64,000 bases of DNA from Halopseudomonas pelagia (lineage in GTDB: Bacteria; Pseudomonadota; Gammaproteobacteria; Pseudomonadales; Pseudomonadaceae). The stretch's first letter is position 1. Each line of letters starts with the position of its first letter. The DNA lies in the NCBI RefSeq assembly GCF_009497895.1, contig NZ_CP033116.1, positions 2,480,001 through 2,544,000 of the forward strand. The letters are read 5' to 3'. Below are positions 1-64,000 of the stretch, piece by piece. The position numbers and the translations under genes were made by a program. The notes beneath the pieces are model-generated. The model was not told the DNA's origin. It ran no database searches and saw nothing but the letters and a program-made list of their open reading frames with translations.

Positions 1-1782
1 GGCGCGGTAGTAGGCTCCACCCTGGTGCTGATTGCGGTGTTTGCGCCGGTATCCTTTCTCGGTGGTCTCAGCGGCGAGCTGTATCGTCAGTTCGCCATTA
101 CCATCGCCGTGTCCGTGGGTATTTCCGGTATCGTGGCGCTGACGCTCAGTCCGGTGATGTGCGCGTTGCTGCTCGACCGCAAGGAGACCGAGCCGTCTCC
201 CAAATTCGCCTGGTTCAATAACGGCTTTGATCGACTGACTGACGGTTTTACCCGCCTGGTCGGCTGGATGCTCAATCACGCCAAAATTACCCTGGTGCTG
301 TTTCTGCTACTGATCGGATCCACCTTGTTTCTCCTGGATCGCATGTCCAGCGGCCTTGTGCCGCAGGAAGATCAGGGCTTCCTGCTGACGGTCTATCAAC
401 TGCCGCCCGTCTCATCTCTGGAGCGTACGGAGGCCGTGCGTGAAGAGTTGAGTCAGAAGATCGTCGACATGGAAGAGATCAAAGGGATAACCAGCTTTGC
501 CGGTTTCGACATCATGAATCGTGGGCTACGCACCAATATGGGCGTCGCCTTCGTCACGCTGATCGACTGGGATGACCGTACCGAGGTAGAGCAAAGCGCG
601 CAGGGTATGGCCAACCGGATCGTCGGCCTGGGTGCGAATATCCAGGAAGCCAACGTCATGGCCTTCGTGCCGCCGCCGATTAACGGGCTGTCACTGACCG
701 GGGGTGTCGAGGGGTATCTGCAGTTGCGCGGTGAAAGCGATCCTTTGAAGCTCAAGGCGCAAGCAGATCGCTTGGTCGGTGCCGCCAGCGAGCGCCCCGA
801 GCTGACCAACGTGCGTGCGGCACTGGATGTCGGCGTGCCGCGCTACCAGGCAGAGGTGGATTGGGACAAGGCCAAGGCCATGGGTGTGCCCATCAACGAA
901 ATCTTCACCGCCATGCGCAGTACTTTTGGTGCTCTGTATGTGAACGACTTCACCCTGCAAGGGCGTAACTGGCAAGTCAATCTGCAGTCAGAGGGCGAGT
1001 TCCGTAGCCATCCGGATGACCTGCGCAAGGTGTTCGTGCGTTCCGGCACTGGCGAGCTGGTGTCTCTGAATAACGTGGTGACCCTTGAACGTACCCAGGG
1101 TGTCGATTCGGTGAGCCGCTTCAATCTCTATCCTGCCACCAAGGTGACCGCCGACCCGGCGCCGGGCTACAACACGGCTGCGGCATTGGCTGCCTTGCAG
1201 GAAGTGGGTGCCGAGGTTCTGTCTGCGGACGCGCAATTGGGCTGGGTCGGTGAGGCCTATCAATTGCTGGATTCGGCATCTTCCGGGGCACTGGCGTTCG
1301 GTATGGGAATCATGATGGTGTTTCTGATTCTGTCAGCGCAGTACGAACGCTGGAGTCTGCCACTGGCGGTAGCCACGGCGATTCCTTTCGGCGTTTTCGG
1401 TGCAGTGGTAGCGTCGATGTTGCGGGGCTTCCCGAACGATATCTACTTCCAGGTCGGGCTGCTGGTGTTGATTGGTCTAGCGGCCAAGAACGCCATTCTG
1501 ATCGTCGAGTTCGCGGCACAGAACCGCAAGGAAGGCATGTCGCCCTATGACTCCGCCCTGACGGCGGCACGTCAGCGCTTTCGCGCGATCATGATGACCG
1601 CCCTGACCTTTATCATCGGCAGCTTGCCGCTGGCGATCAGTACTGGCGCCGGCGCAGTAAGTCGTCAGGAGATCGGTACCGTGGTAGTCGGCGGGATGGT
1701 CGCTGCCAGTACCCTGGCGCTGATCTTCGTGCCGGTGTTCTACATGTTGCTGGAGCAGAGGGGGTTCAAGCGCACCGAGTAA
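1..1782 (+). CDS. RND-family multidrug efflux permease, C-terminal part (truncated by window edge)
   Basis: This is the inner-membrane proton-driven pump of a tripartite efflux system, which works with a periplasmic adaptor and an outer-membrane channel. The reading frame is open from base 1, so the N-terminal part lies outside; 593 residues remain of a family that is usually about 1,030 to 1,050. Visible features are the transmembrane block with FAPVSFLGGLSGELYRQFAI, a short amphipathic linker, the large second periplasmic loop with LVPQEDQG and VPPPINGLS, and the final helices with GLAAKNAILIVEFA and RQRFRAIMMTALTFIIGSLP, which are typical of HAE1 pumps. It ends 44 bases before the convergent oligopeptidase gene, with a strong hairpin between. 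Substrate cannot be told from this part. The adaptor gene is presumably upstream. Confidence 0.93.
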   Translation, partial: GAVVGSTLVLIAVFAPVSFLGGLSGELYRQFAITIAVSVGISGIVALTLSPVMCALLLDRKETEPSPKFAWFNNGFDRLTDGFTRLVGWMLNHAKITLVLFLLLIGSTLFLLDRMSSGLVPQEDQGFLLTVYQLPPVSSLERTEAVREELSQKIVDMEEIKGITSFAGFDIMNRGLRTNMGVAFVTLIDWDDRTEVEQSAQGMANRIVGLGANIQEANVMAFVPPPINGLSLTGGVEGYLQLRGESDPLKLKAQADRLVGAASERPELTNVRAALDVGVPRYQAEVDWDKAKAMGVPINEIFTAMRSTFGALYVNDFTLQGRNWQVNLQSEGEFRSHPDDLRKVFVRSGTGELVSLNNVVTLERTQGVDSVSRFNLYPATKVTADPAPGYNTAAALAALQEVGAEVLSADAQLGWVGEAYQLLDSASSGALAFGMGIMMVFLILSAQYERWSLPLAVATAIPFGVFGAVVASMLRGFPNDIYFQVGLLVLIGLAAKNAILIVEFAAQNRKEGMSPYDSALTAARQRFRAIMMTALTFIIGSLPLAISTGAGAVSRQEIGTVVVGGMVAASTLALIFVPVFYMLLEQRGFKRTE

Positions 1783-1788
1783 AACTGA

Positions 1789-1820
1789 CTGCCCTTGTCG
1801 CATATCGCCGACAAGGGCAG
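1789..1820. terminator. hairpin between convergent genes
   Basis: A perfect 12-base-pair stem (1789-1800 with 1809-1820) and an 8-base loop lie between the converging RND permease and oligopeptidase genes. There is an A-run just upstream (1781-1784) and no clear T-run downstream. It may stop transcripts from both sides. Confidence 0.6.
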
Positions 1821-1826
1821 GACGGC

Positions 1827-3839
1827 TCAGCCGGCGGGAGGGATCACGGCCAATAAGAAGCTGTATTCCTCGGCCAGCTCGCGTATCGCCTGATAGCGTC
1901 CGCTGGCACCGCCGTGCCCAGCGCTCATCTGGGTGCGCAACAGCAGCGGCCGGGAGTCGGTTTTGCAATGCCGCAGCTTGGCCACCCATTTGGCCGCTTC
2001 CCAATACTGCACGCGCATGTCGTGATAACCCGCGGTGACAAACAGGGCCGGGTATTCCTGCTTCCGTACCTGCTCATAGGGCGCGTAACCCCGTACCCGC
2101 TCGGCGACGACAGGATCATTCATGTCGCCCCATTCCTCGTATTCACCAATGGTCAGCGGTAGATCCGGATTGTTCATGGTATTGAACACGTCGACGAAGG
2201 GCACATCAGCCACTGCGGCAGCGAACAACTCAGGCCGCTGGTTGATTACATTGCCAATCAGCAGACCGCCCGCGCTGCCACCAGCGATGACCAGCCGCTC
2301 AGGGTCCGTTAGACCTTGTTGCAGCAGGTGCTCGGCGCAGGCGATAAAGTCGCTAAAGGTGTTTTCCTTATGTTCGAGTTTGCCGTTCTGATACCAGGCT
2401 TCGCCCAGATCGGCGCCGCCGCGAACATGGGCGATAGCGAATATCCAGCCGCGCTCAAGCAGCGAGAGGCGGGCGTGTGAAAACCAGGGGTCCATGCTCG
2501 CACCGTAGGCGCCATAGCCATATAGATAAAGCGGCGCAGGCCCGGGAGCTCGCTTGCGCGCGGCGACAAGACTGATCGGGATCCTGTTGCCGTCTGCGGT
2601 TGTGGCCCACTCCCGGGTGACCTCGTAGTCGGCGGGGTCAAACTTGCCTTCCACCGGTATCTGCTTGAGCACGCGTTGCTCGCCGCTGGCGATATGCAAG
2701 GCGCTGACTTGTGCTGGCCGGTTCAAGGATTCATAACGCAAGCGCACAAACTCGCTCGCATATTCTTCGCCGCCCTGTACGTGCAGGCTATAGACGGCGT
2801 CCGGCATCTTCACCTGGTAGGGTGCGCCGCCCTCTGGCCGGACTTCCAGAGTGATCAACCCCTGGTCACGGTAATGCAGGAGCAAGCCAGCTTTTTGCAC
2901 GCTCATGTCTTCCAGGGTGCGTTGTGGGTCCAGTTCGGCAATCTGCTGCCAGTGCTCAAATGCAGGATGTTCAGGCGCCGCCTGGAACAAGGCAAAATTC
3001 TCACCCGGCGCATTGCTACGAATAATCAGACCCTCCGGGCCATGGTCCACATGATATTCATGCCCGCTACGACGGGCTTCAATCAGTTGCCAGGTGCCGG
3101 TGGGCTGATCCGCTGGCAGCAGCTGCACTTCGCTGGTGTTTTTACTGGAGCTGGTCAGCAGCAGCCATTGCTCGGAGCTGCTGCGGTAAACGTGCAGGTA
3201 GAAGCGCTGGTCCTGCTCATGAAACAGATGCACAGGCGCAGCGTCGGCTCGCAGCCGCCACAGGTGCGCAGGTCGCGAGGTCTCGTCCATGCTGATAGCA
3301 AACAGGTGCTGACTATCCTGGGCCCAGACCAGACTGCCGTCGGCGTTTTCCAGTGGCAGCTCGGTCAATGTGCCGCTATCAATGTTCTGTAGATACAACG
3401 AATAGGTCTCGTCGCCCTGACGGTCGAGGCTGTAGGCAAGCCATTGGTGATCAGGGCTGATGGCATAGTCGCCCAGTTGCAGAAAGTCATCGCCGGCCAG
3501 CAGGTTCAGATCCAGCAGCAGAGTTTCACTCACCGGGTCTATTGTCAGAGACCCATCGTCAGGTTTGGCGCAGCGAAAGTAACGCGGGTATTCGGCTCCG
3601 GTTTCGGTGCGCTGGTAGTACAACCATGGGCCCCACACCCCGGGCAATGACAAATCGGTTTCACGGATTCGCCCGCGGATCTCTTCAAAGAGTATTTCCC
3701 GCTGATCATCATGGCTGGCCAACCAGGTTTCGGTCGCCTGGTTCTCCTGCTCGAGAAAGGCCAGCACCTCGGGCGCATCACGTTGCTCAAGCCAGGCATA
3801 CGGATCATTGCCGGTATCGCGGCGTGTAGGTTGTAGCAT
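1827..3839 (-). CDS. ptrB: oligopeptidase B (S9A serine peptidase)
   Basis: This cytosolic serine peptidase of the prolyl oligopeptidase family cleaves short peptides after Arg or Lys. The 670-residue protein has the family layout: an N-terminal beta-propeller (roughly residues 70-400) and a C-terminal alpha/beta-hydrolase domain. The nucleophile lies in GGSAGG, with Ser522 by codon count. Further landmarks are YGYGAYG (oxyanion region), HVRGGADLG, the acidic region GYHDMRVQYWE and the histidine in SAGHGG. The N-terminus with PYAWLEQRD is typical of oligopeptidase B. It is divergent from the small membrane-protein gene at 3907, with which it shares a 67-base promoter gap. Length is slightly under the 680-700 usual for the family. 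Confidence 0.95.
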   Translation of the reverse strand: MLQPTRRDTGNDPYAWLEQRDAPEVLAFLEQENQATETWLASHDDQREILFEEIRGRIRETDLSLPGVWGPWLYYQRTETGAEYPRYFRCAKPDDGSLTIDPVSETLLLDLNLLAGDDFLQLGDYAISPDHQWLAYSLDRQGDETYSLYLQNIDSGTLTELPLENADGSLVWAQDSQHLFAISMDETSRPAHLWRLRADAAPVHLFHEQDQRFYLHVYRSSSEQWLLLTSSSKNTSEVQLLPADQPTGTWQLIEARRSGHEYHVDHGPEGLIIRSNAPGENFALFQAAPEHPAFEHWQQIAELDPQRTLEDMSVQKAGLLLHYRDQGLITLEVRPEGGAPYQVKMPDAVYSLHVQGGEEYASEFVRLRYESLNRPAQVSALHIASGEQRVLKQIPVEGKFDPADYEVTREWATTADGNRIPISLVAARKRAPGPAPLYLYGYGAYGASMDPWFSHARLSLLERGWIFAIAHVRGGADLGEAWYQNGKLEHKENTFSDFIACAEHLLQQGLTDPERLVIAGGSAGGLLIGNVINQRPELFAAAVADVPFVDVFNTMNNPDLPLTIGEYEEWGDMNDPVVAERVRGYAPYEQVRKQEYPALFVTAGYHDMRVQYWEAAKWVAKLRHCKTDSRPLLLRTQMSAGHGGASGRYQAIRELAEEYSFLLAVIPPAG

Positions 3840-3906
3840 CGAGTTGGGACTCCTTGAATAAAACCGTTATTATAGGCCCACATTTTTGCTGACCGGTGAC
3901 TGCCTG

Positions 3907-4290
3907 ATGTTCAACGAATCCGAATACCAGACGATGTGGATGATATATCTGGCGGCGGCAGCTTGTGCCTGGTTGGTCTGGTGGAAAATGACCAGCTGGA
4001 TTCCGTTCTGGTATGTACGCGAACCCTTGTGGCTGATCATGGCGATACTGCTGTTCACGCCGGTCCGAGTTGATCCGATGGAATCATGGATGGCACCCGC
4101 GACCATGATCTTTCTACTGGATACGGTGCTTGACACGGGAGACAACGAGGCGCGGATGCTGGGTGATCTCGCGTTGGCGATGGGGCTCGCGCTATTGCTT
4201 TATCTGTTGATCGCTGCGGGCAGGGCAGGTTGGAAGCATTGGCGCCAGCAGGAGACCGCTCACGCCAAAGGGCATTACAAGGCACCTTGA
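3907..4290 (+). CDS. small conserved membrane protein of unknown function
   Basis: A 127-residue protein with about three or four hydrophobic helices: MIYLAAAACAWLVWW, WLIMAILLFTPVRV, a middle segment around MIFLLDTVL, and LALAMGLALLLYLLIAAG near the end. The C-terminus is basic and hydrophilic. An in-frame TTG lies at 3886, but the ATG at 3907 gives a better N-terminus. Its position beside ptrB appears to be conserved in pseudomonads from memory. Function is unknown; it may be annotated as a transporter elsewhere, which the size does not support. Confidence 0.75.
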   Translation: MFNESEYQTMWMIYLAAAACAWLVWWKMTSWIPFWYVREPLWLIMAILLFTPVRVDPMESWMAPATMIFLLDTVLDTGDNEARMLGDLALAMGLALLLYLLIAAGRAGWKHWRQQETAHAKGHYKAP

Positions 4291-4297
4291 GGGCTTC

Positions 4298-4891
4298 TCA
4301 GCCCTCGTTCTTCTGTTCGTAAAGCGTGCGCGCCATGCGCATGATCTGCTCCTGGAATTCACTACGCTGAATATCAGTCATCGGGCAGATGCCAATCTGT
4401 TCAAATAGACGATAGCCGCGTACCGAAAAGAACAGAATGCTAGCCTGCGCCAGCCCCAGAGGCGACTCGGCAAGGATGTTGAACAACCCCTGAACATCGT
4501 CCGATGTGGTCTGCAGCAACGCTGGGTTACTGGCAGCGGCGGCGAGAATCGCGGAGTCCAGGTTCTTCTCCTCGTTCGACTCGCTCAGATTGCTTAGCAG
4601 CAGTGATTTCAGCTCGCGCATAGGCTCATCCGGCAGCACACTTTCGTAAGCTCTCCAGCGAACACGGAAACGCTCCAGCCGGTGCTCGATCATGGCTGAA
4701 AGCAAGGCTTCCCGATCAGGAAACATTCCTTGCAGATCACTCTCGGCGATGCCTGTGCGCTCGCTCAGGCTGGCGAAGGTAAGCTGTGAAGCGCCTAGCT
4801 CGCTGACGATGGCTTCTGCCGCGCGGAAGATATTCAGACGGCGGTTTTCATTTTCTTTGGTTGAATCGATGCTTTCCACTGTTATAGACAT
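4298..4891 (-). CDS. TetR-family transcriptional regulator
   Basis: A repressor-type DNA-binding protein of 197 residues. The N-terminal helix-turn-helix spans about residues 15-60, seen in IFRAAEAIVSELG, LTFASLSERTGIAESDLQGMF and DREALLSAMIEHRL; the rest is an all-helical ligand and dimer domain without a motif that tells the ligand. The reading frame extends 19 codons further upstream, but those residues (Cys- and Arg-rich) do not look native; the ATG at 4891 with CCAGG just upstream gives the usual TetR N-terminus. It is convergent with the small membrane-protein gene (7-base gap). Its target cannot be told from position alone. Confidence 0.85.
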   Translation of the reverse strand: MSITVESIDSTKENENRRLNIFRAAEAIVSELGASQLTFASLSERTGIAESDLQGMFPDREALLSAMIEHRLERFRVRWRAYESVLPDEPMRELKSLLLSNLSESNEEKNLDSAILAAAASNPALLQTTSDDVQGLFNILAESPLGLAQASILFFSVRGYRLFEQIGICPMTDIQRSEFQEQIMRMARTLYEQKNEG

Positions 4892-5073
4892 CCTGGTGGT
4901 GGGGGTACCAAGGCAACACTGAATAAGGCAGCGCCGGTTGTGTCCCAAATGGCCTTCAGAGTGATGACACTCAGATTATGCGCACTAGGTTACGACTTAA
5001 GGGCTTATCAGGCGAGTATTTTTTGCAGCAGGAGGTGTCGCGTACAACTAAGGGAGGGTAAATTTCAGGCATT

Positions 5074-5101
5074 AAAAAACCCGGCCGGAGCCGGGTTTTT
5101 C
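5074..5101 (-). terminator. intrinsic terminator of the cold-shock gene
   Basis: AAAAACCCGGC, a CGGA loop and GCCGGGTTTTT form a symmetric stem with T-runs on both sides. It sits 16 bases after the stop codon of the csp gene and can act in both directions. Confidence 0.85.
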
Positions 5102-5116
5102 AGTCAGACTTCGGAA

Positions 5117-5323
5117 TTAACCGATAACCTGAATGTTTGCAGCTTGCTTACCTTTAGGACCAGTAGTGATATCGAAAGATACCTTCTGGTTCTCGGCGAG
5201 GGACTTGAAGCCCTGAACCTTGATTTCGGAGAAGTGGGCGAACAGATCATCACCACCGCCGTCCGGAGTAATGAAGCCAAAGCCTTTAGTGTCGTTGAAC
5301 CACTTAACTGTACCAGTTGCCAT
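5117..5323 (-). CDS. cold-shock domain protein (CspA family)
   Basis: A 68-residue single cold-shock domain that binds single-stranded RNA or DNA and prevents secondary structure in transcripts. Both RNA-binding motifs are present: RNP1 KGFGFI at residues 13-18 and RNP2 as DLFAHF about residues 26-31, plus the start [10 protein letters not shown]. Family length is 65-70, so it is complete. It is single, with its own terminator. About 300 bases without a gene lie upstream; cold-shock genes often have long leaders. Which paralogue (capB, cspD and so on) cannot be decided here. Confidence 0.95.
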
Positions 5324-5619
5324 TTCGGATAATTCCTATCAAATAAAAAAATCTGAGCTGAGCTCAATTAAAGCGTGGGGAATCAAAGATTACGAGAATG
5401 ACAAACTTACGTACTGAAAAGTGCGCTTGCAGCCTACTACTCTATCTTGAAAACCTACGCGCTCACTGTGCGCCTTAATGCAAATCAAGTCAAGCTAGGC
5501 TATGACCGGCCTGCATGGGCTCGCTGTGAACGAAATTCAGTATACGACAGATTCAGGAAATAACACCCTTTACCTGAGTTTTTTTTAAATATGCACTGCC
5601 GTTCGTCTGAAAATCGCCT
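5324..5619 (-). promoter_or_regulatory. leader and promoter region of the cold-shock gene
   Basis: A 296-base gap between csp and aceK without a credible gene. It is AT-rich next to csp (5339-5352) and around 5560-5590, where T-rich sequence follows the aceK side. GGAATTAT just before the csp start (5324-5335 on the reverse strand) is a plausible ribosome site. A long structured leader would fit the family, but no specific element such as a cold box was identified. Confidence 0.4.
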
Positions 5620-7323
5620 TCAGTTGCGCTTGTACGGAAACACGTCCAGCACCTGCCCGTCCTTTATACGCTCCTGCAGACCCTTCCAGTAACTGGCCTC
5701 GAACAAGTTGCCATGCATGCTGGAAAAAGCCTTGCGATGGCGGATGTCGGCAAATAGAAACACGGGAAACTCTTCCGGGAACACATCGTTCGGCCCTACC
5801 GAATACCAGGGTTCGGAAGCCATTTCCTGTTCCGGGTACATGGCTTCGGGGATGTCGCGGAAGTTGACCTCGGTTAGATAGCTGATTTCGTCGTAGTCGT
5901 AGAACACCACGCGGCCGTGGCGCGTCACTCCGAAATTTTTCAGCAACATGTCGCCAGGGAAGATATTGGCTGCGGCCAATTCTTTGATTGCTTTGCCATA
6001 GTCGAGCAGAGCTTCCTGCGTCTGAGTCTCGCTCGCGCTCTCCAGATAGATGTTCAGCGGGGTCATTCGGCGTTCGGTCCAGCAGTGGCGTACCAGGATC
6101 ACGTCTCCTTCCTCGATCACCGTCGAGGCTGCCACTTCCAGCAGCTCGGCCAGGCACTCAGGGTCAAAGCGTTCACGGGGGAAGCGGAAGTCAGCAAATT
6201 CCTGAGTATCAGCCAGACGTCCCACGCGGTCATGGCGCTTCACCAGCCGGTACCGGTCTATCACCGTGGCGCGATCGATATTCTTCGAGGGCGCAAACTT
6301 GTCCTTGATGATCTTGAACACGGTATTAAAGCCGGGCAGGGTGAATACGCTCATTACCATGCCGCGCACACCCGGCGCCATGATGAAGCGGTCTTCGCTT
6401 GTGGCCAGATGCGCTATCAGCGCCCGATAGAATTCGGATTTGCCCTGCTTATAAAAGCCAATGGCGGTATACAGCTCGGCAATATGTTTGCTCGGCAGCA
6501 ACTGTTTGAGGAAGGCGACCATCTCCGCCGGAACGGCTGCTTCAACCATGAAATAAGAGCGGGTAAAGGAGAAGATGATCGAGACCTGGGATTCATCGGT
6601 AATCAGGGTGTCGACACTGATGCCTTCATGCTCGTGATGAATCAGCGGAAGAACGAAAGGCCATTGCTCCTGCTGGCTGATCACCCGACCCACCAGATAG
6701 GCGCCCTTGTTGCGATAGAACACCGATTGGATCAGCTCCACGGTCAGACCGCGATCTTTCTGCGCCCAATCCGGCAGGCCTTTGTGCAGATGCTCGATAA
6801 TCATCTTGCAGTCGCGTTCGAAGTTGGCCCAGGGCGCGTCGAAGCTATGCTCGTCGAGAATCTGTCGGACCAGCCCGTCCAGCGAGCCATCGGAAATAAA
6901 GCCGCGCGTCAGTGGTATCCGTGACGGCGGTCGCGTAACCGGCCGTGAGCTGTGCACGAACATGGTGTCGTCACTGATCTGATCATGCTGATGCAGTGAA
7001 GTGAAGATCGAGTTGAACCAGGTTTCGGCCAATTCGTCGTCGAAGCGCTGGTCGATGAGAGTGATATAGGCTTTGCGGATATCTGGCCAATTGCTGACAT
7101 CCAGTATGTATTCGGCATCCGCGGACTGGTGCAGATTCTGCCCGGTACTGGACACACAATCTTCATAAAGATTGATGCGCGCGGTGGACGCCGACTGAAT
7201 GTCGTTCCAGCGGGCTTGCTCAAACCGCACTCTCGCACCGGAAGTGATGCTGCGAAATTCGTCACGATAGTGATCGAATTGATCCAGGATGTTCTGAGCA
7301 ATGCGTTTGGGGCTGTAGGGCAT
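5620..7323 (-). CDS. aceK: isocitrate dehydrogenase kinase/phosphatase
   Basis: A bifunctional cytosolic enzyme that phosphorylates and dephosphorylates isocitrate dehydrogenase and so sets the split between the TCA cycle and the glyoxylate bypass. The 567-residue length fits the family. Visible motifs are [18 protein letters not shown] around the nucleotide-binding loop, the segment [32 protein letters not shown], and the kinase-like core [20 protein letters not shown] followed by YDEI, with the metal-binding aspartates. In pseudomonads aceK stands apart from aceA/aceB, as here. Upstream, 155 bases separate it from the divergent DUF748 gene. Confidence 0.97.
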
Positions 7324-7478
7324 GGAATAGGTACTGCCTGTGCCAGTTAGGAATCCGCAGAATAGCCAGTCTGGTGATTCAGCGAAAGTGCTCGATAGCT
7401 ATCAGCGGATAAATCGCCATTCCGCACTGAAGTGGATAAAGTAGCTGAACTGTTTTGATCCAGCGAAGTCATTTGAAA

Positions 7479-8552
7479 ATGAAAAAGACTTATAGCGTTC
7501 CCTTGGCTGCATTGGCCGTCATAGTCGTGTTATTGATAATTGTGCATCTGTCACTCGCTACCTGGGTGCGTAACCTGTTGAACGAGAACATGGCGGAGAT
7601 GGGGGATTACACCGGTCACGTGGAGGAAGTAGACCTGTTCTGGTGGCGAGGTGCTTACAGCATTCATGACCTGAACATTCAGAAAAATGTCGGCAATGTG
7701 CAGGCTCCCTTTTTTACCGCGCCGCTTATTGATATTGCCGTCAGTTGGCGAGCGCTATGGGAGGAGCGGGCTTTGGTGGCTAAAGTGCGGTTCACCGACC
7801 CGGAGCTGAACTTTATTGACTCCGAAAATGAGCAGGATCGTCAAACCGGTGAAGGCGTTGACTGGCGCGAACGCCTGACCGAGCAAATCCTGATTGAAGT
7901 GGACGAGCTTCAGGTCGTCAACGGGACCCTCGCTTTTCGCAACTTTACCTCGGAGCCTCCAGTTAACGTCTATGCCAATAATCTGGATATGACCGTGCGC
8001 AATCTGAGTACCGCGCGTGATCTGCAAGGCACTCGTGATGCCAGCCTGGAAGGTACTGCCGATTTCCTCAATCACGCCCCTTTGGAAATAGACGCTGCGT
8101 TCGATCCGCTATTGCGGATGGAGGATTTCGAGCTGCGCTTTCGTGTCAGTGAGGTGGACCTGACCCAACTGAATGATTTTGCCTCAGCCTACGGAAATTT
8201 CGATTTCAACTCCGGCAATGGCGAGCTGGTGGTGGAGGTTGATGCCGAGGATGGACAGTTAGGCGGGTACATCAAGCCATTGCTGCGTGACGTGGATGTG
8301 TTCAATGTCGAGCAGGATCTGCAGAACGAGGATAAAGGCTTTTTCCGCGGGATGTGGGAGGGGCTGGTCGGTGCCGGTGGTGCGGCAGTGAAAAATCGCA
8401 ATCGTGATCAGATTGCCACCCGCGTCGATTTAAGCGGCAGCTTGCAGGACGCCGATGTAAGCCCGCTGCAGGCCTTCTTCGGGATTCTGCGTAATGGCTT
8501 TGTTGAGGCCTTCAGTGCCGGCTTCGAAAAAGACGCGCCGGAGACTGAATAG
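7479..8552 (+). CDS. DUF748 (AsmA-like) membrane-anchored periplasmic protein
   Basis: A 357-residue protein with one N-terminal transmembrane helix (residues about 7-26, LAALAVIVVLLIIVHLSLA) and a periplasmic part rich in beta-strand repeats. The pattern VDLFWWRGAYSIHDLNI and the alternating acidic/hydrophobic strands are typical of DUF748, related to AsmA/TamB-type bridge-like lipid transport proteins. A TTG at 7455 is in frame, but the ATG at 7479 puts the basic MKKT directly before the helix, as expected. Function in lipid or envelope homeostasis is a family-level inference. A stem (8536-8546 with 8551-8561) overlaps the stop codon. Confidence 0.8.
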   Translation: MKKTYSVPLAALAVIVVLLIIVHLSLATWVRNLLNENMAEMGDYTGHVEEVDLFWWRGAYSIHDLNIQKNVGNVQAPFFTAPLIDIAVSWRALWEERALVAKVRFTDPELNFIDSENEQDRQTGEGVDWRERLTEQILIEVDELQVVNGTLAFRNFTSEPPVNVYANNLDMTVRNLSTARDLQGTRDASLEGTADFLNHAPLEIDAAFDPLLRMEDFELRFRVSEVDLTQLNDFASAYGNFDFNSGNGELVVEVDAEDGQLGGYIKPLLRDVDVFNVEQDLQNEDKGFFRGMWEGLVGAGGAAVKNRNRDQIATRVDLSGSLQDADVSPLQAFFGILRNGFVEAFSAGFEKDAPETE

Positions 8553-8561
8553 TCTCCGGCG
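8536..8561. repeat. inverted repeat across the stop codon of the DUF748 gene
   Basis: Perfect 11-base-pair stem with a GAAT loop; the TAG stop (8550-8552) lies in it. There is no T-run after it, so it is at most a weak terminator or an RNA-stabilising 3' end between this gene and the convergent cysK. Confidence 0.5.
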
Positions 8562-8594
8562 AAGTCTGTCGTTCGCATCCGCTAGGCGGCGCAG

Positions 8595-9569
8595 TTACTG
8601 CTGCAGTTCTGCCTCGCTGAACATATCGCTGAACAGCATGCTGCTGAGATAGCGTTCACCTGAGTCCGGCAGGATTACCACCATTGTCTTGCCCTGCATC
8701 TCCGGCTCTTCTGCCATGCGCACGGCAGCTGCCATCGCCGCACCGCAGGAAATGCCACAGAGAATGCCTTCCTCGCGCATCAGTCGCAAAGCCATCGCCT
8801 TCGACTCTTCGTCAGTCACCTGTTCGATACGATCCACCAGTGACATGTCCAGATTGCCGGGAACGAAACCGGCGCCAATGCCCTGGATCTTGTGCGGGGA
8901 GGGTTTGACCTCTTGACCATCACGCGTCTGGGTGATTACCGGCGAGCTGACCGGCTCTACCGCCACCGACAAGATATTTTTCTTGCAGGTATTCTTTATA
9001 TAGCGCGATACGCCCGTGATAGTGCCGCCGGTCCCCACACCGGAGACCAGTACATCAATACTGCCTTCTGTGTCTTTCCAGATTTCCGGCCCGGTCGTTT
9101 TTTCATGGATCGCCGGGTTGGCTGGATTTTCGAATTGCTGCAGCAGAATGTGATTGGCAGGGTCCTGGGCGGTGATTTCTTCCGCTGCGGCAATTGCGCC
9201 TTTCATTCCCTTGGCCGGGTCAGTCAGGATCAGTTCTGCGCCCAACGCTTTGAGCACTTTGCGCCGCTCCAGACTCATGGAGGAGGGCATGCTTAACTTC
9301 AGCTTGTAGCCCCGTGCAGCGGCCACGAAAGCCAGGCCAATGCCGGTATTGCCGGACGTCGGCTCGACTATGGTCATGCCCGGCTTCAGACGCCCGGACT
9401 CTTCCGCGTCCCAGATCATGCTGGCACCGATGCGGCATTTGACCGAGTAAGCTGGATTGCGTCCCTCGATCTTGGCCAGGATGGTCACGCCGGAAGGGCC
9501 GATACGATTGATGCGGACCAGCGGCGTATTGCCGATGGATTGTGAGTTGTCTGTATAGATTTTGCTCAT
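8595..9569 (-). CDS. cysK: cysteine synthase (O-acetylserine sulfhydrylase)
   Basis: A PLP enzyme that makes L-cysteine from O-acetylserine and sulfide in the cytosol. The 324-residue protein has the PLP lysine Lys44 in [11 protein letters not shown], the asparagine loop [11 protein letters not shown] (substrate binding), the glycine loop [13 protein letters not shown] that holds the phosphate, and the C-terminal [11 protein letters not shown]. The length and VKCRIG favour cysteine synthase A over CysM, which usually has a shorter protein and a different loop. It is a single gene. Its start is 149 bases from the divergent MoxR-type gene. Confidence 0.93.
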
Positions 9570-9718
9570 GATGACATCCTGTTGGGTGCGGGGATCATTC
9601 AGTGACTGAATACTACATCCAGGTTCACAGTGCGCCTACCGTCACGTTATAGTCGCTGTTTTGACCGGGCGCCAATTAGAGCTGGCCCTGCTCCTGAATT
9701 CTCCAGAGGATAGCCTGA

Positions 9719-10564
9719 ATGAAATTTGAAGGTACTGACGCCTACGTTGCTACGGATGACCTGAAACTGGCGGTCAACGCTGCCATTACCCTGGAACGCC
9801 CCTTGCTGGTCAAGGGCGAGCCGGGTACCGGTAAAACCATGCTCGCCGAGCAGTTGGCCGAGTCCATGGGTGCCAAGCTCATCACCTGGCACATCAAATC
9901 GACTACAAAGGCGCATCAGGGTCTGTATGAATACGATGCCGTGAGCCGTCTGCGTGATTCCCAGTTGGGCACCGACAAGGTGCACGACGTTCGCAACTAC
10001 ATCAAGAAAGGCAAACTCTGGGAAGCCTTTGAAGCAGAAGAAAAGGTCATCCTGCTGATTGATGAGATCGACAAGGCTGACATCGAGTTCCCTAATGATT
10101 TGCTCCAGGAACTCGACAAGATGGAATTCTACGTTTACGAGACCAATGAGACGATCAAGGCTGACAAGCGCCCGATCATTATTATTACCTCGAACAACGA
10201 AAAAGAGCTGCCGGACGCCTTCCTGCGTCGCTGCTTCTTCCACTACATCGCCTTCCCCGATCGCAACACCATGCAGCGCATCGTCGATGTGCATTTCCCC
10301 GAGATCAAGAAAGAACTGGTCTCCGAAGCGATGGACATCTTCTTTGACGTACGCAAGGTGCCGGGGCTGAAAAAGAAGCCTTCGACCTCCGAGCTGGTTG
10401 ACTGGCTCAAGCTGCTGATGGCTGATCAGATCCCCGAGGCGGTGCTGCGTGATCGTGATCCGACCAAAGCCATTCCGCCGCTCTACGGTGCGCTGGTGAA
10501 GAACGAGCAGGATGTGCAGTTGCTGGAACGTCTGGCGTTCATGACCCGCCGCCAAAACCGTTAA
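9719..10564 (+). CDS. MoxR-family AAA+ ATPase
   Basis: A 281-residue chaperone-type ATPase that usually acts with a VWA-domain partner to mature or insert cofactors in other proteins. Walker A is GEPGTGKT (residues 33-40), Walker B VILLIDEIDKAD, with the following sensor region IIITSNNEKELPDAFLRRC. The partner VWA gene starts 14 bases after its stop, with AAGGAGG upstream, so both are one operon. Family knowledge links MoxR-VWA (CoxD/CoxE-like) pairs with metalloenzyme maturation; the client here is unknown, and no dehydrogenase gene is next to it. Confidence 0.93.
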   Translation: MKFEGTDAYVATDDLKLAVNAAITLERPLLVKGEPGTGKTMLAEQLAESMGAKLITWHIKSTTKAHQGLYEYDAVSRLRDSQLGTDKVHDVRNYIKKGKLWEAFEAEEKVILLIDEIDKADIEFPNDLLQELDKMEFYVYETNETIKADKRPIIIITSNNEKELPDAFLRRCFFHYIAFPDRNTMQRIVDVHFPEIKKELVSEAMDIFFDVRKVPGLKKKPSTSELVDWLKLLMADQIPEAVLRDRDPTKAIPPLYGALVKNEQDVQLLERLAFMTRRQNR

Positions 10565-10578
10565 GAAGGAGGGCGCCC

Positions 10579-11757
10579 ATGTTATTGGGCCTGTTCAATG
10601 AAATGCGCGCAGCCAAGGTACCGGTATCGGTCCGCGAGCTGCTCGATCTGATCCGTGCGCTCAAGCACCATGTGGTTTTCGCCGATATGGACGAATTCTA
10701 CTACCTGGCGCGTACCGTGATGGTCAAGGATGAGCGCCACTTCGACAAGTTCGACCGGGCCTTCGGGGCTTATTTCAATGGTCTGCAGAACCTGGATCAA
10801 CTTCTCGAGGCGCTAATCCCCGAGGATTGGCTGCGCAAAGAGTTCGAGAAGATGCTCACCGACGAAGAGCGCGAGAAGATCAAGTCGCTGGGCGGTCTGG
10901 ACAAGCTGATCGAAGAGTTCAAGAAACGTCTCGAAGAGCAGAAAGAACGCCACGAAGGCGGCAACAAGTGGATTGGCACTGGTGGTACCAGCCCGTTCGG
11001 TTCCGGCGGCTACAACCCGGAAGGCATCCGGGTAGGTGATGCCGGCAAGCGCCAGGGCAAGGCCGCCAAGGTCTGGGATCAGCGCGAGTACAAGAACCTG
11101 GATGATCAGGTCGAGCTAGGCACGCGCAATATCAAGGTGGCCTTGCGGCGTTTGCGCAAGTTCGCGCGTCAGGGCGCCGCTGAAGAGCTGGATATCGATG
11201 GCACCATCGACCACACCGCTCGTGATGCCGGCCTGCTGAACATTCAGATGCGCCCCGAACGGCGCAACGCGGTCAAACTGCTGCTGTTGTTCGATATCGG
11301 CGGCTCGATGGATGCGCACATCAAGGTTTGCGAAGAATTGTTCTCCGCCTGCCGTACCGAGTTCAAGCATCTGGAGTACTTCTACTTCCATAACTGCCCG
11401 TATGAATCAGTCTGGAAGAACAACCTACGGCGTACCAACGAACGCACCTCGACTATGGACCTGCTGCATAAATACGGGCCGGACTACAAGGTTGTTTTTG
11501 TCGGTGACGCGGCGATGGCGCCCTACGAAATCACCCAGCCCGGCGGCAGCGTCGAGCATTGGAATGAAGAAGCAGGGCACGTATGGATCCAGCGCTTTAT
11601 GGAGAAGTACAAGAAGATGATCTGGATAAATCCTTACCCCAAAGATGCCTGGGACTACACCACCTCGACACGCATTGTGCGTGATCTGATCGAGGACCGG
11701 ATGTATCCCTTGACGTTGGAAGGGTTGGAAGAGGGGATGAGGTACCTGAGTAAATAG
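10579..11757 (+). CDS. VWA-domain protein (CoxE-like), MoxR partner
   Basis: A 392-residue protein with an N-terminal helical region, a charged middle (EKIKSLGGLDKLIEEFKKRL) and a glycine-rich linker GTGGTSPFGSGGYNPEGIR, then a VWA domain from about residue 230. The metal-site motif is FDIGGSMD: the usual DxSxS reads DIGGS, with Gly in place of the first Ser. The end has RIVRDLIEDRMYPLTLEGLE. Translation follows the MoxR gene closely and the two products probably form a complex. The client protein is not identified. Confidence 0.9.
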   Translation: MLLGLFNEMRAAKVPVSVRELLDLIRALKHHVVFADMDEFYYLARTVMVKDERHFDKFDRAFGAYFNGLQNLDQLLEALIPEDWLRKEFEKMLTDEEREKIKSLGGLDKLIEEFKKRLEEQKERHEGGNKWIGTGGTSPFGSGGYNPEGIRVGDAGKRQGKAAKVWDQREYKNLDDQVELGTRNIKVALRRLRKFARQGAAEELDIDGTIDHTARDAGLLNIQMRPERRNAVKLLLLFDIGGSMDAHIKVCEELFSACRTEFKHLEYFYFHNCPYESVWKNNLRRTNERTSTMDLLHKYGPDYKVVFVGDAAMAPYEITQPGGSVEHWNEEAGHVWIQRFMEKYKKMIWINPYPKDAWDYTTSTRIVRDLIEDRMYPLTLEGLEEGMRYLSK

Positions 11758-11777
11758 CCTTTGGCTATTTACTCAGG
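11745..11777. repeat. 15-bp perfect inverted repeat over the stop codon of the VWA gene
   Basis: CCTGAGTAAATAGCC pairs with GGCTATTTACTCAGG across a 3-base loop. The TAG stop (11755-11757) is in the left arm. There is no T-run, so a role as an intrinsic terminator is uncertain; it may protect the mRNA end. Confidence 0.6.
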
Positions 11778-11846
11778 AGCGGCAAGTTTCAAGCGGCAAG
11801 TTAAAAGCGGATAGCGGTTGACTGGCAGTTCCAGGGTCACAAACTG

Positions 11847-11878
11847 GCTTGCAGCTTGCAGCTTGCAGCTTGCAGCTT
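11847..11878. repeat. tandem heptamer repeat GCTTGCA x4
   Basis: Four exact copies of GCTTGCA followed by GCTT, next to the end of the maoC-like gene. Just upstream, AAGCGGCAAGTT-like words occur twice (about 11778-11807). Simple repeats of this kind are common between genes in pseudomonads. Confidence 0.85.
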
Positions 11879-12349
11879 TTAGCCTATCTTCACTTCCGGT
11901 AGCCTTGGCCGTTCGATACTGGCTTTCTCCGTCGGCACCATCACGGTGGCGACGCCATCGACTACCTGTTTGCCATCCTGATTAAAAACCCGCGTAGCAA
12001 TGCGCGCGCGGTTTTTCGGCAGCTTCTCGATCACTTCCAGTTCAATGCGAATCTCGTCGCCCAGGCGTACTGGACGCAGGAAGCTCATTTCCTGGCCGAT
12101 ATAAATGGTGCCTGGCCCCGGCAGTTCGCAGGCGATAGCGGCGGAGATCAAGGCGCCGGAAAACATGCCGTGGGCAATACGGCCTTTGAACGGAGTGGCT
12201 GCAGCAAACTCCTCATCCAGGTGCACCGGGTTCACGTCGCCAGACACTTCGGCAAACAGAATCAGATCACGCTCGCTGACCCTATGGGTTACCTCGGCTT
12301 TGTCACCCAGGGCAAGTTCGTCGTAGGTGCGATTTTCAAGCTTGGACAT
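11879..12349 (-). CDS. MaoC-type (R)-specific enoyl-CoA hydratase
   Basis: A 156-residue hot-dog-fold protein that hydrates enoyl-CoA to (R)-3-hydroxyacyl-CoA. The hydratase dyad is visible as Asp38 and His43 in SGDVNPVH, followed by GRIAHGMFSGALIS. Its start overlaps the end of the upstream hydrolase gene by 14 bases, which suggests translational coupling. The neighbourhood (hydrolase, two FadD ligases) places it in fatty-acid metabolism; a PhaJ-like supply of hydroxyacyl-CoA is possible, but no polyhydroxyalkanoate gene is in view. Confidence 0.88.
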   Translation of the reverse strand: MSKLENRTYDELALGDKAEVTHRVSERDLILFAEVSGDVNPVHLDEEFAAATPFKGRIAHGMFSGALISAAIACELPGPGTIYIGQEMSFLRPVRLGDEIRIELEVIEKLPKNRARIATRVFNQDGKQVVDGVATVMVPTEKASIERPRLPEVKIG

Positions 12350-13307
12350 CAGGGCTCTCCGTTGAGTTGGCTGTTTTGGACGTTGCCAGCAATTGTGTAT
12401 CCAGCCACTCGATCAGTTCGGCAGTCACCTGATCGCGGTTGGTTTCATTGAGAATTTCATGGCGGGCGTCATCATACAATCGCAGGCTGACCTGCGACAG
12501 TCCAGCCACCTGCAAACGGCTCTGCAGCCGCGCCAGGCCGTTGCCAGCGCTGACCGGGTCGGCGCTGCCACCAATGATCAGCACGGGCAAGGTTTTGGGA
12601 ATGTGCTTCAGCTCGCGAGGGTCGGCGATTTGCAGCAAACCGCTAAACAGATCCTGCCAAAGACGCGCAGTGCAATTGAAACCGCACAGGGGATCGGCAA
12701 CGTACCTGTCCACTTCTGCGGTATCGCGGCTCAACCAATCGAACTCGGTGCGTGCCGGGCGGAATGCCTTGTTGAATTGGCCAAAGCTGAGTTTGCTTAT
12801 CCCGAGTGCGGGCTGGTCAGCGCCCCGTATCCGACCCTCGAGTGTGGCCGCAGCCCGGCCAAAGCGGCTGAGCGCCGACGGATGGGCATTGCTGCCACTC
12901 AATACCACGCCAGCCAGATCCGCTCCGTGACGCAGTAGAAAGCCCTGCACTATATAAGAGCCCATGCTATGGCCGAGCAGAAAAACCGGTTTGCCTGGCG
13001 CCAACGTCTGGCCTTCACGCAACAGCAGGGCAATATCATCGGTCACCTTGCGCCAGCCATCCTGATCGGCAAAATGCCCTTGTGTCTGACCTAGGCTGCT
13101 CTGGCCATGGCCTCTCTGGTCGAGCGCCGCAACGGCAAAGCCGTGCAGGTTCAACTGTTGGGCCAAGCGGTCGTAACGGGCCGCATGCTCGGCCATGCCG
13201 TGACTGATCAGCAACAGTGCTTTGCACTGGCGATCCTCCGGCAGCCATTCGTGCAGCATCAGCGGGTATTGATCGTCACTGAGCAGTCTGCGGGTTTGGT
13301 AAGCCAC
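12336..13307 (-). CDS. alpha/beta hydrolase, lysophospholipase/monoacylglycerol lipase-like
   Basis: A 323-residue serine hydrolase. The oxyanion region is LLISHGMAEHAARYD, the nucleophile elbow GHSMGS, and the acid and histidine occur late (GGSADPVSAGN; DDARHEILNE). The early SHGMAEHAARYDRLA and DQRGHGQS pattern is that of PldB-type lysophospholipases and monoacylglycerol lipases. It has no signal peptide. It is upstream in the same operon as the MaoC protein and divergent from fadD2 with a 205-base gap. Together they suggest lipid breakdown followed by activation of the released fatty acid. Confidence 0.88.
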   Translation of the reverse strand: MAYQTRRLLSDDQYPLMLHEWLPEDRQCKALLLISHGMAEHAARYDRLAQQLNLHGFAVAALDQRGHGQSSLGQTQGHFADQDGWRKVTDDIALLLREGQTLAPGKPVFLLGHSMGSYIVQGFLLRHGADLAGVVLSGSNAHPSALSRFGRAAATLEGRIRGADQPALGISKLSFGQFNKAFRPARTEFDWLSRDTAEVDRYVADPLCGFNCTARLWQDLFSGLLQIADPRELKHIPKTLPVLIIGGSADPVSAGNGLARLQSRLQVAGLSQVSLRLYDDARHEILNETNRDQVTAELIEWLDTQLLATSKTANSTESPDVQA

Positions 13308-13512
13308 TCTTGTTACTCTCCTTATTCACATACCAAATGAAACAGAACAGCATTTTGTGTTTCCCGGCAATGCTGGTATTTTTACGAGTTACGCATAGAC
13401 GTGAACCGAATGACAAGCCCGCTGCCGACAGGGCTGTCTGCTGGAACAAGAGTACCGAGGGGCTAACCCGATTGCACCTTGGGTAAATGATACGGGGAAG
13501 AGGACAACAATA

Positions 13513-15198
13513 ATGGAAGCAGCGTTCTGGAATGACAAGCGCCCACCGGGTGTACCTAACGAGATCGACCTGACGCAATACGGTTCGATCAATGAAGTAT
13601 TCGCAAGCTCCTGCAAGAAATTCGCTGATCGTCCTGCGTTTACTAATATGGACACCACGCTGACTTACGGTGAAATTGATCGTTTGTCTGGCAACTTTGC
13701 CAGCTACATCCAGACGCAGACCGACCTCAAACCTGGCGATCGCATCGCCATCCAGATGCCCAACGTATTGCAGTTCCCTGTTGCCGTTTTTGGCGCCATT
13801 CGCGCCGGGCTGATCGTGGTCAATACCAATCCGCTGTATACCGCGCGGGAAATGCGCCACCAGTTCAAAGATTCCGGCGCCAAAGCCTTGATCTACATGA
13901 ATATGTTCGGCCATCTGGTTGAGGAAGTGCTCCCCGATACTGATCTGAAATACCTGTTTGAAGCGCGCATGGGCGATATGCTGCCTGGCCTCAAGGGCAT
14001 GCTGGTCAATACCGTCGTCAAGCGTGTGAAGAAGATGGTGCCGTCCTTCAATCTGCCTCAGGCAGTGTCTTTCAAGGCCGCACTTAAAGCCAGCAAGGGC
14101 AAGACGCCTACGCCGGTGACCAAAACCCTGGATGATGTCGCCGTGCTGCAATATACCGGCGGCACTACCGGCCCCTCCAAAGGTGCGATGCTGACCCATG
14201 GCAACCTGGTTGCGAACATGCTGCAGGTTTACGCCAACATGCAGCAGGTGGATAAAGACGGCCAGAAGATCATGAGCGACAGCGGTGAGATTGTTATCTG
14301 TCCGTTGCCGCTTTACCATATCTTCGCTTTCACCGCGAACTGCATGTGCATGATGCTGGCTGGGCACCATAACGTGCTGATTACCAATCCACGCGATATT
14401 CCCGGCTTCGTTAAAGAGCTGAAGAAGTGGAAGTTCTCCTCCATGGTTGGCCTCAATACGCTGTTCGTGGCGTTGATGGAGCACCCCGAGTTTACCGAGA
14501 TCGATTTCTCCCATCTCAAGAGCACTACCTCTGGCGGTACTGCCCTGGTCAAAGCGACTGCCGAACGTTGGCAAGGCAAGACCGGCAGCCTTATCGGCGA
14601 AGGCTATGGCCTCACCGAGTGCTCGCCGGTAGTCTGCTCCAGCCCAGGTGATGGTCTGGCGCGGCTGGGTAGCGTCGGTTTGCCGGTACCTAGCACCGCG
14701 ATCAAGGTCATCGATGAGAATGGCGTTGAACTACCGGTAGGCGAGCGCGGCGAGTTGTGCGTGAAAGGCCCGCAAGTGATGAAGGGTTATTGGCAGCGCG
14801 ACGATGCAACCGCAGAGATGCTCGACGCTGAAGGCTGGTTGAAAACCGGCGACGTCGCTGTGATTGACGAGGACGGTTTTGTCTCCATCGTTGACCGCAT
14901 CAAGGATCTGATCATTGTCTCGGGCTTCAACGTCTATCCGAACGAGATTGAAGACGTGGTCGCCGCGCACCCGAAGGTCGCCAACGCTGCGGCGATCGGC
15001 GTCCCTGACGAGAAGTCCGGCGAAGCCGTCAAACTGTTCGTTGTGCCTAGCGCGGATGATCTGAATATCGATGAATTGAAAGCGTATTGCCGCGCCAACT
15101 TTACTGGCTACAAAGTACCCAAGCATTATGAAATCCGCGATTCTCTGCCGATGACTCCGGTCGGCAAGATTCTGCGCCGGGAGCTGCGCGACAAGTAA
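13513..15198 (+). CDS. fadD2: long-chain fatty acid-CoA ligase (FadD2-like)
   Basis: This enzyme activates fatty acids with ATP and CoA at the cytosolic face of the membrane. The 561-residue protein has the AMP-binding loop YTGGTTGPSKGAMLTHGN, the YGLTECSPV motif, the hinge GWLKTGDVAVIDEDGFVSIV, the FACS segment DRIKDLIIVSGFNVYPNE, and the catalytic lysine in VGKILRREL at the end. It is the first of two adjacent ligases; order and sequence fit P. aeruginosa fadD2 (from memory). It differs from its neighbour by Ile for Lys in DRIKD. Start is an ATG after GGGAAGAGGACAAC. Confidence 0.93.
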   Translation: MEAAFWNDKRPPGVPNEIDLTQYGSINEVFASSCKKFADRPAFTNMDTTLTYGEIDRLSGNFASYIQTQTDLKPGDRIAIQMPNVLQFPVAVFGAIRAGLIVVNTNPLYTAREMRHQFKDSGAKALIYMNMFGHLVEEVLPDTDLKYLFEARMGDMLPGLKGMLVNTVVKRVKKMVPSFNLPQAVSFKAALKASKGKTPTPVTKTLDDVAVLQYTGGTTGPSKGAMLTHGNLVANMLQVYANMQQVDKDGQKIMSDSGEIVICPLPLYHIFAFTANCMCMMLAGHHNVLITNPRDIPGFVKELKKWKFSSMVGLNTLFVALMEHPEFTEIDFSHLKSTTSGGTALVKATAERWQGKTGSLIGEGYGLTECSPVVCSSPGDGLARLGSVGLPVPSTAIKVIDENGVELPVGERGELCVKGPQVMKGYWQRDDATAEMLDAEGWLKTGDVAVIDEDGFVSIVDRIKDLIIVSGFNVYPNEIEDVVAAHPKVANAAAIGVPDEKSGEAVKLFVVPSADDLNIDELKAYCRANFTGYKVPKHYEIRDSLPMTPVGKILRRELRDK

Positions 15199-15509
15199 CC
15201 GAGCGTAATCTGCTCAGCTGGCATCGCCAGCGTTAAGCCCGGTGGTTTCCCGCCGGGCTACTCCCCCCGCAAGCTCATTCTTCCATACCCCCACGCCGCT
15301 CAATAGCCATGCTGGTCTGATCTGGCAAAAACTGCTAGTCTTCGGCCACTTTTCGACTGAAATGCTGTTTTCGTTCATCATTGACGCCGATAAGCCAGTT
15401 CTGTGCAGGAAACTTCGCTACCGCGCTTTCTACGCGTTTTCGGAGTAGCCTTTATAACCCATAAGAGAGAATCGGCTTGCGTGGCCGACTAGTTCAGGAG
15501 CAGGCATCC
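15199..15509. other. intergenic region between the two fadD genes
   Basis: 311 bases without a credible gene. A GC-rich stem (about 15235-15242 with 15253-15259) without a T-run lies after fadD2. The region is AT-richer from 15340 on, where a separate promoter for fadD1 is likely; AGGAG at 15496-15500 is the ribosome site for fadD1. Confidence 0.5.
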
Positions 15510-17198
15510 ATGCTTGAGAATTTCTGGAAAGACAAATACCCGGCAGACATTCCTTTCGAGATTAATGCGGACCAGTACCCCAACATCCTTGCCGTTTTGA
15601 AGGAATCCTGCCAGCGCTTTGCAGACAAGCCTGCCTTTACCAACCTGGGTAAAACCCTTACCTACGGTGAAATGTACAAACTCTCTGGTGATTTTGCCGC
15701 CTACCTGCAGAAGCACAGCGGTCTGCAGCCAGGCGATCGCGTCGCCATCCAGATGCCCAACGTCCTGCAGTACCCCATAGCGGTGTTTGGCGCCATGCGC
15801 GCCGGCTATGTCGTGGTGAATACCAACCCGTTGTACACGCCACGCGAAATGGAACACCAGTTCAATGACTCCGGTGCCAAGTTGCTGATCTGCCTGGCCA
15901 ACATGGCTCACCTGGCTGAGCAGGTAGTTCCAAAAACCGGCGTCAAGAAAGTCATCGTTACCGAAGTCGGTGACATGCTGCCACCGCTCAAGCGGACGTT
16001 GATCAACTTTGTCGTCAAGCATGTGAAAAAGATGGTGCCGGCCTTCAATATTCCGGGTGCGATCAAGTTCAACGATGCGCTGGCCAAGGGCAAAGGGCAG
16101 AGCTTTACCGAAGCTTCGCCAACCAATGACGATGTCGCGGTATTGCAATATACCGGCGGCACTACAGGCGTAGCCAAAGGCGCGATGTTGACCCACCGCA
16201 ATCTGGTCGCCAACATGCTGCAGGCCAAGGCGATGATGGGCAACAGCATCAAGGACGGTCAGGAAGTGCTGATCTGTCCGCTGCCGCTGTACCATATTTA
16301 CGCTTTCACTTTTCACTGCATGGCGATGATGATCAGTGGTAATCACAACATCCTGATCACCAATCCACGGGATATTCCGGCGTTCGTCAAGGAACTGACC
16401 AAGGTCCGTTTTACCGGTTTTGTTGGTTTGAACACACTGTTTGTCGCCCTGTGTAATGACGAAACCTTCCGTGGACTGGATTTCAGTCAATTCAAGGTCA
16501 CCCTCTCAGGTGGTATGGCACTGCAGCAAGCCACGGCCGAGCGCTGGGAAAAGATCACCGGTTGCAAAGTCTGTGAAGGTTACGGCATGACCGAAACCAG
16601 CCCGCTGGCTACAGTGAACCCGATCAAAGCAATTCAGTTGGGCACTATTGGTATTCCAGTGCCATCCACTCTGTGCAAGATCATCGACGATGACGGTCAC
16701 GAAGTGGCGATGGGTGAGCGGGGCGAGCTGTGCGTCAAAGGCCCGCAGGTCATGAAGGGCTACTGGCAGCGCCAGGAAGCCACAGATGAAATGCTCGACG
16801 CCGAAGGCTGGTTGAAAACGGGTGATATCGCGCTGATTCAGGAAGATGGATTCCTGAAGATCGTCGACCGCAAGAAGGACATGATTATTGTCTCCGGCTT
16901 CAATGTTTATCCGAATGAGCTGGAAGATGTGATGGCGGCGATTCCGGGTGTTACGCAGTGTGCTGCGGTCGGTGTGCCGGATGAAAAATCCGGCGAAGCG
17001 ATCAAGGTATTTCTGGTCAAGGCGCCGGGCGCTGAACTGAGCGAAGAGCAGGTCAAAGCGCAGATGCGTGACAGCCTGACCGCGTACAAAGTACCGAAGT
17101 TTGTCGAGTTCCGCGACGCGCTGCCGACCACCAACGTCGGCAAGATCCTGCGTCGTGAGCTGCGCGATGAAGAGTTGAAGAAAATCGCCAATAAGTAA
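15510..17198 (+). CDS. fadD1: long-chain fatty acid-CoA ligase (FadD1-like)
   Basis: Second acyl-CoA synthetase, 562 residues. It has YTGGTTGVAKGAMLTHRN, YGMTETSPL, GWLKTGDIALIQEDGFLKIV, DRKKDMIIVSGFNVYPNE and VGKILRRELRDEELKK. The start MLENFWKDKYPAD is the classic FadD beginning; an upstream in-frame TTG at 15477 gives an odd extension and is rejected, since AGGAG stands 9 bases before the ATG. The two ligases are clearly an old duplication. In P. aeruginosa FadD1 and FadD2 differ in chain-length preference; which holds here is inferred only. Confidence 0.95.
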   Translation: MLENFWKDKYPADIPFEINADQYPNILAVLKESCQRFADKPAFTNLGKTLTYGEMYKLSGDFAAYLQKHSGLQPGDRVAIQMPNVLQYPIAVFGAMRAGYVVVNTNPLYTPREMEHQFNDSGAKLLICLANMAHLAEQVVPKTGVKKVIVTEVGDMLPPLKRTLINFVVKHVKKMVPAFNIPGAIKFNDALAKGKGQSFTEASPTNDDVAVLQYTGGTTGVAKGAMLTHRNLVANMLQAKAMMGNSIKDGQEVLICPLPLYHIYAFTFHCMAMMISGNHNILITNPRDIPAFVKELTKVRFTGFVGLNTLFVALCNDETFRGLDFSQFKVTLSGGMALQQATAERWEKITGCKVCEGYGMTETSPLATVNPIKAIQLGTIGIPVPSTLCKIIDDDGHEVAMGERGELCVKGPQVMKGYWQRQEATDEMLDAEGWLKTGDIALIQEDGFLKIVDRKKDMIIVSGFNVYPNELEDVMAAIPGVTQCAAVGVPDEKSGEAIKVFLVKAPGAELSEEQVKAQMRDSLTAYKVPKFVEFRDALPTTNVGKILRRELRDEELKKIANK

Positions 17199-17250
17199 CA
17201 TTAGCGGTCTCAGCTGCAGCAACGCGTAGAGTAAATCTGCGACAATACGA

Positions 17251-17286
17251 CCCCGCCATTGCTATGCACTGGCGGGGTTTTTTGTT
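17251..17286 (+). terminator. intrinsic terminator after fadD1
   Basis: CCCCGCCA (17251-17258) pairs with TGGCGGGG (17270-17277) over an 11-base loop, followed by a T-rich run. A clear Rho-independent terminator between fadD1 and hrpA. Confidence 0.92.
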
Positions 17287-17304
17287 TTCTCCAGAGCCGA
17301 ATTG

Positions 17305-20300
17305 ATGACTGATTTGAATTCCCTTGTCGCCCAACTCACCCAGGCCATGGCCGCTGACCGTCCACGCCTGGAACGCCAGCTTGCCAGTCTGGGTAAAAAG
17401 CCGGATGCCCAGCGTCTGGCCCAGTGGCAAGAGCGCTTCAGCCGTTCTTGCGCAAGAGTTGAGGCGCGCGGCGCGAGCATTCCGCCGATGCGCTACGACG
17501 ATCAACTGCCGATTGCCGAGCGCCGCGAGCAGATCAGGGCGGCGATCGCCGAGCATCAGGTAGTGGTGATTGCCGGTGAAACCGGCTCGGGCAAGACCAC
17601 ACAGATTCCGAAAATCTGTCTCGAATTGGGCCGCGGCAGTCATGGCCAGATAGGCCACACGCAGCCGCGGCGTCTGGCCGCGCGCAGTGTCGCCAGTCGT
17701 GTTGCAGATGAAATAGGTACACCCCTGGGGGAACTGGTCGGCTTCCAGGTGCGCTTTACCGATCAGAGCAAGGACAGCACGCTGATCAAGTTGATGACCG
17801 ATGGCATCCTGCTGGCTGAAACCCAGCACGACCGGCTGCTGCAGCGCTACGACACCTTGATTATCGATGAGGCCCACGAGCGCAGCCTGAATATCGATTT
17901 TCTGCTGGGTTATCTGAAAACCATCCTGCCGGAGCGCCCGGATCTCAAGATCATCATTACCTCGGCGACCATCGATCTGCAGCGCTTCTCCGAGCATTTT
18001 GACAATGCGCCGGTGATTGAGGTTTCAGGTCGTGCCTATCCGGTGGATGTCTGGTACCGGCCGCTCAGCGCGGAGATGGATGAAGAGGGTAATCAGGTCG
18101 AGGAAGACCTGAGCATCGAACAGGGTATTCTCGCCGCTCTACAAGAACTGGAAAAGTACGAACGGGCCAACGGCAAGGGCCCAGGTGATGCGTTGATATT
18201 CCTGCCGGGTGAGCGGGAGATTCGCGATACCGCCGACTACCTGCGCAAGGCCAATCTGCGCCATACCGAAATACTGCCGTTATATGCGCGTTTGTCGGTG
18301 GCCGAGCAGCAGAAAATTTTTGCCTCGCATGCTGGCCGCCGGGTGGTGCTGGCGACCAACGTCGCTGAAACCTCGCTGACGGTGCCGGGCATCGTCTACG
18401 TGATTGATCCCGGTGAGGCGCGCATCAGCCGCTACAGTCCGCGTTCGAAAGTGCAGCGTTTGCCGGTGGAGGCGATCTCTCAGGCCAGTGCTAATCAGCG
18501 CAAGGGTCGCTGCGGGCGGGTTGCACCGGGTATTTGCGTGCGTTTGTACGCCGAAGAGGACTTCAACGCGCGGCCGGAGTTTACCGACCCGGAAATTCTG
18601 CGCACCAACCTGGCGGCGGTGATCCTGCAGATGCTGCATCTGCGGCTGGGCCGGATCGAGGACTTCCCCTTTATCGAGCCGCCGGACGGGCGCTCGATCA
18701 GTGATGGTTTCAACCTGCTGCAGGAGCTTGGCGCGGTAGACCGCGAGGGCGTAATTACCGCCAACGGGCGCCAATTGGCGCGGTTGCCGGTCGACCCGCG
18801 CATTGGTCGTATGTTGCTCGAAGCCAGTGCGAGCGGCAGTCTGGAAGAGGTATTGATCATTGCTAGTGCGCTGGCCGTGCAAGACCCGCGCGAACGCCCC
18901 CTGGAGCGTCAGCAGGCGGCAGACCAGGCCCACGCCCAGTGGAAAGACGAAGGTTCGGATTTTGCCGCTTTCCTGAATCTGTGGCGCGGTTTCGAGGAGC
19001 AGCGCCAGGCACTGACGCAGGGGCAATTGCGCAGTTGGTGCCGCCGGCAGTTTCTGAACTTCATGCGTCTGCGCGAATGGCGCGAAACGCACCGGCAACT
19101 GGTACTCACTTGCAAGGATCTGGAGCTGGTACGCAATGCGCAACCGGCGTCGGAAGACGCGGTGCATAAAGCCTTGTTATCCGGCCTGCTGAGCCAGGTG
19201 GGCAACAATACCGAGGAGGGCGATTATCTCGGTGCACGTCAGCGGCGTTTTATGCTGCATCCGTCTTCGGCGCTGGCGAAAAAACGCCCGAACTGGGTCA
19301 TGGTTGCCGAGCTGACCGAAACGCGCCGGTTGTATGGCCGGCTAGCGGCGAAGATTGATCCGTTATGGGTCGAGCCGCTGGCGGCGCATCTGGTCAAGAC
19401 CAGCCACAGTGAACCGCATTGGGAGAAAAAGCGCGGCCAGGTCGTCGCCTTTGAGCAGGTCACACTTTATGGCTTGATCATCGTACCCAAGCGCAAAGTG
19501 CATTTCGGTCCGATTGATCCGGTCGCCTCGCGGGAAATCTTTATTCGCCGGGCATTGGTCGGCGGTGAGTGGCATGGCCGCGCGGCGTTCAACAAGGCCA
19601 ATCTGCAGCTGCTTGCGGAACTCGACGAGCTGGAAGCCAAAGCGCGGCGGCGGGATATCCTGGTGGACGATGAAACGCTCTATACGTTTTTCGACCGTCA
19701 CGTGCCAGCGAACGTCTATCAGTTGGCCAGCTTCGAACGCTGGCTGAAAAAATCCCAGCATGACCAGCCCAATCTGCTGCACATGACTCGCGAGGATCTG
19801 CTCAAGCGCGAAGCGGGCGAGGTCACGGTCGAGCAGTATCCCGATGCCTGGCGCTGGGAGCAGGTGGCATTACCGCTTAGTTACCATTTTGAACCGGGGC
19901 ATGAGCAGGATGGCGTCAGCATTAAAGTACCTGCCGCACTGTTGCGGCAGATTCCCGCGGAACGGCTCGACTGGCTAGTGCCCGGCTTGATCTTTGATAA
20001 ATGCGTGGCGCTGGTGCGCGGGCTGCCCAAGTCGCTGCGCCGCAACTTCGTGCCGGTGCCGGATTTTGTCCGTGCGGCATTGGAGCGTATGCCCTTCGGG
20101 CAGGGCCACTTGGCGCAGACCCTGGGGCGCGAGTTGAGCCGTATGACCGGCACCCGGTTGGACGATGCCGCCTGGGATGATATCGAGCTGGAGCCGCACC
20201 TGCGGATGCGCATTGAGGTGGTGGATGCTGACGGCAAGGTGATTGCCAGCGGCCGCGATCACAGCGCCCTGTGCAGTCAACTGGCCGGCCAGCCCCAGGC

Positions 20301-21201
20301 ACCAGCCAAACCGGTACAGGCTGCTAGCAGCGACCAGGCCAGAGCTCAGCCGCCAGGCGAATATGCCTTGCCGCTCAGCCTGGTACGCAAACAGGCGGGT
20401 ATTGAAGTGACCTTCTGGCCGGCCTGGGCCGAGCAGGGCGAGGAGGTAGTTGAGCAGCTCTTTGATACCCCGGTGCAGGCTGAACAAGCACATCGCCGCG
20501 GCGTACAGCGATTGCTGTTGCAGGCCCAGGGCGAACAGGCGCGTTTCCTGCGACAGAAACTGTCGGCGTTAAAAGAAGCCGCGATCTATTATCGCGAGTG
20601 GGGCAATCAACAGCAGTTGACCGAAGACCTGTTGCTTGCCTCCATCGACCGGGTATTTCTGCCGGAAGGCGAGCCGCTGCCGCGCGATCCGCAGGCACTA
20701 GCGGATTGTCTGGCCAAAGGCCGCGCGGAATGGGTGCCGACAGCGGAAAGTCTGTCGCGTGAGCTGCTGGCCTTGCTCAAGCAATGGCATGGCGTGCAGA
20801 AGCGCCTCAAAGGCAAGATTGACCTGGCCTGGGCCGTGGCGCTGACCGATATTCGCGGTCAGTTGGAGGGGTTGGTATTCAAGCATTTTGTTCGGGATGT
20901 ACCAGCCCAGTGGCTGAGCCAGTACCCGCGCTATCTGCAAGCTATCGAGCAGCGCTTGGACAAGTTGCCCGGTCAGGTCCAGCGCGACCGCGTCTGGACC
21001 GGTGAGATTCAGCAACTGGTGAGCCAGTATCAGGCCCGCGAACAAAAGCACCGTCAGGAAGGCCGGTGGGACGAGCAGTTGCAGCAGTGGCGCTGGTTAT
21101 TGGAGGAGTACCGGGTATCGCTGTTTGCGCAACAGTTGGGCACCCGCTTCCCCGTATCAGCCAAGCGCCTGGCCAAATTATGGCAGGAGATCGCCGCCTG
21201 A
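17305..21201 (+). CDS. hrpA: ATP-dependent RNA helicase HrpA (DEAH box)
   Basis: A 1,298-residue cytosolic DEAH-box helicase; in E. coli HrpA resolves stalled ribosomes and handles mRNA. Walker A is GETGSGKT (residues 91-98), the DEAH box is at 188-191, followed by SATID and the motif QRKGRCGR. The middle has helicase-associated domains (GRIEDFPFIEPPDGRSI) and the long C-terminal half holds the OB-fold and the DUF3418 region typical of full-length HrpA. An in-frame TTG at 17302 is passed over for the ATG at 17305. Its stop overlaps the start of the next gene by one base (TGATG), which implies coupling. Confidence 0.97.
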   Translation: MTDLNSLVAQLTQAMAADRPRLERQLASLGKKPDAQRLAQWQERFSRSCARVEARGASIPPMRYDDQLPIAERREQIRAAIAEHQVVVIAGETGSGKTTQIPKICLELGRGSHGQIGHTQPRRLAARSVASRVADEIGTPLGELVGFQVRFTDQSKDSTLIKLMTDGILLAETQHDRLLQRYDTLIIDEAHERSLNIDFLLGYLKTILPERPDLKIIITSATIDLQRFSEHFDNAPVIEVSGRAYPVDVWYRPLSAEMDEEGNQVEEDLSIEQGILAALQELEKYERANGKGPGDALIFLPGEREIRDTADYLRKANLRHTEILPLYARLSVAEQQKIFASHAGRRVVLATNVAETSLTVPGIVYVIDPGEARISRYSPRSKVQRLPVEAISQASANQRKGRCGRVAPGICVRLYAEEDFNARPEFTDPEILRTNLAAVILQMLHLRLGRIEDFPFIEPPDGRSISDGFNLLQELGAVDREGVITANGRQLARLPVDPRIGRMLLEASASGSLEEVLIIASALAVQDPRERPLERQQAADQAHAQWKDEGSDFAAFLNLWRGFEEQRQALTQGQLRSWCRRQFLNFMRLREWRETHRQLVLTCKDLELVRNAQPASEDAVHKALLSGLLSQVGNNTEEGDYLGARQRRFMLHPSSALAKKRPNWVMVAELTETRRLYGRLAAKIDPLWVEPLAAHLVKTSHSEPHWEKKRGQVVAFEQVTLYGLIIVPKRKVHFGPIDPVASREIFIRRALVGGEWHGRAAFNKANLQLLAELDELEAKARRRDILVDDETLYTFFDRHVPANVYQLASFERWLKKSQHDQPNLLHMTREDLLKREAGEVTVEQYPDAWRWEQVALPLSYHFEPGHEQDGVSIKVPAALLRQIPAERLDWLVPGLIFDKCVALVRGLPKSLRRNFVPVPDFVRAALERMPFGQGHLAQTLGRELSRMTGTRLDDAAWDDIELEPHLRMRIEVVDADGKVIASGRDHSALCSQLAGQPQAPAKPVQAASSDQARAQPPGEYALPLSLVRKQAGIEVTFWPAWAEQGEEVVEQLFDTPVQAEQAHRRGVQRLLLQAQGEQARFLRQKLSALKEAAIYYREWGNQQQLTEDLLLASIDRVFLPEGEPLPRDPQALADCLAKGRAEWVPTAESLSRELLALLKQWHGVQKRLKGKIDLAWAVALTDIRGQLEGLVFKHFVRDVPAQWLSQYPRYLQAIEQRLDKLPGQVQRDRVWTGEIQQLVSQYQAREQKHRQEGRWDEQLQQWRWLLEEYRVSLFAQQLGTRFPVSAKRLAKLWQEIAA

Positions 21202-22106
21202 TGGTCGATATTCTCAGTTCGACCCTGCAGCTGGAAGCGGCCCCTGGCATCGTTCTGCATGTACAACGTTTTCGACCAGAAGGCGGCGGTACACCGATGC
21301 TGCTGGTGCACGGGTTGGTAGAGGACGGGCGGATATTCTATTCACAGTCGGGTAAAGGCCTGGCGCCCTGGCTGGCACAACAGGGCTATGACGTCTTTGT
21401 GCCGGATCTGCGCGGTCGTGGGCAAAGTACCCCGGCGCTGGAACCCGGTATGCAGATCACCCAGCAGCAGCTGATTACCGAAGACATGCCGGCGCTGTTT
21501 GATCTGATTGAACGTGAGTATCCTGGTCAGACGTTTTTCGCTGCCACACATTCATGGGGCGGAATCTGGTTGGCTAGCGCGCTGATTCGTCAGCCGCACT
21601 ATCTGCCGCGGGTCGCCGGTATGGTGCACTTCGGTTGCAAGCGAGTGATCTACCAGCGCAGCCTGCGCAAACGTATCATGATCGATCTATTGTGGGGCAG
21701 GGTGGCCGGACTATTGGGCCGCCTCAAGGGCTTTATTCCGGCGCGTTCACTGGGCGCCGGTTCTGCGGACGAGTCCTGCGCGCTGCACCGTGACAATCTG
21801 GCGTGGATGAACGGCGGTGAATGGCGTGATCTGGAGGACGGATTCGACTATGCTTTGTCATTGGACGCTTTGCACTGGCCGCCGGGTCTGTATCTGGCTG
21901 GCAAACATGACCTTTATTTGGGCCATGTTGATGACGTGAAAGCCTTCGCCCGGGAACTGGGCAAACATGATGCACAGATTGTATTGCTGGAGAAAGGCAC
22001 TGGATGCTCCAGAGACTACGGTCATAACGATATGCTGACACACGCAAATGCGCGGGATGACCACTTTCCCCTGGTCCGTTCCTGGCTATTGCAGCACAGC
22101 AACTAA
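21201..22106 (+). CDS. alpha/beta-fold hydrolase
   Basis: A 301-residue serine hydrolase. It shows MLLVHGLVEDGRIF (oxyanion side), PDLRGRGQSTP, and the nucleophile region AATHSWGGIW, in which the usual first Gly of GxSxG is Thr. The late acid/His elements are GKHDLYLGHVDDV and RDYGHNDM. The ATG at 21201 shares its A with the hrpA stop codon; AGGAGA precedes by 11 bases. A longer frame from 21066 lies inside hrpA and is rejected. In P. aeruginosa an alpha/beta hydrolase is at the same place (from memory). Substrate unknown, perhaps an ester or acyl compound, given the fatty-acid neighbours. Confidence 0.85.
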   Translation: MVDILSSTLQLEAAPGIVLHVQRFRPEGGGTPMLLVHGLVEDGRIFYSQSGKGLAPWLAQQGYDVFVPDLRGRGQSTPALEPGMQITQQQLITEDMPALFDLIEREYPGQTFFAATHSWGGIWLASALIRQPHYLPRVAGMVHFGCKRVIYQRSLRKRIMIDLLWGRVAGLLGRLKGFIPARSLGAGSADESCALHRDNLAWMNGGEWRDLEDGFDYALSLDALHWPPGLYLAGKHDLYLGHVDDVKAFARELGKHDAQIVLLEKGTGCSRDYGHNDMLTHANARDDHFPLVRSWLLQHSN

Positions 22107-22193
22107 CTTATTCATGGACAGTCAGCCAATAGCGCGCTGTTCAGGCATTACCTCGATTGGTGATGCATTGCCCATAACAGAAGAGGACCGACC

Positions 22194-23315
22194 GTGCAGA
22201 AAGTCGTGATCAGCGGAACAGGTTTGTACACCCCGAGCAGCAGCATCAGCAACGAAGAGTTGGTTGCCAGCTTCAATGGCTATGTCGAGCAATTCAATAG
22301 CCGCAATGCCGCTGCCATTGAGGCAGGGACCGTCACCGCGTTGGCGCCGTCCAGTACCGATTTCATCGAGAAGGCCTCGGGCATCAAGAGCCGCTTCGTG
22401 ATGAACAAGAGCGGCATTCTAGATATCAACCGCATGAAGCCGGATATCCCAGAGCGCAGCAATGAAGAATGGTCGATCCTCTGCGAGATGGCCGTCAAAG
22501 CCGCTACTGACGCCCTGGCTCGCGCTGGCCGTACTGCCGCGGATATAGATGGAGTGATCGTTGCCTGCTCCAATCTGCAGCGCGCCTACCCGGCGATTGC
22601 AGTAGAGGTGCAGGAAGCATTGGGCATTGAAGGCTTCGGCTTCGATATGAATGTTGCCTGCTCGTCGGCGACCTTCGGTATTCAGGTCGCCGCCAATTCG
22701 GTGCAGCTCGGCCAGGCCCGCGCTATTTTGATGGTCAACCCGGAAATCTGTACCGGCCACATGAACTTCTGTGACCGCGATAGTCACTTTATCTTCGGTG
22801 ACGCCTGCACAGCGGTGATCGTTGAACGCGCCGATCAGGCCGTGTCCGATTGCCAGTTCGACATCCTCGGCACCAAGCTGCTGACCAAGTTCTCCAACAA
22901 CATCCGCAACAACTTCGGCTTCCTCAACCGCGCCGACGATAGCGGTGTGGGCAAGGATGACAAGCTTTTTGTTCAGCAAGGCCGCAAGGTGTTCAAGGAT
23001 GTATGCCCGATGGTGGCAGAACTGATCGGCGAGCATCTACAGGAATTCAATTTGCCGGTGAGCGATATCCGCCGGTTCTGGTTGCACCAGGCCAACCTGA
23101 ACATGAATATGCTGATCGCCCGCAAGCTGCTGGGCCGTGACCCGGAGGCGCATGAGGCACCCGTGGTGCTGGATGAGTACGCCAACACCAGTTCGGCCGG
23201 CTCGATCATCGCCTTCCACAAGCACCAGGATGATCTACCCAGCGGCAGCCATGGGGTCATCTGCTCCTTTGGCGCGGGTTACTCCATTGGCAGCGTGATC
23301 GTGCGCAAGCATTAA
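22194..23315 (+). CDS. 3-oxoacyl-ACP synthase III-type enzyme (PA3286-like)
   Basis: A 373-residue thiolase-fold condensing enzyme. The triad of KASIII enzymes is complete: Cys156 (NVACSSATF), His298 (WLHQANLNM) and Asn331 (DEYANTSSAG). Start is GTG with AGAGGA upstream. It is longer than FabH (about 320). The P. aeruginosa gene in the same context, PA3286, is known to use acyl-CoA from beta-oxidation as primer for fatty-acid synthesis; the nearby FadD ligases fit such a shunt. The next gene starts immediately after its stop codon with no gap. Confidence 0.9.
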   Translation: MQKVVISGTGLYTPSSSISNEELVASFNGYVEQFNSRNAAAIEAGTVTALAPSSTDFIEKASGIKSRFVMNKSGILDINRMKPDIPERSNEEWSILCEMAVKAATDALARAGRTAADIDGVIVACSNLQRAYPAIAVEVQEALGIEGFGFDMNVACSSATFGIQVAANSVQLGQARAILMVNPEICTGHMNFCDRDSHFIFGDACTAVIVERADQAVSDCQFDILGTKLLTKFSNNIRNNFGFLNRADDSGVGKDDKLFVQQGRKVFKDVCPMVAELIGEHLQEFNLPVSDIRRFWLHQANLNMNMLIARKLLGRDPEAHEAPVVLDEYANTSSAGSIIAFHKHQDDLPSGSHGVICSFGAGYSIGSVIVRKH

Positions 23316-23927
23316 ATGAAAGAGCTGGATGACGAGGCGTTGGTGGCGCTGCTGCTCAAGGGCGACCAGCCTGCTTTTCGTCATCTGGTCTATCGCTATC
23401 AAGGCGCGATGCGCGCAGTTGCTGTGGCGATTGTCGGTAGCTCACTGGCCGATGAAGTGGTGCAGGACAGCTGGTTGGCCGTGGTCAGGCACCTGCACAG
23501 TTTTGCTGGCCGGTCCACGCTGAAAACCTGGTTGATTACCGTTACAGCCAACACCGCGAAAACCCGGTTGAAGCAGCAGCGGCGGCAGGTGCAGCTGGAT
23601 GACCGGAGCGGGCCGCACGGCTCTGTAGACGCTGACCGTTTCCTGGCCGACGGCCATTGGCGCGATGCTCCAGCGTCCTGGCACAGCGACTCACCCGAGG
23701 AGCTGCTGTGCGAACAGCAATTGGCTGAATGCCTGGAACATACCCTTGCGTCCCTGTCTGAATTGCAACGTAGCGTGCTAGTGCTGCGGGAGCGTCAGGG
23801 TATTGAGTTGGCCGACATCTGTAATCTTCTGGATATTTCACTCTCCAATGCTCGTGTGTTATTGCACCGTGCCCGCTTGAGCGTGTTCGCTACCCTTGAA
23901 CACTACGAGGTGACCGGAGAATGTTGA
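23316..23927 (+). CDS. ECF-type RNA polymerase sigma factor
   Basis: A 203-residue sigma-70 group 4 factor. Region 2 is at the N-terminus (FRHLVYRYQGAMRAVAVAI, DEVVQDSWLAVVRHL, STLKTWLITVTANTAKTRLK) and region 4 near the end (LSELQRSVLVLRERQGIELA, LDISLSNARVLLHRAR). The ATG begins directly after the KASIII stop codon, and its end overlaps the anti-sigma gene by 7 bases, so three genes are likely co-transcribed. The stimulus and regulon are unknown. Confidence 0.93.
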   Translation: MKELDDEALVALLLKGDQPAFRHLVYRYQGAMRAVAVAIVGSSLADEVVQDSWLAVVRHLHSFAGRSTLKTWLITVTANTAKTRLKQQRRQVQLDDRSGPHGSVDADRFLADGHWRDAPASWHSDSPEELLCEQQLAECLEHTLASLSELQRSVLVLRERQGIELADICNLLDISLSNARVLLHRARLSVFATLEHYEVTGEC

Positions 23928-24154
23928 GTTGCAAAGACCTGGTGATGCATTCCAGCGATCTGCTTGATGGCCAATTAAGCTTTCGGCGGCAGCTGGCTGT
24001 GCGAGCGCATCTGGCTATTTGCTGGAAATGCCGCCGCTTTATTGGTCAATTGCGTATGGCTCAGCAGGTCATACGTGCGCTGCCTGAAGATCCCATACCT
24101 AACGTGGATACACTCGCGCAGAACCTGGCGGAGCTGCAACGGGGCGGCCGTTGA
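23921..24154 (+). CDS. small zinc-finger anti-sigma factor
   Basis: A 77-residue protein with the zinc-binding anti-sigma signature: Cys4, His13-type ligands at the start (CKDLVMHSSDLLDG) and HLAICWKC (H-x3-C-x2-C). It has no transmembrane helix, so it should act in the cytosol. Translation overlaps the end of the sigma gene, which supports a pair. Such soluble ZAS proteins often sense redox state by Zn loss; that is a family inference. Confidence 0.85.
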   Translation: MLSCKDLVMHSSDLLDGQLSFRRQLAVRAHLAICWKCRRFIGQLRMAQQVIRALPEDPIPNVDTLAQNLAELQRGGR

Positions 24155-24501
24155 AACCCGTGAAAAGGTGGTAGGCTTGCCAATGATGGAGCGGACTGTC
24201 TCGATATTGTCTTCCAGTTGTCATGGCCCTGACACACCGCTGGCACACCATGGCATCTGATTCATTCGGCTGCTGCCGCCTGTTTCACTTTGTGCACTGC
24301 TCCTTAAGCCCCACTTCGGTGGGGTTTTTTTTAATCCCCTTGATTCGTCCTGTATTGCCTGGAGCGTTAAAAGTTCCTTGGAAATTTAAAACTTCATCTG
24401 ACAGTAACCGTTTGGTCATCTGGGATTTCCATAATCGCTCCAGTCGAAACAACGACGTCACGTCACCTGAGCTGGCGTTTAAAAAACCTAGGAGATTACT
24501 G
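24155..24501 (+). promoter_or_regulatory. gap between anti-sigma gene and porin with terminator and porin leader
   Basis: 347 bases without a credible gene. It contains the terminator at 24309-24332 and then an AT-rich stretch (24360-24480) that should hold the porin promoter. GGAGA at 24490-24494, 7 bases before the ATG, is the porin ribosome site. Confidence 0.55.
24309..24332 (+). terminator. intrinsic terminator
   Basis: CCCCAC, a TTCG tetraloop and GTGGGG, followed by eight T. It ends the KASIII/sigma/anti-sigma transcript. Confidence 0.93.
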
Positions 24502-25542
24502 ATGAATAAGAAGCTGCTTGCGATTGTTGTTGGGGCTGCTGCCGCCATGCCGATGATGGCCATGGCCGATGTGAACGTCTACGGTCGTGCACACGTGTCC
24601 GTTGACTTTCTGGACGATGGCGCTGATTACTCCGAGACCAACCTTTCCAGCAACTCTTCGCGCCTGGGCTTCAAGGGCGATCATGAGATCAACCCGAACC
24701 TGACCGCTTTCTTTCAAATTGAACAGCAAATCGATTTCGGCACCGATAACGGCAGTTCTTTTAACACTCGTGACACTTTCGTCGGTCTTGGTGGCAACTT
24801 TGGTGCCGTGCGCATGGGTCGTTTCGACAGCCCATTCAAGGCAGCACGTGGCCCAGCCAATCTGTTCGGTGACCAGGTCGGTGATATGCGTAACCTGACT
24901 CGTGTTGGTAATGCCCGTTTCGACGAGCGTTATGACAACACAGTCGAGTACACCACTCCTGACTTCAGCGGTTTCACTGGTAAGTTGGGCTACTCGGTGC
25001 ATGAAACTACCGTGAACGAGCAGGATGTCGACACCGACACCATCAGCACCTCCTTGAACTATGCCGGTTCACTTGTCGAAGCCGCTATCGCTTATGAGCA
25101 GGCTGAAGAAGATACCGGTCGTGGCGAGCGTGAAGGTGTACGTCTGGCCGGCGCTTACAAGATCACCGACGCAATCAAGGCTGTAGCCTTCTATCAGACA
25201 GTTGATTACAAAAACGACGCTGTTACTGAAGAAGTGCGTGATCAACTGACTGCCGATACTTTGGGTCTGGGTGCTGAGTTCAAAGTCGCTTCCAATACTG
25301 CCCTCAAAGGAATGTGGATGACTCGCGAATCAGATGCGGATAACTTCGACAGCGACATGTGGGTTGTTGGCGTAGAGCACAAGCTGGACAAAGCCGTACG
25401 CGTTTATGCCAACTACGCGCTGGTTGATAACGAAGATAATGCTGCTCTGACTCCTTGGGGCCAGGCTCGTACTGCCAGCCCAGACGGCACTGCTGGTGAA
25501 GAAGCCACAGGTTTGTCAGTAGGTCTGCGCTACGATTTCTGA
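24502..25542 (+). CDS. Gram-negative general porin
   Basis: A 346-residue outer-membrane beta-barrel. The signal peptide MNKKLLAIVVGAAAAMPMMA is cut after AMA, leaving DVNVYGRAHVS, a classic start for porins of the OmpC/Omp32 type (Porin_4). Strand signatures include SRLGFKGDHEINPNLTAFFQ, FVGLGGNFGAVRMGRFDSPF (the loop-3 entry), and the C-terminal GLSVGLRYDF, which ends in Phe as BAM substrates do. The reading frame is open much further upstream but GGAGA and the signal peptide set the ATG at 24502. A perfect terminator follows. The codon use seems that of a highly expressed gene. Confidence 0.93.
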   Translation: MNKKLLAIVVGAAAAMPMMAMADVNVYGRAHVSVDFLDDGADYSETNLSSNSSRLGFKGDHEINPNLTAFFQIEQQIDFGTDNGSSFNTRDTFVGLGGNFGAVRMGRFDSPFKAARGPANLFGDQVGDMRNLTRVGNARFDERYDNTVEYTTPDFSGFTGKLGYSVHETTVNEQDVDTDTISTSLNYAGSLVEAAIAYEQAEEDTGRGEREGVRLAGAYKITDAIKAVAFYQTVDYKNDAVTEEVRDQLTADTLGLGAEFKVASNTALKGMWMTRESDADNFDSDMWVVGVEHKLDKAVRVYANYALVDNEDNAALTPWGQARTASPDGTAGEEATGLSVGLRYDF

Positions 25543-25562
25543 TCTAGCGGTAGCGTTGTAAT

Positions 25563-25598
25563 ACAAAAGGGTTGTGCCGAGAGGCACAACCCTTTTGT
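25563..25598 (+). terminator. strong terminator after the porin gene
   Basis: A perfect 16-base-pair stem (25563-25578 with 25583-25598) with a GAGA loop. The A-run and T-run of the two arms let it act in both directions. Confidence 0.92.
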
Positions 25599-25697
25599 CA
25601 TCTTACTGACATCTTACCGTCTTATTATCGCCTTCAACCGCTCTGCGGAAGCTTGTCCCTTTCTTAATTCTATTTGCAGCTATATCAAGGAGTTGTC

Positions 25698-26393
25698 ATG
25701 CGAAGTCTGTTCGTTGTCGCTGTTGCCTGTATGCTCGCCGCCTGTGCCCAGCGAGAGCCGGTGAAACTCTATTCCGGTGCCGAGCAATCGACCGGGCAGA
25801 TTGTCGTCGTGGAGATGCCCTACACCCTGGAAGTGTTGAACATCAATGGTCAGCCAGTTCCTGCGGCCAATAGCATGACCGGTAATCGTGACCGCAAGCT
25901 GCACCTGCAACCCGGCCAGTATCGTATCAATGCTTATTACGAAGATGTCTACGACATTGGCGGCGGCTTGAGCCATGAAGTGGTGCGCACGCGCAGTGCG
26001 ACCTTCATGATTGACGGCAAGGCGGGCGACGTCTGGACGCTGGGCTTTGATGCGCCGGAAAACCTGGCTGAGGCACAGGCAATGGAAGACAACTTTGCTG
26101 GTTGGGCGCAGAACACGCGGACAGGTCAGCGCAATCCCACTGAGCCGGGCCCTGCCTATGTTTCCCTGGTAGGCCAGTTGATGGGTGGTGGCAACTCACC
26201 GACTTATTCCGAAGAGGTCAAGCCGCTGGGCGCTCAAGTAGCTGCGACGCCAGCGCCTATGGCTCCATCACAGGCACCAGCTGCGCAGCAGACCCTGCCG
26301 CATTCTGACGCTACTCTGACGACCCTTCAGCAACTGTGGTTGCTGCTCAGCCCAGAGAGCCGCAAGGCGTTTTTGCAGTGGGCCGAAGAGTAA
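25698..26393 (+). CDS. DUF2057 family lipoprotein
   Basis: A 231-residue exported lipoprotein. The signal peptide ends in a lipobox MLAACA with Cys about residue 17. The mature part starts with a beta-rich domain containing GQIVVVEMPYTLEVLNINGQ and DRKLHLQPGQYRI, as in DUF2057 (YccT-like), then a Pro/Ala/Gln-rich linker (TPAPMAPSQAPAAQQ) and a short helix at the end, SPESRKAFLQWAEE. GAG before the ATG (AAGGAGTTGTC) supports this start over the in-frame codon at 25674. Function unknown. Confidence 0.8.
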   Translation: MRSLFVVAVACMLAACAQREPVKLYSGAEQSTGQIVVVEMPYTLEVLNINGQPVPAANSMTGNRDRKLHLQPGQYRINAYYEDVYDIGGGLSHEVVRTRSATFMIDGKAGDVWTLGFDAPENLAEAQAMEDNFAGWAQNTRTGQRNPTEPGPAYVSLVGQLMGGGNSPTYSEEVKPLGAQVAATPAPMAPSQAPAAQQTLPHSDATLTTLQQLWLLLSPESRKAFLQWAEE

Positions 26394-26410
26394 AGCCCGC
26401 ATCAGAGTTG

Positions 26411-26437
26411 AAAACCCTGCCTTGGCGGGGTTTTTTT
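26411..26437 (+). terminator. intrinsic terminator after the DUF2057 gene
   Basis: AAAACCCTGCC and GGCGGGG followed by seven T, a short-loop stem typical for this genome's other terminators. Confidence 0.85.
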
Positions 26438-26468
26438 ATGGGTGTTTGTTGGGGCGGAAAGTCAGAAT

Positions 26469-26606
26469 GGATTCCCGCCTTCGCGGGAATGACGGTGGAA
26501 GTACGAGAATGACGGGGGCAGTGCGGGAATGGCGGTGGCTGTGCGGGAATGGCGGTGGAAGCACGGGAATGACAGAGGTGGAGCGGAATGACAGGGGGAA
26601 CGACTG
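26469..26606. repeat. REP palindrome followed by a degenerate 20-bp tandem repeat
   Basis: A REP-like palindrome GATTCCCGCC/TTC/GCGGGAATGACGG (26469-26495) leads into six consecutive degenerate copies of a 20-base unit that starts at 26485, 26505, 26525, 26545, 26565 and 26585. Each unit has the core GGGAATGAC or GGGAATGGC then GGTGG-type sequence. The units look like an expansion of the right arm of the REP element. The whole gap 26394-26752 holds no credible gene; open frames inside it are translated repeat. Confidence 0.85.
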
Positions 26607-26752
26607 AGCGGATGAGGGCGATAAGACGTACGGGGCTGACGGAGGGGCGGGATTGAGGGAGTGAGTCGCAACGGAAATTATAAGTGGCAAAACGGTCTGC
26701 TGATGAGCGTACATTGCTGCGAAGATCCGGCGCGGTGTGGCATGCTGTGCTG

Positions 26753-27877
26753 ATGAAAATACGCCAACTCGCCGCCATTGAAGAGGTCTCCGCTGAACAG
26801 TGGGATGGCCTGTTGACTAACGACTATCCGTTTATCCGCCATGCTTTCCTGGCCGCACTGGAAGCCAGTGGCTCGGTGGGTGTGGAACAAGGTTGGGAGC
26901 CAGCACATTTGCTGGTCGTTAACGCCGATAACAGCCTGCAGGCGGCTTTGCCGCTGTACCGCAAGATGCACTCCTACGGCGAATACGTGTTCGACTTTCA
27001 GTGGGCGCAGGCTTGGGAGCGGGCAGGGCAGGACTACTATCCCAAGCTGCTCGCCGCCATTCCCTACTCTCCGGTTCAAGGCCCGCGTCTGTTGGCTCGC
27101 TGCGAAACCAGCCGCGATCTGCTGCTGGAATACATCGATGACAATCTGTTGCAAAAGCAGTCATCGGGTGCGCACTTGCTGTTCAATCTCGGTGAAGAAA
27201 ATATCAGCTTGCAAGCTGCCGGCTGGGTTCAGCGACTGGGTTGCCAGTTTCACTGGTTCAACCGCGGTTATCAGCACTTTGACGATTTTCTCGGTGCGTG
27301 CAATTCACGCAAGCGCAAAAATTTCCGCAAGGAACGGCAAGCTGTGGAAGCGCAGGGCATCAGCTTTCAATGGTTGTCTGGCGCGCAGCTGACGGCGCAG
27401 GTGTGGGACAGGTTCTATCCGTTCTATGCCGCCACTTACCTCAAACGCGGCCAACATCCCTACCTGACTCCGGCGTTCTTCCGAATGCTGGGCGACTCCA
27501 TGCCCGATGCCATCCGCCTGGTCTTCGCCCGGCATGATGACCGCGATGTAGCAGGTGCATTTTTTCTGGCGGATAGTAACGCATTGTACGGACGCTACTG
27601 GGGCTGTCTGGAGGAATATGACCGGTTGCACTTCGAAACCTGTTTCTATCAGGGCATGGAGCGGTGCATTGTCGAAGGCCTGGCACGCTTCGATGCCGGT
27701 GCGCAGGGCGAGCACAAACTAATACGGGGTTTCGAGCCGGTGCTGACGCAATCCTGGCACAAACTGCAGGAGCCTCTGCACGCAGCGGTGGCGGATTTTC
27801 TGGTGCGTGAGCGAGAGGGTGTGCAGGCTTATCATCTGGAAGCGCGGGGCTATCTGCCCTATCGGCAAGCCGAGTAG
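26753..27877 (+). CDS. FemAB-like/GNAT-fold protein (DUF482, 'peptidogalycan biosynthesis' family)
   Basis: A 374-residue cytosolic protein of the PF04339 FemAB-like family; it probably has two GNAT-type folds. Motifs are WDGLLTNDYPFIRHAFLAAL at the N-terminus, PLYRKMHSYGEYVFDFQWAQ, YYPKLLAAIPYSPVQGPRLL, and late GRYWGCLEEYDRLHFETCFY, all typical for the family. Aminoacyl or acyl transfer is assumed from the fold, not shown. Start: the ATG at 26753 gives MKIRQL; the frame extends 23 codons upstream through repeat sequence, which is rejected. Its convergent neighbour ppiA ends 24 bases away. Confidence 0.85.
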   Translation: MKIRQLAAIEEVSAEQWDGLLTNDYPFIRHAFLAALEASGSVGVEQGWEPAHLLVVNADNSLQAALPLYRKMHSYGEYVFDFQWAQAWERAGQDYYPKLLAAIPYSPVQGPRLLARCETSRDLLLEYIDDNLLQKQSSGAHLLFNLGEENISLQAAGWVQRLGCQFHWFNRGYQHFDDFLGACNSRKRKNFRKERQAVEAQGISFQWLSGAQLTAQVWDRFYPFYAATYLKRGQHPYLTPAFFRMLGDSMPDAIRLVFARHDDRDVAGAFFLADSNALYGRYWGCLEEYDRLHFETCFYQGMERCIVEGLARFDAGAQGEHKLIRGFEPVLTQSWHKLQEPLHAAVADFLVREREGVQAYHLEARGYLPYRQAE

Positions 27878-27901
27878 GGCAGATCCGCCGCTGCAGCAGG
27901 A

Positions 27902-28468
27902 TTACTCTTCGGAAGCTTCTACGCGCTTGGCGCTGATGATGGTGACAGGGCTACTGGGAACGTTCTGGTGCATGCCCTGGGTGCTGGTGGGTACCTTGGC
28001 AATGGTCTCTACTACGTGTTGGCCATCGACCACTTCACCGAAAACCGCATAACCGAAATCACGACCGCCATGGTTGAGGAAGTCATTGCTGCCCAGGTTG
28101 ATAAAGAATTGGCTGGTGGCACTGTCCACTACCTGAGTGCGAGCCATGGCCAACGTATAGCGCTTGTTCAGCAGGCCATTATCCGCCTCGTTCTTGATCG
28201 GCTGGCCCACATCACGCTGGCGCATGTCAGGGGTGAATCCACCGCCTTGAATCATGAAACCGGGAATAACTCGATGGAAGATCAGCCCGTCATAATGGCC
28301 CGCGTTAGCGTAGCGCAGGAAGTTCTCAACGCTGATCGGCGCCTTCTCGGCATAGAGTTCAATCAGCATGTCGCCATGACTGGTTTCCAGCATGACGCGC
28401 GGATTTTCCGCCGCAGCAGTGGTAGCAAACATCAACAGGGCACAGGCGCCAATCAGGCGTTTCAACAT
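27902..28468 (-). CDS. ppiA: periplasmic peptidyl-prolyl cis-trans isomerase (cyclophilin)
   Basis: A 188-residue cyclophilin that speeds proline isomerisation in periplasmic proteins. The signal peptide [20 protein letters not shown] is followed by [19 protein letters not shown]. The active-site region [16 protein letters not shown] holds the catalytic Arg; [14 protein letters not shown] and [12 protein letters not shown] follow. It is 14 bases downstream of the alpha/beta hydrolase gene and may be co-transcribed with it. Confidence 0.95.
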
Positions 28469-28482
28469 TGTTATTCTCCGTT

Positions 28483-29307
28483 TTAGAGGGGCTGGTTCAT
28501 AGCGTTTTGAGTGGGTGCAGCAGACCCTGATTGCCGTAAAAAGTCCAGCAGCAGGGCGTTAAAATTGTCGGCCTGGTCGATCGGCGTGCCGTGACGGGAG
28601 TCCTCAATGACCTCAAGCCGTGCATCGCCAAGCCGGCTGACATACTCACGCTTGCTTTCGACCGGGGTGTAGTCCTGGTCGCCGCTGATCACCAGCACCG
28701 GGCAATTGATGCGGTCGAGACGGTCACTCACGCCCCAGCCAATAATCGCACGCAGGGATGCCAGGTAAGCACTCCGGTCATTCTCGTTCCAGCGGCTTTC
28801 AAATGTTTCACGAATGGTTGCGTGCTCGGGCTTGGGGAACAGCAGCTTGGCCAACCCGCGAGCGGTTACCGATAACGGCAACACATGGGCAAAGAACAAA
28901 CGTTTGGCGACCATCACGTATTCAGCCGGTTTACGCGGAATCACTTCAGGCGCGCTGTTGACGATGGTCAGGCTAGCGGGCAATTCCGGGCGCTGGGTGG
29001 CCAATTGGAAAGCAATCATGCCGCCCATGGAGATGCCGACGATATGCGGCTTTTCCAGGTTCAATTTCTCGATAAAGGCGATGCAGTCGTCGGCGAAGCC
29101 TTTGATTGAATATCCGCCTTTGGGCTTGTCGCTCTGGCCGTGGCCGCGCATATCCAGGCAGATCACCCGATATTGCGGCAGCAGGCTGGGCAACTGATAT
29201 TCCCAGTCACGGGTGCTGGAGCCCAGACCATGAATCAACAGCACCACTTCACCGTCGCCCTGATCCGTGTAAAACAGGCTACAGCCATTAATCTTCGCGT
29301 GCGGCAT
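28483..29307 (-). CDS. alpha/beta-fold hydrolase
   Basis: A 274-residue cytosolic serine hydrolase. Visible are [33 protein letters not shown], the nucleophile in [14 protein letters not shown], the acid in [12 protein letters not shown], and the His in [31 protein letters not shown] is the standard beginning of this group; an upstream in-frame codon at 29355 is rejected. The group includes esterases and ring-cleavage hydrolases; the substrate cannot be told. It is upstream of ppiA and divergent-adjacent to nothing else, lying tail-on to the LysR gene. Confidence 0.85.
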
Positions 29308-29367
29308 GGTCCGGTCCTGTGTGGAGAGATGCAGAGCTTCTATTCTAGCCAGCATCCCGGGCAGATG

Positions 29368-30255
29368 TCAGTTTGTCATCGAATGTTCAATCAACAGGTC
29401 GGCGAGAATGCGCGTGGCCGGCCCCAGCGGTTTGTCCTTGTTGGCGTACAGATACATGTAATGCGAGCGATGCGTGCCTTGTTGCAGCGCGAGGGGAAGC
29501 AGTTGTCCCTGTTGCAGCGGGCGCTCTATAGCATGGTGCGGCAGCCAGGCGAAACCCAGGCCGCTGGCGACCAGGCTGGCGGCGGTGCTGATGCTCGTCA
29601 CTGTCCAGCGTTGCTCGGCGCCGAGCCAGCCGGCGTCAATCGGGTGATGCCCTGAGTCGCGGATAACCACTTGCAGTTGGGTTTGCAGGTCATCATGAGT
29701 CAACTGTCGTTGTAACTGATGCAGGGCATGCTCAGGGTGAGCCACAGCGATGAATTCGACCTGGTTGATCTGGTGCGGCAGATAGCCTGCGATGCTCATG
29801 CCGGAGATCGCCAGGTCAGCAGAGTCATCCAGCAGACAATCCTCCACGCCGGACAATACCTCCTCGCGAAGCTGCACCCGGCAGCCCTGGCTGAGCGGCA
29901 TAAAGGCTTTTAGCGCGGTAGCCAGGCGATCAGTGGGGAAGGCTGCATCCACTACCAGGCGAACCTCGGGCTCCCAGCCTTGATCCATATTGATGGCGAG
30001 CATTTCCAATTGGCTGGCCTGTTTCACCAGCGTACGCGAGCGCCTGAGCAAAACCTCGCCTGCTTCAGTCAGCACTGCCTTGCGACCCTCAATGACCAGC
30101 AGGGGCACGTCGAGCTGCTCCTGCATCTTGGCCACGGTGTAACTGACCGACGATTGCGACCGGTGCATGGCTTCCGCCGCCTGGGCAAAGCCGCCGTGAT
30201 CGACCACGGCCTGCAGGGTGCGCCATTGCTCCAAAGTAACCCGGGGAGCTTTCAT
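29368..30255 (-). CDS. LysR-family transcriptional regulator
   Basis: A 295-residue regulator. The N-terminal winged helix (residues about 5-65) shows TLEQWRTLQAVVDHGGFAQA, AEAMHRSQSSVSYTVAKMQE and the wing GRKAVLTEAGEVLLRRSR. The C-terminal co-inducer domain starts near residue 90 with VRLVVDAAFPTDRLATAL. The frame extends upstream far beyond MKAPR, but the HTH position sets the start at 30255. It is divergent from the small exported protein at 30304 with only a 48-base gap, so it may regulate that gene and itself. Confidence 0.92.
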   Translation of the reverse strand: MKAPRVTLEQWRTLQAVVDHGGFAQAAEAMHRSQSSVSYTVAKMQEQLDVPLLVIEGRKAVLTEAGEVLLRRSRTLVKQASQLEMLAINMDQGWEPEVRLVVDAAFPTDRLATALKAFMPLSQGCRVQLREEVLSGVEDCLLDDSADLAISGMSIAGYLPHQINQVEFIAVAHPEHALHQLQRQLTHDDLQTQLQVVIRDSGHHPIDAGWLGAEQRWTVTSISTAASLVASGLGFAWLPHHAIERPLQQGQLLPLALQQGTHRSHYMYLYANKDKPLGPATRILADLLIEHSMTN

Positions 30256-30303
30256 CGTGGATATCTCTGGCGTACTCTGAACGTCAATTGAACGGGAGCT
30301 GTC

Positions 30304-30645
30304 ATGATGAAATTCTTGTCCATGCTGATATTGATGATGTTGTCGATGCCGTTGTTTGCGCAGAGCATTACGGCCGTTAACAAGCCCTTTCCTATTGAAG
30401 TGGAGCTTGAAGGTGAGGCTTTGGGCATTCGTGCGTCCAGCGGGCAGATCAGCAACATCGCCACGGTTACGCTCAGCAACAGCGGTGACCAGACCGTGTT
30501 GTGTGAAGCCACCTTCGTCAACGGCCCTGAGCGCCCTTACGTCAACCGCGCCAGGCTTAATCCGGGTGAGGAAACGGTGGTGACTCAAGCGTTCAGCCGT
30601 GAAATCGTCCGGGTGCGTGTGTCGGTCGCCTGCTCTGCGCAATAG
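30304..30645 (+). CDS. small exported protein of unknown function
   Basis: A 113-residue protein with an N-terminal signal peptide (MMKFLSMLILMMLSMPLFAQ, cut after FAQ) and a mature part of about 93 residues with two cysteines that could form a disulfide (VLCEATF and VACSAQ). The sequence SGQISNIATVTLSNSGDQTV suggests a small beta-sandwich. GGGAGCTGTC before the first ATG gives a good ribosome site; the second ATG at 30307 is nearly as good. Homologues of this size occur in pseudomonads, sometimes with misleading enzyme names. Confidence 0.75.
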   Translation: MMKFLSMLILMMLSMPLFAQSITAVNKPFPIEVELEGEALGIRASSGQISNIATVTLSNSGDQTVLCEATFVNGPERPYVNRARLNPGEETVVTQAFSREIVRVRVSVACSAQ

Positions 30646-30703
30646 TAGTATTCATTTGCTCGATAGATAAAGGGCTAATACCGGGTTTCTTTATCGATTC
30701 TGT

Positions 30704-31693
30704 TCAGCGGTATTCGCCTGGCGTCAGCCCCGTCCATTTTTTGAACGCTCGATGGAAAGCCGAAGGTTCGGAGAAACCGAGCAGGGCGGCGATGTCCTGG
30801 ATGGGCAGATCCTGGCGCGTCAGATGATAGATCGCGATATCTCGCCGCAAATGATCCTTTAGCTCCTGCCATGAGGTACCTTCCTCGCGCAGGTGCCGGC
30901 GTAACGTCGGCGGACTCATATTCAGCTGAGCGGCTATGGCTTCCATGTCCGGCATGTCAGCGCCGACCCGCTTACCGATCAATTGTCGCAAACGGCTCGA
31001 CAGGCTGTTACCAAAGTCGCGCCGCGACAGCAGGTCAGCCGGTGAATGGGCCAGAAAGCGCTTCAGCGTTCGCTCATCCTGAATCAGTGGCATCTGTAGG
31101 TAGCTGGTGCGCATGGCGACTGCGGTCACTGGCTGAGCGAACTCCAAGGGGCAACCAAAGATCAGTTCGTATTCCCGGTAGTGTGTGGGGGCAGGGTAGT
31201 CGAAACAGGCGGTTTCCAGCGGAATCCGTTTGCCGATCAACCAGCTCCCCAGCCGATGCCAGATCACCAGCAATGACTCGGTCAGAAAATGGTCAGGGTC
31301 GTCCATCATGCTGGTGTCGATTTCCAACCAGCTCAACCCACCCTCCTGGCGCAACTGCACACGAGGTGCGTCGGCGAACAGTCCATAAAACAACATGCCG
31401 CGTTGCAGTGCCTTTTCCAGCGTCGGGCAGTGAATCAGGGAATGGCACATCATTGCGAAGGTGCCGGGCTTGCTGGCGCTGCGGCCCAGTCCCATATATT
31501 CGTCGTTCAGCGTCTGCCAGGTGAGCTGCACCAGTCGCGCGTACTGCTCAGGGTCGACTCGCGCACGCGGCTGGCTGAGCAACTCCGGGTTAATTCCGGC
31601 CGCGTGCAACAAAGCGTGGCCATCGTGCTTGTGGCGTTCTGCACCGCGCAGTACTGCCTGCACAAAATGGATGGCGACCGACCTGTTGTTCAT
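30704..31693 (-). CDS. AraC-family transcriptional regulator
   Basis: A 329-residue regulator with the arabinose-binding-like N-terminal domain found in OruR-type proteins and a C-terminal double helix-turn-helix of about 100 residues: MEAIAAQLNMSPPTLRRHLR, then DIAIYHLTRQDLPIQDIAAL and FSEPSAFHRAFKKWTGLTP. ATG at 31693 (MNNRSVAIHF) is preferred to the upstream codon at 31768. It is divergent from the acyl-CoA dehydrogenase gene (152 bases between), which it could control. Confidence 0.92.
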   Translation of the reverse strand: MNNRSVAIHFVQAVLRGAERHKHDGHALLHAAGINPELLSQPRARVDPEQYARLVQLTWQTLNDEYMGLGRSASKPGTFAMMCHSLIHCPTLEKALQRGMLFYGLFADAPRVQLRQEGGLSWLEIDTSMMDDPDHFLTESLLVIWHRLGSWLIGKRIPLETACFDYPAPTHYREYELIFGCPLEFAQPVTAVAMRTSYLQMPLIQDERTLKRFLAHSPADLLSRRDFGNSLSSRLRQLIGKRVGADMPDMEAIAAQLNMSPPTLRRHLREEGTSWQELKDHLRRDIAIYHLTRQDLPIQDIAALLGFSEPSAFHRAFKKWTGLTPGEYR

Positions 31694-31845
31694 GAAAGCA
31701 GCCTTTCTGGTAGATGCTAGCGAGTTAGCCACAGCGATCCCGCCCCCGCAACCCGGCGAAATGGTCAATTGTGGTGAGCGTTCGGGTCATTGAGGCCAGG
31801 CGACTGCCGACCTACTCTGAGGTATAACCATAAGGAGTCAGCCCC

Positions 31846-32985
31846 ATGCAGCGCATCCATTTTGATACCGAGCACAATCTGTTTCGCGAGTCCTTTCGCA
31901 CTTTTCTGCAGAAAGAGGTGGTGCCGCATCAGGAGCGTTGGGAAGAAGCGGGTATGGTGGATCGCGAGGTGTGGACCAAGGCCGGGGAAATGGGATTTTT
32001 GCTGCCCTGGGCGAATGAGGCATACGGCGGGCTGGGGCTGAAGGACTTTCGCTATGAACAGATCATGAGCGAGGAGCTGGCCTACATTAACGAGCCGGGC
32101 TTCATGTTGCCTCTGCACTCGGCGCTCTGCGGGCCCTACATCACCGAGTACGGCAATGAAGAGCAGAAACAGCGTTTTCTGCCGGCGATTATTCGCGGCG
32201 AGTGCATTCTAGCTGTAGCGATGACCGAGCCTGGCGCGGGCTCTGACCTGGCTGGCATGCGCACCAGCGCGGTGGATAAGGGCGATCATTATCTGCTCAA
32301 CGGCTCGAAAACCTATATCTCCAACGGCCTGCTCAGCGATCTGGTGATAGTCGCGGCCAAGACCGATCCGGAGAACAAACATGCGATGGGGCTGTTTCTG
32401 GTTGAGCGGGGCATGCCGGGCTTTGAGCGGGGGCGCAAACTGAAGAAGCTCGGTATGCACAGCCAGGATACCGCCGAGCTGTTCTTCAACGACGTCAAAG
32501 TGCCCAAGGCCAATCTGTTGGGTGAGGGCAACGCGGGATTCATCTATCTGATGCAGATGCTCGCCCAGGAACGTCTGACCAATGCCTGCGGTGCGGTGGC
32601 TGGAGCCGAAGCTGCCTTTCAGGCGACGATGGAATATGTGAAAGAGCGCAAGGCCTTTGGTCGCGCGGTGGCTGATTTTCAGAATACCCGCTTCAAACTG
32701 GCCGAGATGCGCACCCAGATTGACGTCGCGCAGGTATTTGTCGACCGCTGCGTGATGGACCATAACGAGAAAAAGCTCACCGCCGAAGTGGCTGCCGAGG
32801 CCAAGTTGTTTACTACCGAGTTGTTGGGGCGAGTGGTGGACGAGGGTGTGCAGCTGCATGGCGGCGCGGGGTATATGTGGGAATACCCAATCTGCCGCAT
32901 GTACGCCAACGCGCGGATTCAGCGCATCTTTGCCGGTACGTCGGAGATCATGAAGGAGATTATCAGTCGGGGGTTGAAGTTGTAG
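31846..32985 (+). CDS. acyl-CoA dehydrogenase
   Basis: A 379-residue FAD enzyme that forms the trans-2 double bond in beta-oxidation. Signature 1 is AVAMTEPGAGSDL and signature 2 region VQLHGGAGYMWEYPICRMYA with RIFAGTSEIMKEI. The usual C-terminal base Glu (YEGT) is Ala here (FAGTSE), but Glu242 in LAQERL matches the position used by long-chain and isovaleryl-CoA dehydrogenases, so the enzyme is expected to be active with that type of base. It is transcribed away from the AraC regulator. Electron-transfer flavoprotein genes are not in view. Confidence 0.93.
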   Translation: MQRIHFDTEHNLFRESFRTFLQKEVVPHQERWEEAGMVDREVWTKAGEMGFLLPWANEAYGGLGLKDFRYEQIMSEELAYINEPGFMLPLHSALCGPYITEYGNEEQKQRFLPAIIRGECILAVAMTEPGAGSDLAGMRTSAVDKGDHYLLNGSKTYISNGLLSDLVIVAAKTDPENKHAMGLFLVERGMPGFERGRKLKKLGMHSQDTAELFFNDVKVPKANLLGEGNAGFIYLMQMLAQERLTNACGAVAGAEAAFQATMEYVKERKAFGRAVADFQNTRFKLAEMRTQIDVAQVFVDRCVMDHNEKKLTAEVAAEAKLFTTELLGRVVDEGVQLHGGAGYMWEYPICRMYANARIQRIFAGTSEIMKEIISRGLKL

Positions 32986-33052
32986 GGTAGAGCGCTTGCA
33001 TGCTTGCGGCTGAACTTTAATCCATGTGCCTGGCCGACTATTCCCCGGCGAT

Positions 33053-33460
33053 GTGCTGGTGGGATAGTCACCGCATTACGCGTGACTCCGCTTGGATTCC
33101 CGCCTGCGCGGGAATGACGAGGTTTGTGGGGTAGGGCAGCAGCCAACCACCTACTAACCAACACACTCCGTCGTCATCCTCGCGAATGCGGGGATCCAAG
33201 CGGTGTGTCGGGTGGCAAGGTGCTGCCGGGATAGCCACAGGGTTAGACGTAACTCCGCTTGGATTCCCGCCTGCGCGGGAATGACGAGGTTTGTGGGGTA
33301 GGGCAGCAGCCAACCACCTACTAACCAACACACCCCGTCGTCATCCTCGCGAATGCGGGGATCCAAGCGGTGTGTCGGGTGGCAAGGTGCTGCCGGGATA
33401 GCCACAGGGTTAGACGTAACTCCGCTTGGATTCCCGCCTGCGCGGGAATGACGGTGGGAG
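33053..33460. repeat. 167-bp tandem repeat with paired REP palindromes
   Basis: The REP word GGATTCCCGCCTGCGCGGGAATGACG-type begins at 33094, 33261 and 33428, exactly 167 bases apart. The two full units are almost identical and hold two palindromes in opposite orientation (the second around the CCTCGCGAATGCGGGGATCC part), so each unit is BIME-like. Sequence before 33094 shows partial similarity to the unit end, and the third copy is truncated. The wider gap 32986-33535 holds no credible gene. Confidence 0.92.
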
Positions 33461-33497
33461 AGAACCGCTTGAGGGGATGAGCAGAAAAAACAGACAC

Positions 33498-33528
33498 AAA
33501 AAAGCCCGTGCATCAGCACAGGCTTTTT
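33498..33528 (-). terminator. terminator after tRNA-Asn
   Basis: AAAAAGCC with GTGC and GCAC/GGCTTTTT stem with two small bulges, directly after the tRNA 3' end on the reverse strand. Confidence 0.8.
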
Positions 33529-33535
33529 CAAATAG

Positions 33536-33611
33536 TGGCTCCGCGACCAGGACTCGAACCTGGGACCCAATGATTAACAGTCATTTGCTCTACCAACTGA
33601 GCTATCGCGGA
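33536..33611 (-). tRNA. tRNA-Asn (anticodon GTT)
   Basis: A 76-base cloverleaf on the reverse strand. Acceptor arm TCCGCGA pairs with TCGCGGA, anticodon GTT lies in GACTGTTAATC, the T-loop is GGTTCGAGTCC, and CCA is encoded. A terminator follows at once. Confidence 0.97.
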
Positions 33612-33692
33612 TCGGACGCTGCGCACTTTATCAAAAATATGATCCAAGTCAACGTCTTGGGGCACCTTTTTATCAAAGTGCGCAGCTTCATA

Positions 33693-34904
33693 TCAGCCCT
33701 TGGTAGTAAGCAATACCTGCGCCATTGCATTGGCCACGTGGTCAATATTGCCGTGATTCAGCGCCGCTACGCAGATGCGCCCACTCCCCACCGCGTAAAT
33801 CCCGAAATCCTCAGCCAAGGTCGCAACCTGTAGTTGCGTCAACCCGGAATAGGAGAACATCCCGCGTTGGTGCTGGATAAAGTCCACGTCGCTGGCCACG
33901 CCAGCGGCCTTGAGCTTTTCTACCAGGGCCTGGCGCATCAGGCGGATGCGGTCGCGCATCTCAGCCAGTTCCTCCTCCCAAAGCTCATACAGCGCAGGAT
34001 CGGTCAGCACCTTGGCGACCACCTTGGCGCCGTGGGTCGGCGGGTTGGAGTAGTTGGTGCGGATCACCCGTTTAAGCTGCGACATGACCATCGCGCTTTC
34101 TACCTTGCTCTCAGTCACCAGGGTCAGGGCGCCTACGCGCTCGCCGTACAGCGAAAAGGATTTGGAGAACGAGCTGGCGATGAACATCGGCAGACCGGAC
34201 TCGGCGAACAGGCGCACGGCAATGGCATCGTCCTGCAGGTTGTCGCCAAAGCCCTGATAGGCGATATCCAGGAAGGGCACATGTTTGCGACGCTGCACTA
34301 CGTCGATAACCCGCGTCCAGTCGGCGAAGGACAGGTCGGCGCCGGTCGGGTTGTGGCAGCAGGCGTGAAGCAGCACCACGCTGCCCTCGGGCAGGGCTTC
34401 AATACCTTGCAGCATGCCTTCCAGATCCACCCCATGGGTGGTCGGGTTGTAATAGGGGTAGTTCACCACCTCAAAGCCGGCGGCCTCGAACAGCGCGCGG
34501 TGGTTTTCCCAGCTTGGATCGCTGATCGCGACCAGGCGCTTGTCGAGCAGGCGATAAAGGAAATCCGCACCCAGCTTCAACGCGCCGGTGCCGCCCAAGG
34601 CTTGCGCGGTAATCAGTTTGCCGGATTGCAGCAGCGGCGAATCGGTGCCGAACAGCAGCGTCTGCACAGCCTGGTCATAAGGCGCCAGACCTTCCATCGG
34701 CAGGTAGGCCCGTGCGGCGTGCTCAGCGACGCGCGCTTCTTCAGCAGCCTGCACGGCGCGCAACAAGGGCACCTTGCCGTTTTCATCGTAATACACCCCG
34801 ACACCCAGGTTGACCTTGTCAGCACGGGTATCGGCATTGAAGGCTTCGTTCAGGCCAAGAATCGGGTCGCGTGGAGCCATTTCAATAGGGGAGAACAGAG
34901 TCAT
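33693..34904 (-). CDS. aromatic/aspartate aminotransferase (class I)
   Basis: A 403-residue PLP enzyme that transfers amino groups between aromatic amino acids or aspartate and 2-oxoglutarate. MTLFSPIEMAPRDPILGLNE is the classic beginning. The PLP lysine is in SSFSKSFSLYGERVG, with HACCHNPTGAD and DIAYQGFGD nearby, and the C-terminal RICVAALN arginine that binds the substrate carboxylate. In P. aeruginosa this gene (PA3139-type, tyrosine aminotransferase group) is also divergent from uvrB, from memory. The upstream in-frame codon at 34952 is rejected. The symbol tyrB, phhC or aspC cannot be decided from sequence alone. Confidence 0.9.
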   Translation of the reverse strand: MTLFSPIEMAPRDPILGLNEAFNADTRADKVNLGVGVYYDENGKVPLLRAVQAAEEARVAEHAARAYLPMEGLAPYDQAVQTLLFGTDSPLLQSGKLITAQALGGTGALKLGADFLYRLLDKRLVAISDPSWENHRALFEAAGFEVVNYPYYNPTTHGVDLEGMLQGIEALPEGSVVLLHACCHNPTGADLSFADWTRVIDVVQRRKHVPFLDIAYQGFGDNLQDDAIAVRLFAESGLPMFIASSFSKSFSLYGERVGALTLVTESKVESAMVMSQLKRVIRTNYSNPPTHGAKVVAKVLTDPALYELWEEELAEMRDRIRLMRQALVEKLKAAGVASDVDFIQHQRGMFSYSGLTQLQVATLAEDFGIYAVGSGRICVAALNHGNIDHVANAMAQVLLTTKG

Positions 34905-35090
34905 GGTATCGGCAAACTCAAAGCAGGTGGGTGGGGTAGAACCGGCGGCCATTATAAACAGACAAGCCCTTGTGTGCGAGTGCGGCGGCGAGTGCAGTAT
35001 GGTGAAACCCTTTACCGATCAAGGGTGTCAGAAGGAGGGCGCACGCAGTGATATAGTAGTCACCGATTTTCAGCCCGGAAGCCCGTATTC

Positions 35091-37112
35091 ATGAGCCAAT
35101 TCAAGCTACAAACCCGTTTTCAGCCCGCCGGCGACCAGCCCACGGCCATCGCGCAGCTGGTGGAAGGCCTGGAAGCAGGGCTGTCGCACCAGACGTTGCT
35201 CGGGGTAACCGGCTCCGGCAAGACCTTTACCATTGCCAATGTGATCCAGCAGGTGCAGCGCCCGGCGATCATCATGGCGCCGAACAAGACCTTGGCCGCG
35301 CAGTTGTACGGCGAGTTTCGCGAGTTCTTCCCGAATAACTCGGTTGAATACTTCGTTTCCTATTACGACTATTACCAGCCCGAGGCCTATGTGCCGTCCT
35401 CGGACACCTTTATCGAAAAGGACGCGTCGATCAACGACCATATTGAGCAGATGCGTCTGTCCGCGACCAAGGCCCTGCTTGAGCGGCCCGATGCGATTAT
35501 CGTTGCTACGGTGTCAGCTATTTATGGCTTGGGTGATCCGGCTTCTTATTTGCGCATGGTGTTGCATGTCGATCGCGGGGATCAGCTCGATCAGCGCTCG
35601 CTGCTGCGCCGTCTCGCCGAGCTGCAGTACACGCGCAACGATATGGAGTTATCCCGGGCCAATTATCGCGTGCGTGGGGATGTCATCGACATCTTCCCGG
35701 CGGAATCCGATCTGGAAGCGATTCGTATCGAATTGTTCGACGACGTGGTCGAAACCATCAGCTATTTTGATCCGCTGACGGGTGAAGTATTACGTAAGGT
35801 TCCGCGCGTAACTATCTATCCTAAATCACATTATGTTACGCCTAGGGAAAAGCTGCTGGACGCGGTTGAGCTGATCAAGGTCGAGCTGGCGGAGCGCCTC
35901 GAGATACTCAAAAGCCAGAACAAGCTAGTGGAAGCTCAGCGTCTGGAGCAACGCACGCGCTTCGATATGGAGATGATCCTCGAGCTGGGTTACTGCAACG
36001 GCATCGAAAACTATTCCCGCTACCTGTCCGGCCGCGGACATGGTCAGGCGCCGCCAACGCTGTTCGATTATCTGCCGAAGAATGCGTTGCTGATCATCGA
36101 TGAGTCCCACGTCTCCGTGCCCCAGGTCGGCGCCATGTACAAGGGCGACCGCTCGCGCAAGGAAACCTTGGTGGAGTACGGCTTCCGTCTGCCGTCGGCG
36201 CTTGACAACCGCCCAATGCGTTTCGATGAGTGGGAACTGATCTCGCCGCAGGCGATTTTCGTATCCGCCACGCCGGGCCCTTATGAGGCAGAGCACGCCG
36301 GGCGCACGGTGGAGCAGGTGGTGCGGCCCACCGGTCTGGTCGATCCATTGATTGAAGTGCGGCCGGCGACCAGTCAGGTGGATGACTTGTTATCAGAAAT
36401 CGCCTTGCGCGCGGCCAAGGAAGAGCGGGTGTTGGTTACCACCCTGACCAAGCGCATGGCTGAAGACCTCACCGATTACCTGTCTGATCATGGCGTGCGG
36501 GTGCGTTATCTGCACTCGGACATCGATACGGTTGAGCGGGTAGAGATTATTCGTGACCTGCGAATTGGCGCTTTTGATGTGCTGGTTGGCATTAACTTGT
36601 TGCGCGAAGGTCTTGATATGCCGGAGGTTTCTCTTGTGGCTATTCTGGATGCGGACAAGGAAGGCTTCCTGCGTTCCGAGCGTTCATTGATCCAAACCAT
36701 CGGCCGTGCGGCGCGTAACCTCAACGGCAAGGCGATCCTCTATGCCGACCGGATGACCGGCTCGATGGAGCGTGCGATTGGCGAAACCGAGCGGCGCCGT
36801 GAGAAGCAGATCGCCTTTAACCTTGAACACAATATTACGCCTATCGGAATTACCAAAAGCGTTCAGGACATCATGGAAGGCGCCGTGGTGCCGGGTAGCA
36901 ACAGCCGTTCTAACAAACGCAAGAAGCTCAAGGCCGCCGAGGATGCCGCGGAGTACAGCGCAGCGCAGCTCCGCTCACCCTCGGAGATCACCAAACGCAT
37001 CAAGCAGCTGGAAGAGAAGATGTATCACCATGCGCGCGATCTGGAGTTTGAGGCTGCTGCAGGTATGCGGGACGAGATTCAGAAGCTGCGTAATCAACTG
37101 CTTAAGGTGTAA
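35091..37112 (+). CDS. uvrB: excinuclease ABC subunit UvrB
   Basis: A 673-residue damage-verification helicase of nucleotide excision repair; it is loaded by UvrA and recruits UvrC. Walker A GVTGSGKT is at residues 38-45, the beta-hairpin region [20 protein letters not shown] lies next to it, then [12 protein letters not shown], helicase motifs V and VI ([29 protein letters not shown]) and the C-terminal UvrB/UvrC motif [20 protein letters not shown]. It is divergent from the aminotransferase gene (186 bases). No certain LexA box was seen in that gap. Confidence 0.98.
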
Positions 37113-37128
37113 GTCTTAGGCACCGCTT

Positions 37129-37655
37129 GGATCCCCGCCTTCGCGGGGATGACGGGGAGTGGTGTGGCTAGGCCGAAGCCAAAGCTGGGCAATACACCGA
37201 TCACCCTCCAAGACCCCGTCATTCCCGCGTACTCGGGAAATTCATTTTGACCTTTGCCGCCAGCACAAATGCTCCTCGCCTGACCCCGACAGTGGATCCC
37301 CGCGTTCGCGAGGATGACGAGCGTGGGGGCTGGCAGCGGGGAGTTTGGGCCAATGCGCCGAGCCGCGCACCACACCCCGTCATTCCCGCGCATGCGGGAA
37401 TCCATTTTGACCTTTGCAGCTAGCACGGATGCTCCGCGCCTGACCCCGAAAATGGATCCCCGCGATCGCGAGGATGACGAATTGGGGGCGGACTATGGGA
37501 GGTTGGGGCCAATACTCCGAGCCGCCCTCAACCCCCGTCATTCCCGCGCACGCGGGAATCCATTTTGACTTTTTTGGCTCATACAGATGCTCCGCGCTCA
37601 ACCCCGACAATGGATCCCCGCGTTCGCGAGGATGACGGAGTGGGGGCGTACGATG
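37129..37655. repeat. tandem array of ~160-bp dual-REP units, left part
   Basis: After uvrB a lone REP palindrome (37129-37157) is followed by at least three units of about 160 bases, marked by ATTCCCGCG at about 37221, 37382 and 37540. Each unit has two palindromes in opposite orientation (ATTCCCGCGCATGCGGGAAT type and GGATCCCCGC/GCGAGGATGACG type) and a conserved spacer (TTTTGACCTTTGC and CCGAGCCGC words). The array is interrupted at 37656 by the IS66 element and goes on at 40206. Confidence 0.9.
37648..37655. repeat. 8-bp target site duplication, left copy
   Basis: GTACGATG directly before the left end of the IS66 element; the same eight bases follow the right end at 40206-40213. Eight bases is the IS66-family value. 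Confidence 0.93.
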
Positions 37656-37737
37656 GTAACCGTCCGGTAATCACATCTTGAGGCTGACAACGGTACGGTC
37701 AGGATAGTGTCCACTTATTCTTTAGTGGACACTTGTC

Positions 37738-38100
37738 ATGAACACATCAAGCGTAGTCAAGCCCGCACCGAAGCGTCGCCGCTTCACGTCAGACTTCAAA
37801 GCCTCTATCGTTGCTGCTTGCCTGGAACCCGGGGTCTCCGTATCGCGCATTGCACTGGATAACCGTCTGAACGCCAACATGGTCCGCCGTTGGATCAGAG
37901 AGTCACAGCGCAGCGATACTCGTTATTCAACACCTTCATTTGTGCCGGTAAAGCTACCAGCACCTGCCTTGTCATCCGAGACCCGCCCGCATAGTGCTAT
38001 CCGTATCGAAATACCCCACACTGGCGGCGCCGTTGTCGTTGAGTGGCCTACTGAGCAGGCACACCAATGCGCAGCCTTACTGCGTGATCTGCTGCGATGA
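37738..38100 (+). CDS. tnpA: IS66 accessory protein TnpA
   Basis: A 120-residue protein of the IS66 OrfA group. Its helix-turn-helix (about residues 15-55, RRRFTSDFKASIVAACLEPG and SVSRIALDNRLNANMVRRWI) resembles the transposase_8 / IS3 OrfA type. It is required for transposition in related elements, with unclear precise role. Its stop overlaps the tnpB start by four bases (ATGA). Confidence 0.93.
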   Translation: MNTSSVVKPAPKRRRFTSDFKASIVAACLEPGVSVSRIALDNRLNANMVRRWIRESQRSDTRYSTPSFVPVKLPAPALSSETRPHSAIRIEIPHTGGAVVVEWPTEQAHQCAALLRDLLR

Positions 38101-38432
38101 TCCGTATCGACGAAATCTGGTTGGCAACCGAGCCGCTGGATATGCGTGCCGGCCCGGATAAAGCCCTAGCACGCGTTATTGCTGTCTTCGGGGCGGCCAG
38201 ACCGCACTGTGCTTATCTGTTTGCCAACAACCGCGGTAATCGGATGAAGGTCCTGGTGCATGATGGTCTGGGTATCTGGTTGTGTGCCCGACGTCTGAAC
38301 CGGGGCAAGTTTCACTGGGCCGACACCTGGCGCGGTGACCGGGTAAACCTGACCAATGAACAGCTCATGGCACTGGCTCAAGGACTGCCTTGGCAGCGTA
38401 TCGGTGACGCCGGCATCATCTCGGTACTTTAA
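38097..38432 (+). CDS. tnpB: IS66 accessory protein TnpB
   Basis: A 111-residue protein of the IS66 Orf2 family. The family core is visible: LDMRAGPDKALARV, AYLFANNRGNRMKVLVHDG, GIWLCARRLNRGKFHW. Family members usually have DMRKGIDGL at the first block, so GPDKAL is a mild deviation. Overlap with tnpA suggests translational coupling. Confidence 0.92.
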   Translation: MIRIDEIWLATEPLDMRAGPDKALARVIAVFGAARPHCAYLFANNRGNRMKVLVHDGLGIWLCARRLNRGKFHWADTWRGDRVNLTNEQLMALAQGLPWQRIGDAGIISVL

Positions 38433-38506
38433 GCATAGCCTGCTGCCAAGCGCCATAACCCGAAGGGTGTATGCACAGCCAGCTGCGGGTTGGGCATACT
38501 ACCTCC

Positions 38507-40048
38507 ATGACCCAGCAGCCCGACCTCAATCAGCTATCTGCCGAACAACTCCGCACTCTGGCGGCCGAGTTGATGGCCTCTCTGGCGGCTAAGGATCGGG
38601 CGCTGACGCACAGTACTGCGCTGAATGACAAACTGACTCACGAACTCGCGATCCTCAAGCGCCACAAGTATGCCCGGCGCAGTGAACAGTTCTCTGTGAT
38701 GCAAGGCTTATTGCTGGACGAGCTGGTCGACAGCGACCTGGCTGCTATCGAGGTCGAGCTGGAACAGGCAAAGGCAACTACCGAACCAGCGCCCAAAGCC
38801 AAGCAGCAACCCAAGCGCGGAGCCTTACCGACGGAGCTGCCACGCACCTTGATCCGCCACGAGCCCGACAATACCCAATGTCGCTGTGGCTGCCAGCTCA
38901 CGCGTATCGGCGAAGACATCAGTGAGAAACTGGACTATGTACCGGGCGTGTTCAGTGTCGAGCGGCATATCCGTGGCAAGTGGGCCTGCACCAAGTGCGA
39001 AACCCTGATCCAGGCGCCCGTTCCTGCGCAGGTTATCGATAAGGGCATCCCGACCGCTGGCCTGCTGGCTCAGGTACTGGTCGCCAAGTATGCCGATCAT
39101 CTACCGCTGTACCGTCAGGAACGTATCTTCGGTCGAGCAGGCCTGGAAATCGCACGCTCTACCTTGGCCGAATGGGTCGGTACCTGCGGCGTTCAGTTGC
39201 AGCCGCTGGTGGATGCGCTACGGCATGAACTACTCCAGCATCCGGTGCTGCATGCTGATGAAACACCGGTCAGCATGTTGGCCCCAGGCAAGAAGAAAAC
39301 CCATAAGGCCTACGTCTGGGCTTACTGCACGACACCCTTCGCCGAACTGAAAGCCACTGTCTATGACTTCGCTCCAAGTCGCGCGGGTGAACATGCCCGC
39401 AACTTCCTCGATGACTGGCAAGGAAAATTGGTGTGCGATGACTACGCGGGCTATAAAGCCGGGTTCGGTAAGGGCATCGTGGAAATCGGCTGCATGGCGC
39501 ATGCACGCCGCAAGTTCTATGACTTACACCAGGCTAACCAGAGCACCTTGGCTGCACAGGCACTTGAGTATATCGGTAAGCTCTACGAAATTGAGCGAAA
39601 CACCAAGGACGAGCCACCCGATAGACGACAGGCGATCAGGGCCGCCAGAGCCCGGCCACTGGCGGATGCCTTGCATCACTGGATGATTGCACAACGGACC
39701 AAAGTGCCGGACGGTTCGGGTACGGCACGAGCACTGGATTACAGCCTGAAACGCTGGGCTGCGCTGACGCGCTACCTGGACGATGGCCGTGTGCCTATCG
39801 ACAACAACCGAGTGGAAAACCAGATCCGACCCTGGGCGCTGGGACGTTCGAACTGGTTGTTCGCCGGCTCGCTGCGCAGTGGTCGGCGCGCCGCCGCGGT
39901 GATGAGCCTGATCCAATCAGCCAAGCTGAATGGTCATGACCCGTATGCGTATCTGAAGGATGTGCTGACCAGGCTACCAACACAGCGAGCGAGCCAGATT
40001 AGTCAGTTACTGCCGCATCAGTGGGAACCATCAAAAGCGGGTCAGTAA
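38507..40048 (+). CDS. tnpC: IS66-family transposase TnpC
   Basis: A 513-residue DDE transposase. The N-terminus has a leucine-zipper-like helix (residues about 5-55) and a zinc-finger CRCGCQL / CTKCETL region. Acidic residues Asp251 (HADETPV), Asp311 or 312 (CDDYAGY) and Glu437 (NRVENQIRP) form the catalytic set by position. The C-terminal segment is the IS66 C domain. An in-frame ATG at 38471 would add 12 residues; the ATG at 38507 gives the family length. The frame is intact. Confidence 0.94.
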   Translation: MTQQPDLNQLSAEQLRTLAAELMASLAAKDRALTHSTALNDKLTHELAILKRHKYARRSEQFSVMQGLLLDELVDSDLAAIEVELEQAKATTEPAPKAKQQPKRGALPTELPRTLIRHEPDNTQCRCGCQLTRIGEDISEKLDYVPGVFSVERHIRGKWACTKCETLIQAPVPAQVIDKGIPTAGLLAQVLVAKYADHLPLYRQERIFGRAGLEIARSTLAEWVGTCGVQLQPLVDALRHELLQHPVLHADETPVSMLAPGKKKTHKAYVWAYCTTPFAELKATVYDFAPSRAGEHARNFLDDWQGKLVCDDYAGYKAGFGKGIVEIGCMAHARRKFYDLHQANQSTLAAQALEYIGKLYEIERNTKDEPPDRRQAIRAARARPLADALHHWMIAQRTKVPDGSGTARALDYSLKRWAALTRYLDDGRVPIDNNRVENQIRPWALGRSNWLFAGSLRSGRRAAAVMSLIQSAKLNGHDPYAYLKDVLTRLPTQRASQISQLLPHQWEPSKAGQ

Positions 40049-40205
40049 TCGCCGCGGTGTATCACCCAAAACGGCTACCCCGTAATAGTCTCGCACTGAT
40101 TTATAAGCGTGCAGAGGGTGATACAAGAAAAGCGTTCAGCATGTGATACAGCGACCCGTTAAGAGGGTGATACAGGCGCGCAAGGTGACTTCGCCGGACG
40201 CTTAC

Positions 40206-40290
40206 GTACGATGGGAGGCTAGGGGTAATACACCGAGCCGCCCCTAATACCCCGTCATTCCCGCGCAGGCGGGAATCCAAGCGGAGTACG
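40206..40290. repeat. right target duplication and right remainder of the dual-REP array
   Basis: GTACGATG (40206-40213) is the right copy of the target duplication. The following GGAGGCTAGGGG, CCGAGCCGCCCC and CCGTCATTCCCGCGCAGG continue the ~160-bp unit that the left side breaks off. After 40290 the repeat ends and the tRNA-Val promoter region begins. Confidence 0.88.
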
Positions 40291-40433
40291 CCTTAACACC
40301 AGCCTTGTCGTTAAACCGAGTCCCGTTTGCCCAGCCACACATCAATCCGCGCAAATAAACGATTTATCCGCTTTTATCAGTAGCTTATGCTTGACAAGGT
40401 CCGGCGCCGTGCGTAAAGTTCGCGGCCATTGCA

Positions 40434-40509
40434 GGCACGTAGCTCAGTTGGTTAGAGCACCACCTTGACATGGTGGGGGTCGTTGGTTCGAATCCAATCG
40501 TGCCTACCA
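40434..40509 (+). tRNA. tRNA-Val (anticodon GAC)
   Basis: A 76-base cloverleaf. The acceptor arm GGCACG pairs with CGTGCC, D-loop AGCTCAGTTGGTTAGAGC, anticodon GAC in CTTGACATG, T-loop GGTTCGAATCC, encoded CCA. It leads the thrS operon, as in P. aeruginosa (from memory). Confidence 0.95.
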
Positions 40510-40514
40510 AATTG

Positions 40515-40548
40515 AAAGCCCGGTCCTTGTGACCGGGCTTTTCTTTTT
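40515..40548 (+). terminator. terminator after tRNA-Val
   Basis: AAAGCCCGGTC (40515-40525) pairs with GACCGGGCTTT (40531-40541), then a T-rich tail. Confidence 0.9.
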
Positions 40549-40692
40549 CAGCGCCATTTGGGGCGCCTTTGCAGTAGCCAGAGAGGGCTGCCGGCAATCG
40601 TCAGCCGGTATGAACTGCAGTAACAGGTAACCCAAGCGGACTTTTCCATCATGTGGCCTTGCGTAGGGGTCACCACTGAGAAGGAGCGGCAT

Positions 40693-42618
40693 ATGCCCAC
40701 TATTACTCTCCCCGACGGCAGTCAACGCAGTTTCGATCACCCTGTATCCGTAGCCGATGTGGCCGCCTCTATTGGCGCCGGTCTGGCCAAGGCGACGCTG
40801 GCCGGCAAGGTCGATGGCCGTCTGGTCGACGCCTGCGACATGATCGACACCGATGCGACCCTGCAAATCATCACGCCGAAGGACGAAGAGGGGCTGGAAA
40901 TCATCCGCCACTCCTGTGCGCACCTGATTGGTCACGCGGTCAAGCAGCTGTACCCGACTGCCAAGATGGTCATCGGTCCGGTAATCGACGATGGCTTCTA
41001 TTACGACATCGCTTACGAGCGCTCCTTCACCCCTGATGACATGGCCGCGATCGAAACGCGCATGCGTGAGCTGATCGCTACCGATTACGACGTGATCAAG
41101 AAGGTCACTCCGCGTGATCAGGTCATCGACGTGTTCGAGTCCCGCGGCGAAGACTACAAGCTACGTCTGGTCGAAGACATGCCGGACGAGCAGGCCATGG
41201 GCCTGTACTACCACGAAGAATACGTCGACATGTGCCGCGGTCCGCACGTGCCGAACACCCGTTTCCTCAAGGCCTTCCAGCTGACGCGGATCTCTGGCGC
41301 CTACTGGCGTGGCGATGCGAAGAATGAGCAGCTGCAGCGCATCTACGGCACCGCCTGGGCCGACAAGAAGCAGCTGGCTGCCTACATTCAGCGTATGGAA
41401 GAAGCCGAAAAGCGCGATCACCGCAAGATCGGCAAGCGCCTGGGGCTGTTCCACACCCAGGAAGAAGCGCCGGGCATGGTGTTCTGGCACCCGAATGGCT
41501 GGACCATCTATCAGGTGCTCGAGCAGTACATGCGCAACCTGCAGCGCGTCAGCGGCTATAAAGAGATCAAGACCCCGCAGGTCGTCGATCGCGTCCTCTG
41601 GGAGCGCTCAGGCCACTGGGAGCACTACTCGGCGAACATGTTTACCACCGAGTCGGAAAGCCGCGACTACGCAATCAAGCCGATGAACTGCCCATGCCAC
41701 GTGCAGGTGTTCAATCAGGGCCTGAAGAGCTACCGCGAGTTGCCGCTGCGTCTGGCCGAGTTCGGCTCCTGCCACCGTAACGAGCCATCGGGTTCGTTGC
41801 ATGGCCTGATGCGGGTACGGGGCTTTACCCAGGACGATGCGCACATCTTCTGTACCGATGAGCAGGTCAAGTCCGAGGCCGCCGACTTTATCAAGCTGAC
41901 CTTGCAGGTATACAAGGATTTCGGCTTTGATGATGTCGAGCTGAAACTCTCGACCCGTCCTGAAGACCGCATGGGCGACGACGCCGACTGGGATCAGGCC
42001 GAACAGGGTCTTGAAGCCGCACTCAACGAAGCAGGTCTGAAATGGGATCTGCAGCCGGGTGAGGGCGCTTTTTATGGTCCCAAGATCGAATTTTCCCTGA
42101 AGGATTGCATCGGCCGGGTATGGCAGTGCGGTACTTTACAGCTGGATTTCATGTTGCCGGGCCGTCTGGGCGCGCAATATGTTGCAGAAGATGGTGCACG
42201 CAAGACTCCGGTCATGTTGCACCGCGCGATCCTGGGTTCCTTTGAACGATTCATCGGGATTCTGATCGAACACTACGCTGGCGATTTTCCAGCCTGGCTT
42301 GCTCCAACTCAGGCCGCAATTCTCAATATCACCGACAATCAGGCGGATTTTTGCTCCGAAGTGGAGAAAAGTCTCAATGAAATGGGCTATCGAGCCACTG
42401 CGGACTTGAGAAACGAGAAAATTGGCTTTAAGATTCGCGAGCATACTTTGCACAAGACACCCTACCTTCTGGTAATTGGAGATAGGGAAGTCGAATCGCA
42501 CACTGTGGCCGTGCGCACACGGGAGGGTAAAGATCTGGGTTCCATGACTGTTACCGAGTTCTCCGAATACCTCGCCCGTGACGTTGCACAACGAGGCCGC
42601 CAGAATTCGGAGCTATAA
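40693..42618 (+). CDS. thrS: threonine-tRNA ligase
   Basis: A 641-residue class II aminoacyl-tRNA synthetase that charges tRNA-Thr. It has the N-terminal TGS domain (residues 1-60), the editing domain with the [10 protein letters not shown] zinc-type motif (about 70-225), the catalytic core with motif 2 [20 protein letters not shown] and motif 3 [14 protein letters not shown], and the anticodon domain (about 535-641). AAGGAG precedes [10 protein letters not shown] by 8 bases; an upstream in-frame ATG at 40651 is rejected. The infC start lies two bases after the stop. Confidence 0.97.
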
Positions 42619-42620
42619 AG

Positions 42621-43166
42621 ATTAAACGCGAGATGAGACAAGACAAAAGAGCCGCACAACGCCCGCCGATCAATGAGAACATCACGGCGCGCGAAGTCCG
42701 CCTGATCGGTGCCGAAGGTGAACAAATCGGTATCGTGTCCATTCAGGAAGCCATGGCCGCTGCAGAAGAGGCCAAGATGGACCTGGTTGAGATCTCTCCT
42801 GATGCAGAGCCGCCGGTTTGCCGAGTCATGGACTACGGCAAGCACGTCTTCGAAAAGAAGAAACAGCAGGCCGTCGCGCGCAAGAATCAGAAACAGATTC
42901 AGATCAAAGAAATAAAGTTTCGACCAGGGACGGAAGAAGGGGACTATAAGGTGAAGTTACGCAACCTTATACGCTTCCTAAGTGATGGGGATAAAGCCAA
43001 GGTTTCCTTGAGATTCCGCGGCCGCGAAATGGCCCACCAGGAGCTGGGGATGGAACTGTTGAAACGGGTCGAACAAGACCTGCTTGAATACGGTACCGTC
43101 GAACAGTATCCGAAAATGGAAGGTCGTCAGCTGATGATGGTCATCGCACCCAAGAAGAAAAAGTAA
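42621..43166 (+). CDS. infC: translation initiation factor IF-3, probable AUU start
   Basis: IF-3 binds the 30S subunit, keeps the subunits apart and checks the start codon. The conserved chain [20 protein letters not shown] runs from the first residues. The first ATG in frame is at 42633 without a good ribosome site. An in-frame ATT at 42621, with GGAG at 42609-42612, would add Met-Lys-Arg-Glu, as in pseudomonad IF-3 annotations. AUU starts of infC are known from E. coli, where IF-3 represses its own translation because of the rare start. 181 residues. It is followed by rpmI and rplT. Confidence 0.88.
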
Positions 43167-43228
43167 CCTCCAGGGCAACGCCAGGCCTTGCGGTTATCTT
43201 ATTAACGCAATATGCGGAGTACATGAAC

Positions 43229-43429
43229 ATGGCTAAAGTAAAGATGAAGACCAAAAGAGGTGCTGCAAAGCGCTTCAAGGCTACCGGCAACGGTATTAAG
43301 CACAAGCATGCTTTCAAGAGCCACATCCTGACCAAGATGAGCACTAAGCGTAAGCGTCAACTTCGGGGTACTTCCGAGTTGCACCCTGCTGATGTGCAAA
43401 AAGTCGAGCGCATGTTGCGTCTCCGTTAA
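43229..43429 (+). CDS. rpmI: 50S ribosomal protein L35
   Basis: A 66-residue basic protein with the L35 core [12 protein letters not shown] and [14 protein letters not shown]. Two in-frame ATGs (43223, 43229); GGAG at 43216-43219 fits the second with a normal spacing of 9 bases. It lies between infC and rplT in the standard order, where L20 is known to repress translation of L35/L20 in E. coli. Confidence 0.95.
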
Positions 43430-43451
43430 GTCAAGGTTGAGGATATAAAGA

Positions 43452-43808
43452 ATGGCTCGTGTTAAGCGTGGTGTAATGGCGCGTAAGCGTCACAAGAAAA
43501 TTCTGAAACTCGCCAAAGGCTACTACGGTGCACGCTCACGCGTATTCCGTGTTGCCAAGCAGGCGGTCATCAAGGCAGGTCAATACGCCTATCGTGACCG
43601 CAAGCAGCGCAAGCGTCAGTTTCGTGCTCTGTGGATCGCTCGTATCAACGCTGGTGCTCGCATGAACGGCATGTCTTATAGCCGTTTGATCGCTGGTTTG
43701 AAAAAGTCGTCCATCGAAATCGACCGTAAAGTTCTGGCCGATCTGGCTGTGAACGAAAAAGCGGCGTTTACCGCGATTGTCGAAAAAGCAAAGGCTAGCC
43801 TGGCTTAA
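43452..43808 (+). CDS. rplT: 50S ribosomal protein L20
   Basis: A 118-residue protein that binds 23S rRNA and is needed for early 50S assembly. [20 protein letters not shown] and the later [14 protein letters not shown] are the family blocks. Gap to rpmI is 22 bases with GAGG upstream of the ATG. Confidence 0.97.
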
Positions 43809-43860
43809 GCCCTCGTTACGACAATCACCGGAGCCTGGCTCCGGTTGGCAACGTCATTAA

Positions 43861-43897
43861 TAGGGGAAGAGCCTCACCGCTCTTCCCCTATTTTTGT
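43861..43897 (+). terminator. strong hairpin before pheS
   Basis: A perfect 12-base-pair stem (43861-43872 with 43879-43890) with TTTTT after it. A smaller stem CCGGAG/CTCCGG lies at about 43828-43844. This terminates the infC-rplT transcript and may attenuate pheST in part. No Phe-rich leader peptide was seen in this gap. Confidence 0.85.
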
Positions 43898-43912
43898 TTC
43901 TGGAGTCTGTAA

Positions 43913-44917
<1,005 letters not shown>

Positions 44918-44956
44918 GCGCCGCACCCGCAACCCTTTTGAGAGCAGGAACCAACA

Positions 44957-47338
44957 ATGAAATTCAGTGAACAGTGGCTGCGCACCTGGGTGAACCCCAA
45001 CGTCTCCCGTGACGAACTGGTAGCGCGCCTGTCCATGACCGGACTCGAAGTAGATAGCGTCACGCCAGCCGCCGGTGTGTTCAGCGGAGTGGTAGTGGGC
45101 GAGATCGTCAGTGCCGAGCAGCACCCGGATGCCGACAAACTGCGCGTGTGCCAGGTCAGCAATGGCAGCGAGCAGTTTCAGGTGGTCTGCGGCGCGCCGA
45201 ATGCACGCCCAGGCATCAAGATCCCCTTCGCCATGGTCGGTGCTGAACTAGGTGAAGACTTCAAGATCAAGAAAGCCAAATTGCGCGGTGTGGAATCCTT
45301 CGGCATGCTCTGTTCCGCTGCCGAGCTGAAGCTGTCCGACGATCATGACGGCTTGTACGAGCTACCGTCCGACGCTCCCGCAGGCCAGAACCTGCGTGAC
45401 TACCTGGGTCTGGATGATGCGATTATCGAAGTCGACCTGACCCCCAACCGCGGTGACTGCCTGTCCATTGCCGGTCTGGCCCGGGAAGTGGGCGCCAACT
45501 ATGGCGAATCGGTCAGCCCGGTGCACATTGATCCGGTGCCTGCGGTACATGATGAAGTGCGTCCAGTCGAACTGCTCGCGCCGAAGGCCTGTCCACGCTA
45601 TCTGGGCCGGGTTGTGCGCAATGTGGATCTGTCGCGCCCGACCCCCCTGTGGATGGTCGAACGACTGCGCCGCAGCGATATCCGCAGCATTGATGCTGTA
45701 GTGGATATCACCAACTACGTGATGCTGGAGCTGGGTCAGCCGCTGCACGCATTCGATCTCGCTGAAATAAAAGGCGGCATTCGTGTGCGCATGGCCGAGG
45801 AGGGCGAGAAGCTGGTGCTGCTTGATGGCCAGGACATCAGCCTGCGCGCCGATACCCTGGTCATTGCCGACCACGAGCGTCCGTTGGCAATGGCCGGCAT
45901 CATGGGCGGCGAGCACAGCGGTGTCAGCGAAGGCACGCGGGATCTGTTCCTGGAAAGTGCGTTCTTCGACACTATTGCGATTGCCGGCAAGGCCCGCGGT
46001 TACAGTCTGCATACCGACTCCTCGCATCGCTTTGAGCGCGGTGTGGATTGGCAGTTGCAGCGCGACGCCATTGAGCGTGCCACCGCCCTGATCCAGGAGA
46101 TTGTCGGCGGTGAAGCGGGGCCAGTGATTGAAGCTGTCAACGAAACTACATTGCCAACCCTCAAGCAAATCACCCTGCGCAGCGAACGTATCAACCAGAT
46201 GCTTGGCATGCAGATGAAAGGCGCCGATGTTGAAGCCTATCTGTCAGGTCTGGGGCTATACATTACGGCCGACGGCGAAGGGCAATGGCAGGTCGACGTG
46301 CCGAGTCATCGTTTCGATATCAGCATTGAAGTGGATCTGATTGAAGAACTCGCACGCCTGTACGGTTACAACCGTTTGCCGGTCAGCGCACCGACTGCGG
46401 CGCTGAACCTGACAGCCAAGCCGGAAACGCGCGGTGAGTTGCCGGTGCTGCGTCGCCTGCTGGTTGCCCGCGGTTATCACGAAGCCATCACCTACAGCTT
46501 TGTCGAGCCGGGTCTGAACAAGCTCTTTGATCCGGAGATCGAGCCGCTGGCATTGGCGAACCCTATCTCATCTGATATGGCGGTGATGCGTACTTCATTG
46601 TGGCCGGGTCTGAGCAAGGCCGTGCAATACAACCAGAATCGCCAGCAGGGTCGCGTGCGCTTGTTTGAGAGCGGCCTGCGCTTCGTACCTCAAAGCAATG
46701 GCGAGCTGCTGCAGGAGCCGATGCTGTCCGGTGTCGCTTGCGCGTCACGCCTGCCGGAAGGTTGGGCCAATGGCAGTGACAAACTCGACTTTCATGATGT
46801 GAAGGGCGATGTTGAAGCGTTGCTGGGGCAGGGCGGTGCTGGCAACCAGTATCTGTTCGAGCCGGCCGAGCACCCTGCACTGCACCCAGGTCAGAGCGCA
46901 CGCATCAGCCGTGACGGCGAAACTGTCGGCTGGCTTGGCGCGCTGCATCCGCAATTGTTGACCGAGCTGGACATTCAAGGCCCGTTGTTCGTTTTTGAGC
47001 TAACCTTAAGCAGAATTATTCAGGGACGGTTGCCAAAATTCGCTGAACTGTCACGTTTCCCCGAAGTCCGAAGGGACGTGGCATTGCTCGTAGACAAGAC
47101 GGTCGTAGCCGAAGATTTGCTGGCAGACATTCGTGCAAATGCAGGCGATGCCCTTAAAAACCTCAGGTTGTTTGACGTGTATGAGGGTAAAGGCATTGAT
47201 CCGCATAGAAAAAGTCTGGCAATCGGCTTGACGTTACAGCATTCCTCGCGCACTCTTACTGATGATGAGGTGAACGCTGTCATGGACAAGGTGCTGACGT
47301 CCCTGGAGCAAAGGTTTAATGCCACACTAAGGAAATAA
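44957..47338 (+). CDS. pheT: phenylalanine-tRNA ligase beta subunit
   Basis: A 793-residue subunit with editing function. Domains in order are the tRNA-binding OB fold (residues about 40-150, [10 protein letters not shown]), B3/B4 editing domain (about 210-380), B5 region, and the C-terminal anticodon-binding ferredoxin fold ([15 protein letters not shown]). It is co-transcribed with pheS, and ihfA starts four bases after its stop. Confidence 0.97.
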
Positions 47339-47342
47339 GCCT

Positions 47343-47645
47343 ATGGGGGCTCTGACAAAAGCAGAAATGGCAGAACGTCTCTACGAGGAACTCGGCTTCA
47401 ACAAGCGTGAAGCCAAGGAACTGGTAGAACTGTTTTTCGAAGAGATTCGCAATGCCCTGGAAAGCAACGAGCAGGTCAAACTGTCGGGTTTCGGCAACTT
47501 TGATCTGCGCGACAAGCGCCAGCGGCCAGGCCGTAATCCCAAGACCGGTGAAGAAATTCCCATTACCGCCCGGCGTGTGGTCACCTTTCGCCCCGGACAA
47601 AAACTCAAGGCACGAGTAGAAGCGTATGCTGGAACCCAGCCATAA
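47343..47645 (+). CDS. ihfA: integration host factor alpha subunit
   Basis: A 100-residue nucleoid protein; with IhfB it bends DNA at specific sites. [20 protein letters not shown] begins it, [14 protein letters not shown] and [16 protein letters not shown] form the DNA-binding arms. It follows pheT directly, as in many gammaproteobacteria, and its end overlaps the next gene by 20 bases. Confidence 0.97.
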
Positions 47646-47985
47646 CGATGAACTGCCAGTCATACCTGGTAAACGTTACTTCACCATTGGTGAAGTGAGT
47701 GATCTTTGCGCAGTCAAACCCCATGTACTGCGCTATTGGGAACAGGAGTTCCCGCAATTGTCCCCGGTCAAGCGCCGCGGCAACCGTCGCTACTACCAGC
47801 GCCAGGACGTTCTGATGATTCGTCAGATTCGTGCGTTGCTGTACGATCAGGGCTTTACCATCGGCGGCGCGCGACAGCGACTGTCCGGCGACGAAGCCAA
47901 GGAAGACGTCACCCATTACAAGCAGTTGATCCGTCAAACGATCACTGAGCTGGAAGAAGTTCTGCAGGTTCTGCGCACCCACTGA
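47626..47985 (+). CDS. MerR-family transcriptional regulator
   Basis: A 119-residue regulator. The N-terminal winged helix has [20 protein letters not shown] and [19 protein letters not shown], then a coiled-coil dimerisation helix. It has no cysteine-rich effector domain. The group is always found after ihfA in pseudomonads (from memory). Overlap of 20 bases with ihfA suggests coupled translation. Its target is unknown. Confidence 0.9.
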
Positions 47986-48071
47986 ACCTGCCTCACCCCA
48001 AAAAAAACTTTCTCATTTCAGATAGTTAATGTATTATGCGACCCGCTTCGACAGACAAAGTCGAAGCATCG

Positions 48072-48149
<78 letters not shown>

Positions 48150-48165
48150 ATATTATCAATGACTT

Positions 48166-48194
48166 AGGCCGGTTGCGAAAGCGCCGGCCTTTTT
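48166..48194 (+). terminator. terminator behind tRNA-Pro
   Basis: AGGCCGG (48166-48172) pairs with CCGGCCT (48184-48190), followed by TTTT. Confidence 0.85.
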
Positions 48195-48410
48195 CATGTC
48201 TGGATTTTGGTGCTCCCCGTGACCGTTTGGTGACCGTTTGTGCTTAGCTTAAAATAGCATCGCACAAAGGGTGGCTATTTTTTCCTTAGTGTCATCGGTT
48301 GTCTCATTAGCGATGCGTACCCGTCACGTGTGGGCTCTGTCAGCCACAATAAAGTCGCCGACCACCCACAAGGTCTTGAGCCGCTACCGTACTTCTTCTG
48401 GCAGCGCTGG
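48195..48410. other. gene-free start of the island
   Basis: No credible gene. Two direct copies of the 11-base word GTGACCGTTTG stand next to each other at about 48220-48241. The rest shows no clear feature. Confidence 0.5.
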
Positions 48411-49496
48411 CTAGGTCTTAGGCCTGCCAATTATGCTATCTCGCTTCTTCTGCCACTCGGGCCTCTCATCTAGCGCCGCAAGTGATCTTTGTTCCGGTTC
48501 GTTTATTGCGGCTGGGCTGCTTGTTGCCTGGCTGGTATTGGTCTCTTCTAATCGGGTTCCTGCTTGATGGCATTCAGGTTCGAGTGCTTTGTCGGCTCTA
48601 AAATCTGCTTGTTTCTCGATAGTTTCTTCTGAAGCTGGTGCCTTTGGCTTTGGAATCGGCTGGTTTTTGATTGCACCTGGCTGTCCGTCAGTCAGCATCG
48701 CCGATCTGTACTGATACATTGCTTGGTCTGAATGCAGGTCTTGCTGAATGAGGCCTATAAAAGAGGCAGAGATTGACGTCCCCCATGCCGGCAATGGTGG
48801 TTTCTGTTTCTCAGGCTTTACTGCATAGGGTACGGCCTCTTGTAGGTAGTTCCAGCCTTCGCGAGGAAGGGCGCGCGCGAATTGAGATAATCGGCCGCGC
48901 TTGCCAACGGCTTTACCCACTTCGCTTTTAATATCCTGCTCTATGTCTCGTCTTCTCTGCGTATAAAGATCTTCAGTTTCTTTGCCTGGTTTTTTTGGGT
49001 CTATCGGTGCGCCCTGCGCTTCGAGAGCGCAAAGGGCACGAAGAGTCTTGTCCAGATGTTTTCTTGTTTCAGCTATTTCAGCCTTGAGGCGGAGCAGAGC
49101 TGCTTTGTCGTCTTTTTTAGTAGCTTTGATCCACGCCTTTTGACTGCCAGCTTCGCCTGCGGCGACGCTGATCAACGAGATCACCACGCTCCTGACGTTT
49201 GTTTTTCCATTCTTTGCCAGGGAGCTCAACTGCTTTGCAGTGTCCAGCGACAAATCAAATGATTGAGTCTTCGTCTTGTTCTCGATAGATCTGGATGCGT
49301 ACTTCAGCCAGGCGCCCCTCATCCTCTTGATGAGCAAAGGATGAAGCTTTGCGCCAACAGAAAGCAGCTCGGTATGACTGGGCTTTTGACCGTCCCGTTG
49401 GATTTCCCCTTTGCCTTTCAGATACCGGTACGACCAGCTGACTTGCCTCTGATTGTTCTTGTCGATCCATTCAAGTCCGTTGGCCTTGTTACGCAT
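48411..49496 (-). CDS. uncharacterised island protein with central coiled coil
   Basis: A 361-residue protein not recognised as a known family. N-terminal region has SWSYRYLKGKGEIQRDGQ; SFDLSLDTAKQLSSLAKN and NVRSVVISLISVA may be a small helical DNA-binding fold; residues about 125-165 are a heptad-type coiled coil (DKAALLRLKAEIAETRKHLD). The C-terminal third is Pro/Glu/Ala-rich and looks disordered. Start is uncertain (ATG 49496 or GTG 49505). It is divergent from the two-winged-helix gene, with four ACATGT sites in between. Function unknown. Confidence 0.65.
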   Translation of the reverse strand: MRNKANGLEWIDKNNQRQVSWSYRYLKGKGEIQRDGQKPSHTELLSVGAKLHPLLIKRMRGAWLKYASRSIENKTKTQSFDLSLDTAKQLSSLAKNGKTNVRSVVISLISVAAGEAGSQKAWIKATKKDDKAALLRLKAEIAETRKHLDKTLRALCALEAQGAPIDPKKPGKETEDLYTQRRRDIEQDIKSEVGKAVGKRGRLSQFARALPREGWNYLQEAVPYAVKPEKQKPPLPAWGTSISASFIGLIQQDLHSDQAMYQYRSAMLTDGQPGAIKNQPIPKPKAPASEETIEKQADFRADKALEPECHQAGTRLEETNTSQATSSPAAINEPEQRSLAALDERPEWQKKRDSIIGRPKT

Positions 49497-49547
49497 GCTA
49501 CTCACTCATCAGTAGTTTTTTCTTGAATGCATTCTAGCTCTAATTCA

Positions 49548-49657
49548 GACATGTCCTAAATACAAAACACGACATGTCTTACTTAAGAGAATATACAGGC
49601 TGTTATTTCTACGACATAATTCGGTCATATACATGTTCTGGTGACGATATACATGTT
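49548..49657. promoter_or_regulatory. four ACATGT palindromes in the divergent promoter region
   Basis: GACATGTC at 49548-49555 and 49571-49578, and TACATGTT at 49630-49637 and 49650-49657. The last covers the start ATG of the gene at 49653. Spacing between starts is 23, 59 and 20 bases. This pattern suits binding sites for a dimeric regulator that controls both divergent genes, perhaps one of the two encoded here. Confidence 0.6.
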
Positions 49658-51014
49658 AAGTGTCGCATTAAGTCTTCGTTTAGACGGGTTAGCTCCTGAA
49701 GCTAAATATTTTTTTATACGATTTGTTCAGACGAGCTATGCCATGAGCTCGGTGCCTGGTGGCGTTAAGGACATGGCACTGAGGTTTGGCATTTCAGATC
49801 GTATCGTGTCGACGTCGCTAAACGCCCTTGAGGCCTGCGGGACGCTTAAGCGTATAGATCTATCAGCGGGGCCAGGTAAGCCAGCAAGGCAATACCAGCT
49901 ATCAGAAAGCATTAAAACTAAGTTGAAGGGGGCGGGAGCGGTATTCCACGAGAAGGCGATTATCCGGGTGCTGCAGCATGAAAAAAACAAAGGCTCATCA
50001 TCAACCCTGTCTCAGATGAAAGGGCTCGATGACCCAACCAGGCTAGCAGCGCTGCGATCTAGGAAGCAGACTGGACGATTGAGTATTGTGAATCGGTTGT
50101 TGGTGGCAGTGCTTTTGTGCGGGGCGGACAAGTTCGGGGTGGTTTCAAAGCTAGGTTCTGCATCCATCCGAAATGCTACAGGGTTAAGCCAGGCGCGTCT
50201 GATACAGCGGATAGCGCGTTTGGTCAGTCTCGGGGTGCTAAGAGCTTACGTTCCAGGTCACACGAGCTCGATTCTCCTCAAGAAGACCAAGAGCATTTAT
50301 TTTATCAACCTGAACCACCCTGAGCTCAGCAATGGGGTAGATGTCACGGCCGTTGTCGCGATCAAACCTCCTTTCGCAATGAGGGATGCCGACTTTCCCC
50401 TGACTGGGGTGCACCTACGCAGCATCTGGTTAGACATCGAACAAAAAGCAAAATATCCAAAATTCTGCGAATACTCCTCGTATGAGCAAGCGCTCATCTT
50501 TTTAAAGAATATGCCTCGCACGTTATTTGGGTTCTTACAGGGGATACTCGAACAAAGCGCTGCGTTTTTACTGTCGAAGCACTGGAGGGATGTTGTTCGT
50601 GACGCATCAGGCGAGCAGCGACACATCGAAGAGCTATGCCGGCGATTTGAGGTTGAGTTCCGTGTATTGGCTTATCCGGCAGGGGAGCGCTCAGATAATA
50701 ACCTCTCTGATATTGTGATCCCGGTGCTCGCTGATATGGCCTTCGAGCTGGCAATAAGCCTTAAAAAGCTTCTCACAGATCTATCGATTCCGGGTTTACA
50801 GTTTGAGGACATGGCTATCGTTCCTCAACCTTTCGAACTGGGCTACGAAAGCGTTGTGCTGCTTCTCCAGCCTCGATCAGATGCAAGCTGGCGCGGTTGT
50901 CTCGTGTCTTATCCGTTCAAGGACCACATTGTAACGCGCACCTATACCAGCGAGATGGTAATTGCGCCAGGAACGCCAGACATCAATGGGTTGCTGCCAC
51001 AAGTCATCCCGTGA
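49653..51014 (+). CDS. uncharacterised protein with two winged-helix-like regions
   Basis: A 453-residue protein of no recognised family. Residues about 20-90 look like a winged helix (GGVKDMALRFGISDRIVSTS, LNALEACGTLKRIDL), and about 150-225 a second one (GSASIRNATGLSQARLIQRI, LGVLRAYVPGHTSS). The rest is helical without motif. A GTG at 49641 is in frame; the ATG at 49653 has GGTGA upstream. Likely a DNA-binding element regulator or replication-type protein. Codon use is weaker in GC than in the core genes. Confidence 0.65.
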   Translation: MLSVALSLRLDGLAPEAKYFFIRFVQTSYAMSSVPGGVKDMALRFGISDRIVSTSLNALEACGTLKRIDLSAGPGKPARQYQLSESIKTKLKGAGAVFHEKAIIRVLQHEKNKGSSSTLSQMKGLDDPTRLAALRSRKQTGRLSIVNRLLVAVLLCGADKFGVVSKLGSASIRNATGLSQARLIQRIARLVSLGVLRAYVPGHTSSILLKKTKSIYFINLNHPELSNGVDVTAVVAIKPPFAMRDADFPLTGVHLRSIWLDIEQKAKYPKFCEYSSYEQALIFLKNMPRTLFGFLQGILEQSAAFLLSKHWRDVVRDASGEQRHIEELCRRFEVEFRVLAYPAGERSDNNLSDIVIPVLADMAFELAISLKKLLTDLSIPGLQFEDMAIVPQPFELGYESVVLLLQPRSDASWRGCLVSYPFKDHIVTRTYTSEMVIAPGTPDINGLLPQVIP

Positions 51015-51204
51015 TTTTTATGCACGATGATTAATCTCGTGAACCAGCCTTGGTGGCGGAATCGCCTCGCGTAGACAAGATAACGTCATGGCGCTAGGAA
51101 ACGCAGGCAAAGCCAGACCTTTTACTGGCGCACCGTTCGCTGAAGCGATGAAGGTTTTTTTAAACAAGCGCCACCCATCCTCTGGACAATATGAGGATGT
51201 GATC

Positions 51205-51468
51205 ATGAAACCCAGATTTATTCGAATTGCCGAGGTCCTCGAGAGAACGGGATTGGGCCGCTCAACAATATACAAATATATGGCAGCAGGTACTTTTCCA
51301 CCCAGAGTTTCGGTCGGCGGAAGGTCGGTATCCTGGTTAGAAAGTGAAATCGACGGATGGATGCTTGCTAAGATTGAAGGGCGTGATCTAGCTTGGCAGA
51401 CAAGGCAAATGTCAATGTCGACCGCTATTAGTCCGGCATCAAGGGCTGCGGCACATGGATCGCACTGA
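51205..51468 (+). CDS. alpA: AlpA-family (MerR-like) phage/element regulator
   Basis: An 87-residue regulator of the AlpA type, small DNA-binding proteins that switch on excision or other genes in cryptic elements. FIRIAEVLERTGLGRSTIYK, YMAAGTFPPRVSVGGRSVSW and LESEIDGWMLAKIEGRD are the whole domain. GAGG at 51193-51196 favours the ATG at 51205; a longer frame from 51088 adds an unlike N-terminus. A degenerate copy of its 3' part follows at 51600-51745. Confidence 0.88.
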   Translation: MKPRFIRIAEVLERTGLGRSTIYKYMAAGTFPPRVSVGGRSVSWLESEIDGWMLAKIEGRDLAWQTRQMSMSTAISPASRAAAHGSH

Positions 51469-51501
51469 GGGCTGGGACCTACAATCCTAACGCATGATGC
51501 G

Positions 51502-51533
51502 AGCACCACGGCCTCGTGGCCGTGGTGCTTTTA
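51502..51533 (+). terminator. terminator after alpA
   Basis: AGCACCACGGCC pairs with GGCCGTGGTGCT around a TCGT loop (12 base pairs), then TTTT. Confidence 0.9.
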
Positions 51534-51599
51534 TGCCGTTGCGCAGCTATCAGGACAGCAAGGAAAATCACCTAGCTGGTCAGAATTTTTCGCATGCTG

Positions 51600-51745
51600 G
51601 GGCGGTCCTCTGGCTGGACCGAAACTGGAATTGACGATTAGGTTCTGGCTCAGATAGAAGGGCGTGATCTAGCATGCCAGGATAGACAAATGTGAATGAA
51701 GACCGCTATTGATACGGCCTCAGGGGCTGCGGCACTTGAGCCATT
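51600..51745 (+). pseudogene. decayed partial duplicate of alpA
   Basis: This stretch follows the 3' half of alpA (about 51320-51460) base for base with many changes. The shared word GAAGGGCGTGATCTAGC occurs in both, and ACCGCTATT and GGGCTGCGGCAC recur at matching distance. An in-frame TAG interrupts it. A non-functional relic of a tandem duplication of alpA or of an older element. Confidence 0.8.
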
Positions 51746-52013
51746 TCCGGCTTTGCAAAAATGGGTTTTCCTCGAAGCCTAGTACTCGAGCTAAAGCCCT
51801 GTGTCTGTTAGGGCTTTGGCATGGCCTTAACAGCGCCAGCAGGGCCGCGGGTGTATGTATATTACTATAGGTCCAGGGGTTAGATGTAACAGTAGAGACG
51901 TATAGCGCCCCTAGGGCTATACAGACAGGGTGATGAGCTTAGGGGTCGTCCAGCTATACGTTAATAATTACAACACCTGCAGTGGTATGAAACCCACACA
52001 GCAGGATGAACCA
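51746..52013. other. gene-free stretch before the YfjJ-like gene
   Basis: No credible gene. A small hairpin AAAGCCCT/AGGGCTTT (51793-51800 with 51810-51817) has no T-run. AGGA at about 52003 is the ribosome site for the next gene. Confidence 0.45.
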
Positions 52014-52419
52014 ATGAAAATCAGCAAGAGATACAAACGTCTTAAAGCTAACCCCAGCCTTCACTTGCATTACGAGAATCAGTTCGACGGATTTGAGGTG
52101 TACACCGACCGGGGACCTCTGATTCGAGAGTTCCTAGACCAATTATACGATACGACTGAGAGGGCTCTTGACCAGTACTCCCGGGTGTTTGCAGCACGAT
52201 TTGATTTGCGCTTTCCACAGATTGATCCGTTTTTTTGCCGAGACTACGATTCGAACAAGTTCATAAGCACGTTCTTTGAGACACTCAAGCGCCTTATCAA
52301 ACGTGACCGTGAGCTAGCGGGTCTGGAGCGCAGGGTGCACCAGACCGACGTACGATACGTGTGGGCTAGGGAGGTGGGACGGTCAGGTAAGCCCCACTAT
52401 CTGAATCGCCCCCAGTATT

Positions 52420-53268
52420 CTAGACACTCGCCAGACTCTGGTAATGACGCTTTTCGTACTCGACCGGTGACAGGTCACCACTCGTGCCGTGCCGGCGCCT
52501 TGGGTTATAAAACATCTCAATGTAATTGAACACGTCTTGTCTTGCAGCCTCGCGTGTTGGATAGATTTGTCGCTTGATTCGCTCCCGTTTGAGTAGCTGA
52601 AAGAAGCTTTCAGCTACCGCGTTGTCATGGCAGTTTCCCCGGCGGCTCATGCTGCCCACCAGGTGATTCGCTTTCAGGAAGCTCTGCCAGTCCCCGCTAC
52701 TAAACTGACTGCCTTGGTCCGAATGAACCATCACACATCCTTGCGGCTTGCGACGCCACACTGCGGCTAACAGCGCGTCTAGCGCCAAGTCAGATGTCAT
52801 GCGCGGCTTCATCGACCAGCCGACAACCTGACGGGAGAACAGGTCGATAACCACGGACAGATACAACCAACCTTCGTAGGTGCGGATGTAAGTTATATCG
52901 GTCACCCATGCAACATTGGGCGCTGCTACATCGAATTGGCGATCCAAGTGATTGGGTGAAACTACCGCAGGCTTCCCACCGTAATGACCAGGGCGGCGGC
53001 GATAACCCGTCTGTGAGCGCAATCCCTCGCAGCGCATGAGGCGGGCTACCCTGTGCTTACCGCAAGCCTCACCCGCTTCACGAAGATCCAGATGAATTTT
53101 GCGATAGCCATACACGCCGCCGCTTTCCAGCCAAGAGTGTTTTATCTGGCCCAACAGACGCTGATCTTCCCGAGCGCGATCAGACAGCTTGTTGCGACAC
53201 CATGCATAGTAACCGCTGGGGTGCACAGTCATCATTTTGCACAGGCGGCGCACGGGATATTTGTCCAC
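52420..53268 (-). CDS. IS3-family transposase OrfB (DDE catalytic part)
   Basis: A 282-residue integrase-core protein. The HTH_21 part has SGGVYGYRKIHLDLRE; the catalytic core has VTDITYIRTYEGWLYLSVVI and DLFSRQVVGWS, HSDQGSQFSS, and the Glu in NAVAESFFQLLK, a complete DDE set. The open frame continues upstream of 53268 to the slip site, so the active form is the OrfAB fusion made by -1 frameshifting. Confidence 0.93.
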   Translation of the reverse strand: MDKYPVRRLCKMMTVHPSGYYAWCRNKLSDRAREDQRLLGQIKHSWLESGGVYGYRKIHLDLREAGEACGKHRVARLMRCEGLRSQTGYRRRPGHYGGKPAVVSPNHLDRQFDVAAPNVAWVTDITYIRTYEGWLYLSVVIDLFSRQVVGWSMKPRMTSDLALDALLAAVWRRKPQGCVMVHSDQGSQFSSGDWQSFLKANHLVGSMSRRGNCHDNAVAESFFQLLKRERIKRQIYPTREAARQDVFNYIEMFYNPRRRHGTSGDLSPVEYEKRHYQSLASV

Positions 53269-53291
53269 TTGGCTCTGAATAAACGCGTACC

Positions 53292-53570
53292 TCAGTCGGA
53301 CTCTCTGGCGAAGTACGCGGTGGCCTTTTTTAATATATCTCGCTCTTCTGATACGCGCTTGAGCTCGGCCTTCAATCGACGGTTCTCAGCCTGAAGATCA
53401 TCATCCTGCTGTCGCTGGGCGGTGGGCTTGGAGTAGCGCTTGAGCCATTGATACAGGCTGTGTGCCGACACGCCTAATCGAGCGGCGACCTCGGCAACGG
53501 AATGGCCTCGATCTGCCACCTGCTTGACGGCTTCGATTTTGAATTCTTCGGTGTAGCGTGGATTGCTCAT
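53292..53570 (-). CDS. IS3-family OrfA (helix-turn-helix)
   Basis: A 92-residue protein. MSNPRYTEEFKIEAVKQVAD begins the HTH domain; a leucine-zipper-like helix with LQAENRRLKAELKRVSEERD follows. The slip sequence A AAA AAG lies in codons for Lys-Lys (ILKKATAY). After a -1 shift the frame reads GHRVLRQRVRLRYAFIQ and goes on into OrfB without a stop. Confidence 0.93.
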   Translation of the reverse strand: MSNPRYTEEFKIEAVKQVADRGHSVAEVAARLGVSAHSLYQWLKRYSKPTAQRQQDDDLQAENRRLKAELKRVSEERDILKKATAYFARESD

Positions 53571-54100
53571 TGGACCTCCTGGGTGCCTCGATTATAAGGC
53601 CTGGAGGTGTCTACGAAACTAGGGGCGATTCAATCACTGCGTGCTCCTGCTTAACAATGATGCGTATTACAAGCTGGGGTCGCCAAGGCCGGACCGTGCG
53701 AACTTATATGGTTTATTGGAGAGGGCTTGGGCGCTGACCCTTCGATTAGAGCCAGATGAGGCCTTTGGTCTGGTGTACAGGCCGGAGGGTTCAGAGTATC
53801 AATTGAGCTTGGCTGATCACGCAGACGAGCGTGAGCTGGAGGCTTTCTTATATCGAGCCAGCTACCTGTGTAAGGTCGCTACGAAAGCGTTCGGAGGATT
53901 GCATTGCTTTGGATGCAGCGACGTGTAAGGCGTAGCGCCAGCTTACCTGGCTGCGATGCCTGCTCTCAGTGTCCCTGCGTGGTTTGACACGCGAGCAGTG
54001 ATCTGACGATGCTAAGGCAGGTTGGGTCAGAGGGGATGGAGACCCCTGGCCCAGCTCATTCCATTTGCTATGAATAACGAAGAGAATTCAAAATTGGGTT

Positions 54101-54601
54101 TCATCCCAGTGTCAAAGTTAAAAGCACATTCCTTTGGACAAAAATGTACAGATTGAATAACTGCTGGTGCCAGCCTGGCGGGCAGGTGTTGTGCCCTTCC
54201 AATACGGGCTCTACGCGTTCAAAATAGTCGCGTTGAACACAAAAGAAGCGCTCGATGCCAACAGAATCGTTCACAGGAATCGGGCCGGAGTGAAGTTTGT
54301 ACGCGTGAATCCGCGGACCGCTGGTCGAAGTACTGCTGACGCTCAGAAATACCGGCATGCCGATGGCAAGTGACCCTACTGTTTGGCACTCGCCAGGCGG
54401 AATGGTCCACCACCCCCTCGCTAGCCAAGAATCTCCGAGTGGGAAAAGTGCGTAGTTGCGATGAACGACTGCGACCAGCAATGTATCGTCAGCTTCCTTG
54501 GCACTACAAATACGTAGCTCCGCGTCATCGGCCAGCACTGGAGTAGCACTCATCCAGCAGGACAAAGCCAAGATGGAACAGGTGAGAGAGTTCCTTCTCA
54601 T
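54101..54601 (-). CDS. DUF1036-type secreted protein
   Basis: A 166-residue exported protein. The signal peptide is MRRNSLTCSILALSCWMSAT with cleavage near VLA-DD. The mature part has AELRICSAKEADDTLLVAVV, LARGWWTIPPGECQTVGS and CVQRDYFER, the pattern of the DUF1036 family (a CxxC-poor fold with conserved WWxIxPGxC). Its ATG overlaps the stop codon of the upstream lipoprotein gene (ATGA), so the pair is translationally coupled. A longer frame from 54649 lies inside that gene and is rejected. Function unknown. Confidence 0.75.
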   Translation of the reverse strand: MRRNSLTCSILALSCWMSATPVLADDAELRICSAKEADDTLLVAVVHRNYALFPLGDSWLARGWWTIPPGECQTVGSLAIGMPVFLSVSSTSTSGPRIHAYKLHSGPIPVNDSVGIERFFCVQRDYFERVEPVLEGHNTCPPGWHQQLFNLYIFVQRNVLLTLTLG

Positions 54602-55419
54602 TTGGGCCACTCCGCTTCTGGAGCCAATTGACCGTCTTCGTAGTACCAAGCTGATGGGTTAAGAGTTTTCGTTTGATATATTTTGCGCCCATCTTTGAGT
54701 GTTTCACAGTTTCGTAGGCCACATAAGTCTTTAAGTTCTTTGGTAATTTCAGCGAGATTATTTTTGGCCTCTGCGAGTTGGGCCTCTAACCCCGCCAGTA
54801 TTTCTTGTTGGATTCTTTTGTTTGCAGCCATCATTTCGTCCAGCTTTTTTCTCTCCGGAGTCATAACCTCATACACGAGGTTGTTCGATGTATTTGACCA
54901 GTCAACCAGATCGCCCATGGCCTGTACGGTGACCTCCATCGAGCGCACCTCGACGGAGTCTTCCGCTTCTGCCCAGCCAGTCACAACGTTGTTCGACTTC
55001 GCCCAGGCCACAAAATCATTCTTGTGTACATTTGCAACATGTACTCTCGAATCTTGTGATCTGAGAACAACGTACTGGTAGGTAGGAGTCTTTGCTGTCT
55101 CGCTCAAATCTATCATCACTAACCAGGTGTTCTGGTCCAAAGGGTGTAGCTTGCAGCGTAGAGGCGGCTTTTCCCAACTGACTGTATATGCGCCATTTTC
55201 TATGGTCAGATCCAAAACTTGCTTGATCTCCCCGGCAGAATTTTGTGCTGTAGCGACGAGTTGGGTGCCGCTCGGAAATGGGAAAACCGAGGACTCGAAG
55301 AGGGGTTTATAAGAGACTAGACACCCTGACAGCAGCGCCAGCCCTCCCAGCATGATAACGACGCGCAACATAGTCGCTGCCAGGGACAGCTTGAGTAGCG
55401 CCTGGAAGTCGTGCGTCAT
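54598..55419 (-). CDS. island lipoprotein of unknown function
   Basis: A 273-residue protein with a long signal sequence ending in lipobox LALLSGC (Cys about residue 33). The mature part has a beta-rich region with an internal Cys (PPLRCKLHPLDQ), and a heptad coiled coil about residues 200-240 (ERKKLDEMMAANKRIQQEIL). GGGAGG stands 8 bases before ATG 55419; the inner ATG at 55368 is less well placed. It and the DUF1036 protein form a two-gene unit and may interact in the envelope. Confidence 0.72.
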   Translation of the reverse strand: MTHDFQALLKLSLAATMLRVVIMLGGLALLSGCLVSYKPLFESSVFPFPSGTQLVATAQNSAGEIKQVLDLTIENGAYTVSWEKPPLRCKLHPLDQNTWLVMIDLSETAKTPTYQYVVLRSQDSRVHVANVHKNDFVAWAKSNNVVTGWAEAEDSVEVRSMEVTVQAMGDLVDWSNTSNNLVYEVMTPERKKLDEMMAANKRIQQEILAGLEAQLAEAKNNLAEITKELKDLCGLRNCETLKDGRKIYQTKTLNPSAWYYEDGQLAPEAEWPK

Positions 55420-56073
55420 GCTCTTACCCTCCCGGTCTGCACTCACTTATCTAGGTGAATTCAACATTGCTGCGGTTCGGCGTGCTAGCTGCGCCCAGAA
55501 GGGTTGTTTGCTATCAGCGTTGATAGCGAAACACAAACACCTACCCTCAAAATTGGACCGTCCTTCCAACCATTTTTCTGCCCGGAAGATAGGTCAAACC
55601 TTCAGGCGCCAAAGATAGGTATAGCACCAAACCTTCCTTTGCCAAGGCTTGCCCAAGTAGTAGCGGAGCAGGTGCCAACGAAGGCCCGACTGTATTCTAA
55701 AACGCCCGCCAAATGAGCCGACACCCAAAGGCGGCTATGAGCTAGGCTGGGGGTCACCCTATACTTGACCCGAAGGGCGGGCCGAGATGCTTAGCCGATC
55801 TCATTTGCCCATGATCCGATTGTTAGAAAAAAGAAAAATATGTACTTCCGAGGTCTCAGACCTCGGAAGCGCGCTAGGACTTATGCATTCCACAGGTATG
55901 TTGAGCTTTATAAGCACGACCGGACGTCCATTTGTGCTGGATAACCCTCCAGGTCTTCAACCATGCAGCGCCTCATTTCAGTTAGCTCCATTTTGAATGG
56001 CCCCTCGACAAAAATCGGTCTTGCATTTTGACCTCAGGATCCGGCATCCCTCTAATACATGCTCCCGCCATTG
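55420..56073. other. gene-poor stretch with a 25-bp palindrome
   Basis: About 650 bases without a credible gene; open frames here are short and have poor composition. It is the shared region between the leftward lipoprotein gene and the end of the leftward RadC operon. CTTCCGAGGTCT-C-AGACCTCGGAAG at 55845-55869 is a perfect palindrome with 12-base arms and one central base. Confidence 0.55.
55845..55869. repeat. perfect 25-bp palindrome
   Basis: Arms of 12 bases (55845-55856 and 55858-55869) around one C. An A-rich run lies just upstream (55825-55840). Could be a binding site for a dimeric regulator, a recombination site, or a weak terminator; nothing in the sequence decides. Confidence 0.6.
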
Positions 56074-56562
56074 TCATAACAGACCTCGTTCTGCAAAGCT
56101 CACCGAGTCCGCACCACCAATCACCAAGTGATCTAGCAAGCGAACTTCAACGGTTTCCAATGCAGTCTCCAGGCGCTTAGTCAAAGCCACATCCGCCGTG
56201 CTGGGTTCCGGTCTGCCACTGGGATGGTTGTGAGTAAGGATGACGGCGGCTGCGTTGGCATTAAGTACGCTCTTGATCACCTCACGCGGATAGACGCTGG
56301 CGGTGTCGATGGTGCCGTGAAACAGAATTTCAAAGCCTAATACGCCATGCTGACTGTCCAGCAGGATGATGCCAAATACTTCGCGCTCCTCCGTGGCGAG
56401 CGCTGCCATCAGGTAGTCCTTCACGTGTTGCGGGCTGGTCAGGTAGTTACTGCGCCGAAAGCGGGCCTCCAGAATATTCTGCGCCCAGCTCAATACTTCC
56501 TTTTCCGACAAGGGGATGCCGGCAGGCGGCGTCATCGCCGCCTGAGTGTCTAGTGTGTGCAT
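56074..56562 (-). CDS. RadC/JAB-domain protein (YfjY-like)
   Basis: A 162-residue protein of the RadC family with the JAMM metal motif HNHPSGRPEPSTAD and catalytic-type residues ahead of it (EVFGIILLDSQHGVLG). The short form without the N-terminal helix-hairpin-helix domain is the kind carried by mobile elements (E. coli YfjY, YkfG, YeeS). Its function in the elements is not settled; a DNA repair role is disputed. Last gene of the leftward recombination operon. Confidence 0.92.
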   Translation of the reverse strand: MHTLDTQAAMTPPAGIPLSEKEVLSWAQNILEARFRRSNYLTSPQHVKDYLMAALATEEREVFGIILLDSQHGVLGFEILFHGTIDTASVYPREVIKSVLNANAAAVILTHNHPSGRPEPSTADVALTKRLETALETVEVRLLDHLVIGGADSVSFAERGLL

Positions 56563-56588
56563 GGTGAACTCCGGGTAGAGGTTAGCTG

Positions 56589-57530
56589 TTAATTGTTTGG
56601 AGGAGCTGGTTGGTCTTGAAGTCCCTGCGCACGCTGCATGATCAGCTCGTGCAGGGTGGGTTGTTCGCGGCGGGCTTTGCGGCTGATGTAGCCTATTTGG
56701 CTACCGGCTTGAGGCTGGGTAGTAGTAGGTGCTTCGGGATAAAACTCCTCCAGAACCTGCTCAGCTTCATCATCGCTGTCCTCAAAGGCCCCGTTGAGTA
56801 ACCCTTTCTGAGCGGCTGCATCCAGCGCTGCCTGTTCAAATCCTGCATCCCGACGGGCGAGATCTAGCGCATTAGCTTGGTTCAGCGCCTCTTCCATGGA
56901 CAAGCCGGTGCGTAGAATCAGATCCACGTAGTAAATCGGTGTGCCGTGGCTCTGCCGGGTGGATTTACCACGAAGACGAATCTCCAGGGGCAGGCAAGCC
57001 AACCGATTGCCAGACAGCGCCTGCAGGTAACTCAGCCTGGCGGTGAGGGTGCGGATGCTGTTGAAGCCTGTTGTTCTAAATACGAAGCTACCCAACAGAT
57101 CATCATCTCCAATAGCTACATTAAGACGGCCATACGGCTTGCAGGCGCCACCCTTGGCCATGGGACAGCCATCCGGGCTGGGGCAGGGCAGTGACTGCAG
57201 TCCTTCACTGGTGGAGCGCTTACAGGTATCACCGTTGCCCACGCACAGCGGACGTCCGCTGGTGCGATCAAACAGGCAATACTCAGCCCGAAAATTCAGT
57301 CCTGGGTCGTTAAACAACAGGCGTACCGGGATCGTGCGAATCTTACCGCCTTGATCCTTGCGCAGTTGCTCATCAACCGGATGCAGCACCCAGCCATCCT
57401 TGGTTTGTATTTGGGAAGTGATGGTGAACTGGTCATCCTTCTCCGGTAGACGCATGCCGTTCTTCTCGACCACCTTGCCGATGGATATCCGTCCGAGCAC
57501 GGGCGGTGTAATAGCCAGACCTTTGATCAT
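56589..57530 (-). CDS. Gp3-like 'hydrolase or metal-binding' island protein
   Basis: A 313-residue protein of the group often called hydrolase or metal-binding protein and linked with the phage Gp3-like (recombination directionality factor-like) family. It starts PPVLGRISIGKVVEKNGMRL, then a cysteine-rich part (GRPLCVGNGDTCKRSTSEGL, QSLPCPSPDGCPMAKGGACK), which is likely metal-binding, and a C-terminal acidic helix. The gene is 26 bases upstream of radC and comes after a terminator-like hairpin behind yqaJ. If it is a directionality factor, its recombinase partner is not in view; it may instead belong to the recombination module beside it. Confidence 0.7.
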   Translation of the reverse strand: MIKGLAITPPVLGRISIGKVVEKNGMRLPEKDDQFTITSQIQTKDGWVLHPVDEQLRKDQGGKIRTIPVRLLFNDPGLNFRAEYCLFDRTSGRPLCVGNGDTCKRSTSEGLQSLPCPSPDGCPMAKGGACKPYGRLNVAIGDDDLLGSFVFRTTGFNSIRTLTARLSYLQALSGNRLACLPLEIRLRGKSTRQSHGTPIYYVDLILRTGLSMEEALNQANALDLARRDAGFEQAALDAAAQKGLLNGAFEDSDDEAEQVLEEFYPEAPTTTQPQAGSQIGYISRKARREQPTLHELIMQRAQGLQDQPAPPNN

Positions 57531-57556
57531 GGGAAACTCCTAATGGAATTGAATGC

Positions 57557-57590
57557 AAAAAAGCCGACTGCCGGTTAGCAATCAGCCTTT
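57557..57590 (-). terminator. hairpin between the YqaJ and Gp3-like genes
   Basis: On the reverse strand GGCTGATTGC pairs with GCAGTCGGC (two G-T pairs), followed by six T. It lies in the 77-base gap and may lower expression of the two downstream genes. Confidence 0.65.
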
Positions 57591-57607
57591 ATATTGGGTA
57601 ATGGAAG

Positions 57608-58615
57608 TTAGCTGACCAGGAAGCGCCGGCTACCGGGCTTGCTGGTCTGATATAGGGTTTTCAACTCAGGGCGTGCTTTGAGAAGAGCGTCCAGATCCAG
57701 CGCAACGCTGTCCTTGGCCTTCTTCCAGGTAACTGACCCCTCGGCAAAGACGGCTTTGGTGGTAGGCCCCATGGCCTCTTGCAGACGCTGCTTGAGGACC
57801 GACTCCTGCGTGCCTAGCTCGGCCAGTGACAGGCGCACCTGTTTAAGCTCGGTATAGGCCTGGGACAGAACCTGGTCTTCAGAGAAGTCCGTCACCACAC
57901 CGTTATCTTCTGGGTAGAGCAACCGTAATGCTTGGTCAGCGGAATCGGAACCGTCTGCAGGGGGAGGGGTGTCGGTTTCAACGTACCTCCAGAATTGTTG
58001 TTCAAGCTCAATCAGCTTCTGGATTAGGATCTCGTCGCGCTCGATCCGGTAAACCTCCAGCTGTTGCCCTCCGAGCAATACCGCAACATCGGCAGCTTGC
58101 TTGCCGGTAACCGCCAGCTGGTGCATCACCTGAACCTCGACATACTTGGGGACACCGTCACGCCAAAGCTTTGCCCCGTTGATGCCCGCCGTCTTGCATT
58201 CCAGGATCTGCACCTCGGCACTGCCAATCACTTCACGGTCGATATTGGCCAGCATCCAGGGATGCTCTTGATGCTGCAGGACAGCGTTTACCTTACGTAC
58301 CTTGTTACCCGTTCGGCGCTGGTACTGGGAGGCCACCACTGGTTCGAGTATCACACCCCAAAATACCGGAGCGGTGTCATCATCCGAATTTGGCTTGGCC
58401 AGCCCTTGATCACGGTTGGTCTTCTCCAGCCACAGCTCCAGTGGCGATTTGTAAGGGTTCAGGCCGATGGCTGCGGAGGAATCAGAACTACCGATGCCGC
58501 GCTTGCGTACATCTAGCCAGTCAGTGCGGCTGAGATCCTTGGTGCTGACAAGGCGAAGCATGCCGCGATTATTTTTGTTGTTGGATGGGATAGAGGTTGA
58601 TTCGTGTGTGTTCAT
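57608..58615 (-). CDS. YqaJ-family viral recombinase/exonuclease
   Basis: A 335-residue nuclease of the lambda-exonuclease-like (YqaJ) family that should degrade 5' strands at DNA ends so that an annealing protein can load. N-terminal GIGSSDSSAAIGLNPYKSPL, WGVILEPVVASQYQ, and the catalytic core HPWMLANIDREVIG with ILECKTAGI contain the Glu/Asp/Lys set. Its usual partner is a RecT/Bet/Erf-type annealing protein; none is recognised next to it. The DUF932 gene is directly upstream. Confidence 0.9.
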   Translation of the reverse strand: MNTHESTSIPSNNKNNRGMLRLVSTKDLSRTDWLDVRKRGIGSSDSSAAIGLNPYKSPLELWLEKTNRDQGLAKPNSDDDTAPVFWGVILEPVVASQYQRRTGNKVRKVNAVLQHQEHPWMLANIDREVIGSAEVQILECKTAGINGAKLWRDGVPKYVEVQVMHQLAVTGKQAADVAVLLGGQQLEVYRIERDEILIQKLIELEQQFWRYVETDTPPPADGSDSADQALRLLYPEDNGVVTDFSEDQVLSQAYTELKQVRLSLAELGTQESVLKQRLQEAMGPTTKAVFAEGSVTWKKAKDSVALDLDALLKARPELKTLYQTSKPGSRRFLVS

Positions 58616-58637
58616 AACAAACTCCAGACGCAGAAAG

Positions 58638-58663
58638 GCCCGGTCAGCGCTGGCTGACCGGGC
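58638..58663 (-). repeat. intergenic hairpin between DUF932 and YqaJ genes
   Basis: A perfect 11-base-pair stem GCCCGGTCAGC/GCTGACCGGGC with GCTG loop. On the reverse strand it is followed by only a short CTTTCTG, so termination would be partial at best. Confidence 0.6.
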
Positions 58664-58722
58664 TTATGCCGTTGGGTTAAAAGGTGTGATAGAGCGGGGC
58701 AGAGGTCGCTCCCTGACAGGTT

Positions 58723-59691
58723 TCAAGCAACCAGGGCCAAGGCGTGATCTAGGGCTTTCTGCTTCAAGCTGGCGCCCTGGCCAAACCAGGCCGAGTCCAG
58801 ACGGTGGTCCACGCTGCGAGAACGTTTATCATGGTCAACATACTCAGTCACTGCATTCAGAAGGCCCCAGACGGTGTGCTGCGCTGATTCCATTTGTGAG
58901 CCGCGGCCTTTGCCGGAATACAGCTCTTGTACCTTCTGTAGCGCTCTGTGTTGAGTCAGCTCGCGACGATTGGCTACGTCCTTCTCGGTATCACAGATCA
59001 CCTGCAGGAAATAACCCAGGGCTTCACCGGTGTTTACCTTGCGCTCCGATAGCGTCTTCATGCGGTACATGAAGTCATCCCACTGCGACACTGAGACCCC
59101 GAGCTGGCGCTTGACTGCTTGCGGGTTGAACTCAGTATTGTGCGGTACCCGGATAGACTCAGCCGAGCCGTTCACCGCAATGGCCAGCGTGTTATTGCAC
59201 ACGACTCTTACCGTAGTAGGGGTAGCTACCGTCGCCAGGCTGCCATCACAGGACGTCGCCAGTAGAAGGTACCCACTGACTACGTCATTGCCTTTAAGCA
59301 CAGATGCCTGGCCGGTGCGTGCTAAAGCCCAGAACTTGCGACCACCTTTGAGCACACCTGCGGTCTCCAGCTCATAGCCGGCGTATTCGGTGAGATCACG
59401 GTAGAACTCCAATACGTCGAACGGCTGCACGACCTTATAGCGCTGCGATACCACCGACAGCGGTGCCTTGGTGTCCGAGCGGTACAACACCTTCTGCTCC
59501 GGAAACGTATGAATGCTACCCAGATGCGCTGCAGAATCTGACAGGAAGCGCACGGGTGATTCTTCGATCTGCCAGTTCATGCCGGCCTCATGCTGCCAGA
59601 CTTCCAGTGGTTGATGCGTGGTCAGCTTGTTACCCAGGCCATGCCAGGGTGTGGCGCCAACGTAAGCCATAGTTTCTAGTTGATGTGCCAT
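58723..59691 (-). CDS. DUF932 domain protein (YfjQ/YafZ-like)
   Basis: A 322-residue protein of the DUF932 family, found on plasmids, phages and islands and in E. coli cryptic elements. MAYVGATPWHGLGNKLTTHQ is the classic start, then YDVLEFYRDLTEY-type and GRKFWALARTG blocks, NTLAIAVNG, and SQWDDFMYRMKTLSERKVNT. Function is unknown; its strict presence beside YqaJ-type nucleases suggests a part in recombination or DNA end processing. Confidence 0.92.
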   Translation of the reverse strand: MAHQLETMAYVGATPWHGLGNKLTTHQPLEVWQHEAGMNWQIEESPVRFLSDSAAHLGSIHTFPEQKVLYRSDTKAPLSVVSQRYKVVQPFDVLEFYRDLTEYAGYELETAGVLKGGRKFWALARTGQASVLKGNDVVSGYLLLATSCDGSLATVATPTTVRVVCNNTLAIAVNGSAESIRVPHNTEFNPQAVKRQLGVSVSQWDDFMYRMKTLSERKVNTGEALGYFLQVICDTEKDVANRRELTQHRALQKVQELYSGKGRGSQMESAQHTVWGLLNAVTEYVDHDKRSRSVDHRLDSAWFGQGASLKQKALDHALALVA

Positions 59692-59715
59692 GGTGATATC
59701 TCCAAAACGGCATAG

Positions 59716-59747
59716 ACCGCCCAGGCCAAACGAATGGTCTAGGCGGT
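59716..59747 (-). repeat. intergenic hairpin upstream of the DUF932 gene
   Basis: ACCGCCCAGGCCA pairs with TGGTCTAGGCGGT with one mismatch over a 6-base loop. Together with 57557-57590 and 58638-58663 it gives one hairpin in each of the three gaps of the operon. Confidence 0.55.
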
Positions 59748-59782
59748 TAGCGTGGGGTTAAGAAAGGGGTAGAAGAGGTACG

Positions 59783-60091
59783 TCAGAAATGGGCGCGACA
59801 GTCCAGACAGCGGAAGTGGCAGAGCAACTGCTCGTCCACTAACTTGCCCAGCCGCAAACCGGCAATGCAGCCAGCCAAGGCGCCAGTGACGGCTCCTAGG
59901 CCAGCGCCAGCAAGGCCTGCAACTTTATTGCCAGCAACCACGCCTAGACGTGCACCCGCAGCTGCTCCTGTAACAGTGGTGGAAGCGCCACTGAAAGCTC
60001 CGGCTACGGTGCCAACGGTACCGCCGATACGCTTGCCATAATTGCAATAGACCACACGCTCCGATTCGCAGCGTGGACAGGGTTTGAGCAT
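59783..60091 (-). CDS. small zinc-ribbon protein with glycine-zipper membrane segment
   Basis: A 102-residue protein. CPRCESERVVYC at the N-terminus and CHFRCLDCRAHF at the end give two cysteine pairs, a zinc ribbon split by a long insert. The insert (residues about 22-85) is Gly/Ala-rich with many small-xxx-small steps (GTVGTVAGAFSGAS, GARLGVVAGNKVAG), typical for a glycine zipper that packs in the membrane. It is the first gene of the leftward operon. Function unknown; possibly a membrane-inserted element protein. Confidence 0.75.
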   Translation of the reverse strand: MLKPCPRCESERVVYCNYGKRIGGTVGTVAGAFSGASTTVTGAAAGARLGVVAGNKVAGLAGAGLGAVTGALAGCIAGLRLGKLVDEQLLCHFRCLDCRAHF

Positions 60092-60427
60092 AAAGAGCTC
60101 CTCATGAGATGGGCCAGTCGAGGGGCTGGCTTTGGTGGACTCATGGAGGTTATGTAGGGCTCTAAATTATTGGAATCGACAAGAGCCGATGAGGCATTCG
60201 TCCAATTTCTGGAGGCGCTGTTTTTCTCCAGTTTCAGGCTCTTGGGCTGAGGCAAGGAACTGCTCGGTATGAATGGAAGAAAACGTCTGCGGGTTCTAGG
60301 TCGATTCAGGCGCAGCCGCCCCTGGCTCAATTGCCTGGGAGTTTCTGGCTGCTCTCCTTCCGTGATGCCTCACGCATAAAGAAATTCGCCCATTGAGCGA
60401 ATTTCTTTTGGTCTGCGAACTTCGCGT
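60092..60427. other. gap between the operon start and the exported protein
   Basis: 336 bases without a credible gene. GAGCTCCTC at about 60092-60100 on the top strand is the reverse of the ribosome site of the zinc-ribbon gene. A self-complementary stretch lies around 60380-60410 (GAAATTCGCCCATTGAGCGAATTTC), with 10-base arms: the likely terminator of the leftward gene at 60428. Confidence 0.55.
60380..60410 (-). terminator. hairpin after the exported island protein gene
   Basis: AAAGAAATTCGC pairs with GCGAATTTCTTT around CCATTGA, with A- and T-rich arms on both sides. It ends the gene that stops at 60428. Confidence 0.75.
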
Positions 60428-61555
60428 TTAGCTTCGCGGGACCTCGACCAGTTCGTTACCGTCGATGCGGTAATTGAGGGTCATTTCTTGCGTCGGACAG
60501 CACATCGGATCTTCAATGCTGTGAATGAGGGTTTTGACCGAGATGATGCCATTCTCGACGGCCAGCTCAGCAGATTGAGAGTCGACAATGGTGTTTGCAA
60601 CGAGCTGATACTCGGAACCAGTGTGCAGGAATACCGCAAGGTATCGGGTCGCGATCTCACGCTCCATAGTGTACAGAACGGCAGCATCCTCCGTTGTCTT
60701 CCCGACGATGCGTGCCTTGAGGACGCTGCGGGCATCAACATATTCGTTTGCACCTGTCTCGTCTTTTACTGACTCGACGAGCGATGAAATAGCATTATCG
60801 AGCGTGCCCCCGGCCGGAACTTCATGGATTTTTCCGGCGGGTTCCGGGTCCGGTGTGTCTTCGACAGGGTCGGTGGGCATATCCATCATTTCCATCACGT
60901 CACCAAGAGTCATAATCTTCTTTGCTGAAGCATGAGTATTGGTGTCTGGGATACTCGCGCGGGGGTTGGCCATCAGGTGATCGTGATAGAGTATGTTGTA
61001 GCTGGCGACTATCTTGCGAACCGCGCGTTCACTCTTTGTTTCGTCCTTATGGAAGAGACCGTAGAAGAGTTCTTCTGTGTCATTGAGCTGAGTAAGGTCG
61101 GCGATAAAATCTTCTGTTTCGACAGTGAGCTGCATCATCCCGCGGACGAGCGCGAAGGACTTCAAGTACCCTTTATCCTGAACGGCAAAGACCATTGTCA
61201 GGGTGTGCCCCCTTCCGATTTCTGCGCTAGCCTTGACCAACCTCAGGCCGCTGCTTGCGCGAACTTTAGCAGCGTAATCTGCAATTACATAGTCGATGTC
61301 GATATCTGAAAGGAGGTCGTTGTCTTCGAGTGCGTCTTCGAACTCTAGATCTATATCAAATCCCATTTCAGAAAACATTGATCTGATTCGATCATAGGGA
61401 ACACCGGCCTCAGCGGGGCCCGATATTGGGGTGTAGTGCCAAAGCGTCAGCTCCTCAACGGCGTCACGAGCGTTGTTGGAGAAGAGATAGTAGGGGGTAT
61501 ACAGACCTAGCGAAATGCAGGTTAAAACTAGCCAGATTTTGAATGCTGTGCGCAT
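60428..61555 (-). CDS. uncharacterised membrane-anchored/exported island protein
   Basis: A 375-residue protein with one N-terminal hydrophobic helix (residues about 5-22, IWLVLTCISLGLYTPYY) and an acidic, mostly extracytoplasmic part. It has a cluster of acidic residues (EMGFDIDLEFEDALEDNDLL, then SDIDIDYVIADY) and a Pro/Asp-rich stretch (DPVEDTPDPEPAGK). Two adjacent Cys near the end (DPMCCPTQ). No known domain recognised. AAGGAC precedes the ATG at 61555; the upstream codon at 61627 lacks the sense of a signal. It may be part of the envelope cargo with the DUF1523 protein upstream. Confidence 0.65.
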   Translation of the reverse strand: MRTAFKIWLVLTCISLGLYTPYYLFSNNARDAVEELTLWHYTPISGPAEAGVPYDRIRSMFSEMGFDIDLEFEDALEDNDLLSDIDIDYVIADYAAKVRASSGLRLVKASAEIGRGHTLTMVFAVQDKGYLKSFALVRGMMQLTVETEDFIADLTQLNDTEELFYGLFHKDETKSERAVRKIVASYNILYHDHLMANPRASIPDTNTHASAKKIMTLGDVMEMMDMPTDPVEDTPDPEPAGKIHEVPAGGTLDNAISSLVESVKDETGANEYVDARSVLKARIVGKTTEDAAVLYTMEREIATRYLAVFLHTGSEYQLVANTIVDSQSAELAVENGIISVKTLIHSIEDPMCCPTQEMTLNYRIDGNELVEVPRS

Positions 61556-61799
61556 ATAACGTCCTTGCTGGGTGTGAGCGTCCGAATAGCCGAAAAGGAG
61601 CTGCTCCAAATTATCCGTAGCGGTCAATTGATACCGACCAATATTTTAAGTTTTTCTCCGGCTGTCACGGCGGTTAGCACACGTTAATAATTGCCGGGCT
61701 TGCGCGCGATACAGCTGATCAGGCACTCAATTGCCTACTATAAAGCTCTAACTCCTCATCAATATGGCTTAGAGTATCTCCATTCACATCAAACCAGCT

Positions 61800-62339
61800 T
61801 TAAAGCTGTTCACGTAGCGCCTTCTTTTTACCCAAACGCAGCAATTTGATCGCGATCGTAACAGCCAACATGCCCAAAAGAATGAATAACGCTATGTTAA
61901 AAATAGGCAAGGGTTCGTTACGATCCTTGGTTGCCTCGACGTGTGTGATATTCGGGAACATAGATAAGATCTGGATGCGCCAGCCGTAATATCGGATCAA
62001 TGCGAGCTGGGTGCTATCACGTGAGAATCCCTGCGCGCGTGCCTGTACATCAGCTGAATCGAACTTGAAATACCACGGGAATCCCCAGCCGGTATCCTCG
62101 TTGCGATAGACCCTGACCTGTTTCGTATCTGGGTTTTCGGTATTGACGAAATAGATGTCTCGGGTAGGTCCTTCAGCGGGGTTCTCTGCATTGATAACAC
62201 CATCATCATCAACCCGTTTGACTTCCACGCCGGTGACGTACACGACGTCATGCCGGGGCAACACGTAATAAAGGCCTGTGGCGGTAACGGCGAGGGTAGC
62301 TAACACAATAGCGGCAGTGAGCCGCTTGATCCATTTCAT
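61800..62339 (-). CDS. DUF1523 family membrane protein
   Basis: A 179-residue protein with an N-terminal transmembrane helix (about residues 8-26), a periplasmic domain, and a C-terminal helix (about 148-166, ALFILLGMLAVTIAIKLL). The family core is clear: HDVVYVTGVEVKRVD, RDIYFVNTENPDTKQVRVYR, NEDTGWGFPWYFKFDSADVQ. TTTAGGAGTAACTTTG before MKWIKR sets the start. Function is unknown. It stands alone, divergent from the ATP-grasp gene with 279 bases between. Confidence 0.85.
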   Translation of the reverse strand: MKWIKRLTAAIVLATLAVTATGLYYVLPRHDVVYVTGVEVKRVDDDGVINAENPAEGPTRDIYFVNTENPDTKQVRVYRNEDTGWGFPWYFKFDSADVQARAQGFSRDSTQLALIRYYGWRIQILSMFPNITHVEATKDRNEPLPIFNIALFILLGMLAVTIAIKLLRLGKKKALREQL

Positions 62340-62618
62340 CAAAGTTACTCCTAAAGGATGGGGGGATGATAACGGCCCCGAAGCCATTACCAAGGTAGAA
62401 TACTAAAGACTTGAGCAAAAGTTAGCGGAAATCGTTCTGGTTCATAGCTGTCGGCGATAAAAAAACGGTAATATCAATGGATCTCACAGGCTGCACCAGC
62501 TAAGGCCGGTTATTCCAAAAAGGCCGGCCTGATCTCCATCAGGCAAGTCACTCAATTGGCCGGTAATGATTGGCATGCGGGGGCGTTAGCATCATCAACA
62601 TTTGCCAAGAAGAAAATC

Positions 62619-63623
62619 ATGCTTTTATTCCTTGAGGGACAGTCGAGTCAGCGTGACGTGATCGCTGGCGCGAGAGAAGCTCTACCGGCATCAATTCGCA
62701 TCTTTGCCTCTCATAGACAAGACCGTCCCGAGATTACGGGTCTTGCTGATGTTGCTTGGACGGAGCCAGCTGACGATTTGGAGCGAGTTGGCTGGGCGAT
62801 CAACAAAGCTGTAAGCAACGGCATTAAAGTGGTGTTGGCTGGTAAATCCGGACAGCTTTATGAGGCCCACCGGGGTTGCTTCGAGGAGCATGGCATCAAC
62901 CTAGTGACGGGGTGCATATCCTTAGAATGGCTTCAGATGATTGAAGACAAGGGGCGATTTACTGCCGAAGCGATATGTAGTGGTTTGGCTTGTATTCCAG
63001 GAATCCCCGTTACAACATCCGAGGATTTGTTGGTTGCCTACCGTGATCTGGCAGAGCAAGGCCCGGTATGCGTCAAACCGGTGGTTGGAATTTATGGGCA
63101 GGGTTTCTGGAGGCTCAGTGAAAACACTGATCCATTTCGCTGTTTCGCAAACACAGATGTTCGTGAAGCAAACTTGGAGGTATTCGCTGATCTCTATGCA
63201 CGGGCGAAAAATCCAAAACCCCTTCTGGTAATGCCTTACATGGCTGGCAGCGAGTGCTCGATTGATATGGTCTGCGAGGGAGGGAGCGTGATTGCCTATG
63301 TTGGCCGGCGCAAGCAAGGCATCTATCAAACATTCGAGCGTGAAGGAGGCGCCGTAGAGCTTGCGATTCGTGCTGCTACGCATTTCAAATGCGATGGTCT
63401 CGTGAACGTTCAAACCCGCGATGACGGCAATGGTGTTCCGCACCTACTTGAAATTAATCCGCGTTATTCCGGTGGCATCGGTTATACCCGCGAAGTGGGG
63501 GTTAATTTGCCTGGAATCTTCGCCACCCGCAGGCTCAAGCTCCCGGAGCCAACCTCAAGATGGAAAATGGGCGTTCGCGTCAAAGCTATTTCTGTAGCGA
63601 TCCCCATGGACGGCAAATGTTAG
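62619..63623 (+). CDS. ATP-grasp enzyme next to a TerD-like gene
   Basis: A 334-residue ATP-grasp ligase. VCVKPVVGIYGQGFW holds the ATP-binding lysine region, GSECSIDMVCEGG the central loop, and LLEINPRYSGGIGYTREVGV the Glu/Asn metal ligands. It should join a carboxylate and an amine or thiol with ATP; the substrate is unknown. ATG 62619 with AAGAAG upstream is preferred to TTG 62556. A TerD-like gene follows after 51 bases on the same strand. ATP-grasp genes are known partners in Ter stress-response loci, so the pair is likely a functional unit. Confidence 0.85.
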   Translation: MLLFLEGQSSQRDVIAGAREALPASIRIFASHRQDRPEITGLADVAWTEPADDLERVGWAINKAVSNGIKVVLAGKSGQLYEAHRGCFEEHGINLVTGCISLEWLQMIEDKGRFTAEAICSGLACIPGIPVTTSEDLLVAYRDLAEQGPVCVKPVVGIYGQGFWRLSENTDPFRCFANTDVREANLEVFADLYARAKNPKPLLVMPYMAGSECSIDMVCEGGSVIAYVGRRKQGIYQTFEREGGAVELAIRAATHFKCDGLVNVQTRDDGNGVPHLLEINPRYSGGIGYTREVGVNLPGIFATRRLKLPEPTSRWKMGVRVKAISVAIPMDGKC

Positions 63624-63674
63624 TCTAAAGCTTGCCGAACTGTTATCGTGATTTAAAATGTGGAGATGACACGG

Positions 63675-64000
63675 ATGATTTTTCTCTCGCCTGGGGCAAA
63701 CGTCAGTATCGGTGGTAGTAACTGCAGTTGGAGTATGGAGAGTGACCGCGGAGCGCTTTTAGGCGATTACGCTGGTCTTGCGCTTTTGCTTCTTGACGGC
63801 AAGCGAAACCCATGCGGTAATCCAGTACTGTTTCAGTCACCACAACCATGGATGGAATGGAGCGGTGGCCCTGAAAAGGCTTTCTGTAGAATTTCTCTCG
63901 ATAGTCTCCCTCAGGGCTGTGAGAAAGTACTGATTGTAGCTTACGTTTACGCGGCGGCCGGGCCAGTTAGCGAGCTTGGCTCGGTGCACTTGATCGTTAA
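63675..64000 (+). CDS. TerD-domain-like protein, N-terminal part (runs off window)
   Basis: The frame is open from the ATG at 63675 (after TGGAGATGACACGG) to the right edge, 108 codons. MIFLSPGANVSIGGSNCSWS, then GDYAGLALLLLDGKRNPCGN, a PVLFQSPQPWMEWSG segment and ISLDSLPQGCEKVLIVAYVY follow the TerD pattern: a beta-sandwich with D-type calcium loops and the ISLDSLP-type turn. Some usual Asp residues of calcium-binding TerD proteins (DLDAS-type) are replaced here (GDYAGLAL), so calcium binding is doubtful. The C-terminal half is missing. Confidence 0.75.
   Translation, partial: MIFLSPGANVSIGGSNCSWSMESDRGALLGDYAGLALLLLDGKRNPCGNPVLFQSPQPWMEWSGGPEKAFCRISLDSLPQGCEKVLIVAYVYAAAGPVSELGSVHLIV

Follow-up and report, generated by a model that had tools for sequence, protein, structure and literature searches.

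A TerD-like domain fused to a predicted HtrA-like serine protease in a putative Pseudomonas-type Ter operon carried by a tRNA-Pro element

Introduction

The terZABCDE genes on plasmid pRBL16 of Pseudomonas citronellolis SJTE-3 give high tellurite resistance, and in E. coli the terCD genes of this plasmid were described as the core for that resistance, with the upstream genes being dispensable (PMC8779313, cited from extracts). Extracts of further papers place the tellurite genes in the core of the pRBL16-type megaplasmid family (PMC7070040), report that P. putida KT2440 tolerates eightfold more tellurite with pTTS12 (PMC9537497), and describe the Klebsiella locus as terZABCDEF accompanied by a putative biosynthetic cluster, for which a nucleoside-like metabolite was predicted in a 2012 study cited there (PMC8115787). 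The link of a Ter-family domain to a protease was already listed in a 2008 survey, where TerD-Tryp (YP_273108.1) of P. syringae, in which a trypsin-like protease follows a TerD module, is a domain architecture counted once and, in the extracts used here, functionally uncharacterized and given outside any operon setting (PMC2605481).

In the open-access titles and extracts covered by the search, neither literature on such a fusion beyond the 2008 survey nor an experiment on one was found, subscription papers and the 2012 comparative Ter study lying outside that coverage. The words 'trypsin', 'peptidase' and 'ATP-grasp' are absent from the main text of PMC8779313, and trypsin and ATP-grasp go unmentioned in the extracts of PMC9933665 and PMC11003894. 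Full-text searching returned no paper joining TerD, ATP-grasp, tellurite and phosphoribosyltransferase and none joining TerD, anti-phage and tellurium resistance, and the matches listed for the pairing of StiP, PELOTA and TerD were unrelated.

The locus described here begins at the right end of a 64-kb stretch of DNA (the window), which comprises bases 2480001-2544000 of a genome of 4.55 Mb in one contig. Among the closest known systems is that of plasmid p243931-IMP of P. aeruginosa (NZ_MN208062), which likewise carries genes for ATP-grasp, TerD-protease, PRTase, HAD-type, StiP and lyase proteins and terZABCDE in one direction, with a DUF4236 gene nearby. Identity to the operon at the window's end was 60% for the fusion, 61% for the ATP-grasp protein and 88% for TerE. 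In contrast to the plasmid, the operon studied here sits on the chromosome within a tRNA-Pro element, and it has no counterpart of the additional HAD gene that p243931-IMP carries between the lyase gene and terZ. The pRBL16 plasmid (NZ_CP015879) was compared by its fusion match alone, which was 60.6% identical.

Three enterobacterial plasmid loci, drawn from 2498 plasmid records with an ATP-grasp match, were also read: an IncFIB/IncHI1B Klebsiella, an IncHI2A Salmonella and an IncC Enterobacter plasmid. All three encode the same enzymes and terZABCDE at 37-72% identity, and all three have a DUF4236 gene. However, their terZABCDE genes are divergent from the biosynthetic block, the ATP-grasp gene is followed directly by the PRTase gene without a protease fusion, and genes annotated as TerW or TerY-C, none of which was seen in the operon studied here, are present in each.

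Results

The first-pass annotation had proposed an ATP-grasp gene at 62619 and a Ter system continuing rightward beyond the window, and both proposals were borne out. The ATP-grasp protein matched PF15632 (ATPgrasp_Ter; 133.1 bits against a cut-off of 29.1, E 6.9e-39), a family entitled 'ATP-grasp in the biosynthetic pathway with Ter operon'. Its AlphaFold model (pLDDT 92.6) had 2pn1 as the best PDB structural match (E 6.9e-17, TM 0.71 by query length), while a sequence search for solved structures of the ATP-grasp and StiP proteins gave none at E 0.01. Residues K153, E278, N280 and R282 were invariant across 46 sequences and are presumably catalytic. A class-wide search with PF15632 was too loose for counting Ter loci, with 327 of 369 genomes matching at E 0.001; matches below 1e-35 were confined to three of the 369 genomes (G000, G131 and G362).

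To the right of the ATP-grasp gene, a run of genes on the same strand completes a 12-gene Ter operon in the order ATP-grasp, TerD-like/protease fusion, PRTase_2+TRSP, HAD-type, StiP+PELOTA, C-C lyase, TerZ, TerA, TerB, TerC, TerD and TerE (Table 1). The genes overlap by at most 26 bases and are separated by at most 174; the four enzyme families of the biosynthetic block stand together and the six ter genes are adjacent. A search of the whole genome with PF02342 gave five matches, all within this operon. Terminator-like sites numbered 22 against a shuffle mean of 12.4. Promoter-like sites were no more numerous than in shuffles (7 against a mean of 8.8) and revealed no clear promoter, and the search of the operon for a riboswitch or other RNA gave two weak matches only, at about half their gathering scores. 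From the sequence it is highly probable that the window ends on the head of a complete Pseudomonas-type Ter (tellurite/stress) operon, carried as cargo of a tRNA-Pro integrative element and including the fusion described below.

Table 1. Features of the element and its Ter operon. Plain positions are those of the window; L002 is the right flank (genome 2542000-2561999), and an L002 position plus 61999 gives the window frame.
Feature	Position	Strand	Basis and remarks
tRNA-Pro(GGG), integration site of the element	48073..48149	+	ARAGORN
Left 46-bp attachment repeat (3' part of tRNA-Pro(GGG))	48105..48150	+	Exact repeat
RDF-like (recombination directionality factor-like) protein, element cargo	56589..57530	-	PF18897, E 1.2e-43
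ATP-grasp ligase, Ter biosynthetic block, operon gene 1	62619..63623	+	PF15632; ORF 62556-63623, ATG 62619
TerD-like (TerA-N type)/HtrA-like protease fusion (predicted)	63675..64000 in window; whole L002:1676-2812 (63675-64811)	+	
PRTase_2+TRSP	L002:2886-4019	+	PF15609+PF12500, over cut-off
HAD-type protein	L002:4003-4767	+	No Pfam match; name from annotation of plasmid homologue and own reading
StiP+PELOTA	L002:4742-5854	+	PF11202+PF15608, over cut-off
C-C lyase (C-C_Bond_Lyase)	L002:5855-6796	+	PF15617, over cut-off
TerZ	L002:6971-7579	+	PF02342
TerA	L002:7579-8784	+	PF02342
TerB	L002:8833-9282	+	PF05099
TerC	L002:9272-10342	+	PF03741
TerD	L002:10362-10937	+	PF02342 search of own genome
TerE	L002:10965-11543	+	PF02342
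Terminator-like hairpin with T-run after terE	L002:11566-11581		Terminator scan
DUF4236 gene	L002:13050-14258 (window frame 75049-76257)		Pfam
Tyrosine integrase	L002:18439-19818	-	PF00589, E 2.4e-19; 178 bases from right repeat
Right 46-bp repeat, exact copy	Window frame 81996-82041		33,891 bp from left copy

Some smaller features of the region were also recorded. The interval L002:6797-6970 has no counterpart of the extra HAD gene that occupies 729 bp between the lyase gene and terZ in plasmid L054, and short gaps were likewise seen in L025, L026, L034 and L048. The gene just past terE (L002:11803-12939) encodes an LprI-like lysozyme-inhibitor domain (PF07007, 1.4e-5). DUF4236 genes also lie near the ter genes in all four plasmids read, and the C-terminal part of the DUF4236 protein gave a weak match (1.1e-6) to a PADLOC model of a type IV methyl-directed restriction enzyme.

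The pair of ATP-grasp and fusion genes had been placed at the edge of a tRNA island. The island is indeed bounded by a tRNA gene, with a direct repeat of the tRNA 3' end, an integrase adjoining the far repeat and an empty site in a relative; the pair, however, sits 14.5 kb inside it. The element measures 33.9 kb and has a G+C content of 0.529 against 0.574 and 0.581 in its flanks, and its further cargo includes YqaJ, DUF932 and RadC-like genes. PADLOC and PHROGs searches of the other element genes returned recombination-type genes and no strong defence match. An element protein of 399 residues encoded at 60428-61627 (minus strand) has no Pfam family over cut-off and is 31% identical over part of its length to a hypothetical protein encoded just past terE in plasmid L054.

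The empty site was observed in G023, a genome with 97% identity to that of the window across the left flank. It holds a single copy of the repeat, and 144 bases further on right-flank sequence resumes, at a point found ~5.1 kb past the right repeat in the window's genome; shortly after that junction, G023 has ~6 kb of different sequence. The single repeat copy together with the right-flank synteny indicates that the element is absent from G023 and that the right side differs further. The intervening ~5.1 kb (L003:43-5190) contains sigma-factor-, FecR-, TonB-receptor- and esterase-like genes, the names being read from translations. Two other genomes, G012 and G001, also had one repeat copy and gave no right-flank match by blastn in the 7-8 kb read, and it is thus G023 alone that shows the empty site. 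In G013 the operon was found beside the same tRNA-Pro, at 77% DNA identity over 11,060 columns, on a contig that stops just past terE. Second pieces of tRNA-Pro(GGG), 47-49 bp long and ~41-127 kb away on the same contig, were present in G012, G018, G034 and G002. Such second pieces suggest that, in this genus, tRNA-Pro(GGG) is a hotspot at which integrative elements insert.

The second gene of the operon had been called TerD-like from the part visible in the window, a 109-residue piece that has no Pfam match. The gene extends 811 bases past the edge, and the whole of it, beginning as in relatives at ATG 63675, exactly 51 bases after the ATP-grasp gene, encodes 378 residues and matched PF02342 TerD (E 2.1e-9, 37.6 bits, cut-off 25.3). 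The family assignment and the spacing therefore stood, but the protein is more than a TerD-like domain: it is a TerA-N-type domain fused to an HtrA/Deg-like serine protease of predicted activity. The TerD-like domain has its nearest match in the N-terminal half of the TerA encoded by the same operon. The C-terminal half has an HtrA-type protease fold with an intact His-Asp-Ser triad, and in both respects it resembles DegS, DegP and HtrA1. The fusion differs from those proteases in that no PDZ match was found with Pfam at E 0.1, in the TerA-like nature of its other half and in the lack of an evident signal peptide or membrane segment, the top 19-residue hydropathy on a crude scale being 1.45 near residue 331, with none N-terminal. 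The structure model had a pTM of 0.58, with the relative placing of the two halves uncertain, and the match lists of the fold search were filled by the protease half and are silent on the TerD-like half.

The deviation at acidic positions noted in the first-pass annotation was confirmed by alignment. The calcium residues given for K. pneumoniae TerD (29, 40-42, 78-79, 82, 84 and 88-89; extracts of PMC8779313) served as the reference. In a low-identity alignment, the query and all 16 of the fusion relatives aligned, from 106 found, had lost positions 40, 42, 78, 79, 82 and 89, while 29, 84 and 88 were partly retained. The DLD motif and the GDN loop were absent from the query and the same 16 relatives.

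Those 106 proteins came from a database search with the TerD-like half and were all listed with TerD plus Trypsin_2; candidates were of 0.55-1.75 times the query length, a range that would miss such a domain standing alone. Where named, the sources were mostly Pseudomonas, together with Burkholderia, Stutzerimonas, Microbulbifer, Oceanobacter and Enterobacillus. Enterobacillus, which carries the fusion in E. tribolii (P0099), is taken by us to be an enterobacterial genus, and absence of the fusion from the enterobacterial order is thus not general.

Species genomes were scanned with peptide patterns from the query, a method limited to close relatives. Of the 29 loci obtained, 26 (L025-L050) encode the full fusion and come from Pseudomonas and, in one case, Stutzerimonas; the other 3 have just the protease part and were excluded from the gene-order count. 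The conserved neighbourhood that had been looked for in other genomes was present: the ATP-grasp gene lay directly upstream of the fusion in 25/25 loci with room to tell (L027 begins at a contig end), and the PRTase gene directly downstream, again in 25/25 (L038 stops there). All 12 genes occurred in identical order in 22 of the 23 loci with enough contig (L027, L038 and L040 being left out), L047 having no TerB match. The loci are not independent, since two strains are represented twice and L036 is almost the same as L037. Among plasmids, the fusion matched 730 records (127 of them over at least 80% of its length), Pseudomonas accounting for 127 of the 730, and the 2498 records matched by the ATP-grasp protein included 130 from Pseudomonas. 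The suggestion of an atypical, unstudied branch was not upheld, as the arrangement recurs in Pseudomonas chromosomes and a P. aeruginosa plasmid and the terZABCDE genes of pRBL16 have been assayed for tellurite (PMC8779313, in extract). The operon type is already known, ordinary and well spread.

Fusion matches at E 1e-40 or better were present in 6 of the 369 genomes of the class, including that of the window, and the other five depart from this arrangement. In G131 the ATP-grasp gene adjoins the fusion but is divergent, with 28% identity, and the fusion gene is interrupted. In G362 a PRTase match follows each of two fusion copies, and the ATP-grasp gene is on a different contig, where it precedes terZ by 3.9 kb. 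In G125 (L099:9378-10616, plus strand) and G256 (L100:3122-4342, minus strand), a TerD-like/protease gene follows bioF-, bioC- and bioD-like genes (names read from translations); tblastn found no Ter gene in the 10.7 and 14 kb read, the G125 contig ending just past the fusion gene, and Pfam confirmed TerD plus Trypsin_2 in the G256 protein. In G274 the match was in the protease half only. These exceptions indicate that the ATP-grasp/fusion pair marks the Pseudomonas-type operon and not every fusion of this kind.

Discussion

By analogy with the literature, TerC acting with TerD and TerE would provide tolerance of tellurite and stress, and a nucleoside-like metabolite may be the product of the enzyme block (ATP-grasp, PRTase_2, HAD-type, StiP and C-C lyase). 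The fusion could then be a cytoplasmic protease whose calcium-blind TerA-type domain docks it onto a Ter protein assembly, at which it would cleave Ter components or stress-damaged clients. That the fusion docks on Ter proteins through its TerA-like domain is a tentative but quite possible reading; against this stand the three enterobacterial plasmid ter loci that have no fusion. In E. coli, tellurite resistance does not require the protease, because terCD of pRBL16 suffice there without the upstream genes (PMC8779313, as extracted).

It could instead be that the protease carries out a single trimming of a Ter enzyme or TerA-family protein as an assembly step and not as a stress response. The position of the gene between biosynthetic genes and the domain shared with TerA, a likely partner, are consistent with such maturation, but the same neighbouring proteins are retained in the three enterobacterial loci that have no such protease, and we regard this explanation as rather doubtful. 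An anti-phage or abortive-defence effector, in which the TerA-like domain would sense an infection-linked change and the protease would then cleave host or phage proteins, is in our view unlikely. The operon does travel on mobile elements, and the protease half resembles RT-Protease_XI (61.7 bits, 1.5e-17) and Avs1b (20.5 bits, 1.5e-5) in PADLOC. However, the HtrA-type model degP_htrA_DO outscores these defence models at 86.3 bits, and PADLOC applied to 19 operon and element proteins detected neither a Ter system nor a strong defence gene, giving only the protease-domain similarity and one weak nuclease-type match. The title of a 1995 paper attributes inhibition of phages to a ter cluster on R478, but R478 is a different plasmid, and no fusion is present in the three enterobacterial loci that were read.

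That an ATP-grasp gene and a degenerate TerD gene lie side by side by chance might have been suspected from the in-window TerD fragment, which by itself matches nothing in Pfam. With the fusion family coherent and the ATP-grasp gene directly upstream at every locus with room to tell, this explanation is extremely improbable and was rejected.

Returning to docking of the fusion on Ter proteins, a broader proposal would be that Pseudomonas-type Ter operons carry a protease arm, in which a calcium-blind TerA-type switch positions a cytoplasmic HtrA-like protease so that the Ter assembly or its metabolite controls it. This is speculative and, on present evidence, decidedly unlikely; if true, Ter would be a system of regulated proteolysis, possibly for defence, as well as a resistance trait. 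With its triad kept within the operon across Pseudomonas, the protease joined to a Ter-family domain offers a simple handle on the purpose of Ter beyond tellurite. Note that, in G256 and G125, where the fusion genes have no Ter genes in the stretch read, docking on Ter proteins cannot be the sole role. In the G256 locus (L100), two extra genes were seen between the bioF- and bioC-like genes, and a gene for a PilT-like ATPase converges on the TerD-like/protease gene.
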